A stretch of DNA of 64,000 nt. Origin: Desulfocapsa sp. GTDB lineage: Bacteria; Desulfobacterota; Desulfobulbia; Desulfobulbales; Desulfocapsaceae. This document shows positions 1-64,000 of this stretch, one piece after another. The translations under genes were made by a program, and so were the position numbers. Positions within the stretch are counted from its first letter, which is position 1; the number at the start of each line of letters is the position of its first letter. The notes under the pieces are model-generated. The model had not been told where the DNA came from, searched no databases, and was given only the letters and a program-made list of their open reading frames with translations. The stretch is from assembly GCA_022712895.1 (NCBI GenBank), contig JAFLJS010000028.1, positions 62,001-126,000 on the forward strand, in the 5' to 3' direction.

Positions 1-29
1 ACACAGATATACATGGTTGACATCTGATT

Positions 30-731
30 TTATTCCCAGAGTTGAAACAGTTCGTTAATTCCTTTTTCAGCAAGCTTACTCATTTCTGCAAAATCTTCGC
101 TGCTGAACGGTTTGCCTTCTGCTGTAGATTGGATTTCAATCCAGCGACCGTCGCCACTCATTACAAAGTTAGCATCGACCTCCGCACTTGAATCTTCTTT
201 ATAATCAAGGTCGAGGCAAGCCGTACCTTCAATCATTCCCACAGATATTGCAGCAACAGGCATTATTTTCGGCATACTTTCAAGTTTTTGTTCATCCACC
301 AGCTTTCTCAATGCTGCCCGAAGTGCTAAAGCCCCACCAGTAATTGAGGCTGTACGTGTTCCGCCATCGGCATTGAGGACATCACAATCTATACGTAAGG
401 TTCGTTCTCCGATGGTGGACAAATCGACCATCATGCGTAGACTACGCCCGATAAGACGCTGAATCTCGTAGGTTCTTCCTGACCTACCGCCTACCACTTC
501 TCTTTTATAACGTGAATTGGTGGCACAGGGAAGCATACCATACTCGGCTGTTATCCATCCTTTTCCAGTGCCTTTCAGGAATGGTGGAACTTTTTCCTCG
601 ATGCTTACACCACACAGCACATGGGTTCCTCCCATACGAATTAAAAGGGAGGCATCAGCTCCTGGCTGAAAATCCCATTCTAAGGATACCTTGCGCAGCT
701 TGTCTGTTGTTCGGTCTTCTGATCGTTTCAT
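30..731 (-). CDS. rph: Ribonuclease PH
   Basis: Phosphorolytic 3'-5' exoribonuclease that trims tRNA 3' ends using inorganic phosphate; cytosolic hexamer. The 233-residue product is close to the usual RNase PH length and carries the family core throughout: an N-terminal arginine-rich start, [13 protein letters not shown] around residues 57-68, the [19 protein letters not shown] stretch near 81-99 and the phosphate-site segment [11 protein letters not shown] at 123-133. Its ATG overlaps the stop codon of the upstream phenylacetate-CoA ligase gene by four bases, so it is translationally coupled to the end of the amino-acid operon although its function is unrelated. The 29 bases beyond its stop hold only a possible ATG of a further minus-strand gene (often rdgB after rph in bacteria), too short to call. 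Identification is secure. Confidence 0.96.
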
Positions 732-2026
732 AATTTTCTTTTATCTATTACCCGCTTACCTTTACCTTCAAAGCGTTCCAGTGTTTTTTCTTCAACCAGT
801 TTTACAGCAACACCAATGCCCAGTTCAGAGCTGAGCTGCTTACGTATGGTATCAATAAGTTCACGCTGCTGGCTCATGCGATCTGAAAAGAGTGATTCCT
901 GCACTTCCACCATAACAGTTGCACGGTCCTGATGGTTCTCCCGCTCAACAATGATTCGATAATGGGGCTTGGTACCATCAATATTAAAAAGAACAGATTC
1001 AATCTGAGTGGGGAAAACATTTACACCCTTTATGATCAGCATATCATCGGTTCGGCCAAGGATGCGGTGCATTCTTTTACCGGTTCTGCCGCATGGACAA
1101 TCACCTGGCATAAAACGGGTAAGATCACGAGTACGATACCGGATCATGGGGAACGCTTCTTTGGTAAGCGTTGTAATAACTAGTTCACCAACCTCACCTT
1201 CTTTTACAGGTTCCAGAGTATCAGGATCAAGAATCTCCACCAGAAAATGATCTTCACTTATATGTAGTCCGTTACATTCAGAACACTCTCCGGCAACTCC
1301 GGGGCCCATAACCTCGGAAAGTCCATAGTTGTCTGTTGCACGAATACCTAACTTCTGGTTGATCTCCTGCCGCATGGCTTCCGACCAGGGTTCTGCGCCA
1401 AAGAGACCGAATTTCAAGGATAGTCCCGCGGGGTTGACTCCCATATCAAACAGTACATCAGCAATGTTTAACGCGTAGGATGGAGTACAGACCAGCGCAG
1501 TAGTCTTAAAATCCTGCATAATCTGGATTTGCCGCTTTGTATTTCCAGCAGAAATGGGAATCACCGATGCTCCGAGACGTTCTGCACCATAATGCAAACC
1601 GAAACCACCGGTAAAAAGGCCATAGCCAAAAGCAATTTGAATTACATCATCAGCAGTAAGCCCTGCTCCACAAAGAACACGAGCCACAAGATCTGACCAG
1701 TTTTTAATATCATTCTTCGTATAGCCGACAACTGTTGCCTGACCCGTTGTGCCTGAAGAGGAGTGCAACCTGACAACCTCTCTCAAGGGTACCGCGAACA
1801 AACCATAGGGATAGCTATCTCGCAGATCCTGTTTGACGGTAAAAGGGAGTTGCTGAATATCTTCCAGGGAAGCAAAGCTCTCATAATCAAGCGCCATTTC
1901 GTTGAATTTCTTCCGGTAAAATGGTACGTGGGTGCCTACACGGTAGAGAGTGGACTGGAGACGTTCAAGCTGTAGTTGCTCAAGTTCGTCACGCTTCATA
2001 CATTCTTTGTCTTCTTGCCAGTACAT
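728..2026 (-). CDS. paaK: Phenylacetate-CoA ligase (first of two copies)
   Basis: ANL-superfamily AMP-forming ligase that activates aryl- or short-chain acids to CoA thioesters. The 432-residue protein has the AMP-binding loop [15 protein letters not shown] near residue 89, a central Cys cluster (GECSECNG), the RYRTRDL segment, the CPCGRTGKR segment and the C-terminal [16 protein letters not shown] hinge typical of PaaK. The start is supported by alignment with the second ligase at 7577-8884, which begins with the same YW-acidic N-terminus. It lies downstream of the livF ATPase gene and upstream of rph. In amino-acid-fermenting anaerobes PaaK homologues next to indolepyruvate ferredoxin oxidoreductase act on arylacetates or their CoA esters; the direction of the reaction here (activation, or ATP recovery from aryl-acetyl-CoA) is not decided by sequence. 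Confidence 0.93.
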
Positions 2027-2131
2027 TATATTTAAACTTGGTAAATTTTATGGGGATTGTCGTCTTATTACGTATACAATAGTATCTTTAGTTACAGGAT
2101 AAGTCTGAGAAACTTTAAATGCAAGCAGAAC

Positions 2132-2848
2132 TCATTTTTCTCTGCCCAGGTAAGCCCGCTGTACATCCTTGTTTTCCAATAAATCTTCTGCCGGACCCTG
2201 CACAATTATTTTTCCGGTTTCCAGAACATACCCACGATCGGCAATGCCAAGGGCAGCTTTTGCATTTTGCTCCACAAGAAGAACAGTATTTCCTTCATCA
2301 CGCAAACGCACAATAATCTGAAAAATTTCTTTGACTATCAGAGGGGCAAGTCCGGTGGAAGGTTCATCCATCATCACCAGTGATGGTTTAGCCATTAATG
2401 CACGGCCGATGGCCAGCATCTGCTGTTCACCACCTGATAAAGTTCCGGCAAGCTGATTTTTACGATCACGAAGGATAGGAAAGAGTTCGTACTGATACTC
2501 CAGAAGCTCATTGATCACTGCCCTCCCCTGTTTCTGGACAGGATGTCCTCCAAGGAGCATGTTTTCTTCAACACTCATGGTGGCAAAAACCTGCCGTCCT
2601 TCTGGAACCATGACACAGCCAAGCCCTGGGATAGTGGCTGCTTTACATCTCAGGATGTCTGTTTCTTTAAAAATCACTTCACCGGACGTTGCCTTCACAA
2701 GACCTGCAATTGTTGAGAGCAGAGTGGTCTTCCCAGCGCCATTGGCGCCAATGATGGTAACAATTTCACCGGGATCAACATGCATGGAAATATTTTTTAA
2801 AACTTTTATTTTTCCATAGCCGGAGGCAAGATTTCGTATTTTAAGCAT
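2132..2848 (-). CDS. livF: Branched-chain amino acid ABC transporter ATPase LivF
   Basis: Cytoplasmic ATP-binding subunit of a HAAT-family importer. The 238-residue protein has Walker A GANGAGKT at 34-41, the signature LSGGEQQ, Walker B LVMMDEPS followed by TGLAP, and the H-loop replaced by the LivF-typical LLVEQNA. It is the last transporter gene in the order livJ-H-M-G-F, nine bases after livG. The specificity is set by the binding protein and is probably branched-chain or aromatic amino acids in view of the iorAB and paaK neighbours. Confidence 0.95.
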   Translation of the reverse strand: MLKIRNLASGYGKIKVLKNISMHVDPGEIVTIIGANGAGKTTLLSTIAGLVKATSGEVIFKETDILRCKAATIPGLGCVMVPEGRQVFATMSVEENMLLGGHPVQKQGRAVINELLEYQYELFPILRDRKNQLAGTLSGGEQQMLAIGRALMAKPSLVMMDEPSTGLAPLIVKEIFQIIVRLRDEGNTVLLVEQNAKAALGIADRGYVLETGKIIVQGPAEDLLENKDVQRAYLGREK

Positions 2849-2856
2849 CTCTTTTT

Positions 2857-3615
2857 CTAATCCTCTCCCAGATAAATCTTTATTACTTCAGGATCTTGTT
2901 GAATGGCAGCCGGCAGATCTTCGGCAATTTTTTCACCAAAACAGAGAACCACTATTTCATCTGAAATATCCATAACCAACGACATATCGTGCTCGACCAG
3001 CAAAACTGTTATGCCAAGATCACGGATCTTGGTAATCAGTCGTCCGACTTCTGCCGTTTCATAGATATTGAGTCCTGCTGCCGGTTCATCAAGGAGGAGG
3101 AGAGTAGGTTTCATGGCTAGTGCTCTGGCCAGTTCCACTGCACGCTGCTGACCAAAAGCAAGACTTGAAGCATCGGTATTAGCATGTTCTGCAATATCAA
3201 GGAGCGTCAGCAACTCCATACTCCTTTCACGAATAGCGACCTCTTCTCTCCAGATCCAGGGCATACGAAACATTGAGGAAAGAAATCCGGCAGAAGATTG
3301 TACGTGGCAGCCAACCATTACATTTTCAAGGGCTGTCATCCCGCTGAACATCTTGATATTCTGATACGTTCTGGCCATACCAAGTGCAGCCACCTGATAC
3401 GGTTTTTTCCCCTGTAGTTCTTTCCCCTGAAAGAGAACTGAACCACTTGTTGCCGGAAAGGTACCCGAAATTATATTAAACAACGTTGTCTTACCGGCTC
3501 CATTGGGACCGATCACTGCCTTGATCTGTCCCGGCTCAACAGAAAAAGAGACATCGGTAACAGCATGGAGACCACCAAAACGTTTATACAACTGTTTTAC
3601 TTCTAATAGTGCCAC
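2857..3615 (-). CDS. livG: Branched-chain amino acid ABC transporter ATPase LivG
   Basis: Second ATP-binding subunit of the importer. It shows Walker A GPNGAGKT, the LivG-type signature LAFGQQRAVELARAL, Walker B LLLLDEPAAGLN and the LivG C-terminal extension with EVIKIYLGED at the very end. Two GTG starts are possible, at 3633 and 3615. I prefer 3615 because GGGGGAG lies about nine bases upstream and because homologues begin close to LLEVKQLYKRFGG; the 3633 start would overlap livM by 14 bases. Pairs with LivF in the transporter. Confidence 0.94.
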   Translation of the reverse strand: MALLEVKQLYKRFGGLHAVTDVSFSVEPGQIKAVIGPNGAGKTTLFNIISGTFPATSGSVLFQGKELQGKKPYQVAALGMARTYQNIKMFSGMTALENVMVGCHVQSSAGFLSSMFRMPWIWREEVAIRERSMELLTLLDIAEHANTDASSLAFGQQRAVELARALAMKPTLLLLDEPAAGLNIYETAEVGRLITKIRDLGITVLLVEHDMSLVMDISDEIVVLCFGEKIAEDLPAAIQQDPEVIKIYLGED

Positions 3616-3619
3616 CAAC

Positions 3620-4696
3620 TTAAGCTCCCCCACCTTTCTCTTGTTTGCCTTTTGTAAAAAAACGGGTCAGCCGATGGCGAAAAGAGATACTTAAAATTCC
3701 ATTGGGCGCAAAAAGCATTATTACGATCAGAATAGAACCAAAAACGGCATCGTCATAGGAACCAAAAACACCACGCAAGGAGAGGAAATTGAGGACAATA
3801 CCCATCAACAATGCCCCCCAGAGATGTGCCATTCCACCGACAGCAACAATGGCCACATAGCGAACAGATTTCATAACGCCAGCTTCAGAGGGGCCAATGC
3901 CACCATTATAGTGGGTCAGAAAAACACCGGCCACGGCTGCAAAAACGGCTGACAAAACAAATGTCTGCAATTTGAAACGGGCAGTGTCTACCCCCATGGC
4001 ATCGGCTGCTTCTTCTGAGCCATGAATACCACGTAATCCTCTACCGACACGGGAATCAATCAGGTTTAACAACAAGATCAAACCAAGTAACAGAACTCCC
4101 CAGGCAATATAATAATTTGCCACTCGATCGCCAAAATTGCCATTTACACTGAGACCGGCAAATAAAGGAAATGCTGGAACCTCAGAGATACCATCAGCTT
4201 CGCCGAAATATTCAACGGCCAGAACAACACGGTAGATAATAATACCAAAACCGAGGGTGGCCATGGCCAGATAATGTCCCTTGAGTTTCAGAACAGGAAT
4301 ACCTATAAAAACAGCAATAACAGCTGCAGAAAGAATAGCCACAGCACAAGCCAGTCCCGGACTAATCACAAGAAGTTCTTCACCGTACAAAGTCTGACCG
4401 GATAGCAGTAACCCGGTAGAATCAAGAAAGCGGATCAGTCCATTATCCTTAAAAGGAACAAGGCTGTGAGTGGTAAGACCCGCTGAGATATAGCCACCAA
4501 TGGCAAAAAACCCTGCGTGCCCCAATGAGATCTGTCCTGCATAGCCCATGAGCACACAAAGGCCAAGAATTAACAGAGAATAGTACGCAGCCATGGTCAT
4601 CTGCGTCAAATAATAAAGGGTATCTGTGCCACTGCACACTATTTGAATACCAATCACACAGGCAAGCAAAGGCAGAATAGGAAGAAGTCTTTTCAT
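3620..4696 (-). CDS. livM: Branched-chain amino acid ABC transporter permease LivM
   Basis: Inner-membrane permease subunit of 358 residues with about nine or ten hydrophobic segments. The LivM signatures are visible: GYAGQISLGHAGFFAIGGY near residues 51-69, the cytoplasmic coupling loop with GRGLRGIHGSEEAADAMGVD, and the C-terminal MLFAPNGI segment. It sits four bases downstream of livH and runs into livG, consistent with one polycistronic unit. Confidence 0.94.
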   Translation of the reverse strand: MKRLLPILPLLACVIGIQIVCSGTDTLYYLTQMTMAAYYSLLILGLCVLMGYAGQISLGHAGFFAIGGYISAGLTTHSLVPFKDNGLIRFLDSTGLLLSGQTLYGEELLVISPGLACAVAILSAAVIAVFIGIPVLKLKGHYLAMATLGFGIIIYRVVLAVEYFGEADGISEVPAFPLFAGLSVNGNFGDRVANYYIAWGVLLLGLILLLNLIDSRVGRGLRGIHGSEEAADAMGVDTARFKLQTFVLSAVFAAVAGVFLTHYNGGIGPSEAGVMKSVRYVAIVAVGGMAHLWGALLMGIVLNFLSLRGVFGSYDDAVFGSILIVIMLFAPNGILSISFRHRLTRFFTKGKQEKGGGA

Positions 4697-4700
4697 CTCT

Positions 4701-5591
4701 CTAAAACTCCTTCAAGGCAGAAGCTTCTTTTGACCCGAATAATCCCTGAGGACGAATAAAAAGAATAACAAGAAGGATGGCAATGGCAATGGCATCCTGA
4801 AATGCCAGTGGTACAACCGATACTGAAAATGCTTCAATCACACCAAGCAATAATCCAGCAACAACTGCTCCACCGGAACTGCCAAGTCCACCAAGAATAG
4901 CCACGGTAAACCCCTTAATGGCCAGCCCTGTTCCCATATCATACTGACTGTAGGTAATAGGAGACATCACACAACCAGCCAAAGCCCCCATACCGGCACT
5001 TAAAACAAAGGAGAGCGTCACCATGTTTTCTGTATTGATTCCACAGAGGGTTGCAGCTTTACGGTTGGATGCACAGGCACGCATCTCACGTCCCACCGAT
5101 GTGGTCTTAAAAAAGATACCCAGGCAGATAAACATCAGAGCTGAAGCAGCTACCACCCACAAGACCTGTGGAGAGATACGAGCACCGAAAATTGAGATAG
5201 AGCTCACTTCATTACCTACAAAATAAGGAAGCGAACGAATCGATTCGCCCCAAATATGTACTGCCACTTCACGAGATAAAATCGAGATACCGATAGTGAT
5301 AATGATCAGGCGCAGTACAGAGGGCGCTTTTAGCCAGCGGATAAAACAGATCTCAATACCTGCCCCGATAATCATGGTCAAGATAACAGAAAGACCAATG
5401 GCCAGAGGAAGCGGCATAAACTGTAGCAGAGTGATGGCTATCATTCCACCAAACATAACAAACTCACCCTGGGCGAAATTGATAATACCCGTGGTGTTGT
5501 AGATGATATTAAACCCAATGGCAACAATGGCGTAAATAGATCCATAGGTTATGCCAGCAAGAAGATATTGGATGAATAGTTCGGAGGTCAT
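4701..5591 (-). CDS. livH: Branched-chain amino acid ABC transporter permease LivH
   Basis: Inner-membrane permease of 296 residues, the heterodimer partner of LivM. Motifs include GITYGSIYAIVAIGFNIIY near the N-terminus, TGIINFAQGEFVMFGG, the EAA-like loop VGREMRACASNRKAATLCGI and the GGLGSSGGAVVAGLLLGVIE segment. It starts 243 bases after the binding-protein gene; that gap holds a terminator-like hairpin and a palindromic repeat, so livH and the following genes are probably expressed below the level of livJ. Confidence 0.94.
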   Translation of the reverse strand: MTSELFIQYLLAGITYGSIYAIVAIGFNIIYNTTGIINFAQGEFVMFGGMIAITLLQFMPLPLAIGLSVILTMIIGAGIEICFIRWLKAPSVLRLIIITIGISILSREVAVHIWGESIRSLPYFVGNEVSSISIFGARISPQVLWVVAASALMFICLGIFFKTTSVGREMRACASNRKAATLCGINTENMVTLSFVLSAGMGALAGCVMSPITYSQYDMGTGLAIKGFTVAILGGLGSSGGAVVAGLLLGVIEAFSVSVVPLAFQDAIAIAILLVILFIRPQGLFGSKEASALKEF

Positions 5592-5650
5592 TTTTGTTAG
5601 AAGAGTAAAAGACGAACTTTGAGTAAAGAGTCTTGTAAAATAAGTTTACA

Positions 5651-5739
5651 TGAATATTCAACATCGAACATCGAATAAAAAGCAGAGCAATGTCTATCCA
5701 TTTGATGTTCGATGTTGGGTGTTCGATGCTGGACGTTCA
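5651..5739. repeat. REP-like palindromic repeat (ATCGAACATCGAA family)
   Basis: Imperfect inverted repeat with internal short repeats. The left arm (5651-5676) contains CAACATCGAACATCGAAT and the right arm (5703-5739) carries GATGTTCGATGTT and GTGTTCGATGCTGGACGTTCA, whose reverse complements resemble the left arm. Repeats of this ATCGAACA type are widespread in environmental Gram-negative genomes, often give spurious ORFs reading NIQHRTSN, and resemble REP elements moved by IS200-like (RAYT) transposases; that link is general knowledge, not shown here. An AT dinucleotide run follows at about 5748-5760. Confidence 0.7.
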
Positions 5740-5767
5740 TTCTCTATTATATATATATATAGAACCT

Positions 5768-5807
5768 TCACACATAAAACCGGACTGAAGCAAATCATCA
5801 GTCCGGT
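5768..5807 (-). terminator. Intrinsic terminator/attenuator between livJ and livH
   Basis: Read on the minus strand, the 10-bp perfect stem ACCGGACTGA / TCAGTCCGGT (loop of nine) is followed by TTTTATG, the layout of a rho-independent terminator. It lies 28 bases after the livJ stop. Partial termination here would give more binding protein than permease and ATPase, a common arrangement for this transporter class. A smaller hairpin (TACACTTAAAAAAGTGTA, 5813-5830) lies between it and the stop codon. Confidence 0.75.
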
Positions 5808-5834
5808 ATACAATACACTTAAAAAGTGTATACC

Positions 5835-6977
5835 TTACTCATACACAACAAACTTTCCGTCTTTAACGGTCATCATCTGAAACGCATTGATATCGAGACC
5901 ATTGTGGTCTTCTGCCGAGAAGGTGAAAACCCCACCAGTTCCGGGGAAGTTTTTCATGTTTTCAATGGCACTGCGTACTTTATCACGATCATTACCAGCT
6001 ACTTCAATTGCTGCCATAAGGATTGTGAAAGCATCATAAGCATGTCCACCAAAGGTAGACGTAGGCTCTTTGAATTTTTCTTCATAGTTCTTAATATAAG
6101 TCATGAGCAATTCTTTCTGGACATTATCAGCAGGAAGGCTCTCAGCAATCAGCAGACGTCCGGCGGGAAAAATAATCCCTTCAGCAGCAGCGCCAGCAGC
6201 TTCTACATACTTGATATTTCCAAAACCGTGGCTCTGAAAAAGAGGTACATCCCAGCCAGACTGACGCATATTCTTAGGTACAATTGCCTGTGCAGGAACG
6301 ATGGACCAGTTAATTACAGCCTGAACATCCTTATTGGCCTTAATCTTAGCAACAACAGCAGAGAGATCGTTGGATTTTTTATCATATACTTCAACTTCTA
6401 CAATCTCAATACCAAACTCAGGTGCAATTTTTAACAGCTGACTTTTACCAGCCTTGCCAAAACCAGTGTTACCTGCAAGTACTGCAATCTTCTTGATTCC
6501 CATCTTATTCATTTCCATGTAAATTTTCTTCACGGCATATGAATCTTTCTGAGGAGTTTTGAAAACATAAGAAGCTACAGGATTAACGATAACCTCAGCA
6601 GCACCACAGGAGAGCAAAGGAGTTTTTGCCTGCTGGCAGATATTTTTGATTTTCATGGTCTCACCACTTGTGGAGGGACCAATAATGGCAAGAACGTTCT
6701 CTTCTTCAATAAGCTGCTTGGTAAAGGAAATTGCTTTTTCAGGACTTGCTGCCGAATCTTTGATAATCAATTCAATCTTGTTACCATTAATTCCTCCGTT
6801 GGCATTAACCTCTTCTACCAGCATTTCGAGAGTTCTGGCCTCAGGCCCACCCAAAAATGATGCAGGACCCGTGACAGCCAGAATTGCGCCGATTTTGATG
6901 GTCTCTGCAATTGCAGGAACGGCAAACAGGCTCAGTGCCACAACCGCCATAAGAATTTTCGATGCGAACTGCTTCAT
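5835..6977 (-). CDS. livJ: Branched-chain amino acid ABC transporter substrate-binding protein
   Basis: Periplasmic binding protein of 380 residues with a Sec signal peptide (about residues 1-24, cleaved after VPAIA) and the type I fold of the LivJ/LivK family: GAILAVTGPASFLGGPEARTLEMLVEEVNANGGINGNKIEL at the start of the mature chain, the hinge segment VLAIIGPSTSGETMKIK and a C-terminal HAYDAFTILMAAIE. It delivers its ligand to LivHM. The ligand cannot be read from sequence; adjacent iorAB and paaK suggest aromatic or branched-chain amino acids or a related carboxylate. An Ala/Leu-rich leader and no lipobox indicate a soluble periplasmic protein. Confidence 0.93.
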   Translation of the reverse strand: MKQFASKILMAVVALSLFAVPAIAETIKIGAILAVTGPASFLGGPEARTLEMLVEEVNANGGINGNKIELIIKDSAASPEKAISFTKQLIEEENVLAIIGPSTSGETMKIKNICQQAKTPLLSCGAAEVIVNPVASYVFKTPQKDSYAVKKIYMEMNKMGIKKIAVLAGNTGFGKAGKSQLLKIAPEFGIEIVEVEVYDKKSNDLSAVVAKIKANKDVQAVINWSIVPAQAIVPKNMRQSGWDVPLFQSHGFGNIKYVEAAGAAAEGIIFPAGRLLIAESLPADNVQKELLMTYIKNYEEKFKEPTSTFGGHAYDAFTILMAAIEVAGNDRDKVRSAIENMKNFPGTGGVFTFSAEDHNGLDINAFQMMTVKDGKFVVYE

Positions 6978-7006
6978 ACTTTCCTCCCCAAAAATATTAA
7001 TAATAC

Positions 7007-7438
7007 TTACAGTGCACAGATTTGTTCACCACTCAATATGGTGTAACCTGTACGTTGTAACGATTCTATAGCTTTATCCATATCATCAAAGCGAAAAATC
7101 AGTACTGCATTTTCTCCGCTGTTATTCACAAAGGCATACATATATTCAACGTTCAGCTTCTCCTCTTCTATAGTCTTTAATACTCCAGCAAGACCTCCTG
7201 TTTTATCAGCAACTTCAACGGCAATAACATTGGTGATACCAACTGTGAATTTGTTCCTTTTTAAGGTGGCTTTTGCCTTCTCAACGTTGTCGACGATAAG
7301 ACGCAAGATTCCGAAATCAGCCGTATCAGCTACAGATAGAGCCCGAATATTGATATTTTCAGCCGCAAGAGCTGCGGTGATTTCTGCCAGACGGCCTGAT
7401 TTATTCTCTAAAAATACTGCAATTTGTTCTACACGCAT
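7007..7438 (-). CDS. Tandem ACT-domain protein
   Basis: A 143-residue soluble protein built of two ACT-like units, roughly 1-70 ([32 protein letters not shown]) and 71-143 ([33 protein letters not shown]). ACT domains bind amino acids; stand-alone tandem forms of this size are found beside iorAB and paaK in many anaerobes and are presumed to sense the amino acid being degraded. No DNA-binding or catalytic domain is visible. It lies between paaK and livJ on the same strand. Its role as a sensor is inference. Confidence 0.88.
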
Positions 7439-7515
7439 AGCAAAACTCCAGATTTTTATTCTTAATTAATTCGTATTACACCCTTTTTTGGGGGGGAGTA
7501 AAACATTATTTATCA

Positions 7516-7578
7516 GATGGATTTGCCAAAAAACGTCATATGCGAGGCGCGCAAATGAAGCGTTTTTACGAATCCATC
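7516..7578. repeat. Inverted repeat with the GGATTCGTAAAAA motif
   Basis: Left arm 7516-7535 (GATGGATTTGCCAAAAAACG) and right arm 7561-7578 (CGTTTTTACGAATCCATC) are imperfect reverse complements separated by 25 bases. The right arm abuts the stop codon of the second paaK gene. The half-site GGATTCGTAAAAA recurs at about 11326-11338, upstream of iorA, so this is a dispersed intergenic repeat. On the minus strand it would form a hairpin just after paaK, but no clear U-run follows. Confidence 0.55.
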
Positions 7579-8884
7579 ATAATTTACGGTTATCAATAAC
7601 GCGCTGCGCCTTCCCGTCACTGCGCTGGATTGTTTTAGGCTCAACCAGCTTCACCTTACAGGTGACGCCAAGCATATCTTTAATGTCAGCCCGTATACGG
7701 TTGCCGAGCTTTTCAAGCACCTTGATCTCATCGGAGAAAATGTCCTCACTTACTTCCACTTCAACATCCATGGTATCCATGTTGCCAACCCTGTTTACCA
7801 CAATCTGATAATGGGGTTCGACACCTTCTGTACCCATGAGCACGTGCTCTATCTGAGATGGGAAGACATTAACGCCACGGATAATCAACATATCATCGGT
7901 GCGGCCTGTCACTTTTTCCATGCGCACCAAAGTTCGGCCACATTCACAGGTGTCGTAAATGAGGCGTGAAATATCCCTTGTCCGATAACGGATAATAGGA
8001 AATGCTTCTTTAGTCAGCGTTGTGAAAACGAGCTCACCTTTTTCCCCGGGAGGAAGTACCTCTCCGGTATCCGGGTCAATAATTTCAGGCAGAAAGTGAT
8101 CTTCAAAAATATGCATGCCCGTTTTTCCTTCAAGGCATTGCATGGAGACCCCTGGGCCCATAACTTCAGACAATCCGTAAATATCAACGGCCTTAATATT
8201 CAGCTTGCGCTCCACTTCATCACGCATGTTATCGCTCCAGGGCTCAGCCCCGAACACGCCAACCCGTAAAGAGAGTGATTTTGGATCCACCCCCAAAGTT
8301 TCCATGGTTTCAGCAAGATTCAATGCATACGATGGAGTGGCAAGCAATACGGAAGACTTAAAGTCCTGCATAATGGTGATCTGGCGTTTGGTATTTCCAC
8401 CTGAAACAGGAATAACGGTTGCTCCAAGACGCTCAATTCCATAGTGCGCGCCCAGCCCACCAGTAAACAGACCATACCCATAGGCATTATGAATCATGTC
8501 TTTTGATGTGGCTCCTGCACAGGTAAGGGCTCTCGCCATCAGTCCTGACCAGGTTTTCAGATCTTTTTTGGTATAGCCGACAACTGTTGGCTTACCTGTG
8601 GTTCCCGAAGAGGCATGCACCCGCACAACCTGATCCATGGGCACAGTAAACAGGCCAAAAGGATAGTTGTCACGCAGATCTTCTTTGACGGTAAAAGGAA
8701 GTTTCACTAAATCGGCAAGCGACTGAATATCTTCTGGTTTTACACCGGCAGCATCCATCTTTTCACGGTATGGCTTAACAGTTTTGTAAACCCTCGCCAC
8801 AAGATGTTTGAGGCGGGTCAACTGTACCGACTCTAGCCCGATACGTGGCAATGTTTCTATTTCTTCTTCCCAATATAGTGTCAT
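7577..8884 (-). CDS. paaK: Phenylacetate-CoA ligase (second copy)
   Basis: Another AMP-forming aryl-CoA ligase, 435 residues, clearly paralogous to the copy at 728-2026. It has the ATP loop [14 protein letters not shown] at about 92-105, the [10 protein letters not shown] segment, [19 protein letters not shown] and the C-terminal [13 protein letters not shown] hinge. It follows iorB by 17 bases and precedes the ACT-domain gene. A PaaK directly after IorAB is a recurrent arrangement in anaerobes that oxidise aromatic amino acids; the copy closest to iorAB is the likelier partner of that enzyme. Having two ligases in one operon suggests different acid substrates (inference). Confidence 0.93.
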
Positions 8885-8901
8885 GGTTTAGCCCCCTCAA
8901 G

Positions 8902-9483
8902 CTAATCAGTTATTTTTCTTCCGGCAGCAAAAGCTTTCAAGTTTACTTCACGAAAACGCTCAGGAACGCGAGTGTTAATTATTTCCTCGTAAACACTTAC
9001 AGCCATGGGAAGAAAAGTCGACATTGCACCAACCATAACCACGTTGGCAGCCTTTACTTCTCCAGCCTCTTGAGCAATATCAAAGGCATCCACTACCACC
9101 ACGTCAATTCCCTGATCGGTAATACTGTCCAGAGCATTGACAGGATAAGCAATCTGGCCGTTGGCTACTGCTGGTGGTTTAATCTGCTGACTGTTGACAA
9201 GAACCCTTGACTCTTTATGGAGATAGGGAAGATAGCGTGCGGTTTCCATCAGCTCAAAGGAGACGAGAATATCGGCCTTACCCGGTTCAATAAGGGGGCT
9301 ATATACCTTTTTTCCATAGCGTAACTGGGCCGTAACCGATCCACCACGCTGGGCCATACCATGTACTTCACTCTTTTTGGCATCGTACCCGGCAGAAAGT
9401 AACGCATAAGCCGTAATCTCACTGGCAAGTAATATTCCCTGCCCGCCAACCCCAGAAAAGAGAATGTTTCCTGTTGTACTCAT
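8902..9483 (-). CDS. iorB: Indolepyruvate:ferredoxin oxidoreductase, beta subunit
   Basis: Small (193-residue) subunit of the archaeal-type two-subunit 2-oxoacid oxidoreductase that converts arylpyruvates and CoA to aryl-acetyl-CoA, CO2 and reduced ferredoxin. It consists of the gamma-type domain: ILFSGVGGQGILLASEI near residues 7-23, KKSEVHGMAQRGGSVTAQLRYG near 36-57, and the ADILVSFELMETARYLPYL segment. It starts two bases downstream of iorA, so the subunits are probably co-translated. Confidence 0.94.
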   Translation of the reverse strand: MSTTGNILFSGVGGQGILLASEITAYALLSAGYDAKKSEVHGMAQRGGSVTAQLRYGKKVYSPLIEPGKADILVSFELMETARYLPYLHKESRVLVNSQQIKPPAVANGQIAYPVNALDSITDQGIDVVVVDAFDIAQEAGEVKAANVVMVGAMSTFLPMAVSVYEEIINTRVPERFREVNLKAFAAGRKITD

Positions 9484-9485
9484 TG

Positions 9486-11291
9486 TTATTCCCCTTTCCT
9501 GTTGATGGCATCAAACTTACACAATGCAAAACACTGTCCGCATCCGTTGCACTGAACTTCATTTATCACAGCATATCCTTTCTGTTTTTCTTTGTAGCCT
9601 TTAGCCACAGCTTCATCTTTAGTCATTGGCGTCCAGCTGATTGCAGGGCATCCAAGTTTCACACAGGTTCCACACCCTTGACAGTTTTCAGTTGTTGTCA
9701 GATAGGGGTTATGCTCTGCATTTTTAATCTCCGGAAGCAACACACAAGGTGCACGGGAAATAACCACTGCATATTCGTCAAGCTCAAGAGCTTTTTTCAG
9801 TGCTGTCTTACAGGCTTTTATATCGTGGGGGTCTACAACTTCCACATGTTTTACCCCAACCGCCTTACAGAGTTTTTCAATATTAATGGCGTTTGCTGCC
9901 TCACCCTTGATATTGCAACCGGATGCAGGATTGTTCTGCTGTCCGGTCATGGCAGTAATACGGTTATCGAGGATTACAAGAACTGACGTGGAATCGTTAT
10001 AGACAGAATTTATCAGTCCATTAATTCCGGTATGCATAAAGGTGGAATCGCCAATTACTGAAATCAGCTTTCCTTTTCCCGCATCTCCCAACGCCTTGGC
10101 CATACCGTGCGCTATGGTCACGGAGGCTCCCATGCAGACACAGGAGTCCATGGCGGAAAGTGGTGGCAGAAACCCTAAGGTGTAACAGCCAATATCACCA
10201 GAGACAAACACATCTTTCATTTTAGAAAGATTATAGAAGACGCCACGGTGAGGACAACCAGCACACATGTTTGGTGGGCGCATGGGCAACTCTGCTGGAG
10301 CAAAAAGCTCCGGTGCAGAATCTGGATCAATGGAAGTTCGAACAATTGAGGTGTTCAACTCACCCTGGTTGGGGATACAGTCTTTACCATGACATTCAAC
10401 ACCCATGGCCTTGATATGGTGTTCAAGAAATGGATCAAGTTCTTCCACAATAATCAATTCATCAACAGTGGCTGCGAATGCTTTAATTTCATTCTCAGGC
10501 AGTGGCCAGCACATACCAAGTTTTAAAACGGCAGCATCAGGAAATGCTTCTTTCACATAGAGGTACGCGACACCAGCAGTGATAAAACCACGTTTTCTGT
10601 CACCGTCTTCTATACGGTTATATTCACCACTTTCCGCAATTTTCACGAGTTCGATCATACGCTCTTCAACAACCTTGCGACGATTTCTAGCAAGAGCCGG
10701 CAGCATGACGAATTTGGCAGGTGACTTTTCAATACCACACTCGACCTTTGAACTCAGCATCTCACCCTTAGTTACAATCCCTTTTACATGAGCAATACGA
10801 GTGGTGATGCGAAAAAGAACCGGGGTATCAAGACGCTCTGAAAGCTCAAAGGCTTCTTTTAACATCTCTTTGGCTTCAGCGGGATCGGAAGGTTCGAGCA
10901 TGGGCAGTTTGGCCGCATAAGCATAATTACGGTTATCCTGCTCATTCTGCGAAGAATGCATTTCCGGATCATCCGCGGTAATAATTACCAACCCACCGCG
11001 AACACCAGTATAAGAAACCGTAAAAAGGGGATCAGCTGCCACATTCACACCAACATGCTTCATGGTAGCAAGGGCACGAACACCAGCGAAGGAAGCACCT
11101 ATGGCAACTTCAAGACCAACTTTTTCGTTGGGAGCCCACTCAGTGTATACTCCTTCATATTTGGAGAGATTCTCCATGATTTCCGTGGATGGTGTTCCCG
11201 GATAGCCAGAAGCCACTTTAACTCCGGCCTCGTAGGCACCCATGGCGATGGCTTCGTTTCCGGACATCCAGAGCGAACTTTCGTCTGTCAC
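9486..11291 (-). CDS. iorA: Indolepyruvate:ferredoxin oxidoreductase, alpha subunit
   Basis: Large (601-residue) catalytic subunit: N-terminal pyrimidine-binding domain (EAIAMGAYEAGVKVASGYPG), thiamine diphosphate domain with GDIGCYTLG, MGASVTIAHGMAKA and IGDSTFMHTGINGLINSVYN, and a C-terminal ferredoxin-like tail with two Cys groups (CQGCGTCVKLGC and CNGCGQCFALCKF) for [4Fe-4S] clusters. It oxidises transamination products of Trp, Phe and Tyr. The start is GTG with AGGTG eight bases upstream. This is the first gene of the long minus-strand operon, with the probable promoter in the region 11292-11500. Confidence 0.95.
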   Translation of the reverse strand: MTDESSLWMSGNEAIAMGAYEAGVKVASGYPGTPSTEIMENLSKYEGVYTEWAPNEKVGLEVAIGASFAGVRALATMKHVGVNVAADPLFTVSYTGVRGGLVIITADDPEMHSSQNEQDNRNYAYAAKLPMLEPSDPAEAKEMLKEAFELSERLDTPVLFRITTRIAHVKGIVTKGEMLSSKVECGIEKSPAKFVMLPALARNRRKVVEERMIELVKIAESGEYNRIEDGDRKRGFITAGVAYLYVKEAFPDAAVLKLGMCWPLPENEIKAFAATVDELIIVEELDPFLEHHIKAMGVECHGKDCIPNQGELNTSIVRTSIDPDSAPELFAPAELPMRPPNMCAGCPHRGVFYNLSKMKDVFVSGDIGCYTLGFLPPLSAMDSCVCMGASVTIAHGMAKALGDAGKGKLISVIGDSTFMHTGINGLINSVYNDSTSVLVILDNRITAMTGQQNNPASGCNIKGEAANAINIEKLCKAVGVKHVEVVDPHDIKACKTALKKALELDEYAVVISRAPCVLLPEIKNAEHNPYLTTTENCQGCGTCVKLGCPAISWTPMTKDEAVAKGYKEKQKGYAVINEVQCNGCGQCFALCKFDAINRKGE

Positions 11292-11793
11292 TTTATTTCA
11301 CCTGCAATAGTATAATTAGGGGGGTGGATTCGTAAAAAAACTGTTCACAGTCTTTTGGGTCTTGACGCGAAATCTTCAACTTGCATGTAACAGCAGGACT
11401 TCGATTTCGAAATAAATAACCGAGGACAATGCTACATTTTTTTTACGAACAGTCATATGACGCATAAATCAAAACCCTATAAACTACCCTGAAAGGTTGC
11501 TATCAATCAAGTGATTTCTTCTTGCTTCTTTATCTATTAGGTGCCCAGTAAGCAAGCCTGACAAGTCTGAACCGTATCAAGCAGCAAAGACGCAGCAAAC
11601 AAACATCCGTATTTCCATATTTAAAGTTCAACAGCAAGTAGGAAAGTTTTTAATTAAGTTATAAAAAACACTTGACGGAAAGGACTTACAGCGCTACCAA
11701 TTGCCTGAGTCTGCAAAGAGGCTGAATGACTATTCATTTATTAACCGTTTCGGCTTAATTCAACCATTAATTCAACAGGAGAGTCCACTTCCC
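11292..11793. other. Divergent intergenic region iorA / sulP
   Basis: About 500 bases without a supported gene. It holds the half-site TGGATTCGTAAAAAAA at 11325-11340 and an oppositely oriented TTTTTTTTACGAACAGTC at 11437-11454, together an imperfect inverted repeat related to the element at 7516-7578. It should contain the promoters for iorA (leftward) and sulP (rightward); I see no convincing -35/-10 pair. An in-frame TTG at 11701 could extend the permease, but ATG 11794 is preferred. Confidence 0.4.
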
Positions 11794-13950
11794 ATGTTTC
11801 TCGCAAAAATTTTTCCGTTTCTACTCTGGTTTAAAGGGTACAAAGGGGAATCATTCAAACTAGACCTGGTGGCCGGTATTACTGTTGCCATGGTTTTGAT
11901 TCCTCAATCCATGGCCTACGCCCAGTTAGCCGGGCTTCCAGCATATTATGGTTTATACGCAGCGTTTCTGCCACCAATGATTGCTGCCCTGTTTGGTTCC
12001 AGTCGTCAACTTGGAACCGGTCCTGTTGCTGTTGTTTCCCTTATGTCAGCGGCATCCCTCGAGCCTCTGGCCACAGCCGGATCGCCAGAGTTTATCGCCT
12101 ATTCCATCGTGCTAGCACTTGTTGTTGGTCTCTTCCAGTTTTCCCTCGGTGTGCTGCGTCTTGGAATGGTTGTAAACTTTCTTTCTCATCCGGTTATCAA
12201 TGGTTTCACCAATGCCGCTGCAATTATCATTGCGTCATCTCAGTTCTCCAAATTCTTTGGTGTATACGTAGACAAAGCACCACATCATTACGAAACAATG
12301 ATACGTGTGGCCAAAGCCGCTTTTGATTTCACCCATATGCCGACCCTGATTTATGCTATTTCAGCAGTCACCATTATGGCTCTTTTGAAAAAGTTTGCAC
12401 CAAAAGTACCAAACGTTCTGGTTGCAGTTTTGATCACCACTGTGATTTCCTATTTCACAGGATTCAATAACGACAAAACAGTTGATGTCTCTTCCCTCAA
12501 AGTCGCTGGCATTTCCACTCAGATTCAGGAGTTTAATGCAGCCACAAACCTTATCGAAGAACATGGTGGCAATCGTGCGGCACTTGGTAATGTTATAGAT
12601 AATCTAAATGCTGCAGAGTCCTCGGCCCATGGCGGCGCATCCATAGAACTTATTAAAATTGAATCAGAAGTAAGAATTCTTACTTCTCATATGGATCAAG
12701 CTAAGGAGCAAGCACATCTTCTTCGTAAAGCACTTCGAGATATGAAATTTGAAGCCGTAATCGATGGAGACAACTACTCTTTCTACCCTCAAAACGATAT
12801 CCCTGCTGGTATTACGACTGACGGAAACACCTGGCGCCTGAAAGTGAAGAACAGGCCTCTTGACAGTACAAGTATTGTGCTGATGGGTGGTGGTGCAATT
12901 GTCGGTAAGGTTCCAGAAGGCCTTCCTACCCTGGCCATGCCGGATCTCACTCCAAAAACTTTTTTCAAGTTACTGCCCACAGCAATTATCATCTCACTGC
13001 TTGGTTTTATGGAAGCAATAGCCATTGCCAAAGCCATGGCTGCCAAGACCGGCCAGAAAATTGATGCGAACCAGGAGCTTATCGGACAGGGGCTCGCTAA
13101 TATCTTCGGATCATTTGGCTCAAGCTATTCTGTTTCTGGTTCTTTCTCCCGTTCCGCAGTAAACCTGTCAGCAGGTGCTGTTTCCGGTGTGTCTTCGGTA
13201 ATAACCTCTGTTATGGTTGTTATTACCCTACTCTTTTTTACTCCCCTTCTCTATCATCTCCCTCAGGCAACACTTGCTGCTGTAATTATGATGGCGGTTA
13301 TCGGGCTTGTGAACATTAAAGGGTTTGTCCATGCCTGGCATGCCCAAAAATATGATGGAATTATCTCTGTCTTAAGTTTTTTAGTTACTCTCTACTTTGC
13401 CCCACATCTGGACAAAGGTATCATGGTTGGTTTTGTTCTTTCCATGGGCGTATTCCTTTACAAGTCAATGCGTCCCGTTGTGGCTGAACTCTCTCTACAT
13501 GAAGATAAAGTTCTCAAAAGTGCAGAGCATTATCGCTTGAAAGGCTGCCGTCATATTTCAGTTGTTCGTTTTGACGGATCACTGTTCTTTGCCAATGCCA
13601 GTTACCTTGATGAGCAGGTTGCAAAGTTCAGAACTGACCATCCTGATTTGCGCTACATCCTCCTTTGCGCCAGAGGAATCAATGACATGGATGCTTCCGG
13701 TGAAGAAGCCCTTTCCATGATTGTCGACAGACTTCGTGCTGCTAAACTCGGCTTTGCAATGAGTAGCGTTAAGGGACAGGTTATGGCTGTAATGGAAAGA
13801 ACACAGCTTCTTGATAAGATTGGTTTGGATAATATCTATTCAGATACAGAATCAGCAGTTGCGGATATTATCACAAAGGTTCACACCAATACTGATCTTC
13901 CTGATAAGGGATGTAATAATTGTCCACTTACGAAATATATTCCCGCCTAA
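11794..13950 (+). CDS. SulP-family anion permease with STAS domain
   Basis: Inner-membrane sulfate/anion transporter of the SLC26/SulP family, 718 residues from the preferred ATG. The start is chosen because GGAGAG lies about ten bases upstream and the protein then begins directly before the family N-terminus (LDLVAGITVAMVLIPQSMAYAQLAGLP). A frame extension from TTG 11701 adds 31 residues of unlike character. The membrane core is followed by a cytoplasmic STAS domain (about 590-700, VVRFDGSLFFANASYLDE and the ARGINDMDASGEEAL strand-helix). Unusually, about 125 mostly hydrophilic residues (roughly 240-367), partly coiled-coil-like, are inserted between the segments that normally form one short loop before VGKVPEGLP. 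The substrate may be sulfate, bicarbonate or another anion. A terminator follows. Confidence 0.9.
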   Translation: MFLAKIFPFLLWFKGYKGESFKLDLVAGITVAMVLIPQSMAYAQLAGLPAYYGLYAAFLPPMIAALFGSSRQLGTGPVAVVSLMSAASLEPLATAGSPEFIAYSIVLALVVGLFQFSLGVLRLGMVVNFLSHPVINGFTNAAAIIIASSQFSKFFGVYVDKAPHHYETMIRVAKAAFDFTHMPTLIYAISAVTIMALLKKFAPKVPNVLVAVLITTVISYFTGFNNDKTVDVSSLKVAGISTQIQEFNAATNLIEEHGGNRAALGNVIDNLNAAESSAHGGASIELIKIESEVRILTSHMDQAKEQAHLLRKALRDMKFEAVIDGDNYSFYPQNDIPAGITTDGNTWRLKVKNRPLDSTSIVLMGGGAIVGKVPEGLPTLAMPDLTPKTFFKLLPTAIIISLLGFMEAIAIAKAMAAKTGQKIDANQELIGQGLANIFGSFGSSYSVSGSFSRSAVNLSAGAVSGVSSVITSVMVVITLLFFTPLLYHLPQATLAAVIMMAVIGLVNIKGFVHAWHAQKYDGIISVLSFLVTLYFAPHLDKGIMVGFVLSMGVFLYKSMRPVVAELSLHEDKVLKSAEHYRLKGCRHISVVRFDGSLFFANASYLDEQVAKFRTDHPDLRYILLCARGINDMDASGEEALSMIVDRLRAAKLGFAMSSVKGQVMAVMERTQLLDKIGLDNIYSDTESAVADIITKVHTNTDLPDKGCNNCPLTKYIPA

Positions 13951-13975
13951 CAGCAGGTAGAAATATATAAACCAT

Positions 13976-14013
13976 AAAGGGTGTTATCCTCGCCAAGGAT
14001 AACACCCTTTTTT
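13976..14013 (+). terminator. Rho-independent terminator after the SulP gene
   Basis: Perfect stem AAAGGGTGTTATCCT / AGGATAACACCCTTT with a five-base loop and a T-run, 26 bases after the permease stop codon. Confidence 0.92.
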
Positions 14014-14196
14014 ATGCCCTCCGTCTTCTCTATGCTGCTAGAAAAATTGGCCTGATACAATTCAGGATATTTCCCGAACCCTGGTAGATTTGGGTAGAGC
14101 AATTTTACGGGTAAGCATAAATTTAAGAAACTCGTATAATGGGTTTGAACAAATACAGATAAAGCATTTTAAGAACTAACGCTTAGTCACAAATCA

Positions 14197-16164
14197 TCAC
14201 GCGTCAGCCTCTTCGAGTTTCTCTTGAGCAGTTTCCCACTTTTCATACCAGTGGGTCAACCTGCTGCTGGTTTCATCGTACTCTTTAGAGGTTGCAACCC
14301 AAGCCTCTTGATCCTGATACAAATCTGGATCAGCCATCTTTTCTTCAAGATCTATTTTTTGCGCTTCCAGCTGCTCTACTTTTTTCTCAGCCTCTTCAGC
14401 CTGTTTTTTTAAAGGCCCCAGAGTTTTGTTCCGTTCTTTGCGCTCTTTTGCATCCTGCTGCCGCTGTTCTTTTCTGGAAAGTTGCTGTCTTTTTACACTC
14501 TCTTGCCTCGGCTCAGCTTGTGCCAGCTTGGTTTTTGCTGACTTTTGCACTTCTTCATCTTCTCCAATTTTCCGAAGATAATCACTGATATTGCCTTCAA
14601 ACACCGCAACGTGATGATCTTTCACCTCAACAACCTTATTCACAAAACTATCCAGGAAATACCGGTTATGGGAAACCACCAGTACAAAACCATCATACTG
14701 AGCCATGGCTTCCTGTAAAACTTCCTGCGAACTCATATCCAGATGGTTTGTGGGTTCATCGAGCAGCATACAATTTGCTGGCCTTGCTATCATTTTGGCC
14801 AACGCCAGGCGTGATTTTTCACCACCTGAAAGCACAGATACTTTTTTATCCACATCTTCACCCCGAAAGAGAAAAGCCCCTAAAAGGGAACGAATCCGGG
14901 TGAGCGTCATATCTTTTACAGAAAGCGAGAGGGTATCAAAGGCCGAAAGAGTAGGAGTAAGCTCCTGGGCCTGGTGCTGCCCAAAATAGGTAAGACTCAC
15001 ATTGTGACCAAGTTTAACAGAACCGGAATCGTGCTGAATTTCATTGCTGATGATTTTTAACAGCGTTGACTTTCCGGCACCGTTAACGCCAACCACCGCA
15101 ACCTTATCACCACGCTGAAATTGCAGATTGACGTCTTCAAATACCGGACTGCCGTTATAATTCTTACTGAGATTTTCAATGGTTAAAACATCTCTGCCAG
15201 AATCAGGGGCTGGAGGAAAGCTAAATTTGATCTGCCTGTTTTCTTCACCCAGCTCAAGAATATCCAGTTTTTCAAGTTGCTTGACCCTGCTCTGTACCTG
15301 CTTGGCCTTGGTGGATTTTGCACGAAAACGTTCCACAAAACGCATGGTCTGTTTGATATGTGCCTGCTGATTCTCATAGGCCGCTTTTTCTATGGCCTTA
15401 CGCTCCACCCGCTCCCGTTCGTAGTAACTGTAGTTGCCTTTATACACTGAAAGTTTACCAAGGCTCAGCTCCCAGGTGGTACCTGTCACTTTATCGAGGA
15501 ACATCCTGTCATGGGAGATAATAACCATTGCTCCATTGTAAGAGCGCAAAAACTCTTCAAGCCAAGTAAGGGATGTTAAATCAAGATGGTTTGTGGGTTC
15601 GTCAAGAAGCAGAAGAGACGGAGCCGCCAACAACATTTTGGCAAGCATAAGACGCATCACCCAGCCACCTGAAAAAGAAGATGCCTCACGGTCCATATCT
15701 GAGGTCAGAAATCCAAGACCAAGGAGGATCTTCTCGATCCTGGCGCGCATGGTATAAATCCCGCTCCCTTCCAGGCGATGCTGAATTTCTCCCTGCTGCT
15801 CGAGCATGTCTTCAAATTCGGCTGAATTCTGATCTACAATGGTGAGTCGTTCGTGAATCTCATCCACTTCTTTTTGCAGTTCGAGCAGATCGGCAAATGC
15901 ACTCTCAGCTTCTTCATAGAGACTTTTCCCTGAAACAAGGGCGCTTGATTCCTGAGGCAAGTACCCCACCGTGAAATGTTTAGAACGGCTAAGTACACCG
16001 TCATCACAATCACTCACCCCTGCCATAATCTTCAGGAGGGTAGATTTCCCGGCACCATTGACACCAAGCAAACCGATACGGTTTCCAGAATGAACCTGAA
16101 TGGAGAGATCTTTGAAGAGATGCTTCTCTCCGTAACGGATATCCAGTTGATTAAGCGATAGCAT
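14197..16164 (-). CDS. ABC-F family ATPase (Uup/YheS-like)
   Basis: Soluble tandem-ATPase protein of 655 residues with no membrane segments. Two nucleotide-binding domains each show Walker A (GVNGAGKST, near 34-42 and again near 359), signatures FSGGWVMRLMLAKMLL and LSGGEKSRLALAKM, and Walker B LLLLDEPTNHLDL / CMLLDEPTNHLDM. The DEPTNHLD motif and the interdomain linker (about 240-320, KAIEKAAYENQQAHIKQTMRFVERFRAKSTKAKQ) define ABC-F. The C-terminal 100 residues are a charged coiled coil (KEQRQQDAKERKERNK onward). Such proteins bind the ribosomal E site and ease stalled translation. Its stop codon overlaps nothing, while its 5' end overlaps the preceding radical SAM gene by 14 bases. Subfamily assignment is uncertain. 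Confidence 0.92.
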   Translation of the reverse strand: MLSLNQLDIRYGEKHLFKDLSIQVHSGNRIGLLGVNGAGKSTLLKIMAGVSDCDDGVLSRSKHFTVGYLPQESSALVSGKSLYEEAESAFADLLELQKEVDEIHERLTIVDQNSAEFEDMLEQQGEIQHRLEGSGIYTMRARIEKILLGLGFLTSDMDREASSFSGGWVMRLMLAKMLLAAPSLLLLDEPTNHLDLTSLTWLEEFLRSYNGAMVIISHDRMFLDKVTGTTWELSLGKLSVYKGNYSYYERERVERKAIEKAAYENQQAHIKQTMRFVERFRAKSTKAKQVQSRVKQLEKLDILELGEENRQIKFSFPPAPDSGRDVLTIENLSKNYNGSPVFEDVNLQFQRGDKVAVVGVNGAGKSTLLKIISNEIQHDSGSVKLGHNVSLTYFGQHQAQELTPTLSAFDTLSLSVKDMTLTRIRSLLGAFLFRGEDVDKKVSVLSGGEKSRLALAKMIARPANCMLLDEPTNHLDMSSQEVLQEAMAQYDGFVLVVSHNRYFLDSFVNKVVEVKDHHVAVFEGNISDYLRKIGEDEEVQKSAKTKLAQAEPRQESVKRQQLSRKEQRQQDAKERKERNKTLGPLKKQAEEAEKKVEQLEAQKIDLEEKMADPDLYQDQEAWVATSKEYDETSSRLTHWYEKWETAQEKLEEADA

Positions 16165-17167
16165 ACTTCAGTGTTCCTCGTGCTAGTGTTGTATCTGTTG
16201 CAAACGCAAATGTTTTTTTCTGCGCCTCATGGCACACAAATGCTTCCAAACGTTTCATATTACAGCGTTTTGGCCCGACAAACGCTGAGACATCCCGCTC
16301 TGACAGTGTAAAGACCGTATGAGTAGCCGCTGGCGAAGCGTGCAGGATTGCCCTGCTTCGTTTCAGCCAGTGACGGGCAGTGACCATTTCACCAAATGCA
16401 GGGTGATACGGCCCAGCTATAAGTTGTTCTTCCAGATTATCAGCAGCCTGCAAGCCCATGCGCAAAATTTTAATTCCTGCGGCATCAAATAACACTTTGG
16501 CTTTACAACAGTAGGCGATAGCCTGGTTCATGCTCAATGGTGCATACGCACCAGCACTATAATTGTTGGCAAGAGCAGCCCCGCTAATGACAAGAGTGGG
16601 ATATATTCTAACACAATCGGGTTTTATACGTTCAACTTGCCTGATAGTCAAGAGCCAGGAACGACTGGTTTCCTTCGGCAGTCCTGGCATAAGCTGCACT
16701 CCCAGTTCAAGTCCAGATTTTTGGATACATTCACAGGCCCGTATGGAATCAGCAGCACTATGCCCACGCCAGGCAGCCTGTAAAACTGTATCATCAAGGG
16801 ATTGCACCCCAAGCTCCACCGTTGTCACATGTTTTTCTTTCAGGAAATCACAAACGGCTTTATCAATGCAGTCAGGTCTTGTTGACAGACGAATGGACTG
16901 CACCTCTCCACCGGCAATAAACGGCTGTACCGCATCCAGGAGATTCTCCTGCCTCTCGCTATCAAGGCAGGTAAAAGAACCACCATAAAAAGCGACTTGT
17001 GTACACTCCTGCCTGCGACTTCTACCCAGCCATAACTCAACGGTACTTTGCACCAGCTGCGCATCATCCTCACCAGTCACACGCTGCCCACTAATCGATA
17101 CTTGATTGCAAAAAAGACAATTTTGCGGACAACCCTGATGGGGAATAAAAACCGGGATAACAAGCAA
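16151..17167 (-). CDS. Elp3-like radical SAM protein
   Basis: 338 residues. The N-terminus carries the iron-sulfur motif CPQNCLFC (Cys13, Cys17, Cys20), followed by FYGGSFTCLD, STRPDCID and VELGVQSLDD, the pattern of the Elp3/COG1243-type radical SAM core. The GNAT acetyltransferase domain of true Elp3 is absent, so it is the short bacterial form. These proteins often neighbour rnc in Desulfobacterota and related groups; their substrate is not established. It starts five bases after rnc and overlaps the ABC-F gene, suggesting one transcript rnc-rSAM-ABC-F. Confidence 0.88.
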   Translation of the reverse strand: MLVIPVFIPHQGCPQNCLFCNQVSISGQRVTGEDDAQLVQSTVELWLGRSRRQECTQVAFYGGSFTCLDSERQENLLDAVQPFIAGGEVQSIRLSTRPDCIDKAVCDFLKEKHVTTVELGVQSLDDTVLQAAWRGHSAADSIRACECIQKSGLELGVQLMPGLPKETSRSWLLTIRQVERIKPDCVRIYPTLVISGAALANNYSAGAYAPLSMNQAIAYCCKAKVLFDAAGIKILRMGLQAADNLEEQLIAGPYHPAFGEMVTARHWLKRSRAILHASPAATHTVFTLSERDVSAFVGPKRCNMKRLEAFVCHEAQKKTFAFATDTTLARGTLKYAIA

Positions 17168-17172
17168 AACAG

Positions 17173-17916
17173 CTACTCTGAAAAACGTTTTATCACAGCA
17201 TCAAGTTCCGCAAGAGTTGCTGCCGCTGCCCGCTGTTCAGCTTCCTTCTTTGAACTCGCGGTACCAGTGCCCAATGCAACATCACGAAAAATTACGGATA
17301 CCGTAAAAATCTTCTGGTGGGAAGGTCCCTCTTCCTCATCAAGCCGATACGAAGGAGCCTGGTTAAATTCTTCCTGTAAACTTTCCTGCAATCTACTTTT
17401 GGCATCGGCCATAAGCAATTCTTCTTTTTTAGCAGCCATAGCCGGGATAAAAAAACTGCAGATAAGCTGTTCCACAATCTGGTAATCACTGTCTTCAAAG
17501 ACAGCCCCAAGCACGGCCTCATACGCACAGGAAAGAATAGAAGATTTGTTTCTGCCATTGGAAGCATCTTCCCCTTTACCAAGGCAAAGATATTCGCCAA
17601 GATTTAACTCTCTTGCCATGAGAGCCAGATGTGTTTCATTGACGAGGGATGAACGTAATCGTGTAAGTTCCCCTTCCCGCATTTCAGGGAAACGTCCACA
17701 GAGAGTATGCCCGATAACCAGATCAAGAACAGCATCCCCTAAAAATTCAAGTATTTCATTATTGTTACCAATCTGAGCCTGTTCAAAAGCAAAAGACGAA
17801 TGAATCAATGCTTTTTGCAACAGGCGCAGATCGGTAAAACGGTAAGAAAGCTGCTGCTCAAGCCCAGCCAGCATATCCTTGTTCCGTCGTACCAGTGAAT
17901 CAATATCCATTGCCAC
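17173..17916 (-). CDS. rnc: Ribonuclease III
   Basis: Double-strand-specific endoribonuclease for rRNA and mRNA processing. The 247 residues contain the catalytic signature NNEILEFLGDAVLDLVIG (about 52-69), with the metal-binding Glu and Asp, and a second acidic site in the SCAYEAVLGAVFEDS segment. The C-terminal double-stranded-RNA-binding domain (about 170-242) ends in the typical GTGTASSKKEAEQRAAAATLAEL. First gene of the rnc-rSAM-ABC-F run on the minus strand, divergent from tRNA-Cys. Confidence 0.96.
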   Translation of the reverse strand: MAMDIDSLVRRNKDMLAGLEQQLSYRFTDLRLLQKALIHSSFAFEQAQIGNNNEILEFLGDAVLDLVIGHTLCGRFPEMREGELTRLRSSLVNETHLALMARELNLGEYLCLGKGEDASNGRNKSSILSCAYEAVLGAVFEDSDYQIVEQLICSFFIPAMAAKKEELLMADAKSRLQESLQEEFNQAPSYRLDEEEGPSHQKIFTVSVIFRDVALGTGTASSKKEAEQRAAAATLAELDAVIKRFSE

Positions 17917-17981
17917 TTTCCTCTTGTTAAAAAAACAGTTTGTGTTATAAAGCGTGCCTGATGCTTATTATGGCATCTACT

Positions 17982-18057
17982 GGCGGCGTAGCCAAGCGGC
18001 TAAGGCACTGGTCTGCAAAACCATGATTCAGCGGTTCAAATCCGCTCGCCGCCTCCA
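17982..18057 (+). tRNA. tRNA-Cys (GCA anticodon)
   Basis: Complete cloverleaf of 76 bases with encoded CCA. The acceptor stem GGCGGCG pairs with CGCCGCC, the discriminator base is T (U73, the identity base of tRNA-Cys), the anticodon loop reads CTGCAAA (GCA), and the T arm AGCGG-TTCAAAT-CCGCT is perfect. The outermost anticodon-stem pair is a C-T mismatch. Confidence 0.96.
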
Positions 18058-18064
18058 GTTATTT

Positions 18065-18106
18065 TAAGGGGATATTTCGAAAATTTCGAGATATCCCCTT
18101 TTTTTT
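18065..18106 (+). terminator. Rho-independent terminator after tRNA-Cys
   Basis: Stem AAGGGGATAT / ATATCCCCTT around an AT-rich inner hairpin (TTCGAAAATTTCGAG), followed by a long T-run, eight bases beyond the tRNA CCA end. Confidence 0.9.
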
Positions 18107-18120
18107 GTCCTATTCCTCAT

Positions 18121-18153
18121 AAAAAACGGGCAGACGACAAAGTCACCTGCCCG
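18121..18153 (-). terminator. Rho-independent terminator after glycogen phosphorylase
   Basis: On the minus strand, CGGGCAG (18153-18147) and CTGCCCG (18133-18127) form a 7-bp stem followed by TTTTTTATG, 33 bases downstream of the glgP stop codon. Confidence 0.85.
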
Positions 18154-18185
18154 TGGAAGAAACACTGTATAGCACAAATAGAGAG

Positions 18186-20693
18186 TTACAGCACCTCTTT
18201 CTCCACAGGAATTCCCCAAATTTCCTCCGCATATTGGCGAATGGTACGATCCGTTGAAAATTTCCCCATTCGGGCTACATTTAAGATTGACATTCGTGTC
18301 CATAACACCTGATCCCGGTACACTACATCCACTTTTTCCTGACAAGCAAGATACGATTCGAAATCACGTAGCAGCAGATATGGATCGTTTGGATTCATCA
18401 GACTGTCAACCAATGGCTGAAATATTTCCTTATCTCCACGACTGAAAGAACCATCTCTGAGGCTCTCCATCACGGAAGCTACCACAGGGTTTTCATCGCA
18501 CACCATTTGTGGCGGACGACTTAGATGGATATGCTCATACTCCGCTTCCTGCGCTGTCATTCCAAAAATAAAAATATTTTCTTCACCTACCTCTTCAAGT
18601 ATTTCAACATTTGCACCGTCAAGAGTCCCAATAGTGAGGGCGCCGCTTAAAGAAAACTTCATATTTCCGGTACCAGAAGCCTCGGTACCAGCCGTTGATA
18701 TCTGTTCTGAGAGATCGGCACCGGGCATAATGATCTCCGCCATGGAGACATTGTAATTAGGAAGAAAAACAACCCGCAGCTTGTTGTCGATCCGAGGATC
18801 ATTATTTACGACTTCTGCAACTGATGTAATCAGCTTAATAATACGTTTCGCTCTCCAGTATGATGGTGCCGCCTTCCCTGCAAAAATTACTGTTCGAGGA
18901 ACTGTATCTCGTTCCGGATTTCGAACCAGTTGCTGGTAGAGTTTTATGACATGCAGACAGTTCAAGAGCTGACGTTTATATTCATGGATACGTTTTACCT
19001 GTACATCAAACAGAGAGAGAGGGTCCACCTCAACGCCACAATGCTTTTGTACAAGCTCGGCCAGTCGTTTTTTATTGGCAAGTTTCACTTCCTGCCAACT
19101 CTTTTGGAAATAATCGTTGTCTGCCAGCGTTTCCAGCCCACGCAGCTTATCAAGATTTGTAATCCAGGCAGATCCAATCTTAGAGCTGATCAATTTTGCA
19201 AGACACGGGTTTGCCTGTAACAACCAGCGCCTTGGAGTAATTCCATTTGTTTTTGAGTTAAATTTCCCTGGATAAAATTCATCATAATGGGGGAAGATAT
19301 TTTCCCGAAGCAGTTTGGTATGCAGTTCTGCCACACCGTTCACGGAATGACTGCCAATGATAGCAAGATGTGCCATTCTGATTTTTTTCACTGCTCCTTC
19401 TTCGATAATAGACATCCCCCGCAAGCGTCCTTCATCTCCTGGATATTGAATCTTCACAAGATCGAGAAAACGCTGATTAATTTCATAAATTATCTGAAGA
19501 TGACGCGGTAAAACACGCCCTATCATATCCACGTCCCATTTCTCCAAAGCTTCTGGCATCAGGGTATGATTGGTATAAGCAAAAGTCTTGACACTGATAT
19601 CCCAGGCCTGCTCCCAGGTTAATCCTTCTTCATCCAGCAACAGGCGCATAAGTTCCGGAATTGCAATGGCTGGGTGAGTATCGTTCAGCTGAATAGCTAT
19701 ACGGCTGCTAAACTTATCAAAGCCCTTATATTTCTTTTTGAAACGACGCATGATGTCATGAAAGGTGGCAGCCACAAAAAAGTACTGCTGTTTCAACCGC
19801 AGCTCCATTCCCGCCATATTATGATCGGGTGGATAGAGGACCTTGGAGATTGTCTCCGAACTCACCTTAGAGGTTACAGCACCAATATAATCACCCCTAC
19901 TGAAATAATTAAGATCCAGCTCACGTGAGGCACGGGCTGTCCACAGACGCATGTTAACCACGTGACCATTATTGTAGCCAGGAACAAGAAGATCACAGGG
20001 AATGGCCACAACATCTTCCGTATCCACCCATTTTACCCGATAATTTCCTTCCTCATCCTGAAACGTGGAAAGCCGCCCATAGAAATGTACCGATACAGGT
20101 TGTTTACGTTCAAAAGCCCAGGGGGAGCCATAACGGAGCCAGTTATCGGGGCTTTCAACCTGATAGCCATCAATCAACTGCTGGTTAAAAAGGCCATACT
20201 CGTAATAGATTCCATACCCGTAAGCGGGAATTTTCAATGTGGCAATAGAGTCCATAAAACAGGCAGCGAGACGCCCCAGTCCTCCGTTACCAAGGGCCGC
20301 ATCTTCCTCCTCGTCCACAATGTCTGCCAGATCAAAACCGAGTTCTTCTACTGCTGCTTTTACGGGTTCATGAATGCCCAGATTCAGTATGGCATTGGAA
20401 AGAGAGCGACCAATGAGAAATTCAAGGGAGAGGTAATAAACCCGTTTTTTCTCTTTCTCATAATATAAGCTCTGGGTGTGAATCCACTTCTCCGTCATAA
20501 TATCACGAAGTGTATAGCTCAGCGCCATATAGACATCACTAAGGCGCACTCTATCAGGATCACAGCCTTGAAAGCTCATAACATGATGCAGGATATTACT
20601 TTTGAGAGCTTCAACCGTTGCATCACACAAACGTGGACGATCAGAATTATCCTCTTTATCCTTTGTCCTTCTTGCCCGTTTACTGGAAGCCAT
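18186..20693 (-). CDS. glgP: Glycogen/maltodextrin phosphorylase
   Basis: GT35 alpha-glucan phosphorylase of 835 residues, the usual length; releases glucose-1-phosphate from glycogen or maltodextrin in the cytosol. Clear family blocks: GNGGLGRLAACFMDSIATL (about 114-132), the active-site region NGITPRRWLLQANP, the KRIHEYKRQLLN segment and the pyridoxal-phosphate site EASGTGNMKFSLSGALTIGT, whose Lys forms the Schiff base. The ATG has a purine-rich AGGAG site about ten bases upstream. It is a single-gene unit ending in its own terminator and divergent from the cysteine operon, sharing that intergenic region. Confidence 0.96.
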   Translation of the reverse strand: MASSKRARRTKDKEDNSDRPRLCDATVEALKSNILHHVMSFQGCDPDRVRLSDVYMALSYTLRDIMTEKWIHTQSLYYEKEKKRVYYLSLEFLIGRSLSNAILNLGIHEPVKAAVEELGFDLADIVDEEEDAALGNGGLGRLAACFMDSIATLKIPAYGYGIYYEYGLFNQQLIDGYQVESPDNWLRYGSPWAFERKQPVSVHFYGRLSTFQDEEGNYRVKWVDTEDVVAIPCDLLVPGYNNGHVVNMRLWTARASRELDLNYFSRGDYIGAVTSKVSSETISKVLYPPDHNMAGMELRLKQQYFFVAATFHDIMRRFKKKYKGFDKFSSRIAIQLNDTHPAIAIPELMRLLLDEEGLTWEQAWDISVKTFAYTNHTLMPEALEKWDVDMIGRVLPRHLQIIYEINQRFLDLVKIQYPGDEGRLRGMSIIEEGAVKKIRMAHLAIIGSHSVNGVAELHTKLLRENIFPHYDEFYPGKFNSKTNGITPRRWLLQANPCLAKLISSKIGSAWITNLDKLRGLETLADNDYFQKSWQEVKLANKKRLAELVQKHCGVEVDPLSLFDVQVKRIHEYKRQLLNCLHVIKLYQQLVRNPERDTVPRTVIFAGKAAPSYWRAKRIIKLITSVAEVVNNDPRIDNKLRVVFLPNYNVSMAEIIMPGADLSEQISTAGTEASGTGNMKFSLSGALTIGTLDGANVEILEEVGEENIFIFGMTAQEAEYEHIHLSRPPQMVCDENPVVASVMESLRDGSFSRGDKEIFQPLVDSLMNPNDPYLLLRDFESYLACQEKVDVVYRDQVLWTRMSILNVARMGKFSTDRTIRQYAEEIWGIPVEKEVL

Positions 20694-20769
20694 TATTTGC
20701 CACCTCTCCTGAGACTTGTTTTTTTATTGTTATGTAAATGCTATCAAATCTACGTTGAAAAATGAAAAG

Positions 20770-20840
20770 AATTTACAAGGTACTAAATTTGGTTTGACAG
20801 AAGGATGTTACTCCCTATACTTTGTAGTACCCTGTAAATT
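20770..20840 (+). promoter_or_regulatory. Sigma70 promoter inside a 16-bp inverted repeat
   Basis: TTGACA (20794-20799), a 16-base spacer and TATACT (20816-20821) form a near-consensus promoter directed at the TPR-cysE-cysK genes, about 130 bases before the first ATG. It is framed by AATTTACAAGGTACTA (20770-20785) and TAGTACCCTGTAAATT (20825-20840), which are reverse complements at 15 of 16 positions. The symmetric placement suggests operator half-sites that could also affect glgP, whose start is 77 bases away. The regulator is unknown. Confidence 0.65.
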
Positions 20841-20953
20841 GCTTTTACGGGCTTCAGGAGTATCTTATAGGTATTAACACCGATAGAATGTTCATCACCA
20901 GTACCAGAGATTTCAATTATATATTTCTCTCAAAAGCAAAATAAGGAAAAACA

Positions 20954-21574
20954 ATGGCAGAAAAAAGTACCCTTGTGAAAAAAGAGTCTCTGTTTTACGC
21001 CCTGCTCCTAGGGCTGGTGATCGGTTTTATTGCTGGAGTGGTATTTGCTTCGTACAAACTTGGACCTGAAACCAGCAGTAAACAAACCACAAGTTCAAAT
21101 ACTGCTGCGCTTGCCCAGCAACAACTCGACAGCCAGGCCAAAGAAGCAATCAGCAACCTTGAGGCGGAAGTAACGGCCAATCCAGACAGTGTAGAGGCCT
21201 GGACCAGGCTCGGACACCTTTATTACGACACTGACCAGGTCAAAAATGCGATCAAAGCCTACGGTAAATCGCTGGAACTACAGCCAGGAAACCCTGACGT
21301 ATGGACAGACCAGGGAGTCATGTATAGACGAGACAAGCAGCCGCTAAAGGCTATAGAATCCTTTGAGCGCGCTTCTTCTCTGCAGGCAGATCACGCGCCA
21401 TCCCGTTTAAACAAGGGAATTGTTCTTCTCTACGACCTGAACAAACCGGAAGAAGCTCTCGCCATCTGGGAAGAGTTGCTGGCCATTAATCCGCAGGCAA
21501 AAATGAATAACGACCTGACCTTGCAAGAGGCCATTAACAAGATAAAAAAACAGATGAAAGCCAATAACCAATAG
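20954..21574 (+). CDS. Membrane-anchored TPR protein
   Basis: 206 residues: one N-terminal transmembrane segment (about 13-33, [22 protein letters not shown]), a short Ser/Thr/Gln-rich linker, then tetratricopeptide repeats from about residue 60 ([47 protein letters not shown] and the next units) and a TPR-like tail ending [14 protein letters not shown]. The TPR part probably faces the periplasm. AAGGA seven bases upstream fixes the start. It resembles small NrfG/CcmH-like or generic TPR scaffold proteins; no specific partner can be named. It leads the cysE-cysK-two-component run. Confidence 0.85.
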
Positions 21575-21594
21575 CCGTTAAAGGGGGAATCCAG

Positions 21595-22563
21595 GTGGCA
21601 GCAGATATTCATATCCCGGAACATTGTGAGAGCGAAAACCATAACGATGGTTGCCTCCATGATAAGATTCCACCAGTGGTGAAGGAACTAGTGGCCGCTT
21701 GGCAAACCGACGACTGTTTTGACCATGTTGGGCCGGTTCCCATCCCTTCCCACAAGGCAATCATCGATATTATCTACCAGGGTCGCCAAATTCTCTTTCC
21801 CGGCTATTTCACCAAATCAAAACTCCACGGCTCCAACCTGGAATATTACCTGGGCAAAGAGACTTCCGAACTCTATGAACGGCTGACAGGTGAGATCATC
21901 ATGGCCATTCGTCATGATTGCCGTAGATCGAACCTGCCCTGCACCAACTGTGAACAACGGGGGCACAAAATTGCCCTTGCTTTCATTAAAAAACTGCCGG
22001 GCATCTCTGCCCTGCTTTCCAGTGATATTCGAGCCACCCTTGCAGGAGATCCGGCAACGGCAAATAGTGACGAGGTGATTTTCAGTTACCCCGGTCTGCT
22101 TGCCACATCCATCTTTCGCATGGCCCATGAGCTGCATTTACTCGCCGTTCCTATCATTCCAAGGATTATGACCGAACATGCCCATAGCCAAACTGGCATT
22201 GACATTCATCCGGCAGCTTCGATTGGCCCCGGATTTTTTATCGATCACGGTACAGGAGTCGTGATTGGAGAGACCACGATCATTGGAGCGAGCGTTCGCC
22301 TGTATCAGGGGGTAACACTGGGCGCACTATCACTGCCAAAAAATGCAGGTGAAAAAATGCGAAACAAAAAACGACATCCAACGATTGAAGATGATGTCAT
22401 TATTTATGCGAACACCACCATTCTCGGTGGAAAAACGGTCATTGGCACACGATCAGTTATCGGCGGAAATATCTGGCTCACAGAATCCGTTCCAGCGGAT
22501 ACCCGAGTTGTTCTGAAACGCCCGGAGCTTATCTATTCCGGCAGAAAAGGAGGCACATCATGA
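21595..22563 (+). CDS. cysE: Serine O-acetyltransferase
   Basis: Makes O-acetylserine from serine and acetyl-CoA for cysteine synthesis. The 322-residue length and long N-terminal helical part match the EpsC/SrpH-type acetyltransferases rather than E. coli CysE. The C-terminal left-handed beta-helix shows hexapeptide repeats and the catalytic region [32 protein letters not shown] (about 199-230), [10 protein letters not shown] and the CoA-binding [20 protein letters not shown]. The start is GTG with AAGGGGG eight bases upstream. Its TGA overlaps the cysK ATG (ATGA), so the two are coupled. Confidence 0.93.
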
Positions 22564-23480
22564 GCATAACCCTTAATTCAAGCATAGGTAACAGTCCACT
22601 TCTTATTTTAGACAATATTGCACCCAATTGTGAAGCCACAATTCTTGCAAAACAGGAATCAAGAAACCCCATGGGCAGCGTCAAAGATCGTATCGCACTG
22701 GCCATGGTTGAGGCAGGAGAAAAGGACGGTAAGATTACAAACGGCACGACAATCATAGAGGCGACTTCCGGTAATACCGGGCTCGGCCTGGCCTTTGTCT
22801 GTGCCACCAAGAATTTGCCACTCATCCTGACCATGCCCGAGTCCATGTCTGTTGAACGCAGAGCACTGCTCAAACACCTTGGTGCCGAACTGTTTCTGAC
22901 GCCGGCTGCAGAGGGCATGAAAGGTGCCATGGCTTCCGCAGAGGAACTCCACCTCAAAAACGACAACAGTTTTATAGTGAGGCAGTTTGAGAATCCTGCT
23001 AATCCAAAGATCCACGAGACAACCACCGCCGAAGAAATCTGGCAAGAGACAGGGGGCAAGATCGATATCTTTGTCGCAGGTGTTGGTACTGGCGGTACCT
23101 TTACCGGAGTAATGACAGGCTTAAAAAAGAAAAACCCCAATATAATCGGAGTAGCAGTAGAACCTGCTGACTCACCAGTTCTCTCGGGGGGCGATCCTGC
23201 ACCCCATAAAATACAAGGGATCGGAGCGGGTTTTATCCCACCAATCATGGACGTGGATCTTATTGATTCTATTATCACTGTGAGCAATGACGATGCCTTT
23301 GAAACGGCCAGACTTCTGGCAACTAAAGAAGGCATACTTGCCGGTATCTCCTCAGGTGCCGCAGTTGTAGCTGCACTGCTGCTGGCAGAACAAAAAGAGA
23401 ACAAAGGAAAGGTGATTGTAACTATCCTGCCGGACACAGGGGAAAGATACTTAAGCACCCCCCTTATGCAGGAACAGTAA
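22560..23480 (+). CDS. cysK: Cysteine synthase (O-acetylserine sulfhydrylase)
   Basis: Pyridoxal-phosphate enzyme joining O-acetylserine and sulfide to form cysteine. 306 residues with [12 protein letters not shown] (Lys42 binds PLP), the substrate loop [11 protein letters not shown], the phosphate-binding [11 protein letters not shown] and the [13 protein letters not shown] segment. It follows cysE with a four-base overlap and is followed five bases later by a sensor kinase gene. CysK and CysE normally form the cysteine synthase complex; in a sulfide-producing organism this would be the main cysteine route (inference). Confidence 0.94.
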
Positions 23481-23485
23481 TACGT

Positions 23486-24601
23486 ATGTCCGGCAAAACC
23501 AAGGCCACCAACGCCTTACTACTCTTGCTGGTTATTATAGTTGGTTTTCTGCACGCCTTTACCCCGGCAGATAAGCTTGTTCTTCACGATTTATATCGTC
23601 GCTTGAGTTATCTGCCAATTGTTGCGGCCGCTATCTTGTATGGAATCCGTGGCGGTGTGCTGCTTGCGGCCGCAACCTCGGTGGCTTTTATTCCCCACCT
23701 ACTACACTTTTACCACCTTGGCCCCAGCGCTTACCTCTCTGAACTCCCTGAAATACTTCTCTATTTTGGTGCGGGAATCGTGACCGGCGCCATTGCCGCC
23801 AAAGAAAAACAGCTACGCATCAAATATCAGGAACTCGCCAAGCAACTGGAAGTTTCCTATAACAAACTGCACAGCCAGGCTGCCACATTAGTTGAAGCCG
23901 AAGAGCAACTGCACGCCAGCCAGAAGCTTTCAGCTCTGGGCCAGTTATCCGCATCCCTTGCCCATGAGGTAAAAAACCCATTGGCAGGTATTCGCGGGGC
24001 CGCTGAAATCCTGGCAGATGATTTCCCTGAACACCATCCAAAATACGAGTTCAGTCAAATACTCCTCAAAGAAACAAGTCGTTTGTCCACAACAGTTGAT
24101 GAAATTTTACGCTATTCAAGACAACAACGCCCTGATTCCGCCAGCCCACGTCTTGAAGCGTTGCCCAGCGTCCTGGAACGGGTTGTGACGTTACTCGACA
24201 ATAACTTTCGCCAGAAAAATATAGCAATTAATATTGAGTTGACAGAGAATGCCAAAGCAATACAGATCGATGGCGACAAAATGTCCCAGGTCTTTATCAA
24301 TCTTCTGCTCAATAGTTATGAAGCCATAGCAACCAATGGTAAGATCACCATCAGCAATCAGGTAAATGATACACATCAGGAAATCCACTTCCGGGATAAT
24401 GGACCCGGAATAGCAGAAGATGAGCAAACAAAGATATTTGAACCTTTCTACACCACCGGTAGTGAAGGTACAGGCCTTGGCCTTGCCATTTCAAGCCGCA
24501 TTGTAGAAAGTTACGGTGGTACCCTTCGGGCAAAAACACCCGATAAGGGTTCAGGTGCTCTCTTTGTAATCACTCTCCCTCAATCCAACCAAGGTGCATA
24601 A
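23486..24601 (+). CDS. Sensor histidine kinase (ZraS/AtoS-like)
   Basis: 371 residues. About four hydrophobic segments fill residues 10-105 with almost no periplasmic domain, so the signal is probably sensed in or at the membrane. A coiled region (106-145) leads to the HisKA box LAHEVKNPLAGIRGA (His160), the N box FINLLLNSYEAI, the G1 box FRDNGPGI and the G2 segment GTGLGLAI. Its TAA overlaps the ATG of the response regulator by one base. It is coupled to cysE/cysK upstream and faces the metal-efflux operon downstream, which suggests metal or thiol stress as the signal (inference). Confidence 0.92.
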   Translation: MSGKTKATNALLLLLVIIVGFLHAFTPADKLVLHDLYRRLSYLPIVAAAILYGIRGGVLLAAATSVAFIPHLLHFYHLGPSAYLSELPEILLYFGAGIVTGAIAAKEKQLRIKYQELAKQLEVSYNKLHSQAATLVEAEEQLHASQKLSALGQLSASLAHEVKNPLAGIRGAAEILADDFPEHHPKYEFSQILLKETSRLSTTVDEILRYSRQQRPDSASPRLEALPSVLERVVTLLDNNFRQKNIAINIELTENAKAIQIDGDKMSQVFINLLLNSYEAIATNGKITISNQVNDTHQEIHFRDNGPGIAEDEQTKIFEPFYTTGSEGTGLGLAISSRIVESYGGTLRAKTPDKGSGALFVITLPQSNQGA

Positions 24602-25938
24602 TGGCAACTATCCTTCTCATTGATGATGATACCAGCCTGTTACGAGTGACAGAGTACAACCTCTCGGAGGCAGGATTTACAGTATTAGCCGCAGCTTCTG
24701 GCAAGGAAGGGCTGGATTTATTCAAAAAACACAAAGTGGATGTGGTTGTAAGTGATATACAACTTGGCGATATGGATGGCCTGGAAGTACTGGAAAACAT
24801 CAAAAAAGAACAGGTGGAGGTCCCGGTTATTATCATCACTGCCTTCGCCTCCATTGAACTAGCCGTCCGTGCAATGCATCTGGGTGCCTTCACCTTTATA
24901 GCCAAACCCTTTGATCGTGACGCCTTACGCCTTTCCTGTAATAAAGCGCTGGAAATGCACAGCCTGCGCCGCCGTACACGTCGCTTAAGTGAAGAAGTTC
25001 GTCGCCTGACAGGGGCTGCTGGCATGGAAACGGTGAACACTGCCATGGCCGAGCTTCTGGCCACTGCCGTAAAAGTTGCAGAATCAACCGCCACCGTGCT
25101 TATCACCGGTGAGTCAGGGACAGGGAAAGAGGTCCTGGCACGGCTCATCCATCACCACAGTCCCCGCTCCGGAGAATCTTTTGTGGGAGTAAACTGCGCA
25201 GCTATTGCCGAAAACCTCATCGAATCAGAGCTGTTTGGCCATGTGAAGGGGGCATTTACCGGTGCTATAAAAAATCATCAGGGACGCTTTCAGCGTGCAG
25301 ATGGCGGCACTCTTTTCCTTGATGAAATCGCTGAATTACAACCCGATATGCAGGTAAAATTCCTGCGAGTTTTACAGGAAAGAACAGTTGAGGCGGTGGG
25401 TGGCCAGCGAGAAGAAGATGTGGACGTGCGTATCATTGCTGCAACCAATCAAAATCTGCAAGAAGCCACTGGCAGTGGAAAATTCAGGGAAGACCTGTTT
25501 TATCGCCTTTCAGTTATCCCTTTGCATCTTCCTCCACTTCGGGAACGAAAGGAAGATATCCCAGCCCTGGTTCAGCATTTCTTAAAAAAACATGATGCTC
25601 CGGCAGAAGTTCATTTTTCCACAGACGGACTATTGAAACTACAGGGATATAACTGGCCCGGTAACATCAGAGAACTGCAAAACGTGGTGGAACGTAGCGT
25701 AATCCTTCGTTCAGGCCGTGCAATAGGGCCTAAAGACATTCTTCTCTCAAGTAATGGGAAACAGCAGCCAAAAGGAAATTTCCAGCTTCCTGTGGAAGGC
25801 ATTTCCCTTGAAAGCGTCGAAAAATCACTTATCGAGCAAGCTCTCAACCTGACCAGCGGAAATCGCTCACAAGCTGCCAGACTTTTACAAATCCCTCGTC
25901 ATGTCCTCATCTATCGCCTGGAAAAATTTAATATTTAA
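24601..25938 (+). CDS. NtrC-family sigma54 response regulator (ZraR-like)
   Basis: 445 residues: receiver domain (phosphoacceptor Asp52 in SDIQLGDMDG, Lys in AKPFDRD), AAA+ domain with Walker A GESGTGKE, the sigma54 contact loop GAFTGA, Walker B GGTLFLDE and the arginine-finger region FREDLFYRLSVIPL, and a C-terminal Fis-type helix-turn-helix (GNRSQAARLLQIPRHVLIYRLEKF). It activates transcription by sigma54 RNA polymerase. The likely target is the RND efflux operon 350 bases downstream, which has a -24/-12 promoter and a palindromic site. Confidence 0.95.
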   Translation: MATILLIDDDTSLLRVTEYNLSEAGFTVLAAASGKEGLDLFKKHKVDVVVSDIQLGDMDGLEVLENIKKEQVEVPVIIITAFASIELAVRAMHLGAFTFIAKPFDRDALRLSCNKALEMHSLRRRTRRLSEEVRRLTGAAGMETVNTAMAELLATAVKVAESTATVLITGESGTGKEVLARLIHHHSPRSGESFVGVNCAAIAENLIESELFGHVKGAFTGAIKNHQGRFQRADGGTLFLDEIAELQPDMQVKFLRVLQERTVEAVGGQREEDVDVRIIAATNQNLQEATGSGKFREDLFYRLSVIPLHLPPLRERKEDIPALVQHFLKKHDAPAEVHFSTDGLLKLQGYNWPGNIRELQNVVERSVILRSGRAIGPKDILLSSNGKQQPKGNFQLPVEGISLESVEKSLIEQALNLTSGNRSQAARLLQIPRHVLIYRLEKFNI

Positions 25939-26106
25939 CCACACCCTATAAAATATGCTGGGCTATTTCCTGGCACTTTTCTAGGGCTTAATCTGGTCGG
26001 GATGATTATTATCATTGCAGCATCCATTGGCGGACGTTTCAGTCTTAGAAAAACTCCCTCTCAAAAAAGCTCCGGAACAACTACAAATACAGAATAATCT
26101 ACAGAT

Positions 26107-26128
26107 GAGTGAAGAGTATTCTTCACTC
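26107..26128. promoter_or_regulatory. Palindromic upstream activator site candidate
   Basis: Perfect 9-bp inverted repeat GAGTGAAGA, four bases, TCTTCACTC. There is no T-run, so it is a poor terminator. It lies about 105-125 bases before the -24 element at 26232, the normal distance for an NtrC-type enhancer. From memory, the E. coli ZraR site also begins GAGT and ends ACTC. The adjacent response regulator is the obvious candidate protein. Confidence 0.55.
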
Positions 26129-26231
26129 TCCATTCTACGCCCCTCCCCTCTCTTCCGTATGCCCTCCTGCGAACGATAAATAATCCCGTAATTTTATCTA
26201 GTTAGAGAGACAACTCTGTTTTTTTCACTTC

Positions 26232-26247
26232 TGGCACAATAACTGCT
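26232..26247 (+). promoter_or_regulatory. Sigma54 (-24/-12) promoter of the efflux operon
   Basis: TGGCAC, five bases, CTGCT: the -24 element is a perfect match and the -12 element has the invariant GC, with exactly ten bases between the GG (26233-26234) and GC (26245-26246) doublets. It stands 46 bases upstream of the outer-membrane component start. A small inverted repeat (GCTTGC/GCAAGC, 26246-26263) overlaps the expected start site. Confidence 0.65.
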
Positions 26248-26292
26248 TGCGCACTGGCAAGCAAAATACAAACTTCATTCGCCGGTGGAAAA

Positions 26293-27564
26293 ATGAAAAA
26301 ACAGTTTTCAGCACTACTCATAATCGCATGCGCCTTCCTCGCTACACCCTCAGTCCAGGCAGAAAATCTGTCTGACTACCTGGAAGAAGCACTTACGGGG
26401 AACGATACTCTACAAGGTGCGCGAGCCAGGTTTCGAATCAGTAATGAGAAGAACCTTCAAGTTGGTGTCCTGCCGGACCCAAAACTCTCCGTTCAATATT
26501 ATCTGGAACCAGTTGAAACCAGAACCGGACCTCAAAATGCAGCCATTGGCCTGTCACAATCAGTTCCCTGGTTTAACAAGCTCTCTCTGTTACGTGAAAT
26601 CGGTGATCATGATGTGATCATTGCCGGGACAAAACTGGCCGCCGTTGAACTGGACATAGCACGACAGGTGAAAACGGCCTATATCGAATATGCTTTCCTC
26701 GGACGTTCACAACAGACCATGACCGACAACCTTGAACTTCTTCGTTATCTCGAAGGGGTTGCCCGCAGCCGCTATGCTGGGGGTAAAGCCACATTCTTCG
26801 ATGTGTTGAAGATACAGATTGAGATGACCAGGACCCAGGAAAAATCTGATTCACTCGCTGATCGAGCCACACCTTTACGTGTACACATCAACAATTTGCT
26901 GGGTACTGAACGAGAACGTGTTCGGCAAATCCCTGAACACCTGCCGGAAGTTACGCTTTCAAAAAATGAAGCATCCATTCACTCTCTGGCCCTGCAAAAT
27001 GCTCCCCTTCTACAATCTGCAAGACAAAGTATTGCTAAAGCCAGAAGTGCCAAGGAACTTGCTGAGACAGCCTTTTATCCAGATTTCAATTTTTCCATCA
27101 AAACCATCCTCACAGGATCTGCAGAATTTGGCGACCCGGAGGACAGCGGGAAAGACCCTATTATCGCTGGATTGAACGTAAACTTACCGATTTTCTATGG
27201 TCGGCGGCAAGCAGGCGTTGCTGCCCAGGTGGCAACTATCAAGATGGAACAGTCAAATCAGCAACAGCAGTTACGCCTTCTGACAACCCATATTGAGCAG
27301 GAGTTGTTTGCTTACCGGGAAGCTGAGCGTAAACTTCTTATGTATCGGGATGATTTGTTGCCCAAAGTAAAACAGCAGCTTGAAGTTGCCGTAAACGGAT
27401 TCCAGAATGGTGAAACCACAATTCTGGAACTGATTGATGCTGAAAAGAACCTGCTTCGGTTCAGCCTTTCCAAGGATCGCGCATTGGCTGATCGGGCTTT
27501 AGCTGTTGCCCGCCTGGAATCACGGGTTGGTGTTGTTCTAACAACCTGGAATAATAAACAATAA
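26293..27564 (+). CDS. TolC-family outer membrane efflux protein (CusC-like)
   Basis: 423-residue outer-membrane channel of a tripartite metal efflux pump. It has a Sec signal peptide (about 1-23, cleaved after PSVQA), then the long helical hairpins and duplicated OEP repeats: SYLDEALTGNDTL-like first unit (LSDYLEEALTGNDTLQGAR), PKLSVQYYLEP, and the second-unit GLNVNLPIFYGRR near residue 295, ending with LELIDAEKNLLRFSL. No lipobox is visible. First gene of the operon, preceded by the sigma54 promoter. Confidence 0.9.
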   Translation: MKKQFSALLIIACAFLATPSVQAENLSDYLEEALTGNDTLQGARARFRISNEKNLQVGVLPDPKLSVQYYLEPVETRTGPQNAAIGLSQSVPWFNKLSLLREIGDHDVIIAGTKLAAVELDIARQVKTAYIEYAFLGRSQQTMTDNLELLRYLEGVARSRYAGGKATFFDVLKIQIEMTRTQEKSDSLADRATPLRVHINNLLGTERERVRQIPEHLPEVTLSKNEASIHSLALQNAPLLQSARQSIAKARSAKELAETAFYPDFNFSIKTILTGSAEFGDPEDSGKDPIIAGLNVNLPIFYGRRQAGVAAQVATIKMEQSNQQQQLRLLTTHIEQELFAYREAERKLLMYRDDLLPKVKQQLEVAVNGFQNGETTILELIDAEKNLLRFSLSKDRALADRALAVARLESRVGVVLTTWNNKQ

Positions 27565-27669
27565 CACAACATGCACACGAACAACAGATCAGCACCAAAG
27601 CAGATACCTGCCCTTTGGCTAATCTGTTGTTCTGGGCAATTACTAAAACCTAAATACAGGAGTCTTACC

Positions 27670-27930
27670 ATGCGTCAATCTTCACATTTTATTGCAGGCC
27701 TTTCCCTTTTCGTTGTTCTTGCTTTTGCGGCAACTGCCTTTGCGGCTGCTCAAACGACATGCCCGGTTATGGGGTTTACGATCAACAAAAAACTCTACGC
27801 CGATCACAAGGGCGAACGAGTCTATTTCTGCTGTATGGCATGCCCGCCACAGTTTGCACAAGATCCCGAAGGATTCATTAAGAAAATGAAAGCCATGGGT
27901 CAAGAACCAGAGAAAGTTCCAAGCAAGTAA
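27670..27930 (+). CDS. Secreted YHS-domain metal-binding protein
   Basis: 86 residues from an ATG with AGGAG seven bases upstream; an in-frame extension to 27571 lacks such a site. A Sec signal peptide (about 1-27, ending AFAAA) is followed by a YHS-like domain: TTCPVMGFTINKKLYADHKG and VYFCCMACPPQFAQDPEGFIKKM. The Cys-Pro-Val-Met and CCMAC motifs are suited to Cu/Ag or other soft metals in the periplasm. Its position between the outer-membrane and adaptor genes suggests a periplasmic metal carrier or delivery protein for the pump (inference). Confidence 0.85.
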   Translation: MRQSSHFIAGLSLFVVLAFAATAFAAAQTTCPVMGFTINKKLYADHKGERVYFCCMACPPQFAQDPEGFIKKMKAMGQEPEKVPSK

Positions 27931-28051
27931 CAGCGCATAGCTCTATATGTGCAAGGGATATTATGTTGTTCTTCCTCCCAGGGCGAGGAAACAGCATACT
28001 ATCCCGTTCTCTATGGTCACAACTCGTACGAATAAACCAAGGACACACCCA

Positions 28052-30112
28052 ATGTTAACCAGCCGCACCCTACTCATAGTACTTGTCTGTTTTCTGCTAA
28101 CCCCTTTTTCGTCAATAGCAGGCGAGGAAGAGCATGACCATACAGCCGAAACCGTCTGGACCTGTTCCATGCACCCACAGATTCAACTCCCGGAATCAGG
28201 ACAGTGCCCGATCTGTTTTATGGATCTCATTGAGATTGTAAAAGAGAGCAGCAAAAACAAGCAGAGTCTGCGGCAGATATCCTTTGACAGACGGGCACGA
28301 AAAATTGCAGAAGTTGAAGTACAACCCGTCACCCGAGGACATGCAGCCACAGAAGTGCATATGGTCGGTAAAATCGACTATGACGAAACAAGGGTTGGAA
28401 CAATCACCTCCTGGGTAAACGGCCGAATAGATAAACTTTTTGTCGATTACACAGGCTCCCAGGTAAAACGAGGTCAGGCAATGGCCAATATTTACAGCCC
28501 GGAGTTGATCACTGCCCAGGCCGAGCTGATTCAAGCTCTTGCCGCCTTTAAACGAACGCAAGAGTCTCAAAACGAGATTATCAGAAACACAGCCAGCCGT
28601 ACCCTTAATGCCAGCCGTGAAAAACTTCGCCTACTGGGGCTTAGCACAAAACAGTTACAGGCGATTGAACAACTTGGCAAGCCCACAAATCATATCACCC
28701 TTACCGCCCCCTTGAGCGGCATTGTCATAAAAAAAGATGTCAACGAAGGCATGTATGTCAAAACAGGAAGCCCTATTTACACCCTGGCAGATCTTAAGCA
28801 ACTTTGGGTTATCCTTGAGGCCTACGAATCTGATCTACAGGACATATCCCTAGGACAACAAGTTGATTTTACTGTTGAATCCTATCCCGGCACCGCCTTC
28901 CAGGGCAAGATCGCCTACATTGATCCGCTGGTTAATGAAAAGAGCAGAACTATTCGCATACGTTTAAACGTTGAGAATAAAGATGGAAAGCTCAAACCCG
29001 GTATGTTTGTTCGTGCCGTTTCCAGCAGTGCCGCACCCCTTGGCAGAACTTTAGAAGAGGCACCACTGCTTATCCCCATTAGTGCACCACTGATCACAGG
29101 GAAACGCGCCCTTGTGTATGTACAAGTTGAGAACCAGCCAGGCACCTATATCGGTCGAGAAATCGTCTTAGGAGCACGACAAAGTGGCTTTTACCAGGTC
29201 AAAGGTGGCCTCGCAGAAGGAGAGTTAGTGGTAACCCGTGGGAATTTCAAAATCGATTCTGCCATTCAACTCCAGGCTGGTCCCTCCATGATGAATCCCT
29301 ATTTCGATAATGCAGGTCCATCAGATGAAGCATACCCCACCCTTTTTATCTCAAAACTCAATCTGTTGAACAGCATTTTTGCTGAACTCTCAAAAGCTAT
29401 TCATAATGAAAACACAGCTGCGATCAAGAGCCAGTTAAACAACTTTATAACATCCCTTAAGAGTGTAGATGCCGAAGCTCTGAATGAAGATGCCAAGCTG
29501 ATCTGGCAGGAACTCTCAATGCTCTTAGGCAGTGATACCATTCTTTTAGCAGAAGCAGACAACAGCTTGGAAAGAAGACATATATACGTACAATTTTCCG
29601 AACATTTCCATGGGATAAGAAAACATTTCAACTTAAACAATGTTGCTGCAACCCGAGCAGGATCACAGGTTTTACAAGACAAAATCAGCAAACTTGTAAC
29701 CCAATATCTTTCTCTCGAACTGTTACTGGCAGCAGACGATACAGACGGAGCAATAAGCACTATCAAATCCCTGCTTCCCTTCTCTGAAGATGTGGTCGAG
29801 AATCTCCTCCAAAGTGGTGAAGAGCTGTCCAGTGGCATTGCTGTCAACCTTGCTAAAAGCAATAAACAATTGGCAGCCACAAAAGATCTGACAACGATTC
29901 GCACAGCTTTTTATCCGCTCAGCCAAGCCATTATCAAACTTGTGGAGAACATCGGTAGCAGTGGGGACACACCACTTTTTGTACAATTTTGCCCCATGGC
30001 TTTTGATAACAAGGGTGCCACCTGGCTTGCCACTACAGAAGAGATAAACAATCCCTACTTCGGTGCCTTGATGCTGCGCTGCGGTGAAGTTCGCAAACAA
30101 TTGAAACAGTAA
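28052..30112 (+). CDS. cusB: RND efflux periplasmic adaptor (CusB-like) with metal-binding ends
   Basis: Membrane-fusion subunit linking pump and outer-membrane channel; 686 residues, much longer than typical CusB (about 400). The start at ATG 28052 is supported by AAGGA about ten bases upstream and by an immediate signal peptide (MLTSRTLLIVLVCFLL... cleaved near SIAG); the longer frame from 27947 has neither. After the leader comes a heavy-metal-binding motif (WTCSMHPQIQLPESGQCPIC), then the barrel-sandwich, hairpin and beta-barrel domains (GRIDKLFVDYTGSQVKRGQ, LKQLWVILEAYESDL, KLKPGMFVRA). The C-terminal about 220 residues form a DUF3347-like domain ending in FVQFCPMAFDNKGATWL and NPYFGALMLRCG. 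Both ends offer Cys/Met/His ligands, consistent with Cu(I)/Ag(I). Confidence 0.92.
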   Translation: MLTSRTLLIVLVCFLLTPFSSIAGEEEHDHTAETVWTCSMHPQIQLPESGQCPICFMDLIEIVKESSKNKQSLRQISFDRRARKIAEVEVQPVTRGHAATEVHMVGKIDYDETRVGTITSWVNGRIDKLFVDYTGSQVKRGQAMANIYSPELITAQAELIQALAAFKRTQESQNEIIRNTASRTLNASREKLRLLGLSTKQLQAIEQLGKPTNHITLTAPLSGIVIKKDVNEGMYVKTGSPIYTLADLKQLWVILEAYESDLQDISLGQQVDFTVESYPGTAFQGKIAYIDPLVNEKSRTIRIRLNVENKDGKLKPGMFVRAVSSSAAPLGRTLEEAPLLIPISAPLITGKRALVYVQVENQPGTYIGREIVLGARQSGFYQVKGGLAEGELVVTRGNFKIDSAIQLQAGPSMMNPYFDNAGPSDEAYPTLFISKLNLLNSIFAELSKAIHNENTAAIKSQLNNFITSLKSVDAEALNEDAKLIWQELSMLLGSDTILLAEADNSLERRHIYVQFSEHFHGIRKHFNLNNVAATRAGSQVLQDKISKLVTQYLSLELLLAADDTDGAISTIKSLLPFSEDVVENLLQSGEELSSGIAVNLAKSNKQLAATKDLTTIRTAFYPLSQAIIKLVENIGSSGDTPLFVQFCPMAFDNKGATWLATTEEINNPYFGALMLRCGEVRKQLKQ

Positions 30113-30116
30113 GATT

Positions 30117-33100
30117 ATGAATAACTCAAGACAAGAACTCCCTCAAGCAAACAGTGTATTAGAGGCTGTTATTCGTTTTTGCCTGCTGCACAAGGTTGTG
30201 GTGGGTTTATTGCTGCTGGCCACCATTGGCTGGGGAATCACCGTTTCCCCTTTTGATCCGCAAATAGATGGATTAGTCCGTGATCCGGTACCGGTTGATG
30301 CCATTCCTGATATTGGTGAGAACCAGCAGATTGTATTTACTAAATGGGCTGGACGTTCTCCTCAGGATGTTGAAGACCAGGTAACCTATCCACTCACCGT
30401 CTCTTTACTTGGGCTGCCAGGAGTCAAGACCGTTCGCAGCTATTCAATGTTTGGGTTCTCATCGATTTACGTTATTTTTGACGATTCGGTGGAGTTTTAC
30501 TGGTCCCGCTCAAGACTCCTTGAAAAACTGGCCAGCCTGCCACCAGGCAGTTTGCCAGACGATGCGAAACCAACCCTTGGCCCCGATGCCACAGGACTTG
30601 GGCAGATATTCTGGTACACCCTTGAAGGCAGGACGCCCGATGGAGAACCAGCAGGTGGCTGGGATCTTGCGGAACTACGTTCCATACAAGATTGGTATGT
30701 CCGTTACGCCCTCATGGGAGTATCTGGCATTTCAGAGGTAGCCTCAGTGGGAGGTTTTGTCAAAGAGTATCAGATTGATGTTGATCCTGATGCCATGTAT
30801 GACAAGGGCATAAGCCTTGCCGAGATTTTTACTGCCATTAAACAGTCAAATATCGATGTCGGCGCCCGCACAATTGAAATCAACCGGGTTGAATACGTCA
30901 TTCGGGGTGTTGGATTTATTAAAAGCCTGGAAGACATTGAAAAAGCAGTAATCAAAGCAGTAGACAACATCCCAATCCGTGTCTCTGATGTGGCAACGGT
31001 CACTCTGGGGCCGGCATTGAGACGCGGCGTACTTGACAAGGCAGGTGCAGAAACCGTTGGTGGTGTTGCCGTGGTTCGCTACGGTGATAATCCCCTTGCA
31101 GCAATCGACAGAATAAAAACCAAAATCACTGAAATCTCCCCGGGCCTGCCTTCAAAGACATTGGCCGATGGCACCGTAAGCAAGGTGACCATTGTTCCCT
31201 TTTACGACCGATCAGACCTTATCATCGAGACCCTTAACACCCTCAAAACTGCCCTTGGCCAGGAGGTCCTCATCACCATCATCGTGGTGCTGGTAACGGT
31301 AATGCACTTCAAGAGTTCATTTCTGGTTTCGGCTCTTTTGCCCCTTGCAGTTCTTATGTCTTTTATCGGCATGAAACTTTTTGGCGTGGATGCCAATGTG
31401 GTTGCCCTCTCCGGTATTGCCATTGCCATCGGTACCATTGTCGATATGGGGATTATTATCTGTGAAAATATCCTCACAAAACTTGATGAATCGGACCCGG
31501 AAGAATCAACACTACTTATTATTTATAAAGCGACTACAGAAGTGAGCAGTGCAGTGCTTACAGCTGTAACCACGACCATCGTCAGTTTCCTGCCGGTATT
31601 TACCATGCAGGCAGCAGAAGGAAAGTTGTTCAGGCCCCTTGCCTACACAAAAACTTTTGCCCTGATTTCCTCGGTGGTTATTGCCCTCACTGTGCTTCCT
31701 CCCCTTGCCCATCTACTCTTTTCAAGAAGGAAGAAGGGAACCCGTCCAGGACTTATTCAGTTTATTATGCCGATACTGCTTATTGTGACGGGCGCATTAC
31801 TAGCCTGGAAGGTTCATATTTTTGGCTTAATCCTGGTGGGATTTGGTGTCTATCGTTTTATCTTAAAGTGGCTCCCCCGTCGCCTTATGCTGGCCCTTGG
31901 CCGGGTAGAAAGCTGGATTGCCATTCTCATTATCACTCTGCTTCTGGCAAACAGCTGGCAACCCCTTGGCATAGAAAAGGGGAACTTTGCCAACATCAGT
32001 TTTGTAACATTATTGCTCGGTGGAATTCTTGGCACCCTACAGCTTTTTCAGCATTACTATCCGCTGCTATTGGGATGGTGCCTGCGCTTTAAAGCGGTTT
32101 TCCTAATCCTACCTCTGTTTGTTACCTTGATTGGTGCCATGATCTGGCTGGGCGCTCCACGATTAAGTTCCTGGATGCCGCTCTCCATACAAAAGAGTAG
32201 CGTTATGGTTAGCCTTTCTCACACCTTTCCAGGCCTTGGCAGAGAATTTATGCCGCCCCTTGACGAGGGTTCTTTTCTCTTTATGCCAACCACTATGCCC
32301 CATGCGGGACTTTCAGAGGTGCAAGAAGTACTGGCCACACAAGACAGGGAAATTGCAGCAATTCATGAAGTGACAACCGCAGTTGGCAAACTGGGCAGAG
32401 CGGAAACGCCCCTTGATCCGGCGCCACTTTCCATGATTGAGACCATCATTAACTATCACTCCGAATATTTACTTGATGCAAAGGGGAAACGACTTCGCTT
32501 TAAACATCGAATCGACAAAAAAGATTACTTCAAAACCTCAACAGGTGTACTGGTCGGGGCCGCAGATGGTATCCCCTATCTTGTTCAAGGTCGCTTTGAA
32601 CGAGACGAAAATGACCAACTAATCCCAGATAAAAGGGGTAAAGTTTTTAGAATCTGGCGTACCGCTCTTGATCCTGCTATCAATCCTGGCCGCGAACCTT
32701 GGCCAGGAATTCGTAATAACGACGACATCTGGAACGAAATTATTCGTGCAGGAGAAATCCCCGGAGTCACGTCAGCGCCAAAACTGCAACCCATTGCCAC
32801 ACGCATAGTGATGCTGCAAACGGGAATGCGTGTCCCCATGGGGGTAAAAATTAAGGGGCCGGATCTTGCGACCATCGAACAGGTTGCTTTGCAGATTGAA
32901 CAGCTAGTCAAGCAGGTACCTTCGGTGGCACCGCTCACAGTCCTTGCCGACAGAGTTGTGGGCAAGCCTTATCTTGAAATTATTATAAATCGTGATGCCA
33001 TTGCCCGTTACGGAATTCAGCTTGGCAAAGTGCAGGAAGTTATCGCTGTGGCCGTTGGCGGCAAAATGATCACCACAACAGTTGAGGGACGAGAGCGCTA

Positions 33101-34019
33101 TCCGGTACGCGTTAGATATCAACGTGAACGACGTGATTCCATTGAAGCCTTGCACCGAATTCTGGTAACCGCTCCAGCCGGAGAACAGATTCCTCTCATC
33201 CAACTCGCCGATATCCATTATGTGCGCGGCCCACAGATGATCAAAAGTGAAGATACCTTCCTCACGGCCTATGTGCTTTTTGACATGAAAAAAGGAAATG
33301 CCGAAGTGGATGTGGTGGAAGAAACCAAAAAGTTCTTACAGGAAAGGATCGATACGGGTGAACTGATACTGCCCGCAGGAGTCTCTTACACCTTCGCCGG
33401 AAACTATGAAAACCAGATAAGGGCCCAAAAACGATTAAGTGTTATCCTACCCTTGGCACTGCTGATCATTATGGTCATTCTCTACCTGCAGTTTAAATCC
33501 ATGGCCACTACCGCCATGGTTTTTTCAGCAATTCTTGTGGCCTGGTCGGGTGGATTTATCATGATCTGGCTCTACGGGCAGGACTGGTTTCTTAATTTCG
33601 CCCTCTTCAACACGGATATGCGTGCACTTTTCCAGGTGCGTGATATCAACCTCTCCGTTGCCATCTGGGTTGGCTTTCTGGCACTTTTTGGAATTGCCAC
33701 CGATGATGGTGTACTGATGGCAACCTACCTTGATGAATCCCGAACACGTTTTCAGGGAAAAACCAAACAGGATATTCGGCATATGGTGATAAAAGGTGCA
33801 AAACGCCGCATTCGGCCAGCTCTAATGACTTCTGCCACAACAATTCTTGCCCTGATTCCAATTCTCACATCCAGTGGTCGTGGCTCAGATATCATGGTGC
33901 CCATGGCAATCCCCTCTTTTGGCGGGATGATTATAGCGTTGCTTACTGTTTTTGTGGTGCCGGTGTTATATTGTTGGGTTGAAGAGTTCCGGTTGGGGAG
34001 AAGTCTAACGAGCGGGTAA
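30117..34019 (+). CDS. cusA: Heavy-metal RND efflux pump (CusA-like), enlarged
   Basis: Inner-membrane proton-driven pump of the HME-RND family, 1300 residues against about 1040 for CusA or CzcA. Family blocks: DVEDQVTYPLTVSLLGLPGVKTVRS near the N-terminus, SGIAIAIGTIVDMGIIICEN in the fourth membrane helix, FMPPLDEGSFLFMPTTMP, GIATDDGVLMATYL and the C-terminal RRIRPALMTSATTILALIPIL. The IAIAIGTIVD form resembles Cu/Ag pumps more than the DFGxIVDG of CzcA. Extra length lies in an added hydrophobic block (about 540-650, between TM helices in the middle) and an insert of about 90 residues in the second porter domain (about 780-870). Four bases after cusB. Confidence 0.93.
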   Translation: MNNSRQELPQANSVLEAVIRFCLLHKVVVGLLLLATIGWGITVSPFDPQIDGLVRDPVPVDAIPDIGENQQIVFTKWAGRSPQDVEDQVTYPLTVSLLGLPGVKTVRSYSMFGFSSIYVIFDDSVEFYWSRSRLLEKLASLPPGSLPDDAKPTLGPDATGLGQIFWYTLEGRTPDGEPAGGWDLAELRSIQDWYVRYALMGVSGISEVASVGGFVKEYQIDVDPDAMYDKGISLAEIFTAIKQSNIDVGARTIEINRVEYVIRGVGFIKSLEDIEKAVIKAVDNIPIRVSDVATVTLGPALRRGVLDKAGAETVGGVAVVRYGDNPLAAIDRIKTKITEISPGLPSKTLADGTVSKVTIVPFYDRSDLIIETLNTLKTALGQEVLITIIVVLVTVMHFKSSFLVSALLPLAVLMSFIGMKLFGVDANVVALSGIAIAIGTIVDMGIIICENILTKLDESDPEESTLLIIYKATTEVSSAVLTAVTTTIVSFLPVFTMQAAEGKLFRPLAYTKTFALISSVVIALTVLPPLAHLLFSRRKKGTRPGLIQFIMPILLIVTGALLAWKVHIFGLILVGFGVYRFILKWLPRRLMLALGRVESWIAILIITLLLANSWQPLGIEKGNFANISFVTLLLGGILGTLQLFQHYYPLLLGWCLRFKAVFLILPLFVTLIGAMIWLGAPRLSSWMPLSIQKSSVMVSLSHTFPGLGREFMPPLDEGSFLFMPTTMPHAGLSEVQEVLATQDREIAAIHEVTTAVGKLGRAETPLDPAPLSMIETIINYHSEYLLDAKGKRLRFKHRIDKKDYFKTSTGVLVGAADGIPYLVQGRFERDENDQLIPDKRGKVFRIWRTALDPAINPGREPWPGIRNNDDIWNEIIRAGEIPGVTSAPKLQPIATRIVMLQTGMRVPMGVKIKGPDLATIEQVALQIEQLVKQVPSVAPLTVLADRVVGKPYLEIIINRDAIARYGIQLGKVQEVIAVAVGGKMITTTVEGRERYPVRVRYQRERRDSIEALHRILVTAPAGEQIPLIQLADIHYVRGPQMIKSEDTFLTAYVLFDMKKGNAEVDVVEETKKFLQERIDTGELILPAGVSYTFAGNYENQIRAQKRLSVILPLALLIIMVILYLQFKSMATTAMVFSAILVAWSGGFIMIWLYGQDWFLNFALFNTDMRALFQVRDINLSVAIWVGFLALFGIATDDGVLMATYLDESRTRFQGKTKQDIRHMVIKGAKRRIRPALMTSATTILALIPILTSSGRGSDIMVPMAIPSFGGMIIALLTVFVVPVLYCWVEEFRLGRSLTSG

Positions 34020-34045
34020 AAAGAGTTCTTGAACTATTACCTGCT

Positions 34046-35566
34046 TCATTGGCTGTTTAACGTGGTGACGATCTTGCGAAAGCTGTTTAAGCCTGATTCA
34101 AGGTTGGCGACAATCTCCAGGGCAAGAATATCCGGGTCTGGCAAATTATCCAGATCGGCAAGACTTTTGTCTTTCACCCAGAAGATATCAAGGTTGGTTT
34201 TGTCACGGGCAATGATCTCATCGTAACGAAACCTACGCCATCTGCCATCGGGTTTTGCTGCGCTCCATGTTTCTTTTCTTTTATGGCGATTTTGGGGATT
34301 ATAACAGCTGATAAATTCTTGCAGATGCTCAAAGCGCATGGGGCTTTTCTTGGGAGTGTGGTGAATATTATTGCGGTAATCATAGATCCACACCTCTTTT
34401 GTCCACGGGTCCTTAGAGGCAGGTTTGTTATCAAAGAACAGAACATTGGCCTTAACCCCCTGGGCATAGAAGATACCTGTGGGCAGGCGGAGGATGGTGT
34501 GCAGGTCAGCGGTCTTTAATAGCTCCTTACGTACGGTTTCCCCAGCGCCACCTTCAAAGAGAACATTGTCGGGTAATACCACTGCGGCTTCACCATCTAT
34601 TTTGAGCAGGGATTTAATATGCTGAAGGAAGTTCAGTTGTTTGTTTGAGGTGGTGGCCCAAAAATCCTGGCGGTTATAATTGAGATCCTGCTTTTCAAGT
34701 TTTCCCTCTTCGTTGGTAATGGTCATGCTGGATTTTTTACCAAAGGGCGGATTGGCAAGGACATAATCGTAGCGCTCCCCCGTATCGGTGATCAAGGCAT
34801 CGGCAGAGGAGATAAAACTTTCCCCGTCAATCTCGCCGATATTGTGGAGAAACATATTCATCAAACATAATCTACGGGTGCCAGCGACAATCTCATTGCC
34901 GTGGAAGGTACTGTTTTTGAGATGAGTCTTTTCATCGCGGTCAAGGCGGTTATGTTCAACAATAAAATCATAGGCAGCCAGAAAAAATCCCCCCGTGCCA
35001 CAGGCGGGATCAACAATGGATTTCAGAGGTTTGGGTTCAATACAGGCCACCATGGTTTTGATCAGAGCGCGAGGCGTAAAATATTGTCCTGCGCCACTCT
35101 TGGTGTCTTCTGCATTTTTTTCCAGCAGCCCTTCGTAAATCTTACCCTTCACATCAGTGCCGAGTAGGCTCCACTGTTCCTGGTCGATCATATCAATGAC
35201 TTTCAGAAGCTTGGCAGGGTCCTGGATTTTATTTTGGCTCTTGGTAAATATCTGCCCAAGGATTCCTTTTTCAGAGGACAAACTGCGAAGAAGCTGAACA
35301 TAAAAAGTCTCAAGCTCAGCTCCCCGTTTCCCTGCCAGTGTCGGCCAATCGCAATGCTCACCATTTGCAATCTCGTTACCCTCAGCGTCTTTGACCATGG
35401 GGAAAGGAAGCCCCTTATTGTAGGGCGGTTGATTCAGTTCATGGGCCATCTTCAAAAAGAGCAAATAAGTAATCTGCTCCAGATAATCACCATACCCCAC
35501 CCCATCATCCCGCAGGACATGGGCGAAATTCCAGACCTTGGAGATTATTGTTGATTCGTTACTCAT
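34046..35566 (-). CDS. hsdM: Type I restriction-modification methyltransferase HsdM
   Basis: N6-adenine DNA methyltransferase subunit, 506 residues. It has the N-terminal helical HsdM domain, the SAM motif DPACGTGGFFLAAYDF, the catalytic motif NPPFGKK and a C-terminal helical tail. It works with HsdS to methylate the recognition site. Last gene of the locus and convergent with the efflux operon, only 26 bases apart. AAGGA seven to eight bases upstream supports the ATG. A perfect 13-bp hairpin lies in the 106-base gap behind the preceding rhuM/fic gene, so hsdM may have its own promoter. Confidence 0.95.
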   Translation of the reverse strand: MSNESTIISKVWNFAHVLRDDGVGYGDYLEQITYLLFLKMAHELNQPPYNKGLPFPMVKDAEGNEIANGEHCDWPTLAGKRGAELETFYVQLLRSLSSEKGILGQIFTKSQNKIQDPAKLLKVIDMIDQEQWSLLGTDVKGKIYEGLLEKNAEDTKSGAGQYFTPRALIKTMVACIEPKPLKSIVDPACGTGGFFLAAYDFIVEHNRLDRDEKTHLKNSTFHGNEIVAGTRRLCLMNMFLHNIGEIDGESFISSADALITDTGERYDYVLANPPFGKKSSMTITNEEGKLEKQDLNYNRQDFWATTSNKQLNFLQHIKSLLKIDGEAAVVLPDNVLFEGGAGETVRKELLKTADLHTILRLPTGIFYAQGVKANVLFFDNKPASKDPWTKEVWIYDYRNNIHHTPKKSPMRFEHLQEFISCYNPQNRHKRKETWSAAKPDGRWRRFRYDEIIARDKTNLDIFWVKDKSLADLDNLPDPDILALEIVANLESGLNSFRKIVTTLNSQ

Positions 35567-35639
35567 TGTTGTTTCCTTCTATTTGAACCTGTAGGCAATC
35601 CTTACAAGTTGATTTTTTTCTATATCGAGCGCCATGTTG

Positions 35640-35670
35640 AGTGGTATGTCGGAAAAACCGACATACCACT
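35640..35670. other. 13-bp perfect hairpin between rhuM/fic and hsdM
   Basis: AGTGGTATGTCGG and CCGACATACCACT flank five bases (AAAAA on the plus strand), three bases after the rhuM/fic stop. A TTT run follows on the plus strand, but in the direction of the operon the stem is followed by CAACATGG, so it is not a classic terminator for it. It could be an mRNA-stabilising or attenuating hairpin, or a protein-binding site. Confidence 0.6.
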
Positions 35671-35672
35671 TT

Positions 35673-36650
35673 TCAATTCAGCATATTCATAATGAGCTTA
35701 ATCATGGTCTCTTTTTGTTTGGGGTCAGATTCAGCCACCAGTAGGGTTAGGGCTGCAAGTCCGGTGTCGTTGATAACGGGGATATCGTTTTGGTCTAAGA
35801 GGCGATTGTTACGATGGAGAAAATCCACAAACAGCAAAGCGCCACTGCGTTTGTTGCCGTCAGAGAAGGGGTGGTTCTTCACCATAAAGTAGAGAAGATG
35901 GGCAGCCTTGCTTTCGATGGTGGGGTAGGCTGGTTCGCCAAAGACGGATTGGTTGAGATTGCCCAAGATGCTTGCCAAGCCATCGGCTCGTACTTGGGCA
36001 AACAGGTCGGTGGCCTCATTTCGTGCCATGAGCTGTTTCTTTAACTCAAGCAAGGTGGCCATGGCAGTTTCAGGCGTTGGCAATGTGCCACCAGTTTGGC
36101 CTTTAGGGGTATCGAGTAATCCTTCATCATAGCGTTGGAGCCAGAGGAAGGTTTGGGTATAGCGACTGAGGATTTCCACCAGACCTCGGCCCGAATCTAA
36201 CTGTAGGTCGGGGGACCTAGCGGTCTTTTGGATGAGTTTTAAGGCCTGCTCTAATTCGTTGGCATTTTGCTCAAAGCGTTGCTGATTAAGGGCGTAACCT
36301 TGGATGAGATAATCTTTGAGGCGATTGGTGGCCCAGATGCGAAACTGGGTGCCTTGCGGTGATTTTACTCGGTAACCAACAGAGATGATGACATCAAGAT
36401 TATAATATTCAATCTCTCTTTTAACGCTTCTTTGGCCCTCAGTTTGAACTGTCGCAAAATTTGCGACAGTTGAGTTTCGACGCAATTCCCCTTCCTTAAA
36501 GACATTGTTGATATGCTTGCCAATGGTTTTCAGGTCTCTGGCAAAGAGTTCCGCGATCTGCTGACGATTGAGCCAGACGGTTTCTTCGTCAAACTTGACG
36601 CGAACCTCGGTTTGTTTATCGGCGGTTTGATATATTTCGATCTTATTCAC
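35673..36650 (-). CDS. RhuM-like protein fused to a Fic/Doc domain
   Basis: 325 residues in two parts. Residues 1 to about 140 match the RhuM ('virulence protein') family: WLNRQQIAELFARDLKTIGKHINNVFKEGEL, a helix-turn-helix-like start, then YNLDVIISVGYRVKSPQGTQFRIWATNRLKDYLIQGYALN. Residues about 190-325 are Fic/Doc-like with the motif HPFSDGNKRSG at 260-270. The Lys in NKR is as in Doc, which phosphorylates EF-Tu, rather than the GNGR of AMP-transferring Fic. It overlaps the hsdS stop codon by four bases, so it is an integral part of the restriction locus. Similar RhuM/Fic genes are often carried inside type I loci; a guard or toxin role is inference. Confidence 0.88.
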   Translation of the reverse strand: MNKIEIYQTADKQTEVRVKFDEETVWLNRQQIAELFARDLKTIGKHINNVFKEGELRRNSTVANFATVQTEGQRSVKREIEYYNLDVIISVGYRVKSPQGTQFRIWATNRLKDYLIQGYALNQQRFEQNANELEQALKLIQKTARSPDLQLDSGRGLVEILSRYTQTFLWLQRYDEGLLDTPKGQTGGTLPTPETAMATLLELKKQLMARNEATDLFAQVRADGLASILGNLNQSVFGEPAYPTIESKAAHLLYFMVKNHPFSDGNKRSGALLFVDFLHRNNRLLDQNDIPVINDTGLAALTLLVAESDPKQKETMIKLIMNMLN

Positions 36651-38140
36651 GGCTTCTGCTCTGCGTTGATTTGTTGTAATAACTCACTGGCGGGCTGCCA
36701 GTCTGCTTCGTTGCGACAAGCTGCAAGGGCGGTGGAGTCAAGCAGTTCACCGGCAAAGGCCTTTTTAAGGATGGACTGGCGCAAGGCCTCGGCTTTTGCA
36801 AGGCTTGCGGTGATGGTTTGTTCTATATTGTCGCAGACGGAGAGACGGGATTCTATTTCTTGAATGATTTGCTGTTGTTCGGGAAGGGAGAGCAATGGAA
36901 GAGGTAAATTGTTTACAATGGTTGCATTTACATTAGTCATTGTAGTGCCACTTCCCATTTTGTTTAAATAATTGACTGTTCTTCGTTCTGAAATTAGGAG
37001 ACTATAGAATTTGCCACAAAGCATTGCTCCAAGTCGTAGAAATAGACTCCCTGTACCACAAAACCAGTTATTTTCTTTTATAGTAATGGGGGCTGTTCTG
37101 CCCATTTCACCTCTTCTACCTACGATAATATCGTTTGTTTTGAGAAAATATTGAGACAGTGATTGGGCTTTAGATTTGGAAATGAAAATCTGAGGGTTAA
37201 TTGTTTGATTTCTTATGTGTTTAGGATTTATTATTGGTACGCCCATTTCTACATATTCATGTTTGTGTAACTGGGTGCCAAAAGGACCTATTTGAATTTT
37301 TTGGCATATTGAACCTGTTTTGACCCATTGCCATTCAAGGGGCAACGTAGGTAACATCGCCAACTCTTCCTCCGTCAGAGATGGGAACTCTTTCAATGCT
37401 CTCGGCTTTGTCGGTTTTCTTCCCTCCTTGCCACCATCCTCCCAAAGCTGGACGGCTTCTTGCCATTTGGTCAGTTGTTGTTGGTGATGGCTTTGGCGTT
37501 CAGTTTGTATTTGTTGGAGGAGTTCACTGGCGGTTGGGAGGTTTGCTTGTTTGGCGCGCCACGCTTTGCTGAGTTCCCCCGTGAAGGCTTTTTTGAGGAC
37601 GGCCTGGCGATAGATTTTAAGTTGAGCACTGGCCTTGTTTAGATCGCTGATGCCGTTATCTAAACTACTGAAGAGTTCTTCGATCTTGGCAACAATGGCT
37701 CGTTGTTCTGGGAGGGGGGCAACTTTAAATGGAATTGTCTTTAATCGTCCTTGGGTTAATTTTAACCTCGTAGTGCCAGAAACAAAACCATGGTAATTAA
37801 AGTTATTTAAGTAATGTTTTAAAAAATCATCGTTAAACTTTGATTTGAGAATATGTGCATGATTGTTAACCCATGTTTTGCCCGATATTTTGTACGCCAC
37901 ATCTTTTGATAAATCAAAAAAAGGCGCAGCATCTTCGCCTACTAATACAAAATTCCCACTCGTTAAGTAATCATCAATATATCCAACTTGACCTGTTGCT
38001 CCATAATAAGGGAATAGTTCACTTGTATCTTTGCCCTTAATTCTGTTTGCTCTTTCTTTGGAGTTTATTGGTTTCCTTAAATTATCATAAATATCACAAG
38101 CATCCAACAAACTGCATTCAACCCAATCATCTCTCATCAC
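36647..38140 (-). CDS. hsdS: Type I restriction-modification specificity subunit HsdS
   Basis: DNA-recognition subunit, 497 residues, with the two-fold layout of the family: target-recognition domain 1 (about 1-150), a conserved coiled region (LPEQRAIVAKIEELFSSLD then KAFTGEL), target-recognition domain 2 (about 265-420) and a second conserved region (LPEQQQIIQEIESRLSVCD then KKAFAGELLDS). The two variable domains set the bipartite target, which cannot be predicted here. Four-base overlaps with hsdR upstream and rhuM/fic downstream. Confidence 0.94.
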   Translation of the reverse strand: MMRDDWVECSLLDACDIYDNLRKPINSKERANRIKGKDTSELFPYYGATGQVGYIDDYLTSGNFVLVGEDAAPFFDLSKDVAYKISGKTWVNNHAHILKSKFNDDFLKHYLNNFNYHGFVSGTTRLKLTQGRLKTIPFKVAPLPEQRAIVAKIEELFSSLDNGISDLNKASAQLKIYRQAVLKKAFTGELSKAWRAKQANLPTASELLQQIQTERQSHHQQQLTKWQEAVQLWEDGGKEGRKPTKPRALKEFPSLTEEELAMLPTLPLEWQWVKTGSICQKIQIGPFGTQLHKHEYVEMGVPIINPKHIRNQTINPQIFISKSKAQSLSQYFLKTNDIIVGRRGEMGRTAPITIKENNWFCGTGSLFLRLGAMLCGKFYSLLISERRTVNYLNKMGSGTTMTNVNATIVNNLPLPLLSLPEQQQIIQEIESRLSVCDNIEQTITASLAKAEALRQSILKKAFAGELLDSTALAACRNEADWQPASELLQQINAEQKP

Positions 38141-40944
38141 GCCGCCAAGACCTCATTCAACTCATCAATAATCCCATCCATCTCCTCACCAAAGAGTTGA
38201 TACATTCTACCCCGTCCACCCTCGGCATCAAAGGGGGTAAAATCAAGATCTTCCACCTCAATATGGTAAGAGCTGACCACATGTTCTTTTATTAAACGGA
38301 GCCAGGCCATTTGCTCGCTGCTAAAGCGATTATGCTGACCAGCGTTTTGTTTAAAGATCCACTGTTTGAAATTATCGTCAATGGTCTTGGCAAAGGAGGT
38401 CAGAGTTTGGTCCAGGCCACAGACCTTGCGGATGAGGGAGACCAGGGCGGTGAGTTCATCCTTGGGTTGTTTCGATTTGACCTCTTCCAGACATTCGTAG
38501 GCCTGCCAGACTGTGGCAGGGGCAAGCAGCGGTTTGTTTTGTTTGAGGTGATCAAATACCTCTTTAATCATTTTGAAGGTAATATCACGGCGGTTATAGG
38601 GTTGATCGTAGAAGATGGAGAGGGCCTTGATCTCATCCTTATGTTTTTCCAGGTAGGCACTGAAATCTTTTATGATCTCTTTGGCCTTTTCCTCGGAGCT
38701 GGTCTGCCATTCAGACTTGGTGATGGTATCGAGATTCACCGAATCAATGATCTGCTCGTGCTCTTGGCTGACATTTTCCAAATAATTATTGAAATCACCA
38801 TTAAAGGTCTTGGCCGCTTTAGTGATTAACTCATCCTGCGCCTCTTGCCGGGCTGATTCGATTTGTTCGGTGGATGGTTCTGTGGAGAGTTTCGCCAGCT
38901 CCACGCACGCCTTGGCCTCGATTTCATCGGGATCGAAACTACTGAGCAATTCTTTACAGATCTGCTTGAGATTTTTGCCTCCCGAATAGCCCAGCAAAGC
39001 CTCCTGCTCTTTAACACTTAATTGTTTATCCAAACGAATAAGACGGTTAGCCAGTGACAGGAAGAGATCCTCCTCGGCTACTCCCATGGTGACGGCACCA
39101 AGGAGATCTTTGAGGGGGGTACTGCGCTTTCGTTCCAAGGGGCGACTATCGGTTTTCCTGGATTTTGTCACCCCCACGGCATCAACAATGATAAAATGGG
39201 TCTTGGCCTTGGCAGTTCTTGAGACCAGTTGCAGGCTATCATTATTAATGGTGCGGGTTCCCCGTCCCTTCATCTGCTCAAAATAATTGACGGATTTAAC
39301 ATCGCGCATAAAGAGCAAGACTTCCAGAGGTTTGACATCGGTTCCCGTGGCGATCATATCCACAGTCACGGCAATCCGTGGATAGTAGGAGTTGCGGAAA
39401 CGGTTGAGCACCGATTTCGGGTCCTCGCTGATCTTATAGGTCACCTTTTTACAGAACTCATTTCCCTCGTCAAACTCCTCGCGGATCATTTTGATGATAT
39501 CATCGGCATGGCTATCGGTCTTGGCAAAAACCAGGGTTTTCGGAACCTCGTATTCCCCATCCTCAGTAAACCTATCGGGGTAGATTTCTTGTTTTAAAGC
39601 CCGTTTATACTCCCGGATGATATGACGGATTTGACTGGGGTTCACCACCTTTTTATCCAACTGATTTGGGGTGTAAGCGGTGTCTTCATCCTCCTGCTGC
39701 CAACGCTTTTTGCGTGTGAGTTTATCGCGCCGATCAACAAACCATCCCGCCTTAACAGTCTCGCCCTCACCGGAGATTTCCGTTTCAATGGTGTATACCT
39801 CATAGGGGACATTGACCCCATCCAGTACCGACTCTTCATAGGTGTATTCGCTCACCACATTTTCATTGAAAAAGCCAAAGGTGCGCTTGTCAGGAGTGGC
39901 GGTGAGACCAATCAGAAAGGCATCAAAATAATCAAGCACCTGTTTCCACAGGTTGTAGATGGAGCGGTGGCATTCATCAATAACAATGAAATCAAACTGT
40001 TCAATGGGAACCTTGGTAGAATAGACTACCGGCAGGGGGGCTTTCGTACCCTGCTTCTGTAACCAGGTTGATTCGTTGGGATTGTCCTGCTCGCTGTTTT
40101 CATCCAGCTCTTCGCCTTTTAAGATGGCATACATCCGCTGAATGGTGGAGATGCAGATCTGACTGTCTGAAGCGATGTAGCTGGAGGTCAGGCGTTGGAC
40201 ATTATAGAGCTCGGTGAGTTTACGATTATCATCACTGGGCTGAAAGGACATCAGTTCCTGCTCTGCCTGTTCTCCCAAGTTTTTAGTATCCACCAGAAAC
40301 AAGATCCGTTTGGCATCAGCATGTTTCAAGAGACGATACATGAAGGTGGCAGCGGCGTAGGTCTTGCCAGCTCCGGTGGCCATTTGAATTAAAGCCTTAG
40401 GGCGATTCTTCTGAAAGGAATGTTCAAGGTTTTCGATGGCCTTGATCTGAGCGGGTCGCAGACCTGAGGGATCAAGTCTTGGCGTTGTGGCGAGCCTGCC
40501 TCGCAGGGTGTTTTCCTTAGTCAGCCACTGGGCCATAGTTTGGGACTGATGAAAGCCAAAGACGATTCTAGCGCGGGGTTTTGGGTCGCGGTAGTCGGTA
40601 AAATGAGTGAGAGCCCCCGTACTCTCATAGACAAAGGGCAGAGGATCATTATTCAGGTATTTAAGTTTACTGCTGGCGTACTTTGTAGCCTGTTCAGCAA
40701 CCTGGAGGAGATGCTGGCCCTCTTCTTCCCGTTTGGCCTCAATAATCCCCACGGGCTTGCGATCCACAAAAAGGACATAATCGGCAGAACCTGTATCCGT
40801 TTGGTATTCACGGATGGCAACGCCCTTGTTTGCCGCCAGATTGACCTGTTTTTTCGATTGCACCACCCAGCCAGCGTTTATCAGCATCCCGTCTATTTTA
40901 TCACGGGCAAGCTGTTCCGGGTTTTGATTGATGGCGGTGGGCAT
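38137..40944 (-). CDS. hsdR: Type I restriction endonuclease/translocase HsdR
   Basis: 935 residues. The N-terminal nuclease domain shows the PD-(D/E)XK pattern with YVLFVDRKPVGIIEAKREE (around 57-75). The SF2 helicase motor follows: Walker A MATGAGKTYAAATF, DECHRS (DEAH-type box), LTATPDKRT and the late motif QMKGRGTRT. A C-terminal HsdR/EcoEI-type domain is included. It translocates and cuts unmethylated DNA with HsdM and HsdS. First gene of the locus, overlapping hsdS by four bases. Directly upstream lies a truncated glycerophosphodiesterase, suggesting the locus arrived by insertion. Confidence 0.95.
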   Translation of the reverse strand: MPTAINQNPEQLARDKIDGMLINAGWVVQSKKQVNLAANKGVAIREYQTDTGSADYVLFVDRKPVGIIEAKREEEGQHLLQVAEQATKYASSKLKYLNNDPLPFVYESTGALTHFTDYRDPKPRARIVFGFHQSQTMAQWLTKENTLRGRLATTPRLDPSGLRPAQIKAIENLEHSFQKNRPKALIQMATGAGKTYAAATFMYRLLKHADAKRILFLVDTKNLGEQAEQELMSFQPSDDNRKLTELYNVQRLTSSYIASDSQICISTIQRMYAILKGEELDENSEQDNPNESTWLQKQGTKAPLPVVYSTKVPIEQFDFIVIDECHRSIYNLWKQVLDYFDAFLIGLTATPDKRTFGFFNENVVSEYTYEESVLDGVNVPYEVYTIETEISGEGETVKAGWFVDRRDKLTRKKRWQQEDEDTAYTPNQLDKKVVNPSQIRHIIREYKRALKQEIYPDRFTEDGEYEVPKTLVFAKTDSHADDIIKMIREEFDEGNEFCKKVTYKISEDPKSVLNRFRNSYYPRIAVTVDMIATGTDVKPLEVLLFMRDVKSVNYFEQMKGRGTRTINNDSLQLVSRTAKAKTHFIIVDAVGVTKSRKTDSRPLERKRSTPLKDLLGAVTMGVAEEDLFLSLANRLIRLDKQLSVKEQEALLGYSGGKNLKQICKELLSSFDPDEIEAKACVELAKLSTEPSTEQIESARQEAQDELITKAAKTFNGDFNNYLENVSQEHEQIIDSVNLDTITKSEWQTSSEEKAKEIIKDFSAYLEKHKDEIKALSIFYDQPYNRRDITFKMIKEVFDHLKQNKPLLAPATVWQAYECLEEVKSKQPKDELTALVSLIRKVCGLDQTLTSFAKTIDDNFKQWIFKQNAGQHNRFSSEQMAWLRLIKEHVVSSYHIEVEDLDFTPFDAEGGRGRMYQLFGEEMDGIIDELNEVLAA

Positions 40945-40986
40945 GGCCTAGCTCTCATTTGTGTTAAAAGATGTTTAATGTGATAA

Positions 40987-41217
40987 GAATTCGATTTCTG
41001 TTCGGAAAGTACCAAAGAGAAAACCATACTCCAAGCACTCGATTGCAACATCAAAAGAATACTTGGCCTATCCATAATCAATAAAAGAATCGTACACACA
41101 TTTCATCAACGAGGTGCCAGGGTAATAGGGTATTTACCTGCAAGAGCAGACGAAGTTCGACTATGCCTTGATGCAGGAGTTGATTATATCTTAAGTAATG
41201 ATCGCCCTATTGGCTAA
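40987..41217 (+). pseudogene. C-terminal remnant of a glycerophosphodiester phosphodiesterase
   Basis: A plus-strand frame without a start encodes about 75 residues whose last 50 fit the C-terminus of GDPD (TIM-barrel) enzymes: IINKRIVHTFHQRGARVIGY, then EVRLCLDAGVDYILSNDRP and a stop. The family pattern at this point is typically a helix, a strand reading V-x-x-W/Y, and GVDGIITDRP. The catalytic N-terminal two thirds are absent from this window, so the gene is truncated at about 40990-41035, next to hsdR. The match is from family knowledge, not a search. Confidence 0.65.
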
Positions 41218-41545
41218 CCTGTTTTCTGGCCACCAGTTGTACGTATAACATTGACTTTCCACTCGGCAAGTCTCCCCAGAAGGGGCATCTCTTCCAATAG
41301 AAAATCCCGCATTGAGTAACCCTGGTTACCACTGATACTCAGGTAACTGGAAAATGGTACCATCGCTCGCAGGGGCGAGGGCTCCTACACCAAAAAGTGA
41401 TGAAGCTGAGCTTGACTGGTAATCAAATTGAGTAATGCATAATATGTAGATAGAATTCTCACATCTATGGTATGAGTGTCCCTTGAAAGAAATATCGAAT
41501 TAGCTACAGGTTCACGCCACAAAAGAAAACTAGGAATTTGAAGAG
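41218..41545. other. Intergenic region without a gene
   Basis: About 330 bases between the GDPD remnant and the sirohaem protein. I see no coding frame. It contains short inverted elements (AGTAACCCTGGTTAC and CAGGTAACTGG near 41316-41352) and the phrase TCGCAGGGGCGAGGGCTCCTAC (about 41366-41387 in part), which resembles common GC-rich intergenic repeats. The promoter for the next gene is presumably in the last 100 bases. Confidence 0.35.
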
Positions 41546-42166
41546 ATGAGTGACAATTTTTCAGGGCTAAGCATCACCGTACTGTTGCCTGCGGGCCGAT
41601 TACCCCTTGATATGATGAAAACGGCCCACGAGCTAGCCGAAAAATACCATTTTAGCGTATATTTTTCATTAGCTCAGAATATGAGGCTGATCAATGTTCC
41701 GGAATCAGCCGTTGAGGATGTAAAAAAGACACTCTCTGCTCTCGGTGCGAATTTTAAAAGCCCTGGCAAATTCCCTCTTCCCCGTATCTGTATCGGGAAA
41801 CCCTACTGCAATCTCGGGGTGGTGGACACAGAGCAGTTAAGCCAGAAAATTCTTGCACGATTTGGTGAGCTGAAAAACGTCAAAGCCAAGTTCAAGATAT
41901 CCATTGCGGGATGCACTATTGGTTGTTCCTGGCCGCAAAACACAGACATTGCCATTATGGCAACCCGACGCGGGTATACTATTTGTGCGGGAGGAAAAGG
42001 TGGGGTAGTGCCACGGGTTGCCAGAAGAATTAAACGAAGGGCTACTGAAGCGGAAGTGTTAGACACCATTGCAGCACTGGTTGACTTTCACGACCGTAAA
42101 ACCAAAACAAAACAGCGGATATATCAGCTGCTGGATGATCCAGAATTTCCTTTTCCTGCAATTTGA
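41546..42166 (+). CDS. Small sirohaem nitrite/sulfite reductase-like protein
   Basis: 206 residues, about one third of a full sulfite or nitrite reductase. The N-terminal ferredoxin-like half-domain (about 5-70, ending LSALGANFKSPGKF) is followed by the sirohaem/[4Fe-4S] domain with Cys82-x5-Cys88 (ICIGKPYCNLG) and Cys123-x3-Cys127 (IAGCTIGCSWPQ), the four cluster ligands. Similar small proteins occur in anaerobes as assimilatory-type low-molecular-weight sulfite reductases or as electron-transfer modules. It stands alone with no sulfite-reduction neighbours, so function is open. Confidence 0.85.
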   Translation: MSDNFSGLSITVLLPAGRLPLDMMKTAHELAEKYHFSVYFSLAQNMRLINVPESAVEDVKKTLSALGANFKSPGKFPLPRICIGKPYCNLGVVDTEQLSQKILARFGELKNVKAKFKISIAGCTIGCSWPQNTDIAIMATRRGYTICAGGKGGVVPRVARRIKRRATEAEVLDTIAALVDFHDRKTKTKQRIYQLLDDPEFPFPAI

Positions 42167-42207
42167 CAACTGAAACCACTTCAGGGCTTACGGCAAAAAA
42201 TACTAAC

Positions 42208-43794
42208 CTATTCCACAATGAGAAAACGAATAGTGTAACTGCCACTATAGCCTTCAATACAACCATAAATAGTCACGCCATCACCACGATCATCGATTTT
42301 AAAGTAGATGGTGTTACTCTCGATTCCTAAGATTTCAGCATTGTAGAGTTCCAACACGTTTTTATAGTTTTTAACTATCTCTTTGCGCGAGATACTTTCG
42401 TCAACTTTGCCGTCTTTCATAATTGTATAGCTGATACTCTTTTGATGTCCTTTAAACTCTTTGAGCTCTTTTTGAGCTGAATAGGGTTTGGTATACTGAA
42501 TAGTTAGTGAACTGTCTGGATGCGAATATGTCGAATCTACAACAGAGTTTTCCAGAGGTTTAATAAAGTCTATGGTAATGATAGACTTCTTCTCTCCACC
42601 ACTGACTTTATGAAGTTCCACACGTCTGTTTTCTGCACGTCCGTCATCTGTATCATTTGAGGCTATGGGTTTACTCTCACCGAACCCTTGGGACTGTAAA
42701 CGTGTGTTCTCAATACCGTGAGAAATGATTGCATTTCGCACCGATGCCGCCCGTTCGGCGGAGAGCGTCATATTGTACGTATCACTGCCTTTGGAATCTG
42801 TATGTCCATGGACAGCCAGCACAAGATCGGGGTATCGCTGCATTAAAGCGACAGTGGAAAGAATAGCTTTATTTGATTCTGTTTTCAGCGTTGCTTTATT
42901 GAAATCAAAATAGATACCATCCAGGGTCACTTTTCCATTTTGATCAAGCTCGGATTTTATCGCATCGGGAGAAAGCACAAGAGATTGTTTAAACGCTTCC
43001 TCCTGAATAATCTGAATTGAAAATCGGTTACTATCGGCTCCAAATTTTATTATATTAACAGCGCCATCCCGTTCCAGACGGAATTGAATAGTGTTGTCTT
43101 CATCTTCTAAGATTGTAGCTCCCAGTTGCAAAAGTTTGTTCTTGTAATCATGGGGGATGGCATAACGACAACTCTTGCTATCATCAGTTGTTCTTTCAAA
43201 AGAGATATTCCAGAATTCACCTTTGTGCAGATTGGCTTTTCGATCGTAAAAAAACGTGTGCTCATCATATTTTTTATAAGTAACCCTGCCAATGGCAAAA
43301 TCCTTTACCAAAGGGATGGCTACATTAGGGGCAAAACTGACCTTACCAGAAGATTTGGTGAACGCCGGACTTGCTTTGTCATCAAGTGTTACTGTTTCCG
43401 GATAGCTCTCAACGCGTAACAACACATAGCTATAGCTCGCAGCAGAAATGGAGAGTTTAAGCCAGTATTCGTTGTTATCAATTGTGAAATGTCCATAATT
43501 ATCACTGTTAATATCCGATGGTTTTATTTTTAAACTATCAACAAAAAAATCCTTAACAGCTTCATTCTGTTGACCATTTTCGAATTCTGGATATGTAACT
43601 TCTTGTTCCCAGGTATGCCCATAAACAGAGATATATCCTTTGCCATCAATCCACACTGCCAATCTATCATATTGCTCTTGATACACTTCTGAGGATTCCG
43701 TTGCTGTGGGGTATGTCAAATCGAAAGCAAAGGATTCTGATGCAAATACAAAAACTGCGAGACAAGAGAAAAGAACTAGTTTGAGTCGGTTCAT
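42208..43794 (-). CDS. OmpA-type envelope protein with flanking duplicated modules
   Basis: 528 residues from ATG 43794, which begins directly with a signal peptide (MNRLKLVLFSCLAVFVFA, cleavage near SFA); a GTG at 43824 would add ten polar residues. An OmpA/MotB peptidoglycan-binding domain sits in the middle (about 290-395: IYFDFNKATLKTESNKAIL, VHGHTDSKGSDTYNMTLSAERA, GFGESKPIASNDTDDGRAENRRVEL) rather than at the C-terminus. The regions before (about 195-266) and after (about 455-528) look like copies of one module: both have YKN, then L-x5-A-x-IL, then NTI-x-F. No beta-barrel is evident, so it is probably periplasmic and bound to peptidoglycan. Confidence 0.85.
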   Translation of the reverse strand: MNRLKLVLFSCLAVFVFASESFAFDLTYPTATESSEVYQEQYDRLAVWIDGKGYISVYGHTWEQEVTYPEFENGQQNEAVKDFFVDSLKIKPSDINSDNYGHFTIDNNEYWLKLSISAASYSYVLLRVESYPETVTLDDKASPAFTKSSGKVSFAPNVAIPLVKDFAIGRVTYKKYDEHTFFYDRKANLHKGEFWNISFERTTDDSKSCRYAIPHDYKNKLLQLGATILEDEDNTIQFRLERDGAVNIIKFGADSNRFSIQIIQEEAFKQSLVLSPDAIKSELDQNGKVTLDGIYFDFNKATLKTESNKAILSTVALMQRYPDLVLAVHGHTDSKGSDTYNMTLSAERAASVRNAIISHGIENTRLQSQGFGESKPIASNDTDDGRAENRRVELHKVSGGEKKSIITIDFIKPLENSVVDSTYSHPDSSLTIQYTKPYSAQKELKEFKGHQKSISYTIMKDGKVDESISRKEIVKNYKNVLELYNAEILGIESNTIYFKIDDRGDGVTIYGCIEGYSGSYTIRFLIVE

Positions 43795-44019
43795 GGCTTG
43801 ATTTTTTTTTGAAATTAGCGACACGTTATTATGTCGTTGACAACAATGAGTATGTCTCTATGCATTACAAGTCCTGGCGCAATCCTTGGCAACTACCTAC
43901 AATTTAATGAAATACATTCCCCACAATCAACCATCTATTTAATCTTGTTGAAATTATTTTCAATAGAAATCTTGACCGATGTATAAAGAGATAGTCATGG
44001 ATGAAGAACCATGACAGAT

Positions 44020-44056
44020 GGAAACAGAAAAAGCAGAATCGAATGAACGATTCTGC
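44020..44056 (-). terminator. Rho-independent terminator after the beta-barrel gene
   Basis: On the minus strand, GCAGAATCG (44056-44048) and CGATTCTGC (44041-44033) form a 9-bp perfect stem with a six-base loop, followed by TTTTTCTGTTT, about 50 bases after the stop of the outer-membrane protein gene. Confidence 0.85.
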
Positions 44057-44104
44057 CTTGTTGTTCTATTGCCAATCCAGCTGTTGGCAGCGCCACCAAA
44101 CGTC

Positions 44105-44728
44105 CTAAAAACTGAAACGAAGCCCCACCATTACATCATTACTATTAACATCAAAATCTGCGCCATCAATGGTGGCATCACTGGTACCTTTAAAGCGATA
44201 CTGCGCATCAACCGACCACTGTTCGTTGATGGCGTAGGCAACACCACCAATAAACTGGTAGGCAAATACGTCATCGTCACTGTCTGAACCATTAAAGCCG
44301 GGAGCATCAATATCAATTCGAGACCAACCTAGTCCTGCACCAACAAATGGTGTCCAGGCAGATCCGGTATCAATATCATAGAATGCATTGACCATAAGGG
44401 AATGCTTTTTCAAATCGCCCTCATTAATGTTACCATAAATATTGTTGTAGGAGAAAATTTCAAGATCACTCTTTTGTCTAATAAGCTCCAGCTCCATACG
44501 CAGCGGATTTGCAAAATCATAGCCAGCCGCCAAAGAACCTGTAAAACCAGCGTCATAAGTGACTTTGGCAGAATCAGTTGTGCCTGAAAAATTGCCTGCA
44601 TCGCTATCCATATTCATGCCGATTCCAATATTGAGCTTGAGATAAAAAGAGTCGTCATTGGCCATTAAGCTCGTGGGAGCAGTGAGTGCAGCTACTGTTG
44701 CTAATGTTGCTAATAAGGTCGTTTTCAT
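44105..44728 (-). CDS. Outer membrane beta-barrel protein (OmpW/OmpX-like fold)
   Basis: 207 residues from the ATG that begins a clear signal peptide (MKTTLLATLATVAALTAPTSLMA); 12 further in-frame codons upstream look like leader. The mature part has alternating-pattern strands: FYLKLNIGIGMN, AGFTGSLAAGYDF, LRMELELI, KKHSLMVNAFYDI, FVGAGLGWSRI, YQFIGGVAYAI, WSVDAQYRFKG and the terminal DVMVGLRFSF, ending in Phe as outer-membrane proteins do. About eight strands are predicted. Function is unknown; such small porin-like proteins are often surface or stress-related. A terminator follows it. Confidence 0.87.
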   Translation of the reverse strand: MKTTLLATLATVAALTAPTSLMANDDSFYLKLNIGIGMNMDSDAGNFSGTTDSAKVTYDAGFTGSLAAGYDFANPLRMELELIRQKSDLEIFSYNNIYGNINEGDLKKHSLMVNAFYDIDTGSAWTPFVGAGLGWSRIDIDAPGFNGSDSDDDVFAYQFIGGVAYAINEQWSVDAQYRFKGTSDATIDGADFDVNSNDVMVGLRFSF

Positions 44729-44817
44729 TTTACTTTTCTCTTTGAAGTGTTTGTTTACATACAATTATGTCTTTCTTTTTTCCGTTGATACAGGTTCGAC
44801 AGAAAATCCATACAACG

Positions 44818-45654
44818 CTATTTCAAAACGGTTCCACTTTCTTTGCTATCTGTAGAGTGCATCAGGGATGCCTTGTCAGCCAAATGTACCCTTGCCCATA
44901 TCTCAATCGGTTTTGGAGTGCCGTTACCGTGGCTGCCGCCATTGCCACCCATTTTGCTACCGCCTCTGCCGCCACCGCCACCACCTTTTCCACCACCACC
45001 ACCGCCACCTCTTCCACCGCCACCACCTGAGGAACCGCCCCCTGATGGCCGTGCTATTTCGCCGGACTCAAAGCCAACCCCAATGATCTTATTGTCTTTT
45101 GAGGCAGCAAGAAGAATTGGGATTTTCAGTTCGTAAACCAGATACCCCTCTTCGACTTGGATTCGGGTATATATTCCCATTTCTTCAGCCTTACTTGTCG
45201 GCATGGTTTGACGGGTTTCATCCGACCCATTGAGTATGGCCAGGCTATACTGACTGTCTTCCAACATGTCCTCAATACTGTTTCTTGATTTATGATCTGC
45301 CGTGCTTCCCCGCATCATTTTTTGCCTTGGCAGTGGAAACTGCAGCCCGAACTGTTCTTCTGTGTCACCGCTGTTGTTCAGCCACACAGTGAAACCGCCA
45401 CGAATAAACATCATTTTGCTTTTGTGGCTTCTGCTTAACAAGCGGATATAAAGAAAAGTGTCATCATTCATCAAAGAGACCCGAACTTTGGAATCATCAT
45501 CGAAATACTGAGGATTCTCAGGCCAGTCAGAATAATCGCTACCCTCCAGGGTAAGAGGTTCTGTCCATTGACTTTGCATGTCAACTTCATCACATCCACT
45601 GAGAAAAAAGCTTATCAAAATGATGATAAAAGTATTCCGTTTAGTTGATTTCAT
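44818..45654 (-). CDS. Lipoprotein with a glycine-rich segment
   Basis: 278 residues. The leader ends in a lipobox (SFFLSGC, lipidated Cys21), so it is membrane-anchored. The body (about 30-195) has a beta-rich pattern (KVRVSLMNDDTFLYIRLLSRS, FIRGGFTVWLNNSG, GYLVYELKIPILLA) reminiscent of carbohydrate-binding-like or 'sugar-binding' envelope domains; no family is recognised. Residues about 203-240 are almost pure Gly with Arg/Lys/Ser, followed by a short C-terminal strand (PIEIWARVHLAD). The opposite strand of the Gly tract gives a poly-Pro frame that is only a shadow. It is divergent from the CpxRA-like genes and is the nearest gene to the CpxR box. Confidence 0.8.
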   Translation of the reverse strand: MKSTKRNTFIIILISFFLSGCDEVDMQSQWTEPLTLEGSDYSDWPENPQYFDDDSKVRVSLMNDDTFLYIRLLSRSHKSKMMFIRGGFTVWLNNSGDTEEQFGLQFPLPRQKMMRGSTADHKSRNSIEDMLEDSQYSLAILNGSDETRQTMPTSKAEEMGIYTRIQVEEGYLVYELKIPILLAASKDNKIIGVGFESGEIARPSGGGSSGGGGGRGGGGGGGKGGGGGGRGGSKMGGNGGSHGNGTPKPIEIWARVHLADKASLMHSTDSKESGTVLK

Positions 45655-45780
45655 ATTGCTCTCGTTTTAAGATATTCTTGTACGACTTACTCTTGACGAA
45701 CATCACTATTGACGGGTCAATTAGCCTTGGATTTTTCTAAAGTACATCAACCATTAACCGATTGCTGTTAAGCTCAGGTC

Positions 45781-45810
45781 AAGTTGTGTAAAGTTGTGTA
45801 AAGCTGTTGC
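45781..45810. promoter_or_regulatory. CpxR-type box in a triple 10-bp direct repeat
   Basis: Two identical 10-mers AAGTTGTGTA followed by AAGCTGTTGC. Within them GTAAA (45788-45792), five bases and GTAAA (45798-45802) match the CpxR consensus GTAAA-N5-GTAAA exactly. It lies between the divergent lipoprotein gene (127 bases away) and the CpxR-like regulator gene (about 180 bases away), suggesting autoregulation and control of the lipoprotein. Confidence 0.7.
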
Positions 45811-45986
45811 AAGGACAAGAAACAGTACAGTAGTATCTCTATAAACAGTCTTTAGACTACAGATTTTAGCCCTCATTTCTCATGAACATTTTGCTCTATC
45901 GCAGGTAGGAATATTGATTAACAAACAATTTATAAAAATTGTAAATAATAGCTAACTCGCGAAAAATACGGATTAGAGGAAACAAT

Positions 45987-46691
45987 ATGAAGCAAATTTT
46001 AGTCATTGATGATGACAAGGAACTCTGTGAATTACTGGTTGAATTTTTAGAACCTGAAGGGTTTAGCGTGGAAACAGTACACGAACCCTATCAGGGCTTG
46101 CGACGAGCACTCTCTGGTGAACACGGTCTGCTGGTTCTTGATGTTATGCTTCCCTCAATGACGGGCTTTGAACTCTTGCGAAATTTGAGAATATCTTCCC
46201 AGGTTCCAGTATTAATGCTGACAGCCAGAGGAGAAGATGTTGATCGTATTGTCGGTCTGGAGATGGGAGCGGATGATTACTTGCCCAAGCCTTTTAATCC
46301 TCGTGAGCTGGTGGCCAGGATTCAGGCCATCTGGCGCCGAAGCCAGCCCGAAGAACAGCAGGTGCTGGAAAACCAAACACAGCTGAAACTTGATGACATC
46401 ACACTTGAGATGGGTTCAAGGAGTGTAAAGCAAAATGACGATACCATTACGCTCACCGCTGCCGAATTTTCCCTGCTCCATGAGTTGTTGAAAAATGCCG
46501 GTCAGGTGATGACACGGGAGGAGTTAACCCAAAAGGTTTTAAGTCGAAAACTTGAGATATTTGACCGCAGTATTGATGTCCATGTCAGCAGCCTGCGCAA
46601 AAAGCTGGGGCACAATATAGCGAATCGAGAACGAATCAAGACCATACGCAGCGTTGGCTACCTCTATACTTTAGCCCATCAGGATTTATAA
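45987..46691 (+). CDS. cpxR: OmpR-family response regulator (CpxR-like)
   Basis: 234 residues: receiver domain with acidic pocket (IDDDKE), phosphoacceptor Asp52 (LVLDVMLPSMTG), the CpxR-like stretch PVLMLTARGEDVDRIVGLEMGADDYLPKPFNPRELVARI, and a C-terminal winged helix (LTAAEFSLLHELLKNAGQVMTREEL ... IDVHVSSLRKKLG). The receiver closely resembles enterobacterial CpxR. A matching GTAAA-N5-GTAAA box lies upstream. The GAGGAAACAAT site before the ATG fits a strong ribosome site. Followed after one base by its kinase. Confidence 0.92.
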   Translation: MKQILVIDDDKELCELLVEFLEPEGFSVETVHEPYQGLRRALSGEHGLLVLDVMLPSMTGFELLRNLRISSQVPVLMLTARGEDVDRIVGLEMGADDYLPKPFNPRELVARIQAIWRRSQPEEQQVLENQTQLKLDDITLEMGSRSVKQNDDTITLTAAEFSLLHELLKNAGQVMTREELTQKVLSRKLEIFDRSIDVHVSSLRKKLGHNIANRERIKTIRSVGYLYTLAHQDL

Positions 46692-46692
46692 A

Positions 46693-48105
46693 ATGCGCAG
46701 CCTTTTCTGTAAGATTTTCTTAAGCTTTCTGCTTATTACACTGCTTGCCAGCTTCACCACGGTGATGATCTCCTACCTTGCACAGATTGGTCCCTACGGT
46801 CAGTTTAAAAAAATGGTGGAACGCAATCAGGTTCAGGCCTTAACCCATTCCCTTTCCATCACAGGCCTTGCGGCAGTAAAGATACTTGAAAACGGTGGCA
46901 AAAAGGCCCTGATTGCTTATTTGCAAGAAGTTGAAAAACAGCACCATAGTAAGATTTTCTTACTGCAAGATGATAGCAGCAGCTATTCAAATCGCAGCAT
47001 GCCACAGCCCACCATTGACCTCGCCCTTTCTTCCCGTAACTCTCACGATACTCAGCATAATATAACTGAAACAGAAATTATCGTTGCCTTCCCCCTCTTC
47101 ACTCATGACGAGCAGGAAATGACTCTTGTTGGAAGCACAGCTAGGATAGTACGACCCAGCGTCTTTGTGGATGAAAAGGAAAAAAAAGGCTGGCAGCGGA
47201 TTCTCTTCCTCCGTCACCGTTTCGGTTTACCTGTTATTGTTGTGTTCCTTATTGCCGGAATCGGTTGTTACCTACTGGCACGCTCATTAACCGCGCCTAT
47301 TCGGGATCTACGCAAAGCCACCCAACAGATGAGCAAAGGTGATTACTCAGCCCGGGTGAAGATTCTTAAGCGCAGAAGGGATGAGATTACGGATTTGGGA
47401 CATGACTTTAATACAATGGCAGAACGAACCCAATCTCTACTAACCTCTCAGAAACGATTATTACGAGATATTTCTCATGAGCTACGCTCTCCCTTAACCA
47501 GACAGAATCTCGCTGTGGAATTGGCCAGACAACGATTCAGCGATGCAGAACCGTATCTTGCGAGGATCGAGAAGGAATCTGGACGGCTCAATGAACTCAT
47601 CGATCAGCTCCTCATCCTGACCAGACTTGAGGGCAATATAGATAACAGTGCCAAAGAAACAGTAGAACTCCACACCTTGCTGAACAGCATTGTTCACGAT
47701 GCTGACTTTGAGATTGCCAATCAGAATAAAAGCATAGAAATGCAACATCTCGACACAGCTACAATAGCTGGTTCCATAGAGCTGCTGAGACGAGCCCTGG
47801 AAAATGTGATTCGCAATGGCCTACGCTATACAGCAGCCGGAAGTGCTGTGCAAATCACTCTTTCAAAAAGTGTGGATTTTGTAACTATCATTGTTAGAGA
47901 TTATGGACCGGGCGTACCGCAGGAGAATCTTGAACAGATTTTCAAGCCATTTTTTAGGGTAGCTGAAGCACGGGAGCGCGACAGTGGCGGAACGGGAATA
48001 GGTCTGGCCATTGCTAAACAGGCGATTTCCATGCACGGTGGCAGCATAGTCGCAAAAAATGCTGCAAAAGGTGGCCTTATTATTGAGATACACTTACCAC
48101 TATAA
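46693..48105 (+). CDS. cpxA: CpxA-like sensor histidine kinase
   Basis: 470 residues: N-terminal membrane helix (about 7-29), a periplasmic domain of about 145 residues, second helix (about 178-197), HAMP linker (APIRDLRKATQQMSKGDYSAR), HisKA box LLRDISHELRSPLTRQNLAVELAR (His262), N box ENVIRNGLRYT, and G boxes VRDYGPGVP and GGTGIGLAIAKQ. The LLRDISHELRSPLTR segment is very close to CpxA. It senses envelope stress and phosphorylates the adjacent regulator. No CpxP-like inhibitor is evident, but the neighbouring EF-hand and lipoprotein genes may be regulon members. Confidence 0.92.
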   Translation: MRSLFCKIFLSFLLITLLASFTTVMISYLAQIGPYGQFKKMVERNQVQALTHSLSITGLAAVKILENGGKKALIAYLQEVEKQHHSKIFLLQDDSSSYSNRSMPQPTIDLALSSRNSHDTQHNITETEIIVAFPLFTHDEQEMTLVGSTARIVRPSVFVDEKEKKGWQRILFLRHRFGLPVIVVFLIAGIGCYLLARSLTAPIRDLRKATQQMSKGDYSARVKILKRRRDEITDLGHDFNTMAERTQSLLTSQKRLLRDISHELRSPLTRQNLAVELARQRFSDAEPYLARIEKESGRLNELIDQLLILTRLEGNIDNSAKETVELHTLLNSIVHDADFEIANQNKSIEMQHLDTATIAGSIELLRRALENVIRNGLRYTAAGSAVQITLSKSVDFVTIIVRDYGPGVPQENLEQIFKPFFRVAEARERDSGGTGIGLAIAKQAISMHGGSIVAKNAAKGGLIIEIHLPL

Positions 48106-48177
48106 GAAAACATTCCCTGCCGACCCGGATGATATCCATTTCATCCAGATCGGTGATAGAGTTGTGCCTATTGGTAT

Positions 48178-48606
48178 TTATGCCTGGATGTTCACCGGAG
48201 TATATTCCTCCTGCTCATCCTCTTGTTCCCCAAATATATCCATCAATGCCGAGAAGGAATCCTTTTCCGGATCTGATTGATAGGTGGAAAGCATCGATTG
48301 CATTGATCCTTTCCCTCCCTGCGGGCCTCCCGCTGCACCACGAAGCTCCATCATCATGGATTGCATTTCGTCTTGTCCAAGCAAACCATCATTATTGGCA
48401 TCATAGGTTTTTGTTACTTCTTCTACACTTATTTTTTGACCGGTCATTTCTGAAACCTTATCGGTCATGGTTTTTAATTCAGTCTGGTCAAGACCACCAT
48501 TTTTGTCTGTATCCAACTGGTTAAACCGTTCGCCCGTTCCTTTTCGCTGCTGCATACCCTGCATCTGAGCGAAGGAACCAGTTGATGCACTTATTCCATT
48601 CATCAT
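48178..48606 (-). CDS. EF-hand calcium-binding protein
   Basis: 142 residues with two canonical EF-hand loops: DTDKNGGLDQTE (32-43) and DANNDGLLGQDE (69-80), each preceded by a helix (RFNQL; VEEVTKTY). The Met/Gln/Ser-rich N-terminus has no hydrophobic leader, so the location is uncertain. The tail is acidic (GEQEDEQEEYTP). GAGG seven bases upstream of the double ATG supports the start. It is convergent with the CpxA-like kinase gene. Function unknown; calcium sensing or a secreted matrix-type role are both possible. Confidence 0.85.
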   Translation of the reverse strand: MMNGISASTGSFAQMQGMQQRKGTGERFNQLDTDKNGGLDQTELKTMTDKVSEMTGQKISVEEVTKTYDANNDGLLGQDEMQSMMMELRGAAGGPQGGKGSMQSMLSTYQSDPEKDSFSALMDIFGEQEDEQEEYTPVNIQA

Positions 48607-48747
48607 AATTAGTCCTCTGTTTTAGTGAAAGAGAGAGGCTGTCCCTTTCCTACCTCCTGTTAAAAACACTTCTCTACCAATAAAAAATGAAGATACTTTG
48701 TCTCCACCTCTCTATACATCGGACATAAAGTGATTCTTTTAATGATC

Positions 48748-48763
48748 TTTACAAAAACTTTAC
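48748..48763 (-). promoter_or_regulatory. Near-match CpxR box upstream of the EF-hand gene
   Basis: On the minus strand GTAAA, six bases, GTAAA, one base longer in the spacer than the CpxR consensus. It lies about 140 bases upstream of the EF-hand start. The rest of the roughly 300-base gap (48607-48912) holds no gene that I can support. Confidence 0.4.
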
Positions 48764-48912
48764 AAAACTTTTCGAATAGCACTCGAAGCAGATGAAGAGA
48801 TGATTCACAATATCGCCTTACATGCCTTATCAACTCGTATACAACTGTTGCCAACATCCCAGGCACTGTAGTAACTCTTTGCAGTTGAATGTAAAAAAAA
48901 TATGATCCTGGT

Positions 48913-49317
48913 TTACCACCTTGCTTTTTTTCCATGACGTTTCCAATGGTTCCGGTGATGCCTGTGTTGTTTTTGGTATCGATGGCGTCTGTAGTGCTCA
49001 GGTTGAGGAACGTATACAACAGGTCTTGGCCTGAAAGCGGGTACGGGCACCATTAGCACTGGACGAGAATAAAAACGTGGCCGTCGTGGCACATATTGCT
49101 GAGTTGGGTAGTAACCGACCTGAGAAGCAATCAAAGCACCAACGGTGGCCCCAATCAATGTGGCTTCGGTGTTATGCCCAATCACTTGGCCAAAACCAGC
49201 ACCCAATACTGCGCCAGTCAGAATATTTTCCGCATTACGACTCATGGCAGGCTGGCTTGTAAGCGTGAGGGTGAGTAACGTTATTACGATTGTAAATACT
49301 GTTTTTGTCTTTTTCAT
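48913..49317 (-). CDS. Glycine-zipper envelope protein with basic tail
   Basis: 134 residues: signal peptide (about 1-26, ending QPAMS), a glycine-zipper pair (ILTGAVLGAGFGQVIGHNTEATLIGATVGALIASQVGYY) of the 17-kDa-antigen/YMGG type, then a Pro/Arg/Tyr-rich stretch and a very basic His/Arg tail (HYRRHRYQKQHRHHRNHWKRHG). Such proteins insert in or associate with the envelope; the His-rich tail could bind metal or polyanions. Function is unknown. Confidence 0.85.
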   Translation of the reverse strand: MKKTKTVFTIVITLLTLTLTSQPAMSRNAENILTGAVLGAGFGQVIGHNTEATLIGATVGALIASQVGYYPTQQYVPRRPRFYSRPVLMVPVPAFRPRPVVYVPQPEHYRRHRYQKQHRHHRNHWKRHGKKARW

Positions 49318-49664
49318 GAGGCTCTCTCCAGTTAAAGGTTTTTATGTTGTGCTTACCTTTTTTATATATTCTGGAACACCTCTCGTCATTGGACATCGGC
49401 TAACATGTCAACCGATATCGGGTGACACTGGCCCCCAATACCGAGATAACAGCAAGAAATAACAATTAATTAGCTAAACGACTGTCGCAGAGCAAAACTG
49501 AAATCAATTCATCTGAAAAATCAAATATGAGTACTATTGTTCCTACCGACAGCAGAAAATATTGCACTTTAGTAAATACATTTTCCCATTTTCGTGACCA
49601 TAAGCAGGAAAAGGGAGAAAAGAGAAAGGATTCGCTAATTTTGAAGACAACCACTCAAGCCTAG
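49318..49664. other. Intergenic region without a gene
   Basis: About 350 bases upstream of the glycine-zipper gene. Short frames on both strands show no family features. It contains a CCGATATCGG palindrome (about 49421-49430) and should hold the promoter of the glycine-zipper gene. Confidence 0.35.
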
Positions 49665-49940
49665 TATCAGAAAGGAAGGTATGGTTCTTTTCTGGGTAGA
49701 GCGGTCGCTGAAGGGGAGACACTGGCAGCCGGAGCGGCAACACAATTCTCTTTTGAAGAAATTAAAGCCCTTGCGCACCAGATACAAAACAGAAATAAAA
49801 AGCTAATGGTTCATGCCAATGGCCCCGCACCTGTCCGGGACGCTGTGCTGGCAGGATGCCACTCCATTGAACATGGATTTTTTATGGGGAGTGACAACCT
49901 CAAGCGAATGGCCGACAGGCAGACATTCCGGGATCGCTGA
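49665..49940 (+). pseudogene. Remnant of an amidohydrolase
   Basis: A plus-strand open stretch of 91 codons bounded by stops, with no plausible start. It reads like the middle of an imidazolonepropionase-type amidohydrolase: QFSFEEIKALAHQIQNRNKK, LMVHANGPAPVRDAVLAGC, then HSIEHGFFMGSDNLKRMAD before a stop. The VHANG and SIEHG segments carry metal-site histidines in that family. Both the N-terminal HxH metal site and the C-terminal third are missing, so it is a decayed or broken copy, ending against the DUF711 gene. The assignment rests on motif recognition only. Confidence 0.65.
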
Positions 49941-49952
49941 AACAGGAAAAGG

Positions 49953-51185
49953 TTATGGTACCGCCAATATCGCACAGTTACAGAGATCATCACTCTCAAA
50001 AGCTGTCATATCACCCGCCTGTAAACCGGGAACGGGAAATACGCGAACAGTGAGTGGCTTGTTGAGACGGTAAGCCATGGTGCCGGTATCTCTCATAAGA
50101 GCAGCTATTTTTTCAATTGTTGTATTACCAGGGATTGGCACGGTATCCAGCCCGATACCACAAACCGCACTGTATGTCAGCAAAGAGTGTATCTCGAAAT
50201 TACCTTCAATGGTTCCCTGTGCAAGACCAGTATCTTCGGTGAGGGCCAACATAAGTCCAGAGAACCCGACAAGGTCCACATCCTTGATGGATTTGAATAC
50301 TTTGGTGAGCAGTGATGACGCCTCAACTGTGCCTGACGCACCAAAATACTCAACACCCAGCTGTTCATACACTTCAACCATACTTGAGCAATTTTTAGAC
50401 GGAGCGGCTGAGCTATCAAAACCAGAGAAGACAAAATCTTCATCCAGAGTTGTATCATCAATCAATGATTTTATATCCGAGATGAAATATTGCAGCGCAG
50501 AATGCATAATCTCAAAATAGGCTTTGTACAGGCGGTTATGATCCGAGATCTGCTTATCCTTGTTAAAGTCTTTCAGTACTCTGACAAGTAAATCTGGTGT
50601 CTCCAGGCCAATAACAAAACGTCTGCCCAGCTCTTTGCGATGATAGCTGGCAGGAAAATAGGGGATGAGCGGTTCGCAGTTGAAATTAACAGTAAAATTA
50701 AAGTTCCCTTCGCCCCTTGGTGTTATTTTACTGATTTGGGTAACTGCCTTTGCAGAGGATAGAATTAAATCGTTATCAAGTATGTCAAAAGCATCCACGC
50801 CAACATTAACGCAGACATTGCACAAATCACCAAACTCACTGATCAGCTCAGGCAGCATGGCAATTTCATCATGCGTTCTTGCCTCTCCGATTGCAAACCT
50901 GACCCGGAGCCCGGATGTATCAGAAGAGAGCAATAACTCACTAAGATACAAAAGATCTTTTCTTGCGTTTTCCAGAGTCTCTGTGTTGAGATATTCACCA
51001 AAAGGGTTTGTCACAATTCGTACAGATTGAACGGTATATGCATTTTTGGTGAGTTCTTTAGACAGATCAGCGCAAAACATTGAAGCTTTAGCTATTTCCT
51101 GCGCCCAGCTCTGCTTCTCTTTATCCAGAGATATAAAGGTTGTTATTGTTCTAACTTTACAAAGGTTTTTATCGGTATGACTCAT
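49953..51185 (-). CDS. DUF711 (UPF0210) family protein
   Basis: 410 residues, soluble. It begins with the family's KVRTITTFISLD segment and ends with GLDTVPIPGNTTIEKIAALMRDTGTMAYRLNKPLTVRVFPVPG, both hallmarks of DUF711 proteins, which have a TIM-barrel/pyruvate-formate-lyase-like fold according to structural work on the family. The GFSGLMLALTEDTGLAQG segment is also present. No enzymatic role is established. It is a single gene on the minus strand between two unrelated units. Confidence 0.88.
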   Translation of the reverse strand: MSHTDKNLCKVRTITTFISLDKEKQSWAQEIAKASMFCADLSKELTKNAYTVQSVRIVTNPFGEYLNTETLENARKDLLYLSELLLSSDTSGLRVRFAIGEARTHDEIAMLPELISEFGDLCNVCVNVGVDAFDILDNDLILSSAKAVTQISKITPRGEGNFNFTVNFNCEPLIPYFPASYHRKELGRRFVIGLETPDLLVRVLKDFNKDKQISDHNRLYKAYFEIMHSALQYFISDIKSLIDDTTLDEDFVFSGFDSSAAPSKNCSSMVEVYEQLGVEYFGASGTVEASSLLTKVFKSIKDVDLVGFSGLMLALTEDTGLAQGTIEGNFEIHSLLTYSAVCGIGLDTVPIPGNTTIEKIAALMRDTGTMAYRLNKPLTVRVFPVPGLQAGDMTAFESDDLCNCAILAVP

Positions 51186-51436
51186 TATAGAATTTCCACT
51201 ATCGTTATAAGTTTATTCTGCTTGAAAGGTGTTAACACGTTATTCTGATATATTTAGAGCTCAGGGCAAGTCAGTAGCGTTCAATCTGATCTTACTCAGC
51301 GGTGAGCATAATGGGATTCTTCACCCAAGCTGCCAGGCCAAGTAGAAAAGCATTGCCATTGATAACACGCCGTTCGACTCCCATACGTTAGCCCTCCATT
51401 CAAAATACTTAGTACCGTCTACCGACCCATTTCGTC

Positions 51437-52075
51437 CTAGCTCAAACTGCTTTTAAGCTGTAATAGACCAAATCCCATACCGATAAAAAGCCCTCCTGAA
51501 ATACGATGAAACCAGGACATTCCCCTCTGGTTGGCAAACAGTATTTTTGCCGACTTTGAAATATAGCCATAACTGAAGAGTGAAATAAAAGAAAGTGTCA
51601 TAAAAATTGTAGTCATGATGAAAAACTGAGGCAGGATAGAATTCTCCAAATCTAAAAACTGAGGAAATATAGCTGTGAAAAAAAGAATCGGTTTAGGGTT
51701 TGTTGCAGCAAGAAAAAAACCTTCATAAAAATAATCCAACTTGTTTTTAAAATTCGTTTTCCCTTTTTTGACTGGTAAATATTTTGTTGTTTTTGCGATT
51801 CGAAATTGCTTTATTCCTAAATATATCAAATACGAGGAACCAATAATTTTAACAACCATAAACAGTGTTGAAGAGGCTAACAACAATGCCCCCAAACCCA
51901 GTATTGAGATGCTTGACAAAAGAAAAAGACCCACAATGTTCCCCAAAGAGGAGATCGCAACAATTCGCAGGTCTGTGGTTATCGCGTTGGAGATAGCCAG
52001 GAAAATGGCTGGGCCGGGACTGATAATGTAGAAGAAGGAAACAACAGAATACAATAACAGTACATCGTAATTCAT
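51437..52075 (-). CDS. LysE/RhtB-family amino acid exporter
   Basis: 212 residues, about six hydrophobic segments. The family motif SPGPAIFLAISNAI lies in the first part (about 18-31), followed by LGNIVGLFLLSSISILGLGALL, the YLIYLGIKQFR segment and NPKPILFFTAIFPQFL. Inner-membrane exporter of amino acids or related metabolites; substrate unknown. It lies 62 bases beyond the end of the lipid cluster on the same strand and could be co-transcribed with it, but nothing else links them. Confidence 0.9.
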   Translation of the reverse strand: MNYDVLLLYSVVSFFYIISPGPAIFLAISNAITTDLRIVAISSLGNIVGLFLLSSISILGLGALLLASSTLFMVVKIIGSSYLIYLGIKQFRIAKTTKYLPVKKGKTNFKNKLDYFYEGFFLAATNPKPILFFTAIFPQFLDLENSILPQFFIMTTIFMTLSFISLFSYGYISKSAKILFANQRGMSWFHRISGGLFIGMGFGLLQLKSSLS

Positions 52076-52137
52076 GGTTGGAGTGGCTCCGAGCCTTATA
52101 ATTGAGTTTGGCGTTGTTGCCTTTTTACTCTTTAAAA

Positions 52138-52926
52138 TTATCTGTTCATAACGGGTTTCCCAATTAATAGTTCCAAAGGGACAACCTCACACTCATTTTT
52201 CTGCAGTGCACTGAAGAGCAGAATTAATTCGTTTTGCAAAATAGTAACACCCTCTTCTCCATGTGGAGGGAGATCATGGAGTAGGAGGATATCCCCTGAC
52301 GATATTTTTCGCATTATTCGTTTTGCCAGCCCAACTACTCTTTTATTGCCGCCATCAAAAGCCCGACAACTAAATGTCACAGTTTCCAGGTTTTCTGCTT
52401 GTAGAACGGATCTCAAAAGAGGGTTGGTGATTCCAACAGGAGGGCGAAAAAGTAAGGGACGAAAGCCAAAAGATCCCAGGAGTTGCTGACTTTTTTGTAT
52501 ATCTTTATGGAGGTTTTTCTGGCTTCGCAACATCAACAAACTATCATGTTTCCATGAATGATTTCCAATCGTGTGGCCTGCCGCTAGAATAGTACGGATA
52601 AGATCAGGACATCTCTGGGCCTTTTCTCCAATCACAAAAAATGTTGCTTTGAAATTGTAGCTTGCCAGCAACTTTAAAATTAGTGGGGTTGTCTCTGGAG
52701 ACGGGCCATCATCGAATGTGAGAGAAATTCCCTTACTACCTGCTGGACCTTTACTGAAAATGGGTAAAAAGAACCCCCATTGTGGCAGGAAAGGTGCGAT
52801 AAAACAGCAACAGAGAAAAAAGACAAGGGGAATCGTGGCAAACTTAGGAAAAAAAAGCAGTAACAGAAGAGCCATTCCAAAGGAGATATGAGCTACCTTT
52901 TCTGCCTGTGAACAGGGAGCCTTCAT
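52138..52926 (-). CDS. Membrane-anchored polysaccharide deacetylase (NodB-type)
   Basis: 262 residues: two adjacent hydrophobic segments (about 12-50) and then a NodB domain with SLTFDDGPSPETTPLIL (catalytic Asp pair near 73), the metal-binding GNHSWKHDSLL (His-x3-His), RPPVG and the late LLLHDLPPHGEEG motif. It removes N- or O-acetyl groups from a glycan or a glycolipid headgroup on the outer face of the inner membrane. Its ATG overlaps the stop of the MMPL-methyltransferase gene. Polysaccharide deacetylases also occur in flexirubin-type clusters. Last gene of the lipid/polyketide cluster. Confidence 0.92.
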   Translation of the reverse strand: MKAPCSQAEKVAHISFGMALLLLLFFPKFATIPLVFFLCCCFIAPFLPQWGFFLPIFSKGPAGSKGISLTFDDGPSPETTPLILKLLASYNFKATFFVIGEKAQRCPDLIRTILAAGHTIGNHSWKHDSLLMLRSQKNLHKDIQKSQQLLGSFGFRPLLFRPPVGITNPLLRSVLQAENLETVTFSCRAFDGGNKRVVGLAKRIMRKISSGDILLLHDLPPHGEEGVTILQNELILLFSALQKNECEVVPLELLIGKPVMNR

Positions 52927-55900
52927 GGTTTACCTGCGCGCCCGGTCAACCAGACGAGTTCTTCGTTTGTTCTTGTGACGCTGTTCATCTCCACCATAAA
53001 GCCAGCACCTTCAAGTAGCTCCGCCATATCTTCACTCTTTCTGTAATGAGCAGCTCCTCCGCCTCGTTTGGTTCGCATATCCTCAACTTTCCAGAACCAT
53101 GAAACCGCTCTTTTTTGAGGATAAATAACATAGCGGATCACCAGCAACCCGTCATCGGCCATAACTGCAAAACAGCTTGCAAAGAGGTTTTTGACGCTTT
53201 CATCATCAAGGTAGTGAAGCATATCGAGCAGAAGGACAAGATCAGCTGGTTCCTGGAGATCAGGCAACTCAGAAGCCATCTTCGTTATTAATTCAGCCCG
53301 ATCTCCCATTGCAAGCACTGCCACCCGAATGCGTTCTGCATCAGGGTCAAGGCCTACAAGTTTGGCATTTTTACAATACTCAAGACACCAGCATCCGGGA
53401 ACACCATATCCACAGCCGATATCGAGGATTGTATGTACTGTATCCCTTTTTGTTTCCAATATTTCAGATAAATCATGAAACATTGGATCTGATTTAAGTT
53501 TAAATCGTGCAAACATTCGGGGGTACGCTTCCAGCAGCCGATATCTGTTTCGTACCCGCTGCTCAATATCCTGTTGCTTTGCACTTCTCCTGACTGTTGT
53601 CGAAAAATAGCTGTGTAAAAGCGGAGGTAGAAGTAAAAAAGCACCAAGCAGCGAATACCCGATACCAAGGAGTGATGTTATACCAATGGATCGGAGCAAA
53701 CTATGTTCGGCAAAACAGAGCACACCAAAACCTATCAGGGTAGAAGTCCCTGCCATAAATACTGCCATACGTACAAGACCAAATGACGGATTTTGCGGAC
53801 TGCGATAACGCTGATGGGCACGCACAAAAAAGATTGAATAATCGATTCCCATCCCCAAAATCACAATGGAAAGCATAAGACCGGGAATATCCAGAGGGTG
53901 GCCGATAAGCTTCATGGTTCCCAAAGTGCAAATATACGAAAAAACTGGAGGCAGCAGGGTAATAAGGGTCAGCTGCCAACTTGCGTAGAAGAAGAGTAAA
54001 AAGATAACAATACTTACGGCAATGATGCCAAGCATTGTGGAAAAACTCTTAAAAAGAATAGCTGCCAGCTGGACGGAGAAGTTGGGGCTGTCAAATATTT
54101 TTCCTTCGCTGTGATACCTGCTAAAGAAATTGTCACTGTTATAGTTTTTTCCAGGACTGATATTTATAAATTCATGCAGTTGCCCATCGCTCTCTTGAAT
54201 TCCCAGTAAAGGATAAAATTTGGCGGGTAGCGTTTTTGCTTGTACAAAATAGTCTGGTGCCAGCGTTTTCAGAAAAGTAGAAAAGGCCTGATCGCTAAAG
54301 CCAAGAGCTGTACTCTTTGCCAGCAACTGTTCTTGAAACACGTTCACCTTTTCAGGAGTCCAGAACTCTTTCCAGGATGACAAATTCTCCTGTGCCCGTT
54401 TTTCTCCAGGGAAAAGCATGGAGGCGACAAAAACCTTTTCCAGAGTTTCTGCTGCGACATCTTTGGCCACTTTTTGTAACAACTCATCATTTTGCAGCTG
54501 TAAATCTTCTACGGATTCGGCCGACAGCATCAGCACCACACGGTTGCTGATATTTCCCCAAACCGATGTAAAGAGCGAATCAGCCTCCATGGTTTCCTGA
54601 CTCACGGTATTCATACTCTCAAGATTTACCTGAAACTCAGGCCTTGCATAGAATACCAAAACCAATGCCAACAATGCAGCCCCAAAAAAGCCAACACGCC
54701 CAGTGCTATAAAAGCCATCGACAAAAGTCTGCAAAGGAAGCCTTCGTTTGCCGGAAGCTTTCAAAGCGGGAGTCAGGTAGGGGAAGACAAAATGCACAAA
54801 AAGGAAGGAAAACAATACGCCCATGGCCGTAAATTGTCCCAACTGAACAAAGACAGGAAAACCGCTAAAACTGAGGGTCAAAAAAGCACCACAGGTGGTA
54901 AGCACTGCAAGAAGCCCAATGGAGCGCACCTCATGGGAGGCTTCTTTGCCTCTGGTGTCTTGCCTTCGATCGAGGAAGAGCAGATAAGCAATTCCATGAT
55001 CAACGGTGATGGAGATAATCGCCCCGCCAAAACCAAGTACCATGATCGATATGGAGGGATGTAACAGTGAAAAGACAAGTAAAGAAAGTGCCGTTCCAAA
55101 AAGTGCAGGTAACAGTGACAGCAGACCAATCAACGGCCTTGGGAAGGCAATAAACAATAAAAATCCGATGCCAAGCATTGACAGGAGGAGGGCGAAATTC
55201 ACATCATGGCGAATAATCTGCTCGTTATCAAGGGCTGCCCGGTAAGCTCCAACGGGGGTAAGCGTCACCCCTATTCCCGCCGCTGTAAATTGCTCGTTGA
55301 GCATTTTTTCCACTGCTTGAATCAGGTTTGCAAGCTGTTTGGCTGAAGCAGTGTCGGTACCTGACACATTTGGGCGTGCTGTGACGAGCAGATGTTTGCG
55401 ATCTGGAGAGAGAAGGAATCCATTATGAATCTGGGCATCAGCAAGGGGTGCCAGCATGGCCATTTTGGCCATTACCGGTTCCATAAACCCCAGAGGATCG
55501 CTGGCGATAAACTGCCCCTGCCCTATTCCCTCAAGGCTGCTCAGTTTTTGTACAGATTCCTGCAAACGTGTTGTTATAAAATCCGCTTGCAGTCTGGGAG
55601 TTATCTCAGCCTCAAGCTCTGCTTCGCTTAGCAAAAGCGGCAAGCTTTCCATCACATGCAAAGCGAGTTCCGGGATCAGCGTTGCAATCTTGGCGTTTCC
55701 CACCTCACGAAAGAGACCACTTGCGATGAATTCTTTTTCTATGAACTGGCCACATGCAACAAGACTATCCAGATCATCAATCGTTAAAGCCACATCCACT
55801 GCGATCTGGTCATGGATGGGATGATTGGCAAAAATTTCAAGTGCGTCACTGACCACAACCGAATTTGCAGGTAGGGAGCGAACAATATCCGTATCCATAT

Positions 55901-55982
55901 CAAGACGCAGCACTGCAGTAACACTGCTGGCGATGATAAACAGAAGGACAACTAGAAAGAGGCGAATGTTAAAGGACTTCAT
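52923..55982 (-). CDS. MMPL-type exporter fused to a methyltransferase
   Basis: 1019 residues. Residues 1 to about 790 are an MMPL/RND-type exporter in two halves, each a leading helix, a large periplasmic domain and a block of five or six helices (first block with GFGGAIISITVDHGIAYLLFL, second with LMLSIVILGMGIDYSIFFV). Exporters of this type move lipids or aryl polyenes across the inner membrane. The C-terminal part (about 800-1019) is a class I methyltransferase with motif I ILDIGCGYGVPG near 852, VGLDPDAERI and LVLLLDMLHYLDDE. The fusion implies that methylation and export of one product are coupled. Four-base overlaps with genes on both sides. Confidence 0.9.
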   Translation of the reverse strand: MKSFNIRLFLVVLLFIIASSVTAVLRLDMDTDIVRSLPANSVVVSDALEIFANHPIHDQIAVDVALTIDDLDSLVACGQFIEKEFIASGLFREVGNAKIATLIPELALHVMESLPLLLSEAELEAEITPRLQADFITTRLQESVQKLSSLEGIGQGQFIASDPLGFMEPVMAKMAMLAPLADAQIHNGFLLSPDRKHLLVTARPNVSGTDTASAKQLANLIQAVEKMLNEQFTAAGIGVTLTPVGAYRAALDNEQIIRHDVNFALLLSMLGIGFLLFIAFPRPLIGLLSLLPALFGTALSLLVFSLLHPSISIMVLGFGGAIISITVDHGIAYLLFLDRRQDTRGKEASHEVRSIGLLAVLTTCGAFLTLSFSGFPVFVQLGQFTAMGVLFSFLFVHFVFPYLTPALKASGKRRLPLQTFVDGFYSTGRVGFFGAALLALVLVFYARPEFQVNLESMNTVSQETMEADSLFTSVWGNISNRVVLMLSAESVEDLQLQNDELLQKVAKDVAAETLEKVFVASMLFPGEKRAQENLSSWKEFWTPEKVNVFQEQLLAKSTALGFSDQAFSTFLKTLAPDYFVQAKTLPAKFYPLLGIQESDGQLHEFINISPGKNYNSDNFFSRYHSEGKIFDSPNFSVQLAAILFKSFSTMLGIIAVSIVIFLLFFYASWQLTLITLLPPVFSYICTLGTMKLIGHPLDIPGLMLSIVILGMGIDYSIFFVRAHQRYRSPQNPSFGLVRMAVFMAGTSTLIGFGVLCFAEHSLLRSIGITSLLGIGYSLLGAFLLLPPLLHSYFSTTVRRSAKQQDIEQRVRNRYRLLEAYPRMFARFKLKSDPMFHDLSEILETKRDTVHTILDIGCGYGVPGCWCLEYCKNAKLVGLDPDAERIRVAVLAMGDRAELITKMASELPDLQEPADLVLLLDMLHYLDDESVKNLFASCFAVMADDGLLVIRYVIYPQKRAVSWFWKVEDMRTKRGGGAAHYRKSEDMAELLEGAGFMVEMNSVTRTNEELVWLTGRAGKP

Positions 55983-56692
55983 CGTTGTATAATTAACAGA
56001 AACGCTGCCATCAAGACAAGCAAATGGGCAATAATAATGGGAAGTTTATAGCGCTGTAGCAGTTCATTGTTGCGCTGAAGAAATTGGAGACCACCAAAAA
56101 ATCGCCGAATCTTATCCAGAAAAATCGTTTTATTGTCACTGATAGACATACTCTGAAAAGCGATCATGGGAACGGGGGCAAAAGAATTGATGCAGCGCTT
56201 TTTTAAAAAACCATCATAGGCCACCCCCTGCCACTGCTCCTCTATTATTTTTTTGGCGAAGGGTCGATTCAAAGCATACCCATGCGTTAGACAACGATAG
56301 TCTATTTTGGTCAGATACTTTGAAACTGTTTTTCTACTGCGGCTACTAATGGCACCAAGGAAAAATGCATCCCAGCTTTGCAGTTGCTGTAACTGCTTTA
56401 TTGCCTCTGTACTTCGCTCTTCCTTAAAGTGTGCCACGGTAATATCATCTTCAAAGATCAATATATGCTTACCGCCCTCTTCCACGCCACGGGTTAAACA
56501 GTACAGATGTGAATCAAAGATCCCTTCTTCTGGATTGCTGGGATGTTTTTGCACAAGAACAAATTCCACCCGTTGCAGAATCCCAAGTTCGTCAAATACC
56601 CGTTTTGCGCTTTCTTGCCTGTCTAAACGGCTATCCACCGATATACAAAACATTTTATCAAAGAACTGTTGCGGATCAAAGATGGCATTCAT
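55979..56692 (-). CDS. GT25-family glycosyltransferase, membrane-anchored
   Basis: 237 residues from the preferred ATG; a longer frame to 56782 has no leader or family similarity. It resembles the LPS-biosynthesis/GT25 family: FDKMFCISVDSRLDRQESAKRVFDELGI at the N-terminus, LIFEDDI (acidic catalytic motif) near residue 90 and HGYALNRPFAKKI. A C-terminal transmembrane helix (LPIIIAHLLVLMAAFLLII) anchors it. It may glycosylate the product of the cluster. It follows a 358-base gap that carries an opposite-strand gene. Confidence 0.85.
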   Translation of the reverse strand: MNAIFDPQQFFDKMFCISVDSRLDRQESAKRVFDELGILQRVEFVLVQKHPSNPEEGIFDSHLYCLTRGVEEGGKHILIFEDDITVAHFKEERSTEAIKQLQQLQSWDAFFLGAISSRSRKTVSKYLTKIDYRCLTHGYALNRPFAKKIIEEQWQGVAYDGFLKKRCINSFAPVPMIAFQSMSISDNKTIFLDKIRRFFGGLQFLQRNNELLQRYKLPIIIAHLLVLMAAFLLIIQR

Positions 56693-56718
56693 AGAAATTC
56701 TAAGGTAAAGAATATGGT

Positions 56719-57093
56719 ATGAAAGATATGTACCGAAAAGCTCTGATGAAAATTGCCAACACTGCTTTTGTCCAGTCAGCAATTAAGGAACAGGCGGATC
56801 TATCAGCGTTTAAAGCGAAACCGTCCTTTGCTGTGATCACGGGTGTTGTGTTAATCATCATTTCCTCTCTTCTTGGCTGGCCAGCCGTTGCTGCACTTGG
56901 TGTTACTGCCATACAACTTGAAGAACCCCTTATTGCTGTTATCGGCGGCCCGCTGGTGTATGGCTTTTCCCATCTTGTTTTTCTTCTTGGCATGTACTTT
57001 TCAGGCGCCGAATATTCTTTAATTTTTGCCCGCTGGCTGGTTCGTGCCGTTATGGAAAAGCTATTATTCTGGGCAGATCTGCCGCAGGTTTAA
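56719..57093 (+). CDS. Small two-helix membrane protein, antisense to the cluster
   Basis: 124 residues on the plus strand between minus-strand genes, filling the only large gap of the cluster. Two hydrophobic segments (about 37-62, PSFAVITGVVLIIISSLLGWPAVAALG; and 70-92, PLIAVIGGPLVYGFSHLVFLLGMY) with a soluble helical N-terminus (RKALMKIANTAFVQSAIKEQADLSAF). Its end overlaps the 3' end of the dehydratase gene by 44 bases. The composition looks genuinely coding and resembles small conserved membrane proteins of Desulfobacterota as I recall them. AAGGT lies upstream, at a long distance. Function unknown. Confidence 0.7.
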   Translation: MKDMYRKALMKIANTAFVQSAIKEQADLSAFKAKPSFAVITGVVLIIISSLLGWPAVAALGVTAIQLEEPLIAVIGGPLVYGFSHLVFLLGMYFSGAEYSLIFARWLVRAVMEKLLFWADLPQV

Positions 57094-57889
57094 TCAAGCC
57101 TCCAGTCACATCCCGCATCCGTAAGCCTTTTACTGTTTCGCAAGGTTCTCCACTCATTTCAAAAATAGAGAGATCAAAAAGAAGCTCCTTTTCTGTTTGC
57201 GACACAAGCTGTACATTGCTTGAATATTCTGTCCCTGCAACCGTTGGTTTGTGGATATAACGCTTAGCAATAGCCACAGGAAAAGGAACAAAATCTGCCA
57301 CACACTGCCCCAAAACGCAGGCTGCATGCATGGCACCATCAAGTGGAAATGGAGAACCGACGACTGCTTCCATTTTCTGTTTCTGTGCCATCCGGGGTGC
57401 CTGCAATCTTACAATAGCTGTTGCATTCCTCATATGTAACATCCCAATTATACTCCTATAACTTGGGCCAAAAGGAACAAGCTCACGGTAAATCCTTGCC
57501 GCATCTAACTGCAGATCGCCATCTTCAAATTTAAGAAATGGCAGCGGAGACACATCTTGCTCTTCAAGCTTAAAATGTAACGCAGCGTGTTCTTTTATCC
57601 TGCTAATTTTTTTAAACTGAATCTTGCTGAGCAGTTTGCAGAAAAAACCATCATCTGTTTCTTCATACTCCACCAGTGCTGAAATCTCAGCTGCACCTTC
57701 CGGGATTTCCAAAAGTTTAGAGAAACTGGCTTGCGCCATATACTGCACAGACAGAGCAGGTACTATTCTGGTTGCAGTTTCAGCCAGTAGCAACATGGTT
57801 TCAACAGCTGGAAAGATGGTCTTCCCGTTAAAACTGTGATCAACAAACCAGGGAAGAACAGGGATTGAGACAGGGATACGGTTTGCCAT
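57050..57889 (-). CDS. Stand-alone PKS-type dehydratase
   Basis: 279 residues with the double-hotdog fold signature of polyketide-synthase dehydratase domains. First hotdog: DHSFNGKTIFPAVE, the HxxxGxxxxP motif (His18, Gly22, Pro27). Second hotdog: FPLDGAMHAA, the catalytic Asp (183) with His187 in the DxxxQ/H motif. It would dehydrate a 3-hydroxyacyl-ACP intermediate. PKS dehydratases are normally embedded in large synthases; a free-standing one beside separate ketosynthases and ACP points to an iterative type II-like system. It abuts the thioesterase gene (one base shared). Confidence 0.87.
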   Translation of the reverse strand: MANRIPVSIPVLPWFVDHSFNGKTIFPAVETMLLLAETATRIVPALSVQYMAQASFSKLLEIPEGAAEISALVEYEETDDGFFCKLLSKIQFKKISRIKEHAALHFKLEEQDVSPLPFLKFEDGDLQLDAARIYRELVPFGPSYRSIIGMLHMRNATAIVRLQAPRMAQKQKMEAVVGSPFPLDGAMHAACVLGQCVADFVPFPVAIAKRYIHKPTVAGTEYSSNVQLVSQTEKELLFDLSIFEMSGEPCETVKGLRMRDVTGGLIKPAADLPRIIAFP

Positions 57890-58371
57890 TATGACGCCGG
57901 AAACTGTTCCCAGAGTTTAACGGTCCTGGCATCGACTTCAACGGGAATCCCCTTCTCGTTTACGGCGCAGTGTCTGGTAAAACCGGTACAGATAATCTCA
58001 TTATCTTCTGCCCGCGTAATCACATAATCAAACTGCAGCTTCACAAGCTCCAGGGTGGAGGGTCTGGTGTGGACATGCATCAGATCGTCATAAAAAAGCG
58101 GAGTATAATAGTTCAGTTCTATTTTAATAATGGGATAGACGTAACCACTTGCCTCAATCTGCTTGTAAGGGTACTTGTAATCCCGCATAAGCTCTGCCCG
58201 GCCAAACTCAAAGTAGCGCAGATAATTTGCGTGATACACCACTTGCGAACGATCGGTATCCACATAGAGGGTTCGCATCTGTGAACGATGCCAGGTAAGC
58301 CCGCTATTGAGATCTTTTACATGTGAAGGATGATCTGCTAAAATTTCAGGAATAAATGGTTTTGGTCGCAT
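57889..58371 (-). CDS. 4-hydroxybenzoyl-CoA-type thioesterase
   Basis: 160 residues, single hotdog of the YbgC/FadM type: MRTLYVDTDRSQVVYHANYLRYFEFGRAELMRD contains the family's Asp in YHANYLRYFE and the leading Tyr-x-Asp-x-D. It hydrolyses acyl thioesters, here probably the ACP-bound product or misprimed intermediates. Thioesterases of this kind (ApeK-like) occur in aryl-polyene clusters. It lies six bases after the first ketosynthase gene. Confidence 0.88.
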   Translation of the reverse strand: MRPKPFIPEILADHPSHVKDLNSGLTWHRSQMRTLYVDTDRSQVVYHANYLRYFEFGRAELMRDYKYPYKQIEASGYVYPIIKIELNYYTPLFYDDLMHVHTRPSTLELVKLQFDYVITRAEDNEIICTGFTRHCAVNEKGIPVEVDARTVKLWEQFPAS

Positions 58372-58377
58372 ATTTTG

Positions 58378-59646
58378 TTAGTTGCATCCTCTGAAAACTA
58401 TACAGCAATTTGTGCCGCCAAAGCCAAAGGAATTGGATAGTACATGTTCATAACTATGTTTACGGCTGGTATTTGGCACCACATCAATATCTGCAAAAGC
58501 GGGGTCGGGGATATGGTTCACAGTGGGTAAAACAACTCCCTGTGACATCGCTTCTATGGAAAGAGCCGCTTCAATTGCAGCTGAAGCACCAAGACTGTGG
58601 CCAACCTGCGATTTGTTGGCAGATACCGGAATATTGCTGATATGTTCAGCAAACACTTCCCGTAGACATTCCACCTCTGTGGCATCCCCTGTTGGAGTTG
58701 ATGTTCCATGGGCATTAATGGAACCGATATCCTGAGCGCTAATTTCCGCATCTGTTAAAGAGTCGCGAATGGCACGGACAATGGTATCTTTATTGGGACG
58801 GGTAAAGTGTTTGGCATCTGATGTCATGCCAATGCCTACAACTTCAGCTTTTCTTGTCAGCCCGCACTGTTTTATTTTCTCTTCAGCAGCAAGAAGCAAC
58901 ACCCCCGCACCTTCCGCCAGAACAAACCCTTTGCGATCAAGACTGAACGGTCGTGATGCCTGTGTGGGATCAACATATGCCCGGTCTTTCTCACCAACCT
59001 TGATTGTGGCCAGCATATTGGAAAAACCCTGGATTATTTCAGGTACCAGACAGCTCTCCACCCCACCAACCAGTGCAAAGTCGCAATCTCCATCACGTAT
59101 CATTCTTGCGCCCATGGCGATTGCGTGATTAGCGGAAGCACATGCACCCTGTGGGGAAAAAACAGGGCCGGTAAAACCCAGTTCCATGCCGGCCTTACCG
59201 GCTGGCAGATTGGCACAAACATTGGGCAAGAGATAGGGGCTCACTTTGAAGGGACCACGATTTACATAATTATCCATGGCAATGCGGTAAGAATCGACGC
59301 CATTCAAAGCAGAGCCAATCAGACAGGCAGTTTTGGGGCCAGTTTCCTTATCCATGGTAAGCCCGGCATCGGCCAAAGCCTGACGACACATCTCCATGGT
59401 CAAAAAGACATAATCTGCATTCCAGATTGACGCTTCTTTAGGAGTCACATAGGGAAACTGGGAAGGGTCCCAGTTTGGGATTTCGCCCACCACATTACTG
59501 CGGCTCTCGGTTTCACATTTTGTTACCCGGCTAAACCCTGCTTTGCCCTGTAGTGCTGCCTGCCAAGTGTTTGCAAAACTATTGCCAAGCGCTGTGGCTG
59601 TGGCGTATCCGCTGACAAAAACTTTTCTATTAAGTGGAGCTTTCAT
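58378..59646 (-). CDS. Beta-ketoacyl-ACP synthase (KAS II/FabF-like), copy A
   Basis: 422-residue thiolase-fold condensing enzyme. The Cys-His-His triad is intact: Cys169 in PQGACASANHA, His313 in NAHGTSTPTGD and His350 in NKSQVGHSLGAS. It elongates acyl-ACP with malonyl-ACP. Paralogous to copy B directly upstream. Both have a catalytic Cys, so neither is a chain-length factor, which would have Gln at this position. The sequence is diverged from housekeeping FabF (long N-terminal part with NWDPSQFPYVTPKE), which fits a specialised cluster. Confidence 0.92.
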   Translation of the reverse strand: MKAPLNRKVFVSGYATATALGNSFANTWQAALQGKAGFSRVTKCETESRSNVVGEIPNWDPSQFPYVTPKEASIWNADYVFLTMEMCRQALADAGLTMDKETGPKTACLIGSALNGVDSYRIAMDNYVNRGPFKVSPYLLPNVCANLPAGKAGMELGFTGPVFSPQGACASANHAIAMGARMIRDGDCDFALVGGVESCLVPEIIQGFSNMLATIKVGEKDRAYVDPTQASRPFSLDRKGFVLAEGAGVLLLAAEEKIKQCGLTRKAEVVGIGMTSDAKHFTRPNKDTIVRAIRDSLTDAEISAQDIGSINAHGTSTPTGDATEVECLREVFAEHISNIPVSANKSQVGHSLGASAAIEAALSIEAMSQGVVLPTVNHIPDPAFADIDVVPNTSRKHSYEHVLSNSFGFGGTNCCIVFRGCN

Positions 59647-59654
59647 TTTCTTGT

Positions 59655-60905
59655 CTAATGTACCTTTTTAAAGACAGCACAGCTATTGCATCCGCCAAAA
59701 CCAAAAGAGTTTTTCAAAACATACTCCTGATCCAGTTTGCGTTTTGTATTTGCGACACAATCGATCTCTATTTCCGGATCAGGCTGATAGTTAATTGTGG
59801 GAGCTAAAATCCCGTCACGCATGCCTTGAAAAGAAAAAATTGATTCAATCACAGATGAGGCGCCCATTGCATGACCAATCAAAGATTTATTAGCTGAAAC
59901 CGGGGGTAGTTTACTGCCAAAAACGACCTGCAAAGCATCAAATTCAACTTTATCCCCCACTTTTGTCGACGCCGCATGGGCATTTACAGCTGCGATATCT
60001 GCTGGAGTGACGTTTGCATCAACCATGGCATCGACCATACAACGTTTTATGGTCTCAAAATAGGGGGCTACAAAATGGTGGGCATCAGAAGTCATTCCCC
60101 AACCAGCAAGTTCTGTGTCGTAAGAGAGGCCATGACTTCTGGCGAACTCGGGAGTTGCCAGAATCACTGCGCCCGCACCCTCTGAGATGACAAAACCACG
60201 TCTGTTCTTTGAGAATGGTCTGCTGGCAAGTTGCGGAGCTTCTTCCAGGCCCTCTTTGGGATTATAGACAGCGTTCATTGTGTGAAAGCCAGCAACAATT
60301 GGCTCTACCAATGCAAAATCGACAGCGCCGCAAATTGCGACATCAGCACGTCCTTGAGCCAGAAACATGGCACCCATAATCATAGATGTAAGACCCGTTG
60401 CACAAGCCGTGATGGGAGCAACAATGGGCCCCTGCGCTCCTGTCTGGATGGCAATCTTACCACCAACCATGTTGATACAGGAGTTAGGATTTGCATAGGG
60501 GAGAGGGAGCTTATTCTCGGTCTGCATCCGTCTGTCTGAGGACAAAACCGCATCTAGTCCGCCTATGGCTGAGCTATAGGTTACAGCAACTCTTGGGGCA
60601 AGTTCTTTTGTGATCTCGACGCCACTGCGTTCAAGAGCTCTGGCCACAGTAAGCATACTGTATCTAAAAACAGGAGATGTCCAGCTGGCCAGGTGTCTGG
60701 CTGTCAGGAAGGGATAGTCGAGATCGTCAATATTGGGTGTTTGGCCAGCGATTCGAACAGGAAAATCATCATCAATGGGGAAACGTGTCAGGGGAGCAAT
60801 ACCGCTCTTCCCGGCAAGCGCTTGTTGCCACCCTGCTTCCATATCACTGCCGAGGGCCGTAACGGCATCATAGCCCAGGATTACTGGATTGGAAGCGGAT
60901 TTCAC
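59655..60905 (-). CDS. Beta-ketoacyl-ACP synthase (KAS II/FabF-like), copy B
   Basis: 416-residue condensing enzyme with the complete triad Cys168 (PITACATGLTS), His310 (VNAHAASTKVGD) and His345 (NKSLIGHAMGAS). It is the partner of copy A, eight bases upstream of it. The usual Gly after NAH is replaced by Ala (NAHAAS). The two may act at different chain lengths or as a heterodimer. Downstream of the second radical SAM gene, with six bases between. Confidence 0.92.
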   Translation of the reverse strand: MKSASNPVILGYDAVTALGSDMEAGWQQALAGKSGIAPLTRFPIDDDFPVRIAGQTPNIDDLDYPFLTARHLASWTSPVFRYSMLTVARALERSGVEITKELAPRVAVTYSSAIGGLDAVLSSDRRMQTENKLPLPYANPNSCINMVGGKIAIQTGAQGPIVAPITACATGLTSMIMGAMFLAQGRADVAICGAVDFALVEPIVAGFHTMNAVYNPKEGLEEAPQLASRPFSKNRRGFVISEGAGAVILATPEFARSHGLSYDTELAGWGMTSDAHHFVAPYFETIKRCMVDAMVDANVTPADIAAVNAHAASTKVGDKVEFDALQVVFGSKLPPVSANKSLIGHAMGASSVIESIFSFQGMRDGILAPTINYQPDPEIEIDCVANTKRKLDQEYVLKNSFGFGGCNSCAVFKKVH

Positions 60906-60911
60906 TTTCTG

Positions 60912-61940
60912 TTACCAGGGTATAAACTGATACAGTTTTGCGAACATCTCATACACTTCAATCCAGTTCCGTAACGATTCTGGAGTGTCAATATGAGCAC
61001 GTTTATTCACCATAACCCAGCTCATATGAGCGGCGCCATCTTTACACGTTGAACAGTCACGAGTCTCAGAGGTGCAGCAACGATGCACAGTCTCCAAATC
61101 TGACGCCCAGCGGACGAAATTAGTCAGTCGTTTTGGCTGCGGTTCGCGGTTATCCCGCATAATCGTAACCGATGGACATTCATTCCAGCCAAATCGTCGA
61201 CCCAACATCACCCCGGTGGTAATAATTTCATGGTAATATTTTGAAGAGACAACGGTATCTGGATAGCGATCAAGCATAGCATCCATCTCTGCCCGAATGG
61301 CGATCAACTCCTCAGGCATCCAGGAAAAACCGCTCACATCCTCGTCATTGGAAAGCAACTGCATATGCACCTTTAATCCAATATCTCTGATTTTGCGGAT
61401 AATTTTTTCTGTCTTTCCCAGTTGTTTCGGAGTTATGGTGTAGAGGTAATAGGCGTGAGGATCCCCTTCATAATTAGCACTCGTTATCTTAAACGTATCC
61501 TGGCCACGAAGAGCAATTTCGTCTTCTGCATCGCCCCACAGAGACAAGCCAACCATCATATCCGGAAAACGATCTCGAGGAATTTTAATAAGACCATTGG
61601 TGGCACAGAAAGTGGGCAGACGCTTATAAAAGGCCTCAATGCGATCCATACAGAGCGTTGGTTCACCACCTATCAAGATGGCGAGATTCACACCACGATC
61701 CATCTCTTTTTCCACAAAACCATGCCATTTCTCCACATCCTTTTCTTCAGCAGCACGTTCATGCTCACCGGATGAGAAGAAAAAACACCCTTTGCAACGC
61801 AGGTTGCAGCGATCTGTTACATCATAGATCGAACTACGGATATTGAGTCTGGAGATTTTTTTATATCGCTCGTACCATTCATTGTCGAGCAAGGAACTTA
61901 CTGTTTTCATAGACGTATATTTTTTTTGCGTTTTTAGCAC
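60912..61940 (-). CDS. Radical SAM enzyme with C-terminal cysteine motif, copy B
   Basis: 342 residues. The radical SAM motif CNLRCKGC (Cys45, Cys49, Cys52) is followed by ILIGGEPTL, and a C-terminal cysteine group CCTSETRDCSTCKDGAAH may hold an auxiliary cluster, as in SPASM-type enzymes. Clearly paralogous to the next protein (62983-61934). GTG 61940 overlaps the upstream stop codon, which favours coupling; ATG 61910 is an alternative start. The substrate is unknown; within a lipid cluster a C-C bond-forming or carbon-skeleton reaction is an attractive hypothesis only. Confidence 0.85.
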   Translation of the reverse strand: MLKTQKKYTSMKTVSSLLDNEWYERYKKISRLNIRSSIYDVTDRCNLRCKGCFFFSSGEHERAAEEKDVEKWHGFVEKEMDRGVNLAILIGGEPTLCMDRIEAFYKRLPTFCATNGLIKIPRDRFPDMMVGLSLWGDAEDEIALRGQDTFKITSANYEGDPHAYYLYTITPKQLGKTEKIIRKIRDIGLKVHMQLLSNDEDVSGFSWMPEELIAIRAEMDAMLDRYPDTVVSSKYYHEIITTGVMLGRRFGWNECPSVTIMRDNREPQPKRLTNFVRWASDLETVHRCCTSETRDCSTCKDGAAHMSWVMVNKRAHIDTPESLRNWIEVYEMFAKLYQFIPW

Positions 61941-62983
61941 TGCTCTGGTGGTTCCACCATTTCACTGCAAAGATTTTTGCCCTTCTCGTACCCTTTCACC
62001 CACACTGCAAGATACGTATCCACATAGTCCAGCCATGCGGAAAAATGCCGGGGAGTAGTTGCGTGACGATACATTCTGGCTGTAACCACCGCACTTCCGG
62101 CAGCATAATGGCGGCAATCATCACAATCAGTATCCGGCACACAACATGCCGCCGCTCTATCCCACTGCAAATCAGTCCGGTATTGGCGAAAAGATCTACC
62201 GAGACCAATGTCAGTGGATGGATTCATACGCGGATAAGAACAGGAGAAAAGATCATGCAAACCCTGCTCATGAGTATGAGCCATGATATTATAGGGAGAG
62301 TAAATAACAGTCTCCGGATAATCTTGCAAAAGTTCTGTCATTACGAGACGGGTACGAGCCAATGTTTCAGGAGTATGCTTCAGATGCCCATCATAGCCAA
62401 CAGGGGCGGAGAACATATTAAAGGTGATCTGCTGATTATTGGCAGCCAGTTTTTTAGTCACTTCCCTGGCCTCGTCAATATTTACCGGAGTAAAGGTATA
62501 GACCCAGATTGCACGTGTGTCGCCATGGTAATTCTCCATCTGGCGCTTTAGCATACCCTTTGCCTTTCTGATTTCCAGACTGGTTTCATCATTTCCCCAT
62601 ACGGAAAGATGGATGCGATAATCAATTTCTCTGGGCAGTACTTTTATGCCGTTACTGGCAATACAGCCAAGAGGAATTTCGTCGTAGCAGGTTTTACACA
62701 AATCGGGGACAAAGGATGGTTCGGCACCGGCAAGCACAACGAAGGTGATGCCACGCTCCTTTTCTGCACGCATATGCTGCTGCCAGTCGGAAACATTTAA
62801 ATTTTCTTCGAAAAGATGTTTATCGCCCTGAAAATAATAGCAGCCCTCACAACGAATATTACAACGATTGGACATGTCATAGGTGGACTCACGCAGAAAG
62901 AAGTACTTACGTACCTTTTCGAAACGTTCACGGATGGCAGGAACAGCAATAATATCGGAGAACTTGTACTCTTGTTCACTCAT
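61934..62983 (-). CDS. Radical SAM enzyme with C-terminal cysteine motif, copy A
   Basis: 349 residues with CNIRCEGC (Cys41, Cys45, Cys48), the SAM-contact loop LAGAEPSF and a C-terminal Cys group ACCVPDTDCDDCRHYAAGSA. It shares the layout of copy B (STYDMSNRCNIRC against SIYDVTDRCNLRC; NYHGD against NYEGD), so the two arose by duplication. Many positions differ, including GAEP instead of GGEP in the substrate/SAM loop. It follows the ACP gene by 14 bases. Confidence 0.85.
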   Translation of the reverse strand: MSEQEYKFSDIIAVPAIRERFEKVRKYFFLRESTYDMSNRCNIRCEGCYYFQGDKHLFEENLNVSDWQQHMRAEKERGITFVVLAGAEPSFVPDLCKTCYDEIPLGCIASNGIKVLPREIDYRIHLSVWGNDETSLEIRKAKGMLKRQMENYHGDTRAIWVYTFTPVNIDEAREVTKKLAANNQQITFNMFSAPVGYDGHLKHTPETLARTRLVMTELLQDYPETVIYSPYNIMAHTHEQGLHDLFSCSYPRMNPSTDIGLGRSFRQYRTDLQWDRAAACCVPDTDCDDCRHYAAGSAVVTARMYRHATTPRHFSAWLDYVDTYLAVWVKGYEKGKNLCSEMVEPPEQC

Positions 62984-62997
62984 TGGAAAGTGTTCCG

Positions 62998-63264
62998 TTA
63001 CTCTTTTTCGGCAAGTTTAGTATCAATATAAGCTGCAATAATGGCCACAGTGGTGAGCTTGGGATAATCGTCTTCATCAATACGGACTCCGTACTCATCA
63101 CGTATCACCAGGGCTATGGTGGCAAGATCCATGGAATCGATACCGACCTCATCAACAAGATCAAGATCACCATCAAAGGTTTCCGGGGTAACATCTTCCA
63201 GCTTTAGTTCATTTATGATGATTCCAGCAATACGGGTGACTGTTTCGCTATTAGCACTTGCCAT
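62998..63264 (-). CDS. Acyl carrier protein
   Basis: 88 residues, acidic, four-helix ACP pattern. The phosphopantetheine Ser is Ser44 in VGIDSMDLATIALVIRDEYG. It carries the growing chain for the two ketosynthases and dehydratases of the cluster. Helix II (DSMDLATIALVIRDEYGVRI) is typical. Six bases after the hotdog gene and 14 before the radical SAM gene. Confidence 0.93.
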   Translation of the reverse strand: MASANSETVTRIAGIIINELKLEDVTPETFDGDLDLVDEVGIDSMDLATIALVIRDEYGVRIDEDDYPKLTTVAIIAAYIDTKLAEKE

Positions 63265-63270
63265 GTATCT

Positions 63271-63624
63271 CTACTGCTCCTTTCTGGGGGCCAGAACAAG
63301 CCTGCCTGAACAGACCTGCTGATCGTTATGTTGTATGGAAAAAATATAATTACTTTCTTGCTTACCAGCGGCGGCATGAATATCAAGGACATCCCCCGGC
63401 CGGATTAACTTTTTGAATTTCACTCGTGCCAGAGTCTGTAAGACCAATTTTTGTTGTACAACCTGTTCCACACACTCTGTTACCATGTGTAGTTGTGCTA
63501 TACCAGGCAGTATGGGATCTCCAGGAAAATGACCATCAAACCATGGCGACAACGCATCGGTGCTGACTTTTGCAACCACTGCACCTTCGCTGTCACGCTT
63601 TGCTGTTATGATTGTATACCACAT
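63271..63624 (-). CDS. ApeI/FabZ-like hotdog dehydratase
   Basis: 117-residue single-hotdog protein with the FabZ/FabA-type motif GHFPGDPILPGIAQLHMV (His32 and the following). At the position of the FabZ catalytic Glu (14 residues after the His) there is His, as in ApeI-like hotdogs where this site is not Glu. So it resembles the aryl-polyene dehydratase ApeI more than housekeeping FabZ. It would act on 3-hydroxyacyl-ACP or similar. Located directly upstream of the ACP gene. Confidence 0.85.
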   Translation of the reverse strand: MWYTIITAKRDSEGAVVAKVSTDALSPWFDGHFPGDPILPGIAQLHMVTECVEQVVQQKLVLQTLARVKFKKLIRPGDVLDIHAAAGKQESNYIFSIQHNDQQVCSGRLVLAPRKEQ

Positions 63625-63699
63625 CGCTCAACTCTAACTAAATAACCGATTTGTTGTAACAGGTAACACAAAAAAATTCAAACATTCTGCACTCATTTG

Positions 63700-64000
63700 T
63701 CATCTGATTAAAAATTCCCACAGAGGGCCGGTAAACCCACGACCATGCATTCTGCTCACGATATTTGCGGCAGTCTCTCCACCAGAACCTACAACCCAAT
63801 TAATTCGGTCTGTGGCGCGCTCCTTGACCAGACGTTCAATATTGCCTGGACTAATGGCATCGCTTTCGTAGTAAAAAGGCTCCAGCAAGTTTGTATCTTC
63901 GCTTATTTTCCCTTCCTCTATTGCAATATCATAAAGTTTAGTATGGGGATATATGCGCATACCCGTGAAAAAGAAGTGTACTGTCTGCTGCAGTTCTTCC
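63700..64000 (-). CDS. B12-binding-type radical SAM enzyme (C-terminal part)
   Basis: The frame is open to the window edge, so only the last 99 residues are visible; it starts beyond 64000. The visible part reads EELQQTVHFFFTGMRIYPHT, then KLYDIAIEEGKI, and further on ISPGNIERLVKERA, the C-terminal pattern of B12-binding-domain radical SAM proteins of the BchE/P-methylase type. An apparent ATG at 63960 is internal. Its direction and the 75-base gap before the hotdog gene make it the likely upstream member of the cluster, so the cluster continues past the window. Confidence 0.75.
   Translation of the reverse strand, partial: EELQQTVHFFFTGMRIYPHTKLYDIAIEEGKISEDTNLLEPFYYESDAISPGNIERLVKERATDRINWVVGSGGETAANIVSRMHGRGFTGPLWEFLIR

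Follow-up and report, generated by a model that had tools for sequence, protein, structure and literature searches.

The aryl polyene (APE) pathway of Escherichia coli, whose gene roles are taken here from the available parts of PMC8253772, starts from a head group, 4-hydroxybenzoate, that ubiquinone biosynthesis supplies. Celluxanthene, an anaerobic arylpolyene, derives from a type I PKS, and the word "radical" does not occur in the main text of its description (PMC12144888). Candidate ladderane loci of anammox bacteria (kuste3335-3352 and kuste3603-3608) carry a phenylacetyl-CoA-ligase-like gene according to the portions consulted of Rattray 2009 and Javidpour 2016, and the set that Rattray et al. 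describe for Desulfotalea has, in the part of PMC2649909 used here, phytoene-dehydrogenase-like genes. A study of the Cariaco Basin reports calls of "ladderane" clusters from Desulfobacterota as well as other phyla, with their function left open in the sections available (PMC9902471); clusters of such a kind can receive the label "ladderane" from automatic annotation.

Here we describe a gene cluster of Desulfocapsa sp., a relative of sulfate reducers, that resembles, and differs from, these systems. We found no published account of its central module among the papers listed from the ladderane, aryl polyene, flexirubin and dialkylresorcinol literature, in which subscription journals were thinly covered, and the accessible text of PMC12758564 and PMC10553843 contains nothing on this cluster.

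Results

The window (the whole stretch of 64,000 nucleotides that was analysed, part of contig C8) holds twelve closely packed minus-strand genes at 52138-64000, all of them open, at the place given in the preliminary description. Its family assignments likewise hold for the deacetylase, the MMPL-methyltransferase fusion, GT25, PS-DH, the thioesterase, both ketosynthases, the ACP, the ApeI-like hotdog protein and the B12-radical SAM enzyme. The features, including one on the opposite strand, are as follows:

63700-64000, minus: 3' end of a B12-binding radical SAM gene (TIGR04072); full protein 446 aa, contig C8:125700-127040
63271-63624, minus: FabZ/ApeI-like hotdog dehydratase, 117 aa (PF07977, 6.1e-8; PF22818, 31.8 bits)
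62998-63264, minus: ACP2, acyl carrier protein, 88 aa (PF00550)
61934-62983, minus: rSAM1, core radical SAM protein, SPASM/twitch-like, 349 aa
60912-61910, minus: rSAM2, core radical SAM protein, 332 aa with the probable start (listed ORF begins at 61940)
59655-60905, minus: KS1, FabF-like ketosynthase, 416 aa
58378-59646, minus: KS2, FabF-like ketosynthase, 422 aa
57889-58371, minus: thioesterase, 4HBT/YbgC-type, 160 aa (TIGR00051, 90.1 bits, cut-off 68.7)
57050-57889, minus: free-standing PS-DH-type dehydratase, 279 aa (PF14765)
56719-57093, plus: small conserved membrane-like protein, 124 aa, on the strand opposite to the cluster
55979-56692, minus: GT25-like glycosyltransferase, about 237 aa with the probable start (PF01755, 4e-7; listed ORF begins at 56782)
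52923-55982, minus: MMPL transporter-methyltransferase fusion, 1019 aa
52138-52926, minus: NodB-type deacetylase, 262 aa (PF01522, 2.5e-31)

Extending the sequence past 64000, a check proposed earlier, showed that the run continues for about 3.6 kb with the rest of the B12-radical SAM gene, a ketosynthase-chain length factor (KS-CLF) fusion and a second acyl carrier protein (ACP1). Two start positions are probably to be moved: rSAM2 to 61910, because its orthologues have about 332 aa, and GT25 to near 56692 (four orthologues have 237-258 aa). The plus-strand gene was absent from the earlier list; 34 intact orthologues were collected, changes concentrate at third codon positions in all five orthologue comparisons, and the protein has no Pfam match. 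For the MMPL-methyltransferase fusion, 26 near-full-length orthologues were collected, and the deacetylase residues D72, D73, H123 and H127 are kept in 18/18 sequences. LysE and DUF711 (49953-52075) and a solute-binding-like gene upstream of ACP1 were considered as members and excluded, since none of them has a match next to the core in any locus of the comparison.

The heart of the cluster is a core of six genes in the order rSAM1-rSAM2-KS1-KS2-thioesterase-dehydratase. From 110 distinct loci, 68 were testable, and 65 of these show exactly this order, which is thus conserved beyond chance; the possibility, raised in the preliminary description, that the genes are not kept together does not hold. 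Four Planctomycetota have single rSAM2-like proteins (31-34% identity), and the stretches read there contain none of the other core genes.

Neither core radical SAM protein receives a name over cut-off in Pfam or NCBIfam: rSAM1 has no Pfam match at all, and rSAM2 scores 28.9 bits with the Pfam radical SAM model, slightly below the cut-off of 29.5. The CxxxCxxC motif is kept in 62/62 aligned sequences of each (window counted in), and each alignment shows five invariant C-terminal cysteines, a putative auxiliary-cluster site. rSAM2 shares 69-94% identity with its 61 aligned orthologues, which were mostly the best matches of the scans. Predicted models (pLDDT 87.6 for rSAM1, 81.9 for rSAM2) place both folds near SkfB, BlsE and anSME. 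The rSAM1 model (VIA) matches BlsE with Z 17.1 (rmsd 3.4, 256 aligned) and SkfB with Z 16.7 (4.1, 240); for the rSAM2 model the values are 15.8 for SkfB (3.6, 237) and 15.4 for BlsE (4.2, 258). Profile searches of both proteins against PDB sequences returned general radical SAM matches and two deacetylase chains (E 0.06).

The B12-radical SAM protein passes NCBIfam TIGR04072 (394.8 bits, cut-off 360) and has CxxxCxxC in 56/56 sequences. At E<=1e-97 this family occurs in 96/395 genomes of the host's phylum, namely in 23/28 holders of the core and 73/367 others (p=2.8e-11, with genomes counted as independent of kinship).

Catalytic residues are intact throughout. With the window counted in, Cys-His-Lys-His is found in KS1 (100/100), KS2 (86/86) and the N-terminal half of KS-CLF (41/41), the ACP serine in ACP2 (85/85) and the other ACP (51/51), and the PS-DH His and Asp in 51/51 sequences (motif Pro in 48/51). 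The ApeI-like hotdog protein lies over the PF22818 cut-off (28.5) and keeps His32 in 48/48. In the ketosynthase tree KS1 and KS2 form a separate sister pair (100/99) outside the APE ketosynthases. KS-CLF is a single fused protein of 711 aa. Its N half falls together with E. coli ApeO (88/91; the branch is long), and PF13723 matches the C half just as it matches E. coli ApeC.

A second locus of the host, at C25:94.8-117.5 kb, contains ApeP-like, ketoreductase (KR), LolA, ApeR-type ketosynthase, AMP-binding ligase, acyltransferase, DarB, DarG family and DarH genes together with three further radical SAM enzymes. Its ketosynthase, on a different contig from the window cluster, groups with E. coli ApeR (100/100). 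The ApeP-like protein has no Pfam match itself and shares 51% identity with a protein of a relative that lies over the PF22817 cut-off; KR (74%) and LolA (48%) match proteins that stand beside the core in relatives. For the ligase, no specific family scored above its cut-off. No Pfam match was obtained for the protein in the ApeN position (the LolB/DUF3261-like slot), whose MMPL and LolA partners are present, and no aromatic-starter gene was identified. Both halves, window-type and C25-type, lie near each other in the same-genus genome G009 and in Desulfogranum japonicum DSM 18378.

Neighbourhoods were surveyed in ten hand-chosen long-contig genomes, in stretches of 28-60 kb around the core. 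ApeP, KR and B12b were found near the core in nine of the ten, the AMP ligase and KS-CLF in eight, MMPL in seven, and LolA, ApeR-type ketosynthase, acyltransferase, SPASM radical SAM and TIGR04072 genes in six each.

The link to ladderane lipids suggested in the preliminary description is not borne out. Genomes were presumed anammox where they had one or two HZS-alpha matches in an ORF of 809-844 aa, which we take to be the size of HzsA; at least 24 genomes in a sample of 392 qualified, and for one of them, G539, gene order like kuste3603-3608 (L220) backs the label. At E<=1e-15, rSAM2 was found in none of the 24 presumed anammox genomes listed among the 392 sampled, and the best anammox match to KS2 has 36% identity across the full length (39% in one partial match), the level of ketosynthases in general. 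Nine anammox stretches contain no rSAM1, thioesterase, dehydratase or GT25 match at E<=1e-3 and a single rSAM2 match of 35 bits over 82 residues. The rSAM1/rSAM2/KS1/KS2/thioesterase/dehydratase core was thus not found in the candidate loci, which do have an amine-oxidoreductase. What they share with the host cluster are general fatty acid synthase gene classes, the wider overlap comprising ketosynthase, ACP, B12-radical SAM, MMPL, methyltransferase and deacetylase classes. TIGR04072, a family named after ladderane clusters, is represented in the host cluster by one protein, with 35-36% identity to those of L219 and L223; only 3/8 anammox genomes have it over cut-off. No desaturase-like gene is among the scanned C8 and C25 cluster proteins, and the host locus with two amine-oxidoreductases sits apart from the cluster on contig C29. 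It is this C29 locus whose make-up the Desulfotalea set resembles, as far as the published description available goes.

Discussion

We lean towards reading the window as one half of an oxygen-independent, APE-type pathway to an outer-membrane lipid, with an added radical-SAM/ketosynthase module. In the scheme that we infer for a presumably anaerobic host, ACP1 with the fused ApeO-ApeC-like KS-CLF, a ketoreductase and the ApeP-/ApeI-like dehydratases, partly encoded on C25, would extend a starter into a polyene. KS1 and KS2, working on ACP2 with PS-DH, the thioesterase and rSAM1/rSAM2, would build a second acyl unit and oxidise it without O2. The radical SAM pair may carry out a dehydrogenation or a ring closure on the ACP-bound chain, and the unit would most likely be the starter or head group. 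The TIGR04072 B12-radical SAM enzyme may methylate or rearrange the chain. Acyltransferases would attach the product to a lipid, with decoration by GT25 and the deacetylase and export by MMPL and its LolA-like partners. What the data show is the gene content, the intact catalytic residues, the conserved order, the linkage of both halves in relatives and the kinship of the ketosynthases; the reactions and the product class are inferred from these. Against this reading count the position of KS1 and KS2 outside the APE ketosynthases, the long branch of the ApeO grouping, the lack of Pfam matches for the ApeN-position and host ApeP-like proteins, the ligase with no specific family over cut-off, and the failure to identify an aromatic-starter gene. 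D. japonicum DSM 18378 is in culture and has nearly the whole set in one stretch, and the product is therefore directly searchable.

In a rival reading with a limited though appreciable chance, the core works independently and makes an unusual acyl chain of membrane phospholipids (e.g. unsaturated, branched or cyclic), handed to glycerol phosphate by PlsY-type transfer; the APE genes would then be neighbours that make a separate product. Such a line is consistent with the separate clade of KS1 and KS2, with PlsY-like genes in 31/116 and PPTase domain matches in 30/116 loci (four duplicate pairs included), and with their place in closely read loci, immediately behind the dehydratase or as one protein with it; PS-DH is fused to a PPTase domain in both relatives scanned for such a fusion. 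The PlsY-like genes and PPTase domains could also indicate a phospholipid acyl chain of ordinary kind. One of the ten long-contig genomes, G395, has the core with no ApeP, KR, ligase, KS-CLF or MMPL gene in the stretches read, and so the core alone may suffice. Against mere neighbourhood stands the recurrence of ApeP, KR and B12b beside the core in nine of ten genomes. The APE pathway of E. coli, too, is proposed to employ a lysophospholipid acyltransferase (PMC8253772, available parts). In the host, a single protein matches the cluster PlsY; it has 38% identity and is encoded on contig C56.

The APE-type reading can be taken further, at somewhat longer odds than the phospholipid rival. The core could be a new type II polyketide line in which rSAM1 and rSAM2 act on ACP-bound chains and form an aromatic or carbocyclic APE starter from malonate, with no need of oxygen, chorismate or tyrosine. 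If true, such pigments would be made anaerobically in this way across Desulfobacterota and Spirochaetota.

We consider it improbable that the product is a flexirubin-type pigment, i.e. a polyene acid esterified to a DarB-made dialkylresorcinol, for which the core would give the alkyl chains or aromatise the resorcinol without O2. DarB (592.8 bits, cut-off 450), the DarG family (166.3, cut-off 70) and DarH (490.9, cut-off 300) are indeed shared with flexirubin/dar genes at the host's second locus, and in L185 DarB, a DarG-like gene and DarH come after the core and GT25. However, DarB and DarH appear in only 2/10 long-contig neighbourhoods and DarB in 7/111 loci and in L210, which extends L179, so the resorcinol genes are not fixed neighbours of the core. 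DarA was not identified in the regions scanned, and the hosts, as a further difference, are presumed anaerobic.

That the genes encode a route of the kind suggested for Kuenenia and Desulfotalea, to ladderane-type lipids or anaerobically made PUFA, is very improbable on the anammox comparisons given above, in spite of TIGR04072 and the shared gene classes.

Conclusions

The earlier view was right that the genes form a lipid cluster of iterative FAS/PKS-like type, tailored by radical SAM enzymes, which resembles APE and is not APE itself. In common with the APE cluster of E. coli CFT073 (apeA-R), the host has KS-CLF (ApeO/ApeC), an ApeR-type ketosynthase, ApeI, ApeP, a ketoreductase and ACPs, as well as a 4HBT thioesterase, a ligase, acyltransferases, GT2, LolA-like proteins and an MMPL/RND transporter. 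In contrast to E. coli, ketosynthase and CLF are fused and the genes are spread over two host loci. The host also adds KS1/KS2, PS-DH, GT25, the deacetylase, the MMPL-methyltransferase fusion and radical SAM enzymes, namely two in the core, TIGR04072 and three on C25; among the 18 intact annotated genes of the E. coli APE stretch, none is named as a radical SAM gene. The data offer an alternative, testable reading to "ladderane": an APE-type pathway that includes a radical SAM/ketosynthase core.

Extent and content of the cluster

The cluster of twelve minus-strand genes claimed in the preliminary description is real: all reading frames are open and the family assignments hold. The window corresponds to positions 62001-126000 of host contig C8, in a genome of 3.68 Mb and 75 contigs. 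On this contig the operon-like run extends about 3.6 kb past window position 64000, and a further small gene lies within the window:

C8:125700-127040, B12-radical SAM gene, whole, 446 aa
C8:127037-129172, fusion of two ketosynthase domains (KS-CLF), 711 aa
C8:129336-129605, second ACP (ACP1)
window 56719-57093, + strand (opposite the cluster strand), conserved small hydrophobic protein, 124 aa, overlapping the end of the dehydratase gene

The 124-aa protein is without a Pfam family match, and its changes fall mostly at third codon positions in 5/5 orthologue comparisons. Beyond the second ACP begins an opposite-strand gene for a putative solute-binding protein. No ketoreductase was found among the scanned proteins of the run (window cluster plus extension). 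The ORF list alone also gives a minus-strand ORF with a long glycine-rich segment (window 44818-45654).

A conserved six-gene core

Relatives were taken from genomes plus a named-contig scan, using the best 80 of 315 stretches that encode an rSAM2 relative (tblastn E<=1e-3); 117 loci entered the comparison and removal of 7 (duplicates or without rSAM2) left 110. Among these, rSAM1 lies at most 4 kb upstream of rSAM2 in 82 of the 83 loci with sufficient sequence, and the exact order rSAM1-rSAM2-KS1-KS2-TE-DH (two radical SAM enzymes, two ketosynthases, thioesterase, dehydratase) is kept on one strand in 65/68. Three loci depart from it: in L144, KS2 lies farther along by about 8 kb, with TE and DH outside the available stretch; L098 has rSAM2 alone; and in L103, KS1 sits between rSAM1 and rSAM2. 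ACP2 (69/76 loci) and the hotdog gene (64/72) stand upstream of the core. Less constant within the distances compared are the B12-radical SAM gene of family TIGR04072 (39/55), the KS-CLF fusion (29/55), and the genes for the small membrane protein (27/45), the deacetylase (22/42) and the MMPL-methyltransferase (19/45).

Of 395 genomes sampled broadly across the host's phylum, 28, host counted, have a strong rSAM2 match (>600 bits) and one further genome has a weak one (125 bits). The best 80 of the 315 records include Desulfobacterales, Desulfobulbaceae and Syntrophaceae, as well as MAGs of Spirochaetes (seven) and Planctomycetota (one). The Planctomycetota MAG is the sole holder of a full rSAM2 among 392 sampled genomes of its phylum; four others (L205-L208) carry a distant single homologue (31-34% identity), and other core genes were not found beside it in the stretches read.

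Core enzymes

rSAM1 and rSAM2 share about 29% identity, and each has CxxxCxxC plus five invariant C-terminal cysteines at nearly the same spacing. The best structural matches to their predicted models (pLDDT 87.6 and 81.9, respectively) are SkfB, BlsE, viperin-like enzymes, anSME and SuiB (Z ~13-17, rmsd ~3-6 A), several of which bear auxiliary clusters. From the conserved cysteines and model matches, the most likely chemistry is inferred to be either a two-electron oxidation of an ACP-bound chain or the making of a carbon-carbon bond on it.

In a tree of 38 ketosynthases, KS1 and KS2 form sister clades (100/99) separate from the APE (aryl polyene) and anammox enzymes. Both probably condense, because all four catalytic residues are intact in every scored sequence of each, which is not the pattern of a KS-CLF pair. 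Host contig C11 (L053:4669-12777) also encodes a 2702-aa protein bearing a ketosynthase domain.

Aryl-polyene-type partners elsewhere in the genome

The preliminary description rightly weighed an aryl-polyene comparison. APE-type partners were found on host contig C25 and near the core in relatives. In relatives, an ApeP-like dehydratase (in L042 above the PF22817 cut-off), a ketoreductase and a LolA protein are encoded divergently from ACP1-KS-CLF. The host C8 run is without all three; they lie on C25 at ~115.1-117.5 kb, with 51%, 74% and 48% identity, respectively, to the cluster neighbours of relatives. Next to them follow a further B12-radical SAM gene and an AMP ligase, and farther on two acyltransferases, a GT2, an ACP-KS pair, a SPASM-type radical SAM and another B12-radical SAM. 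The same contig carries:

C25:94.8-97.4 kb (L051:795-3356), DarB, DarG-family and DarH genes (dialkylresorcinol/flexirubin type)

These Dar genes adjoin genes resembling an ABC transporter; the host is presumed to be an anaerobic relative of sulfur-metabolising Desulfobacterota. A same-genus genome (G009) holds the full set minus the Dar genes in ~42 kb, some other genes interspersed, and Desulfogranum japonicum DSM 18378 holds it at ~96.7-130.3 kb of a contig, DarB homologue included.

In ten long-contig genomes picked by us, genes near the core were ApeP, ketoreductase and B12b (9/10 each, G395 being the exception), AMP ligase and KS-CLF (8/10), MMPL (7/10), LolA, ApeR-type ketosynthase, acyltransferase, SPASM radical SAM and TIGR04072 (6/10 each), a second B12-radical SAM, B12a (3/10), and DarB/DarH (2/10). 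The other half of the proposed APE-type pathway sits elsewhere in the host genome, hidden from a window-only reading.

Possible products

Sulfate reducers use menaquinone, and as the E. coli APE starter is predicted to come from the ubiquinone route, a home-made starter, which the core may supply to an APE-type chain, is an attractive candidate role. That predicted E. coli starter is 4-hydroxybenzoate, which arises early in ubiquinone synthesis (excerpt of PMC8253772). A PlsY-like gene lies near the core in 31 and a PPTase domain in 30 of 116 loci (four duplicate pairs included), which fits a product ending on glycerol phosphate and ACPs needing their own activation, and also leaves room for a plain phospholipid product. 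At L118:14231-15922 and L115:16582-18084, a single gene encodes the dehydratase joined to a 4'-phosphopantetheinyl transferase domain, and a gene for a PlsY-type acyltransferase follows it.

Comparison with known systems

The suggested likeness to ladderane gene sets fails for the core. Presumed anammox genomes (HZS-alpha matched once or twice per genome, ORF 809-844 aa) number at least 24 among the 392 Planctomycetota, and none of the 24 listed is among the five Planctomycetota with an rSAM2 match. Against four of them, window KS2 gave a best full-length match of 36% identity and one partial match of 39%. Nine anammox stretches were compared, one with the kuste3603-3608 gene order and one resembling kuste3335-3352 (gene order from part of PMC4790861). 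At E<=1e-3, nothing in them matched rSAM1, TE, DH, GT25 or the small membrane protein; rSAM2 had a single 35-bit match over 82 residues. The cluster B12-radical SAM protein is 35-36% identical to those of anammox L219 and L223 and passes the NCBIfam model TIGR04072, rSAM_ladder_B12. This family is above cut-off in 84/395 genomes of the host's phylum, and at E<=1e-97 it is present in 23/28 core holders vs 73/367 others. The ten core-bearing genomes searched from among the named records each have one member above cut-off (10/10). It is associated with the core, yet also found outside core holders. Separate from the window cluster, host contig C29 (L052:4993-10641) encodes an ACP, a FabF-like ketosynthase, two amine-oxidoreductases and FabG and FabA/FabZ-like genes, a set resembling Rattray's description of Desulfotalea as far as the excerpt of PMC2649909 goes.

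The E. coli APE locus was read as annotated, with ten proteins scanned and two more by NCBIfam, and gene roles follow PMC8253772, including its Table 1. In the tree of 38, the N half of the KS-CLF fusion clusters with E. coli ApeO (88/91), whose branch is long, and the host C25 ketosynthase with E. coli ApeR (100/100). We class the cluster as a probable APE-type variant whose new part is the module of KS1/KS2 and rSAM1/rSAM2.
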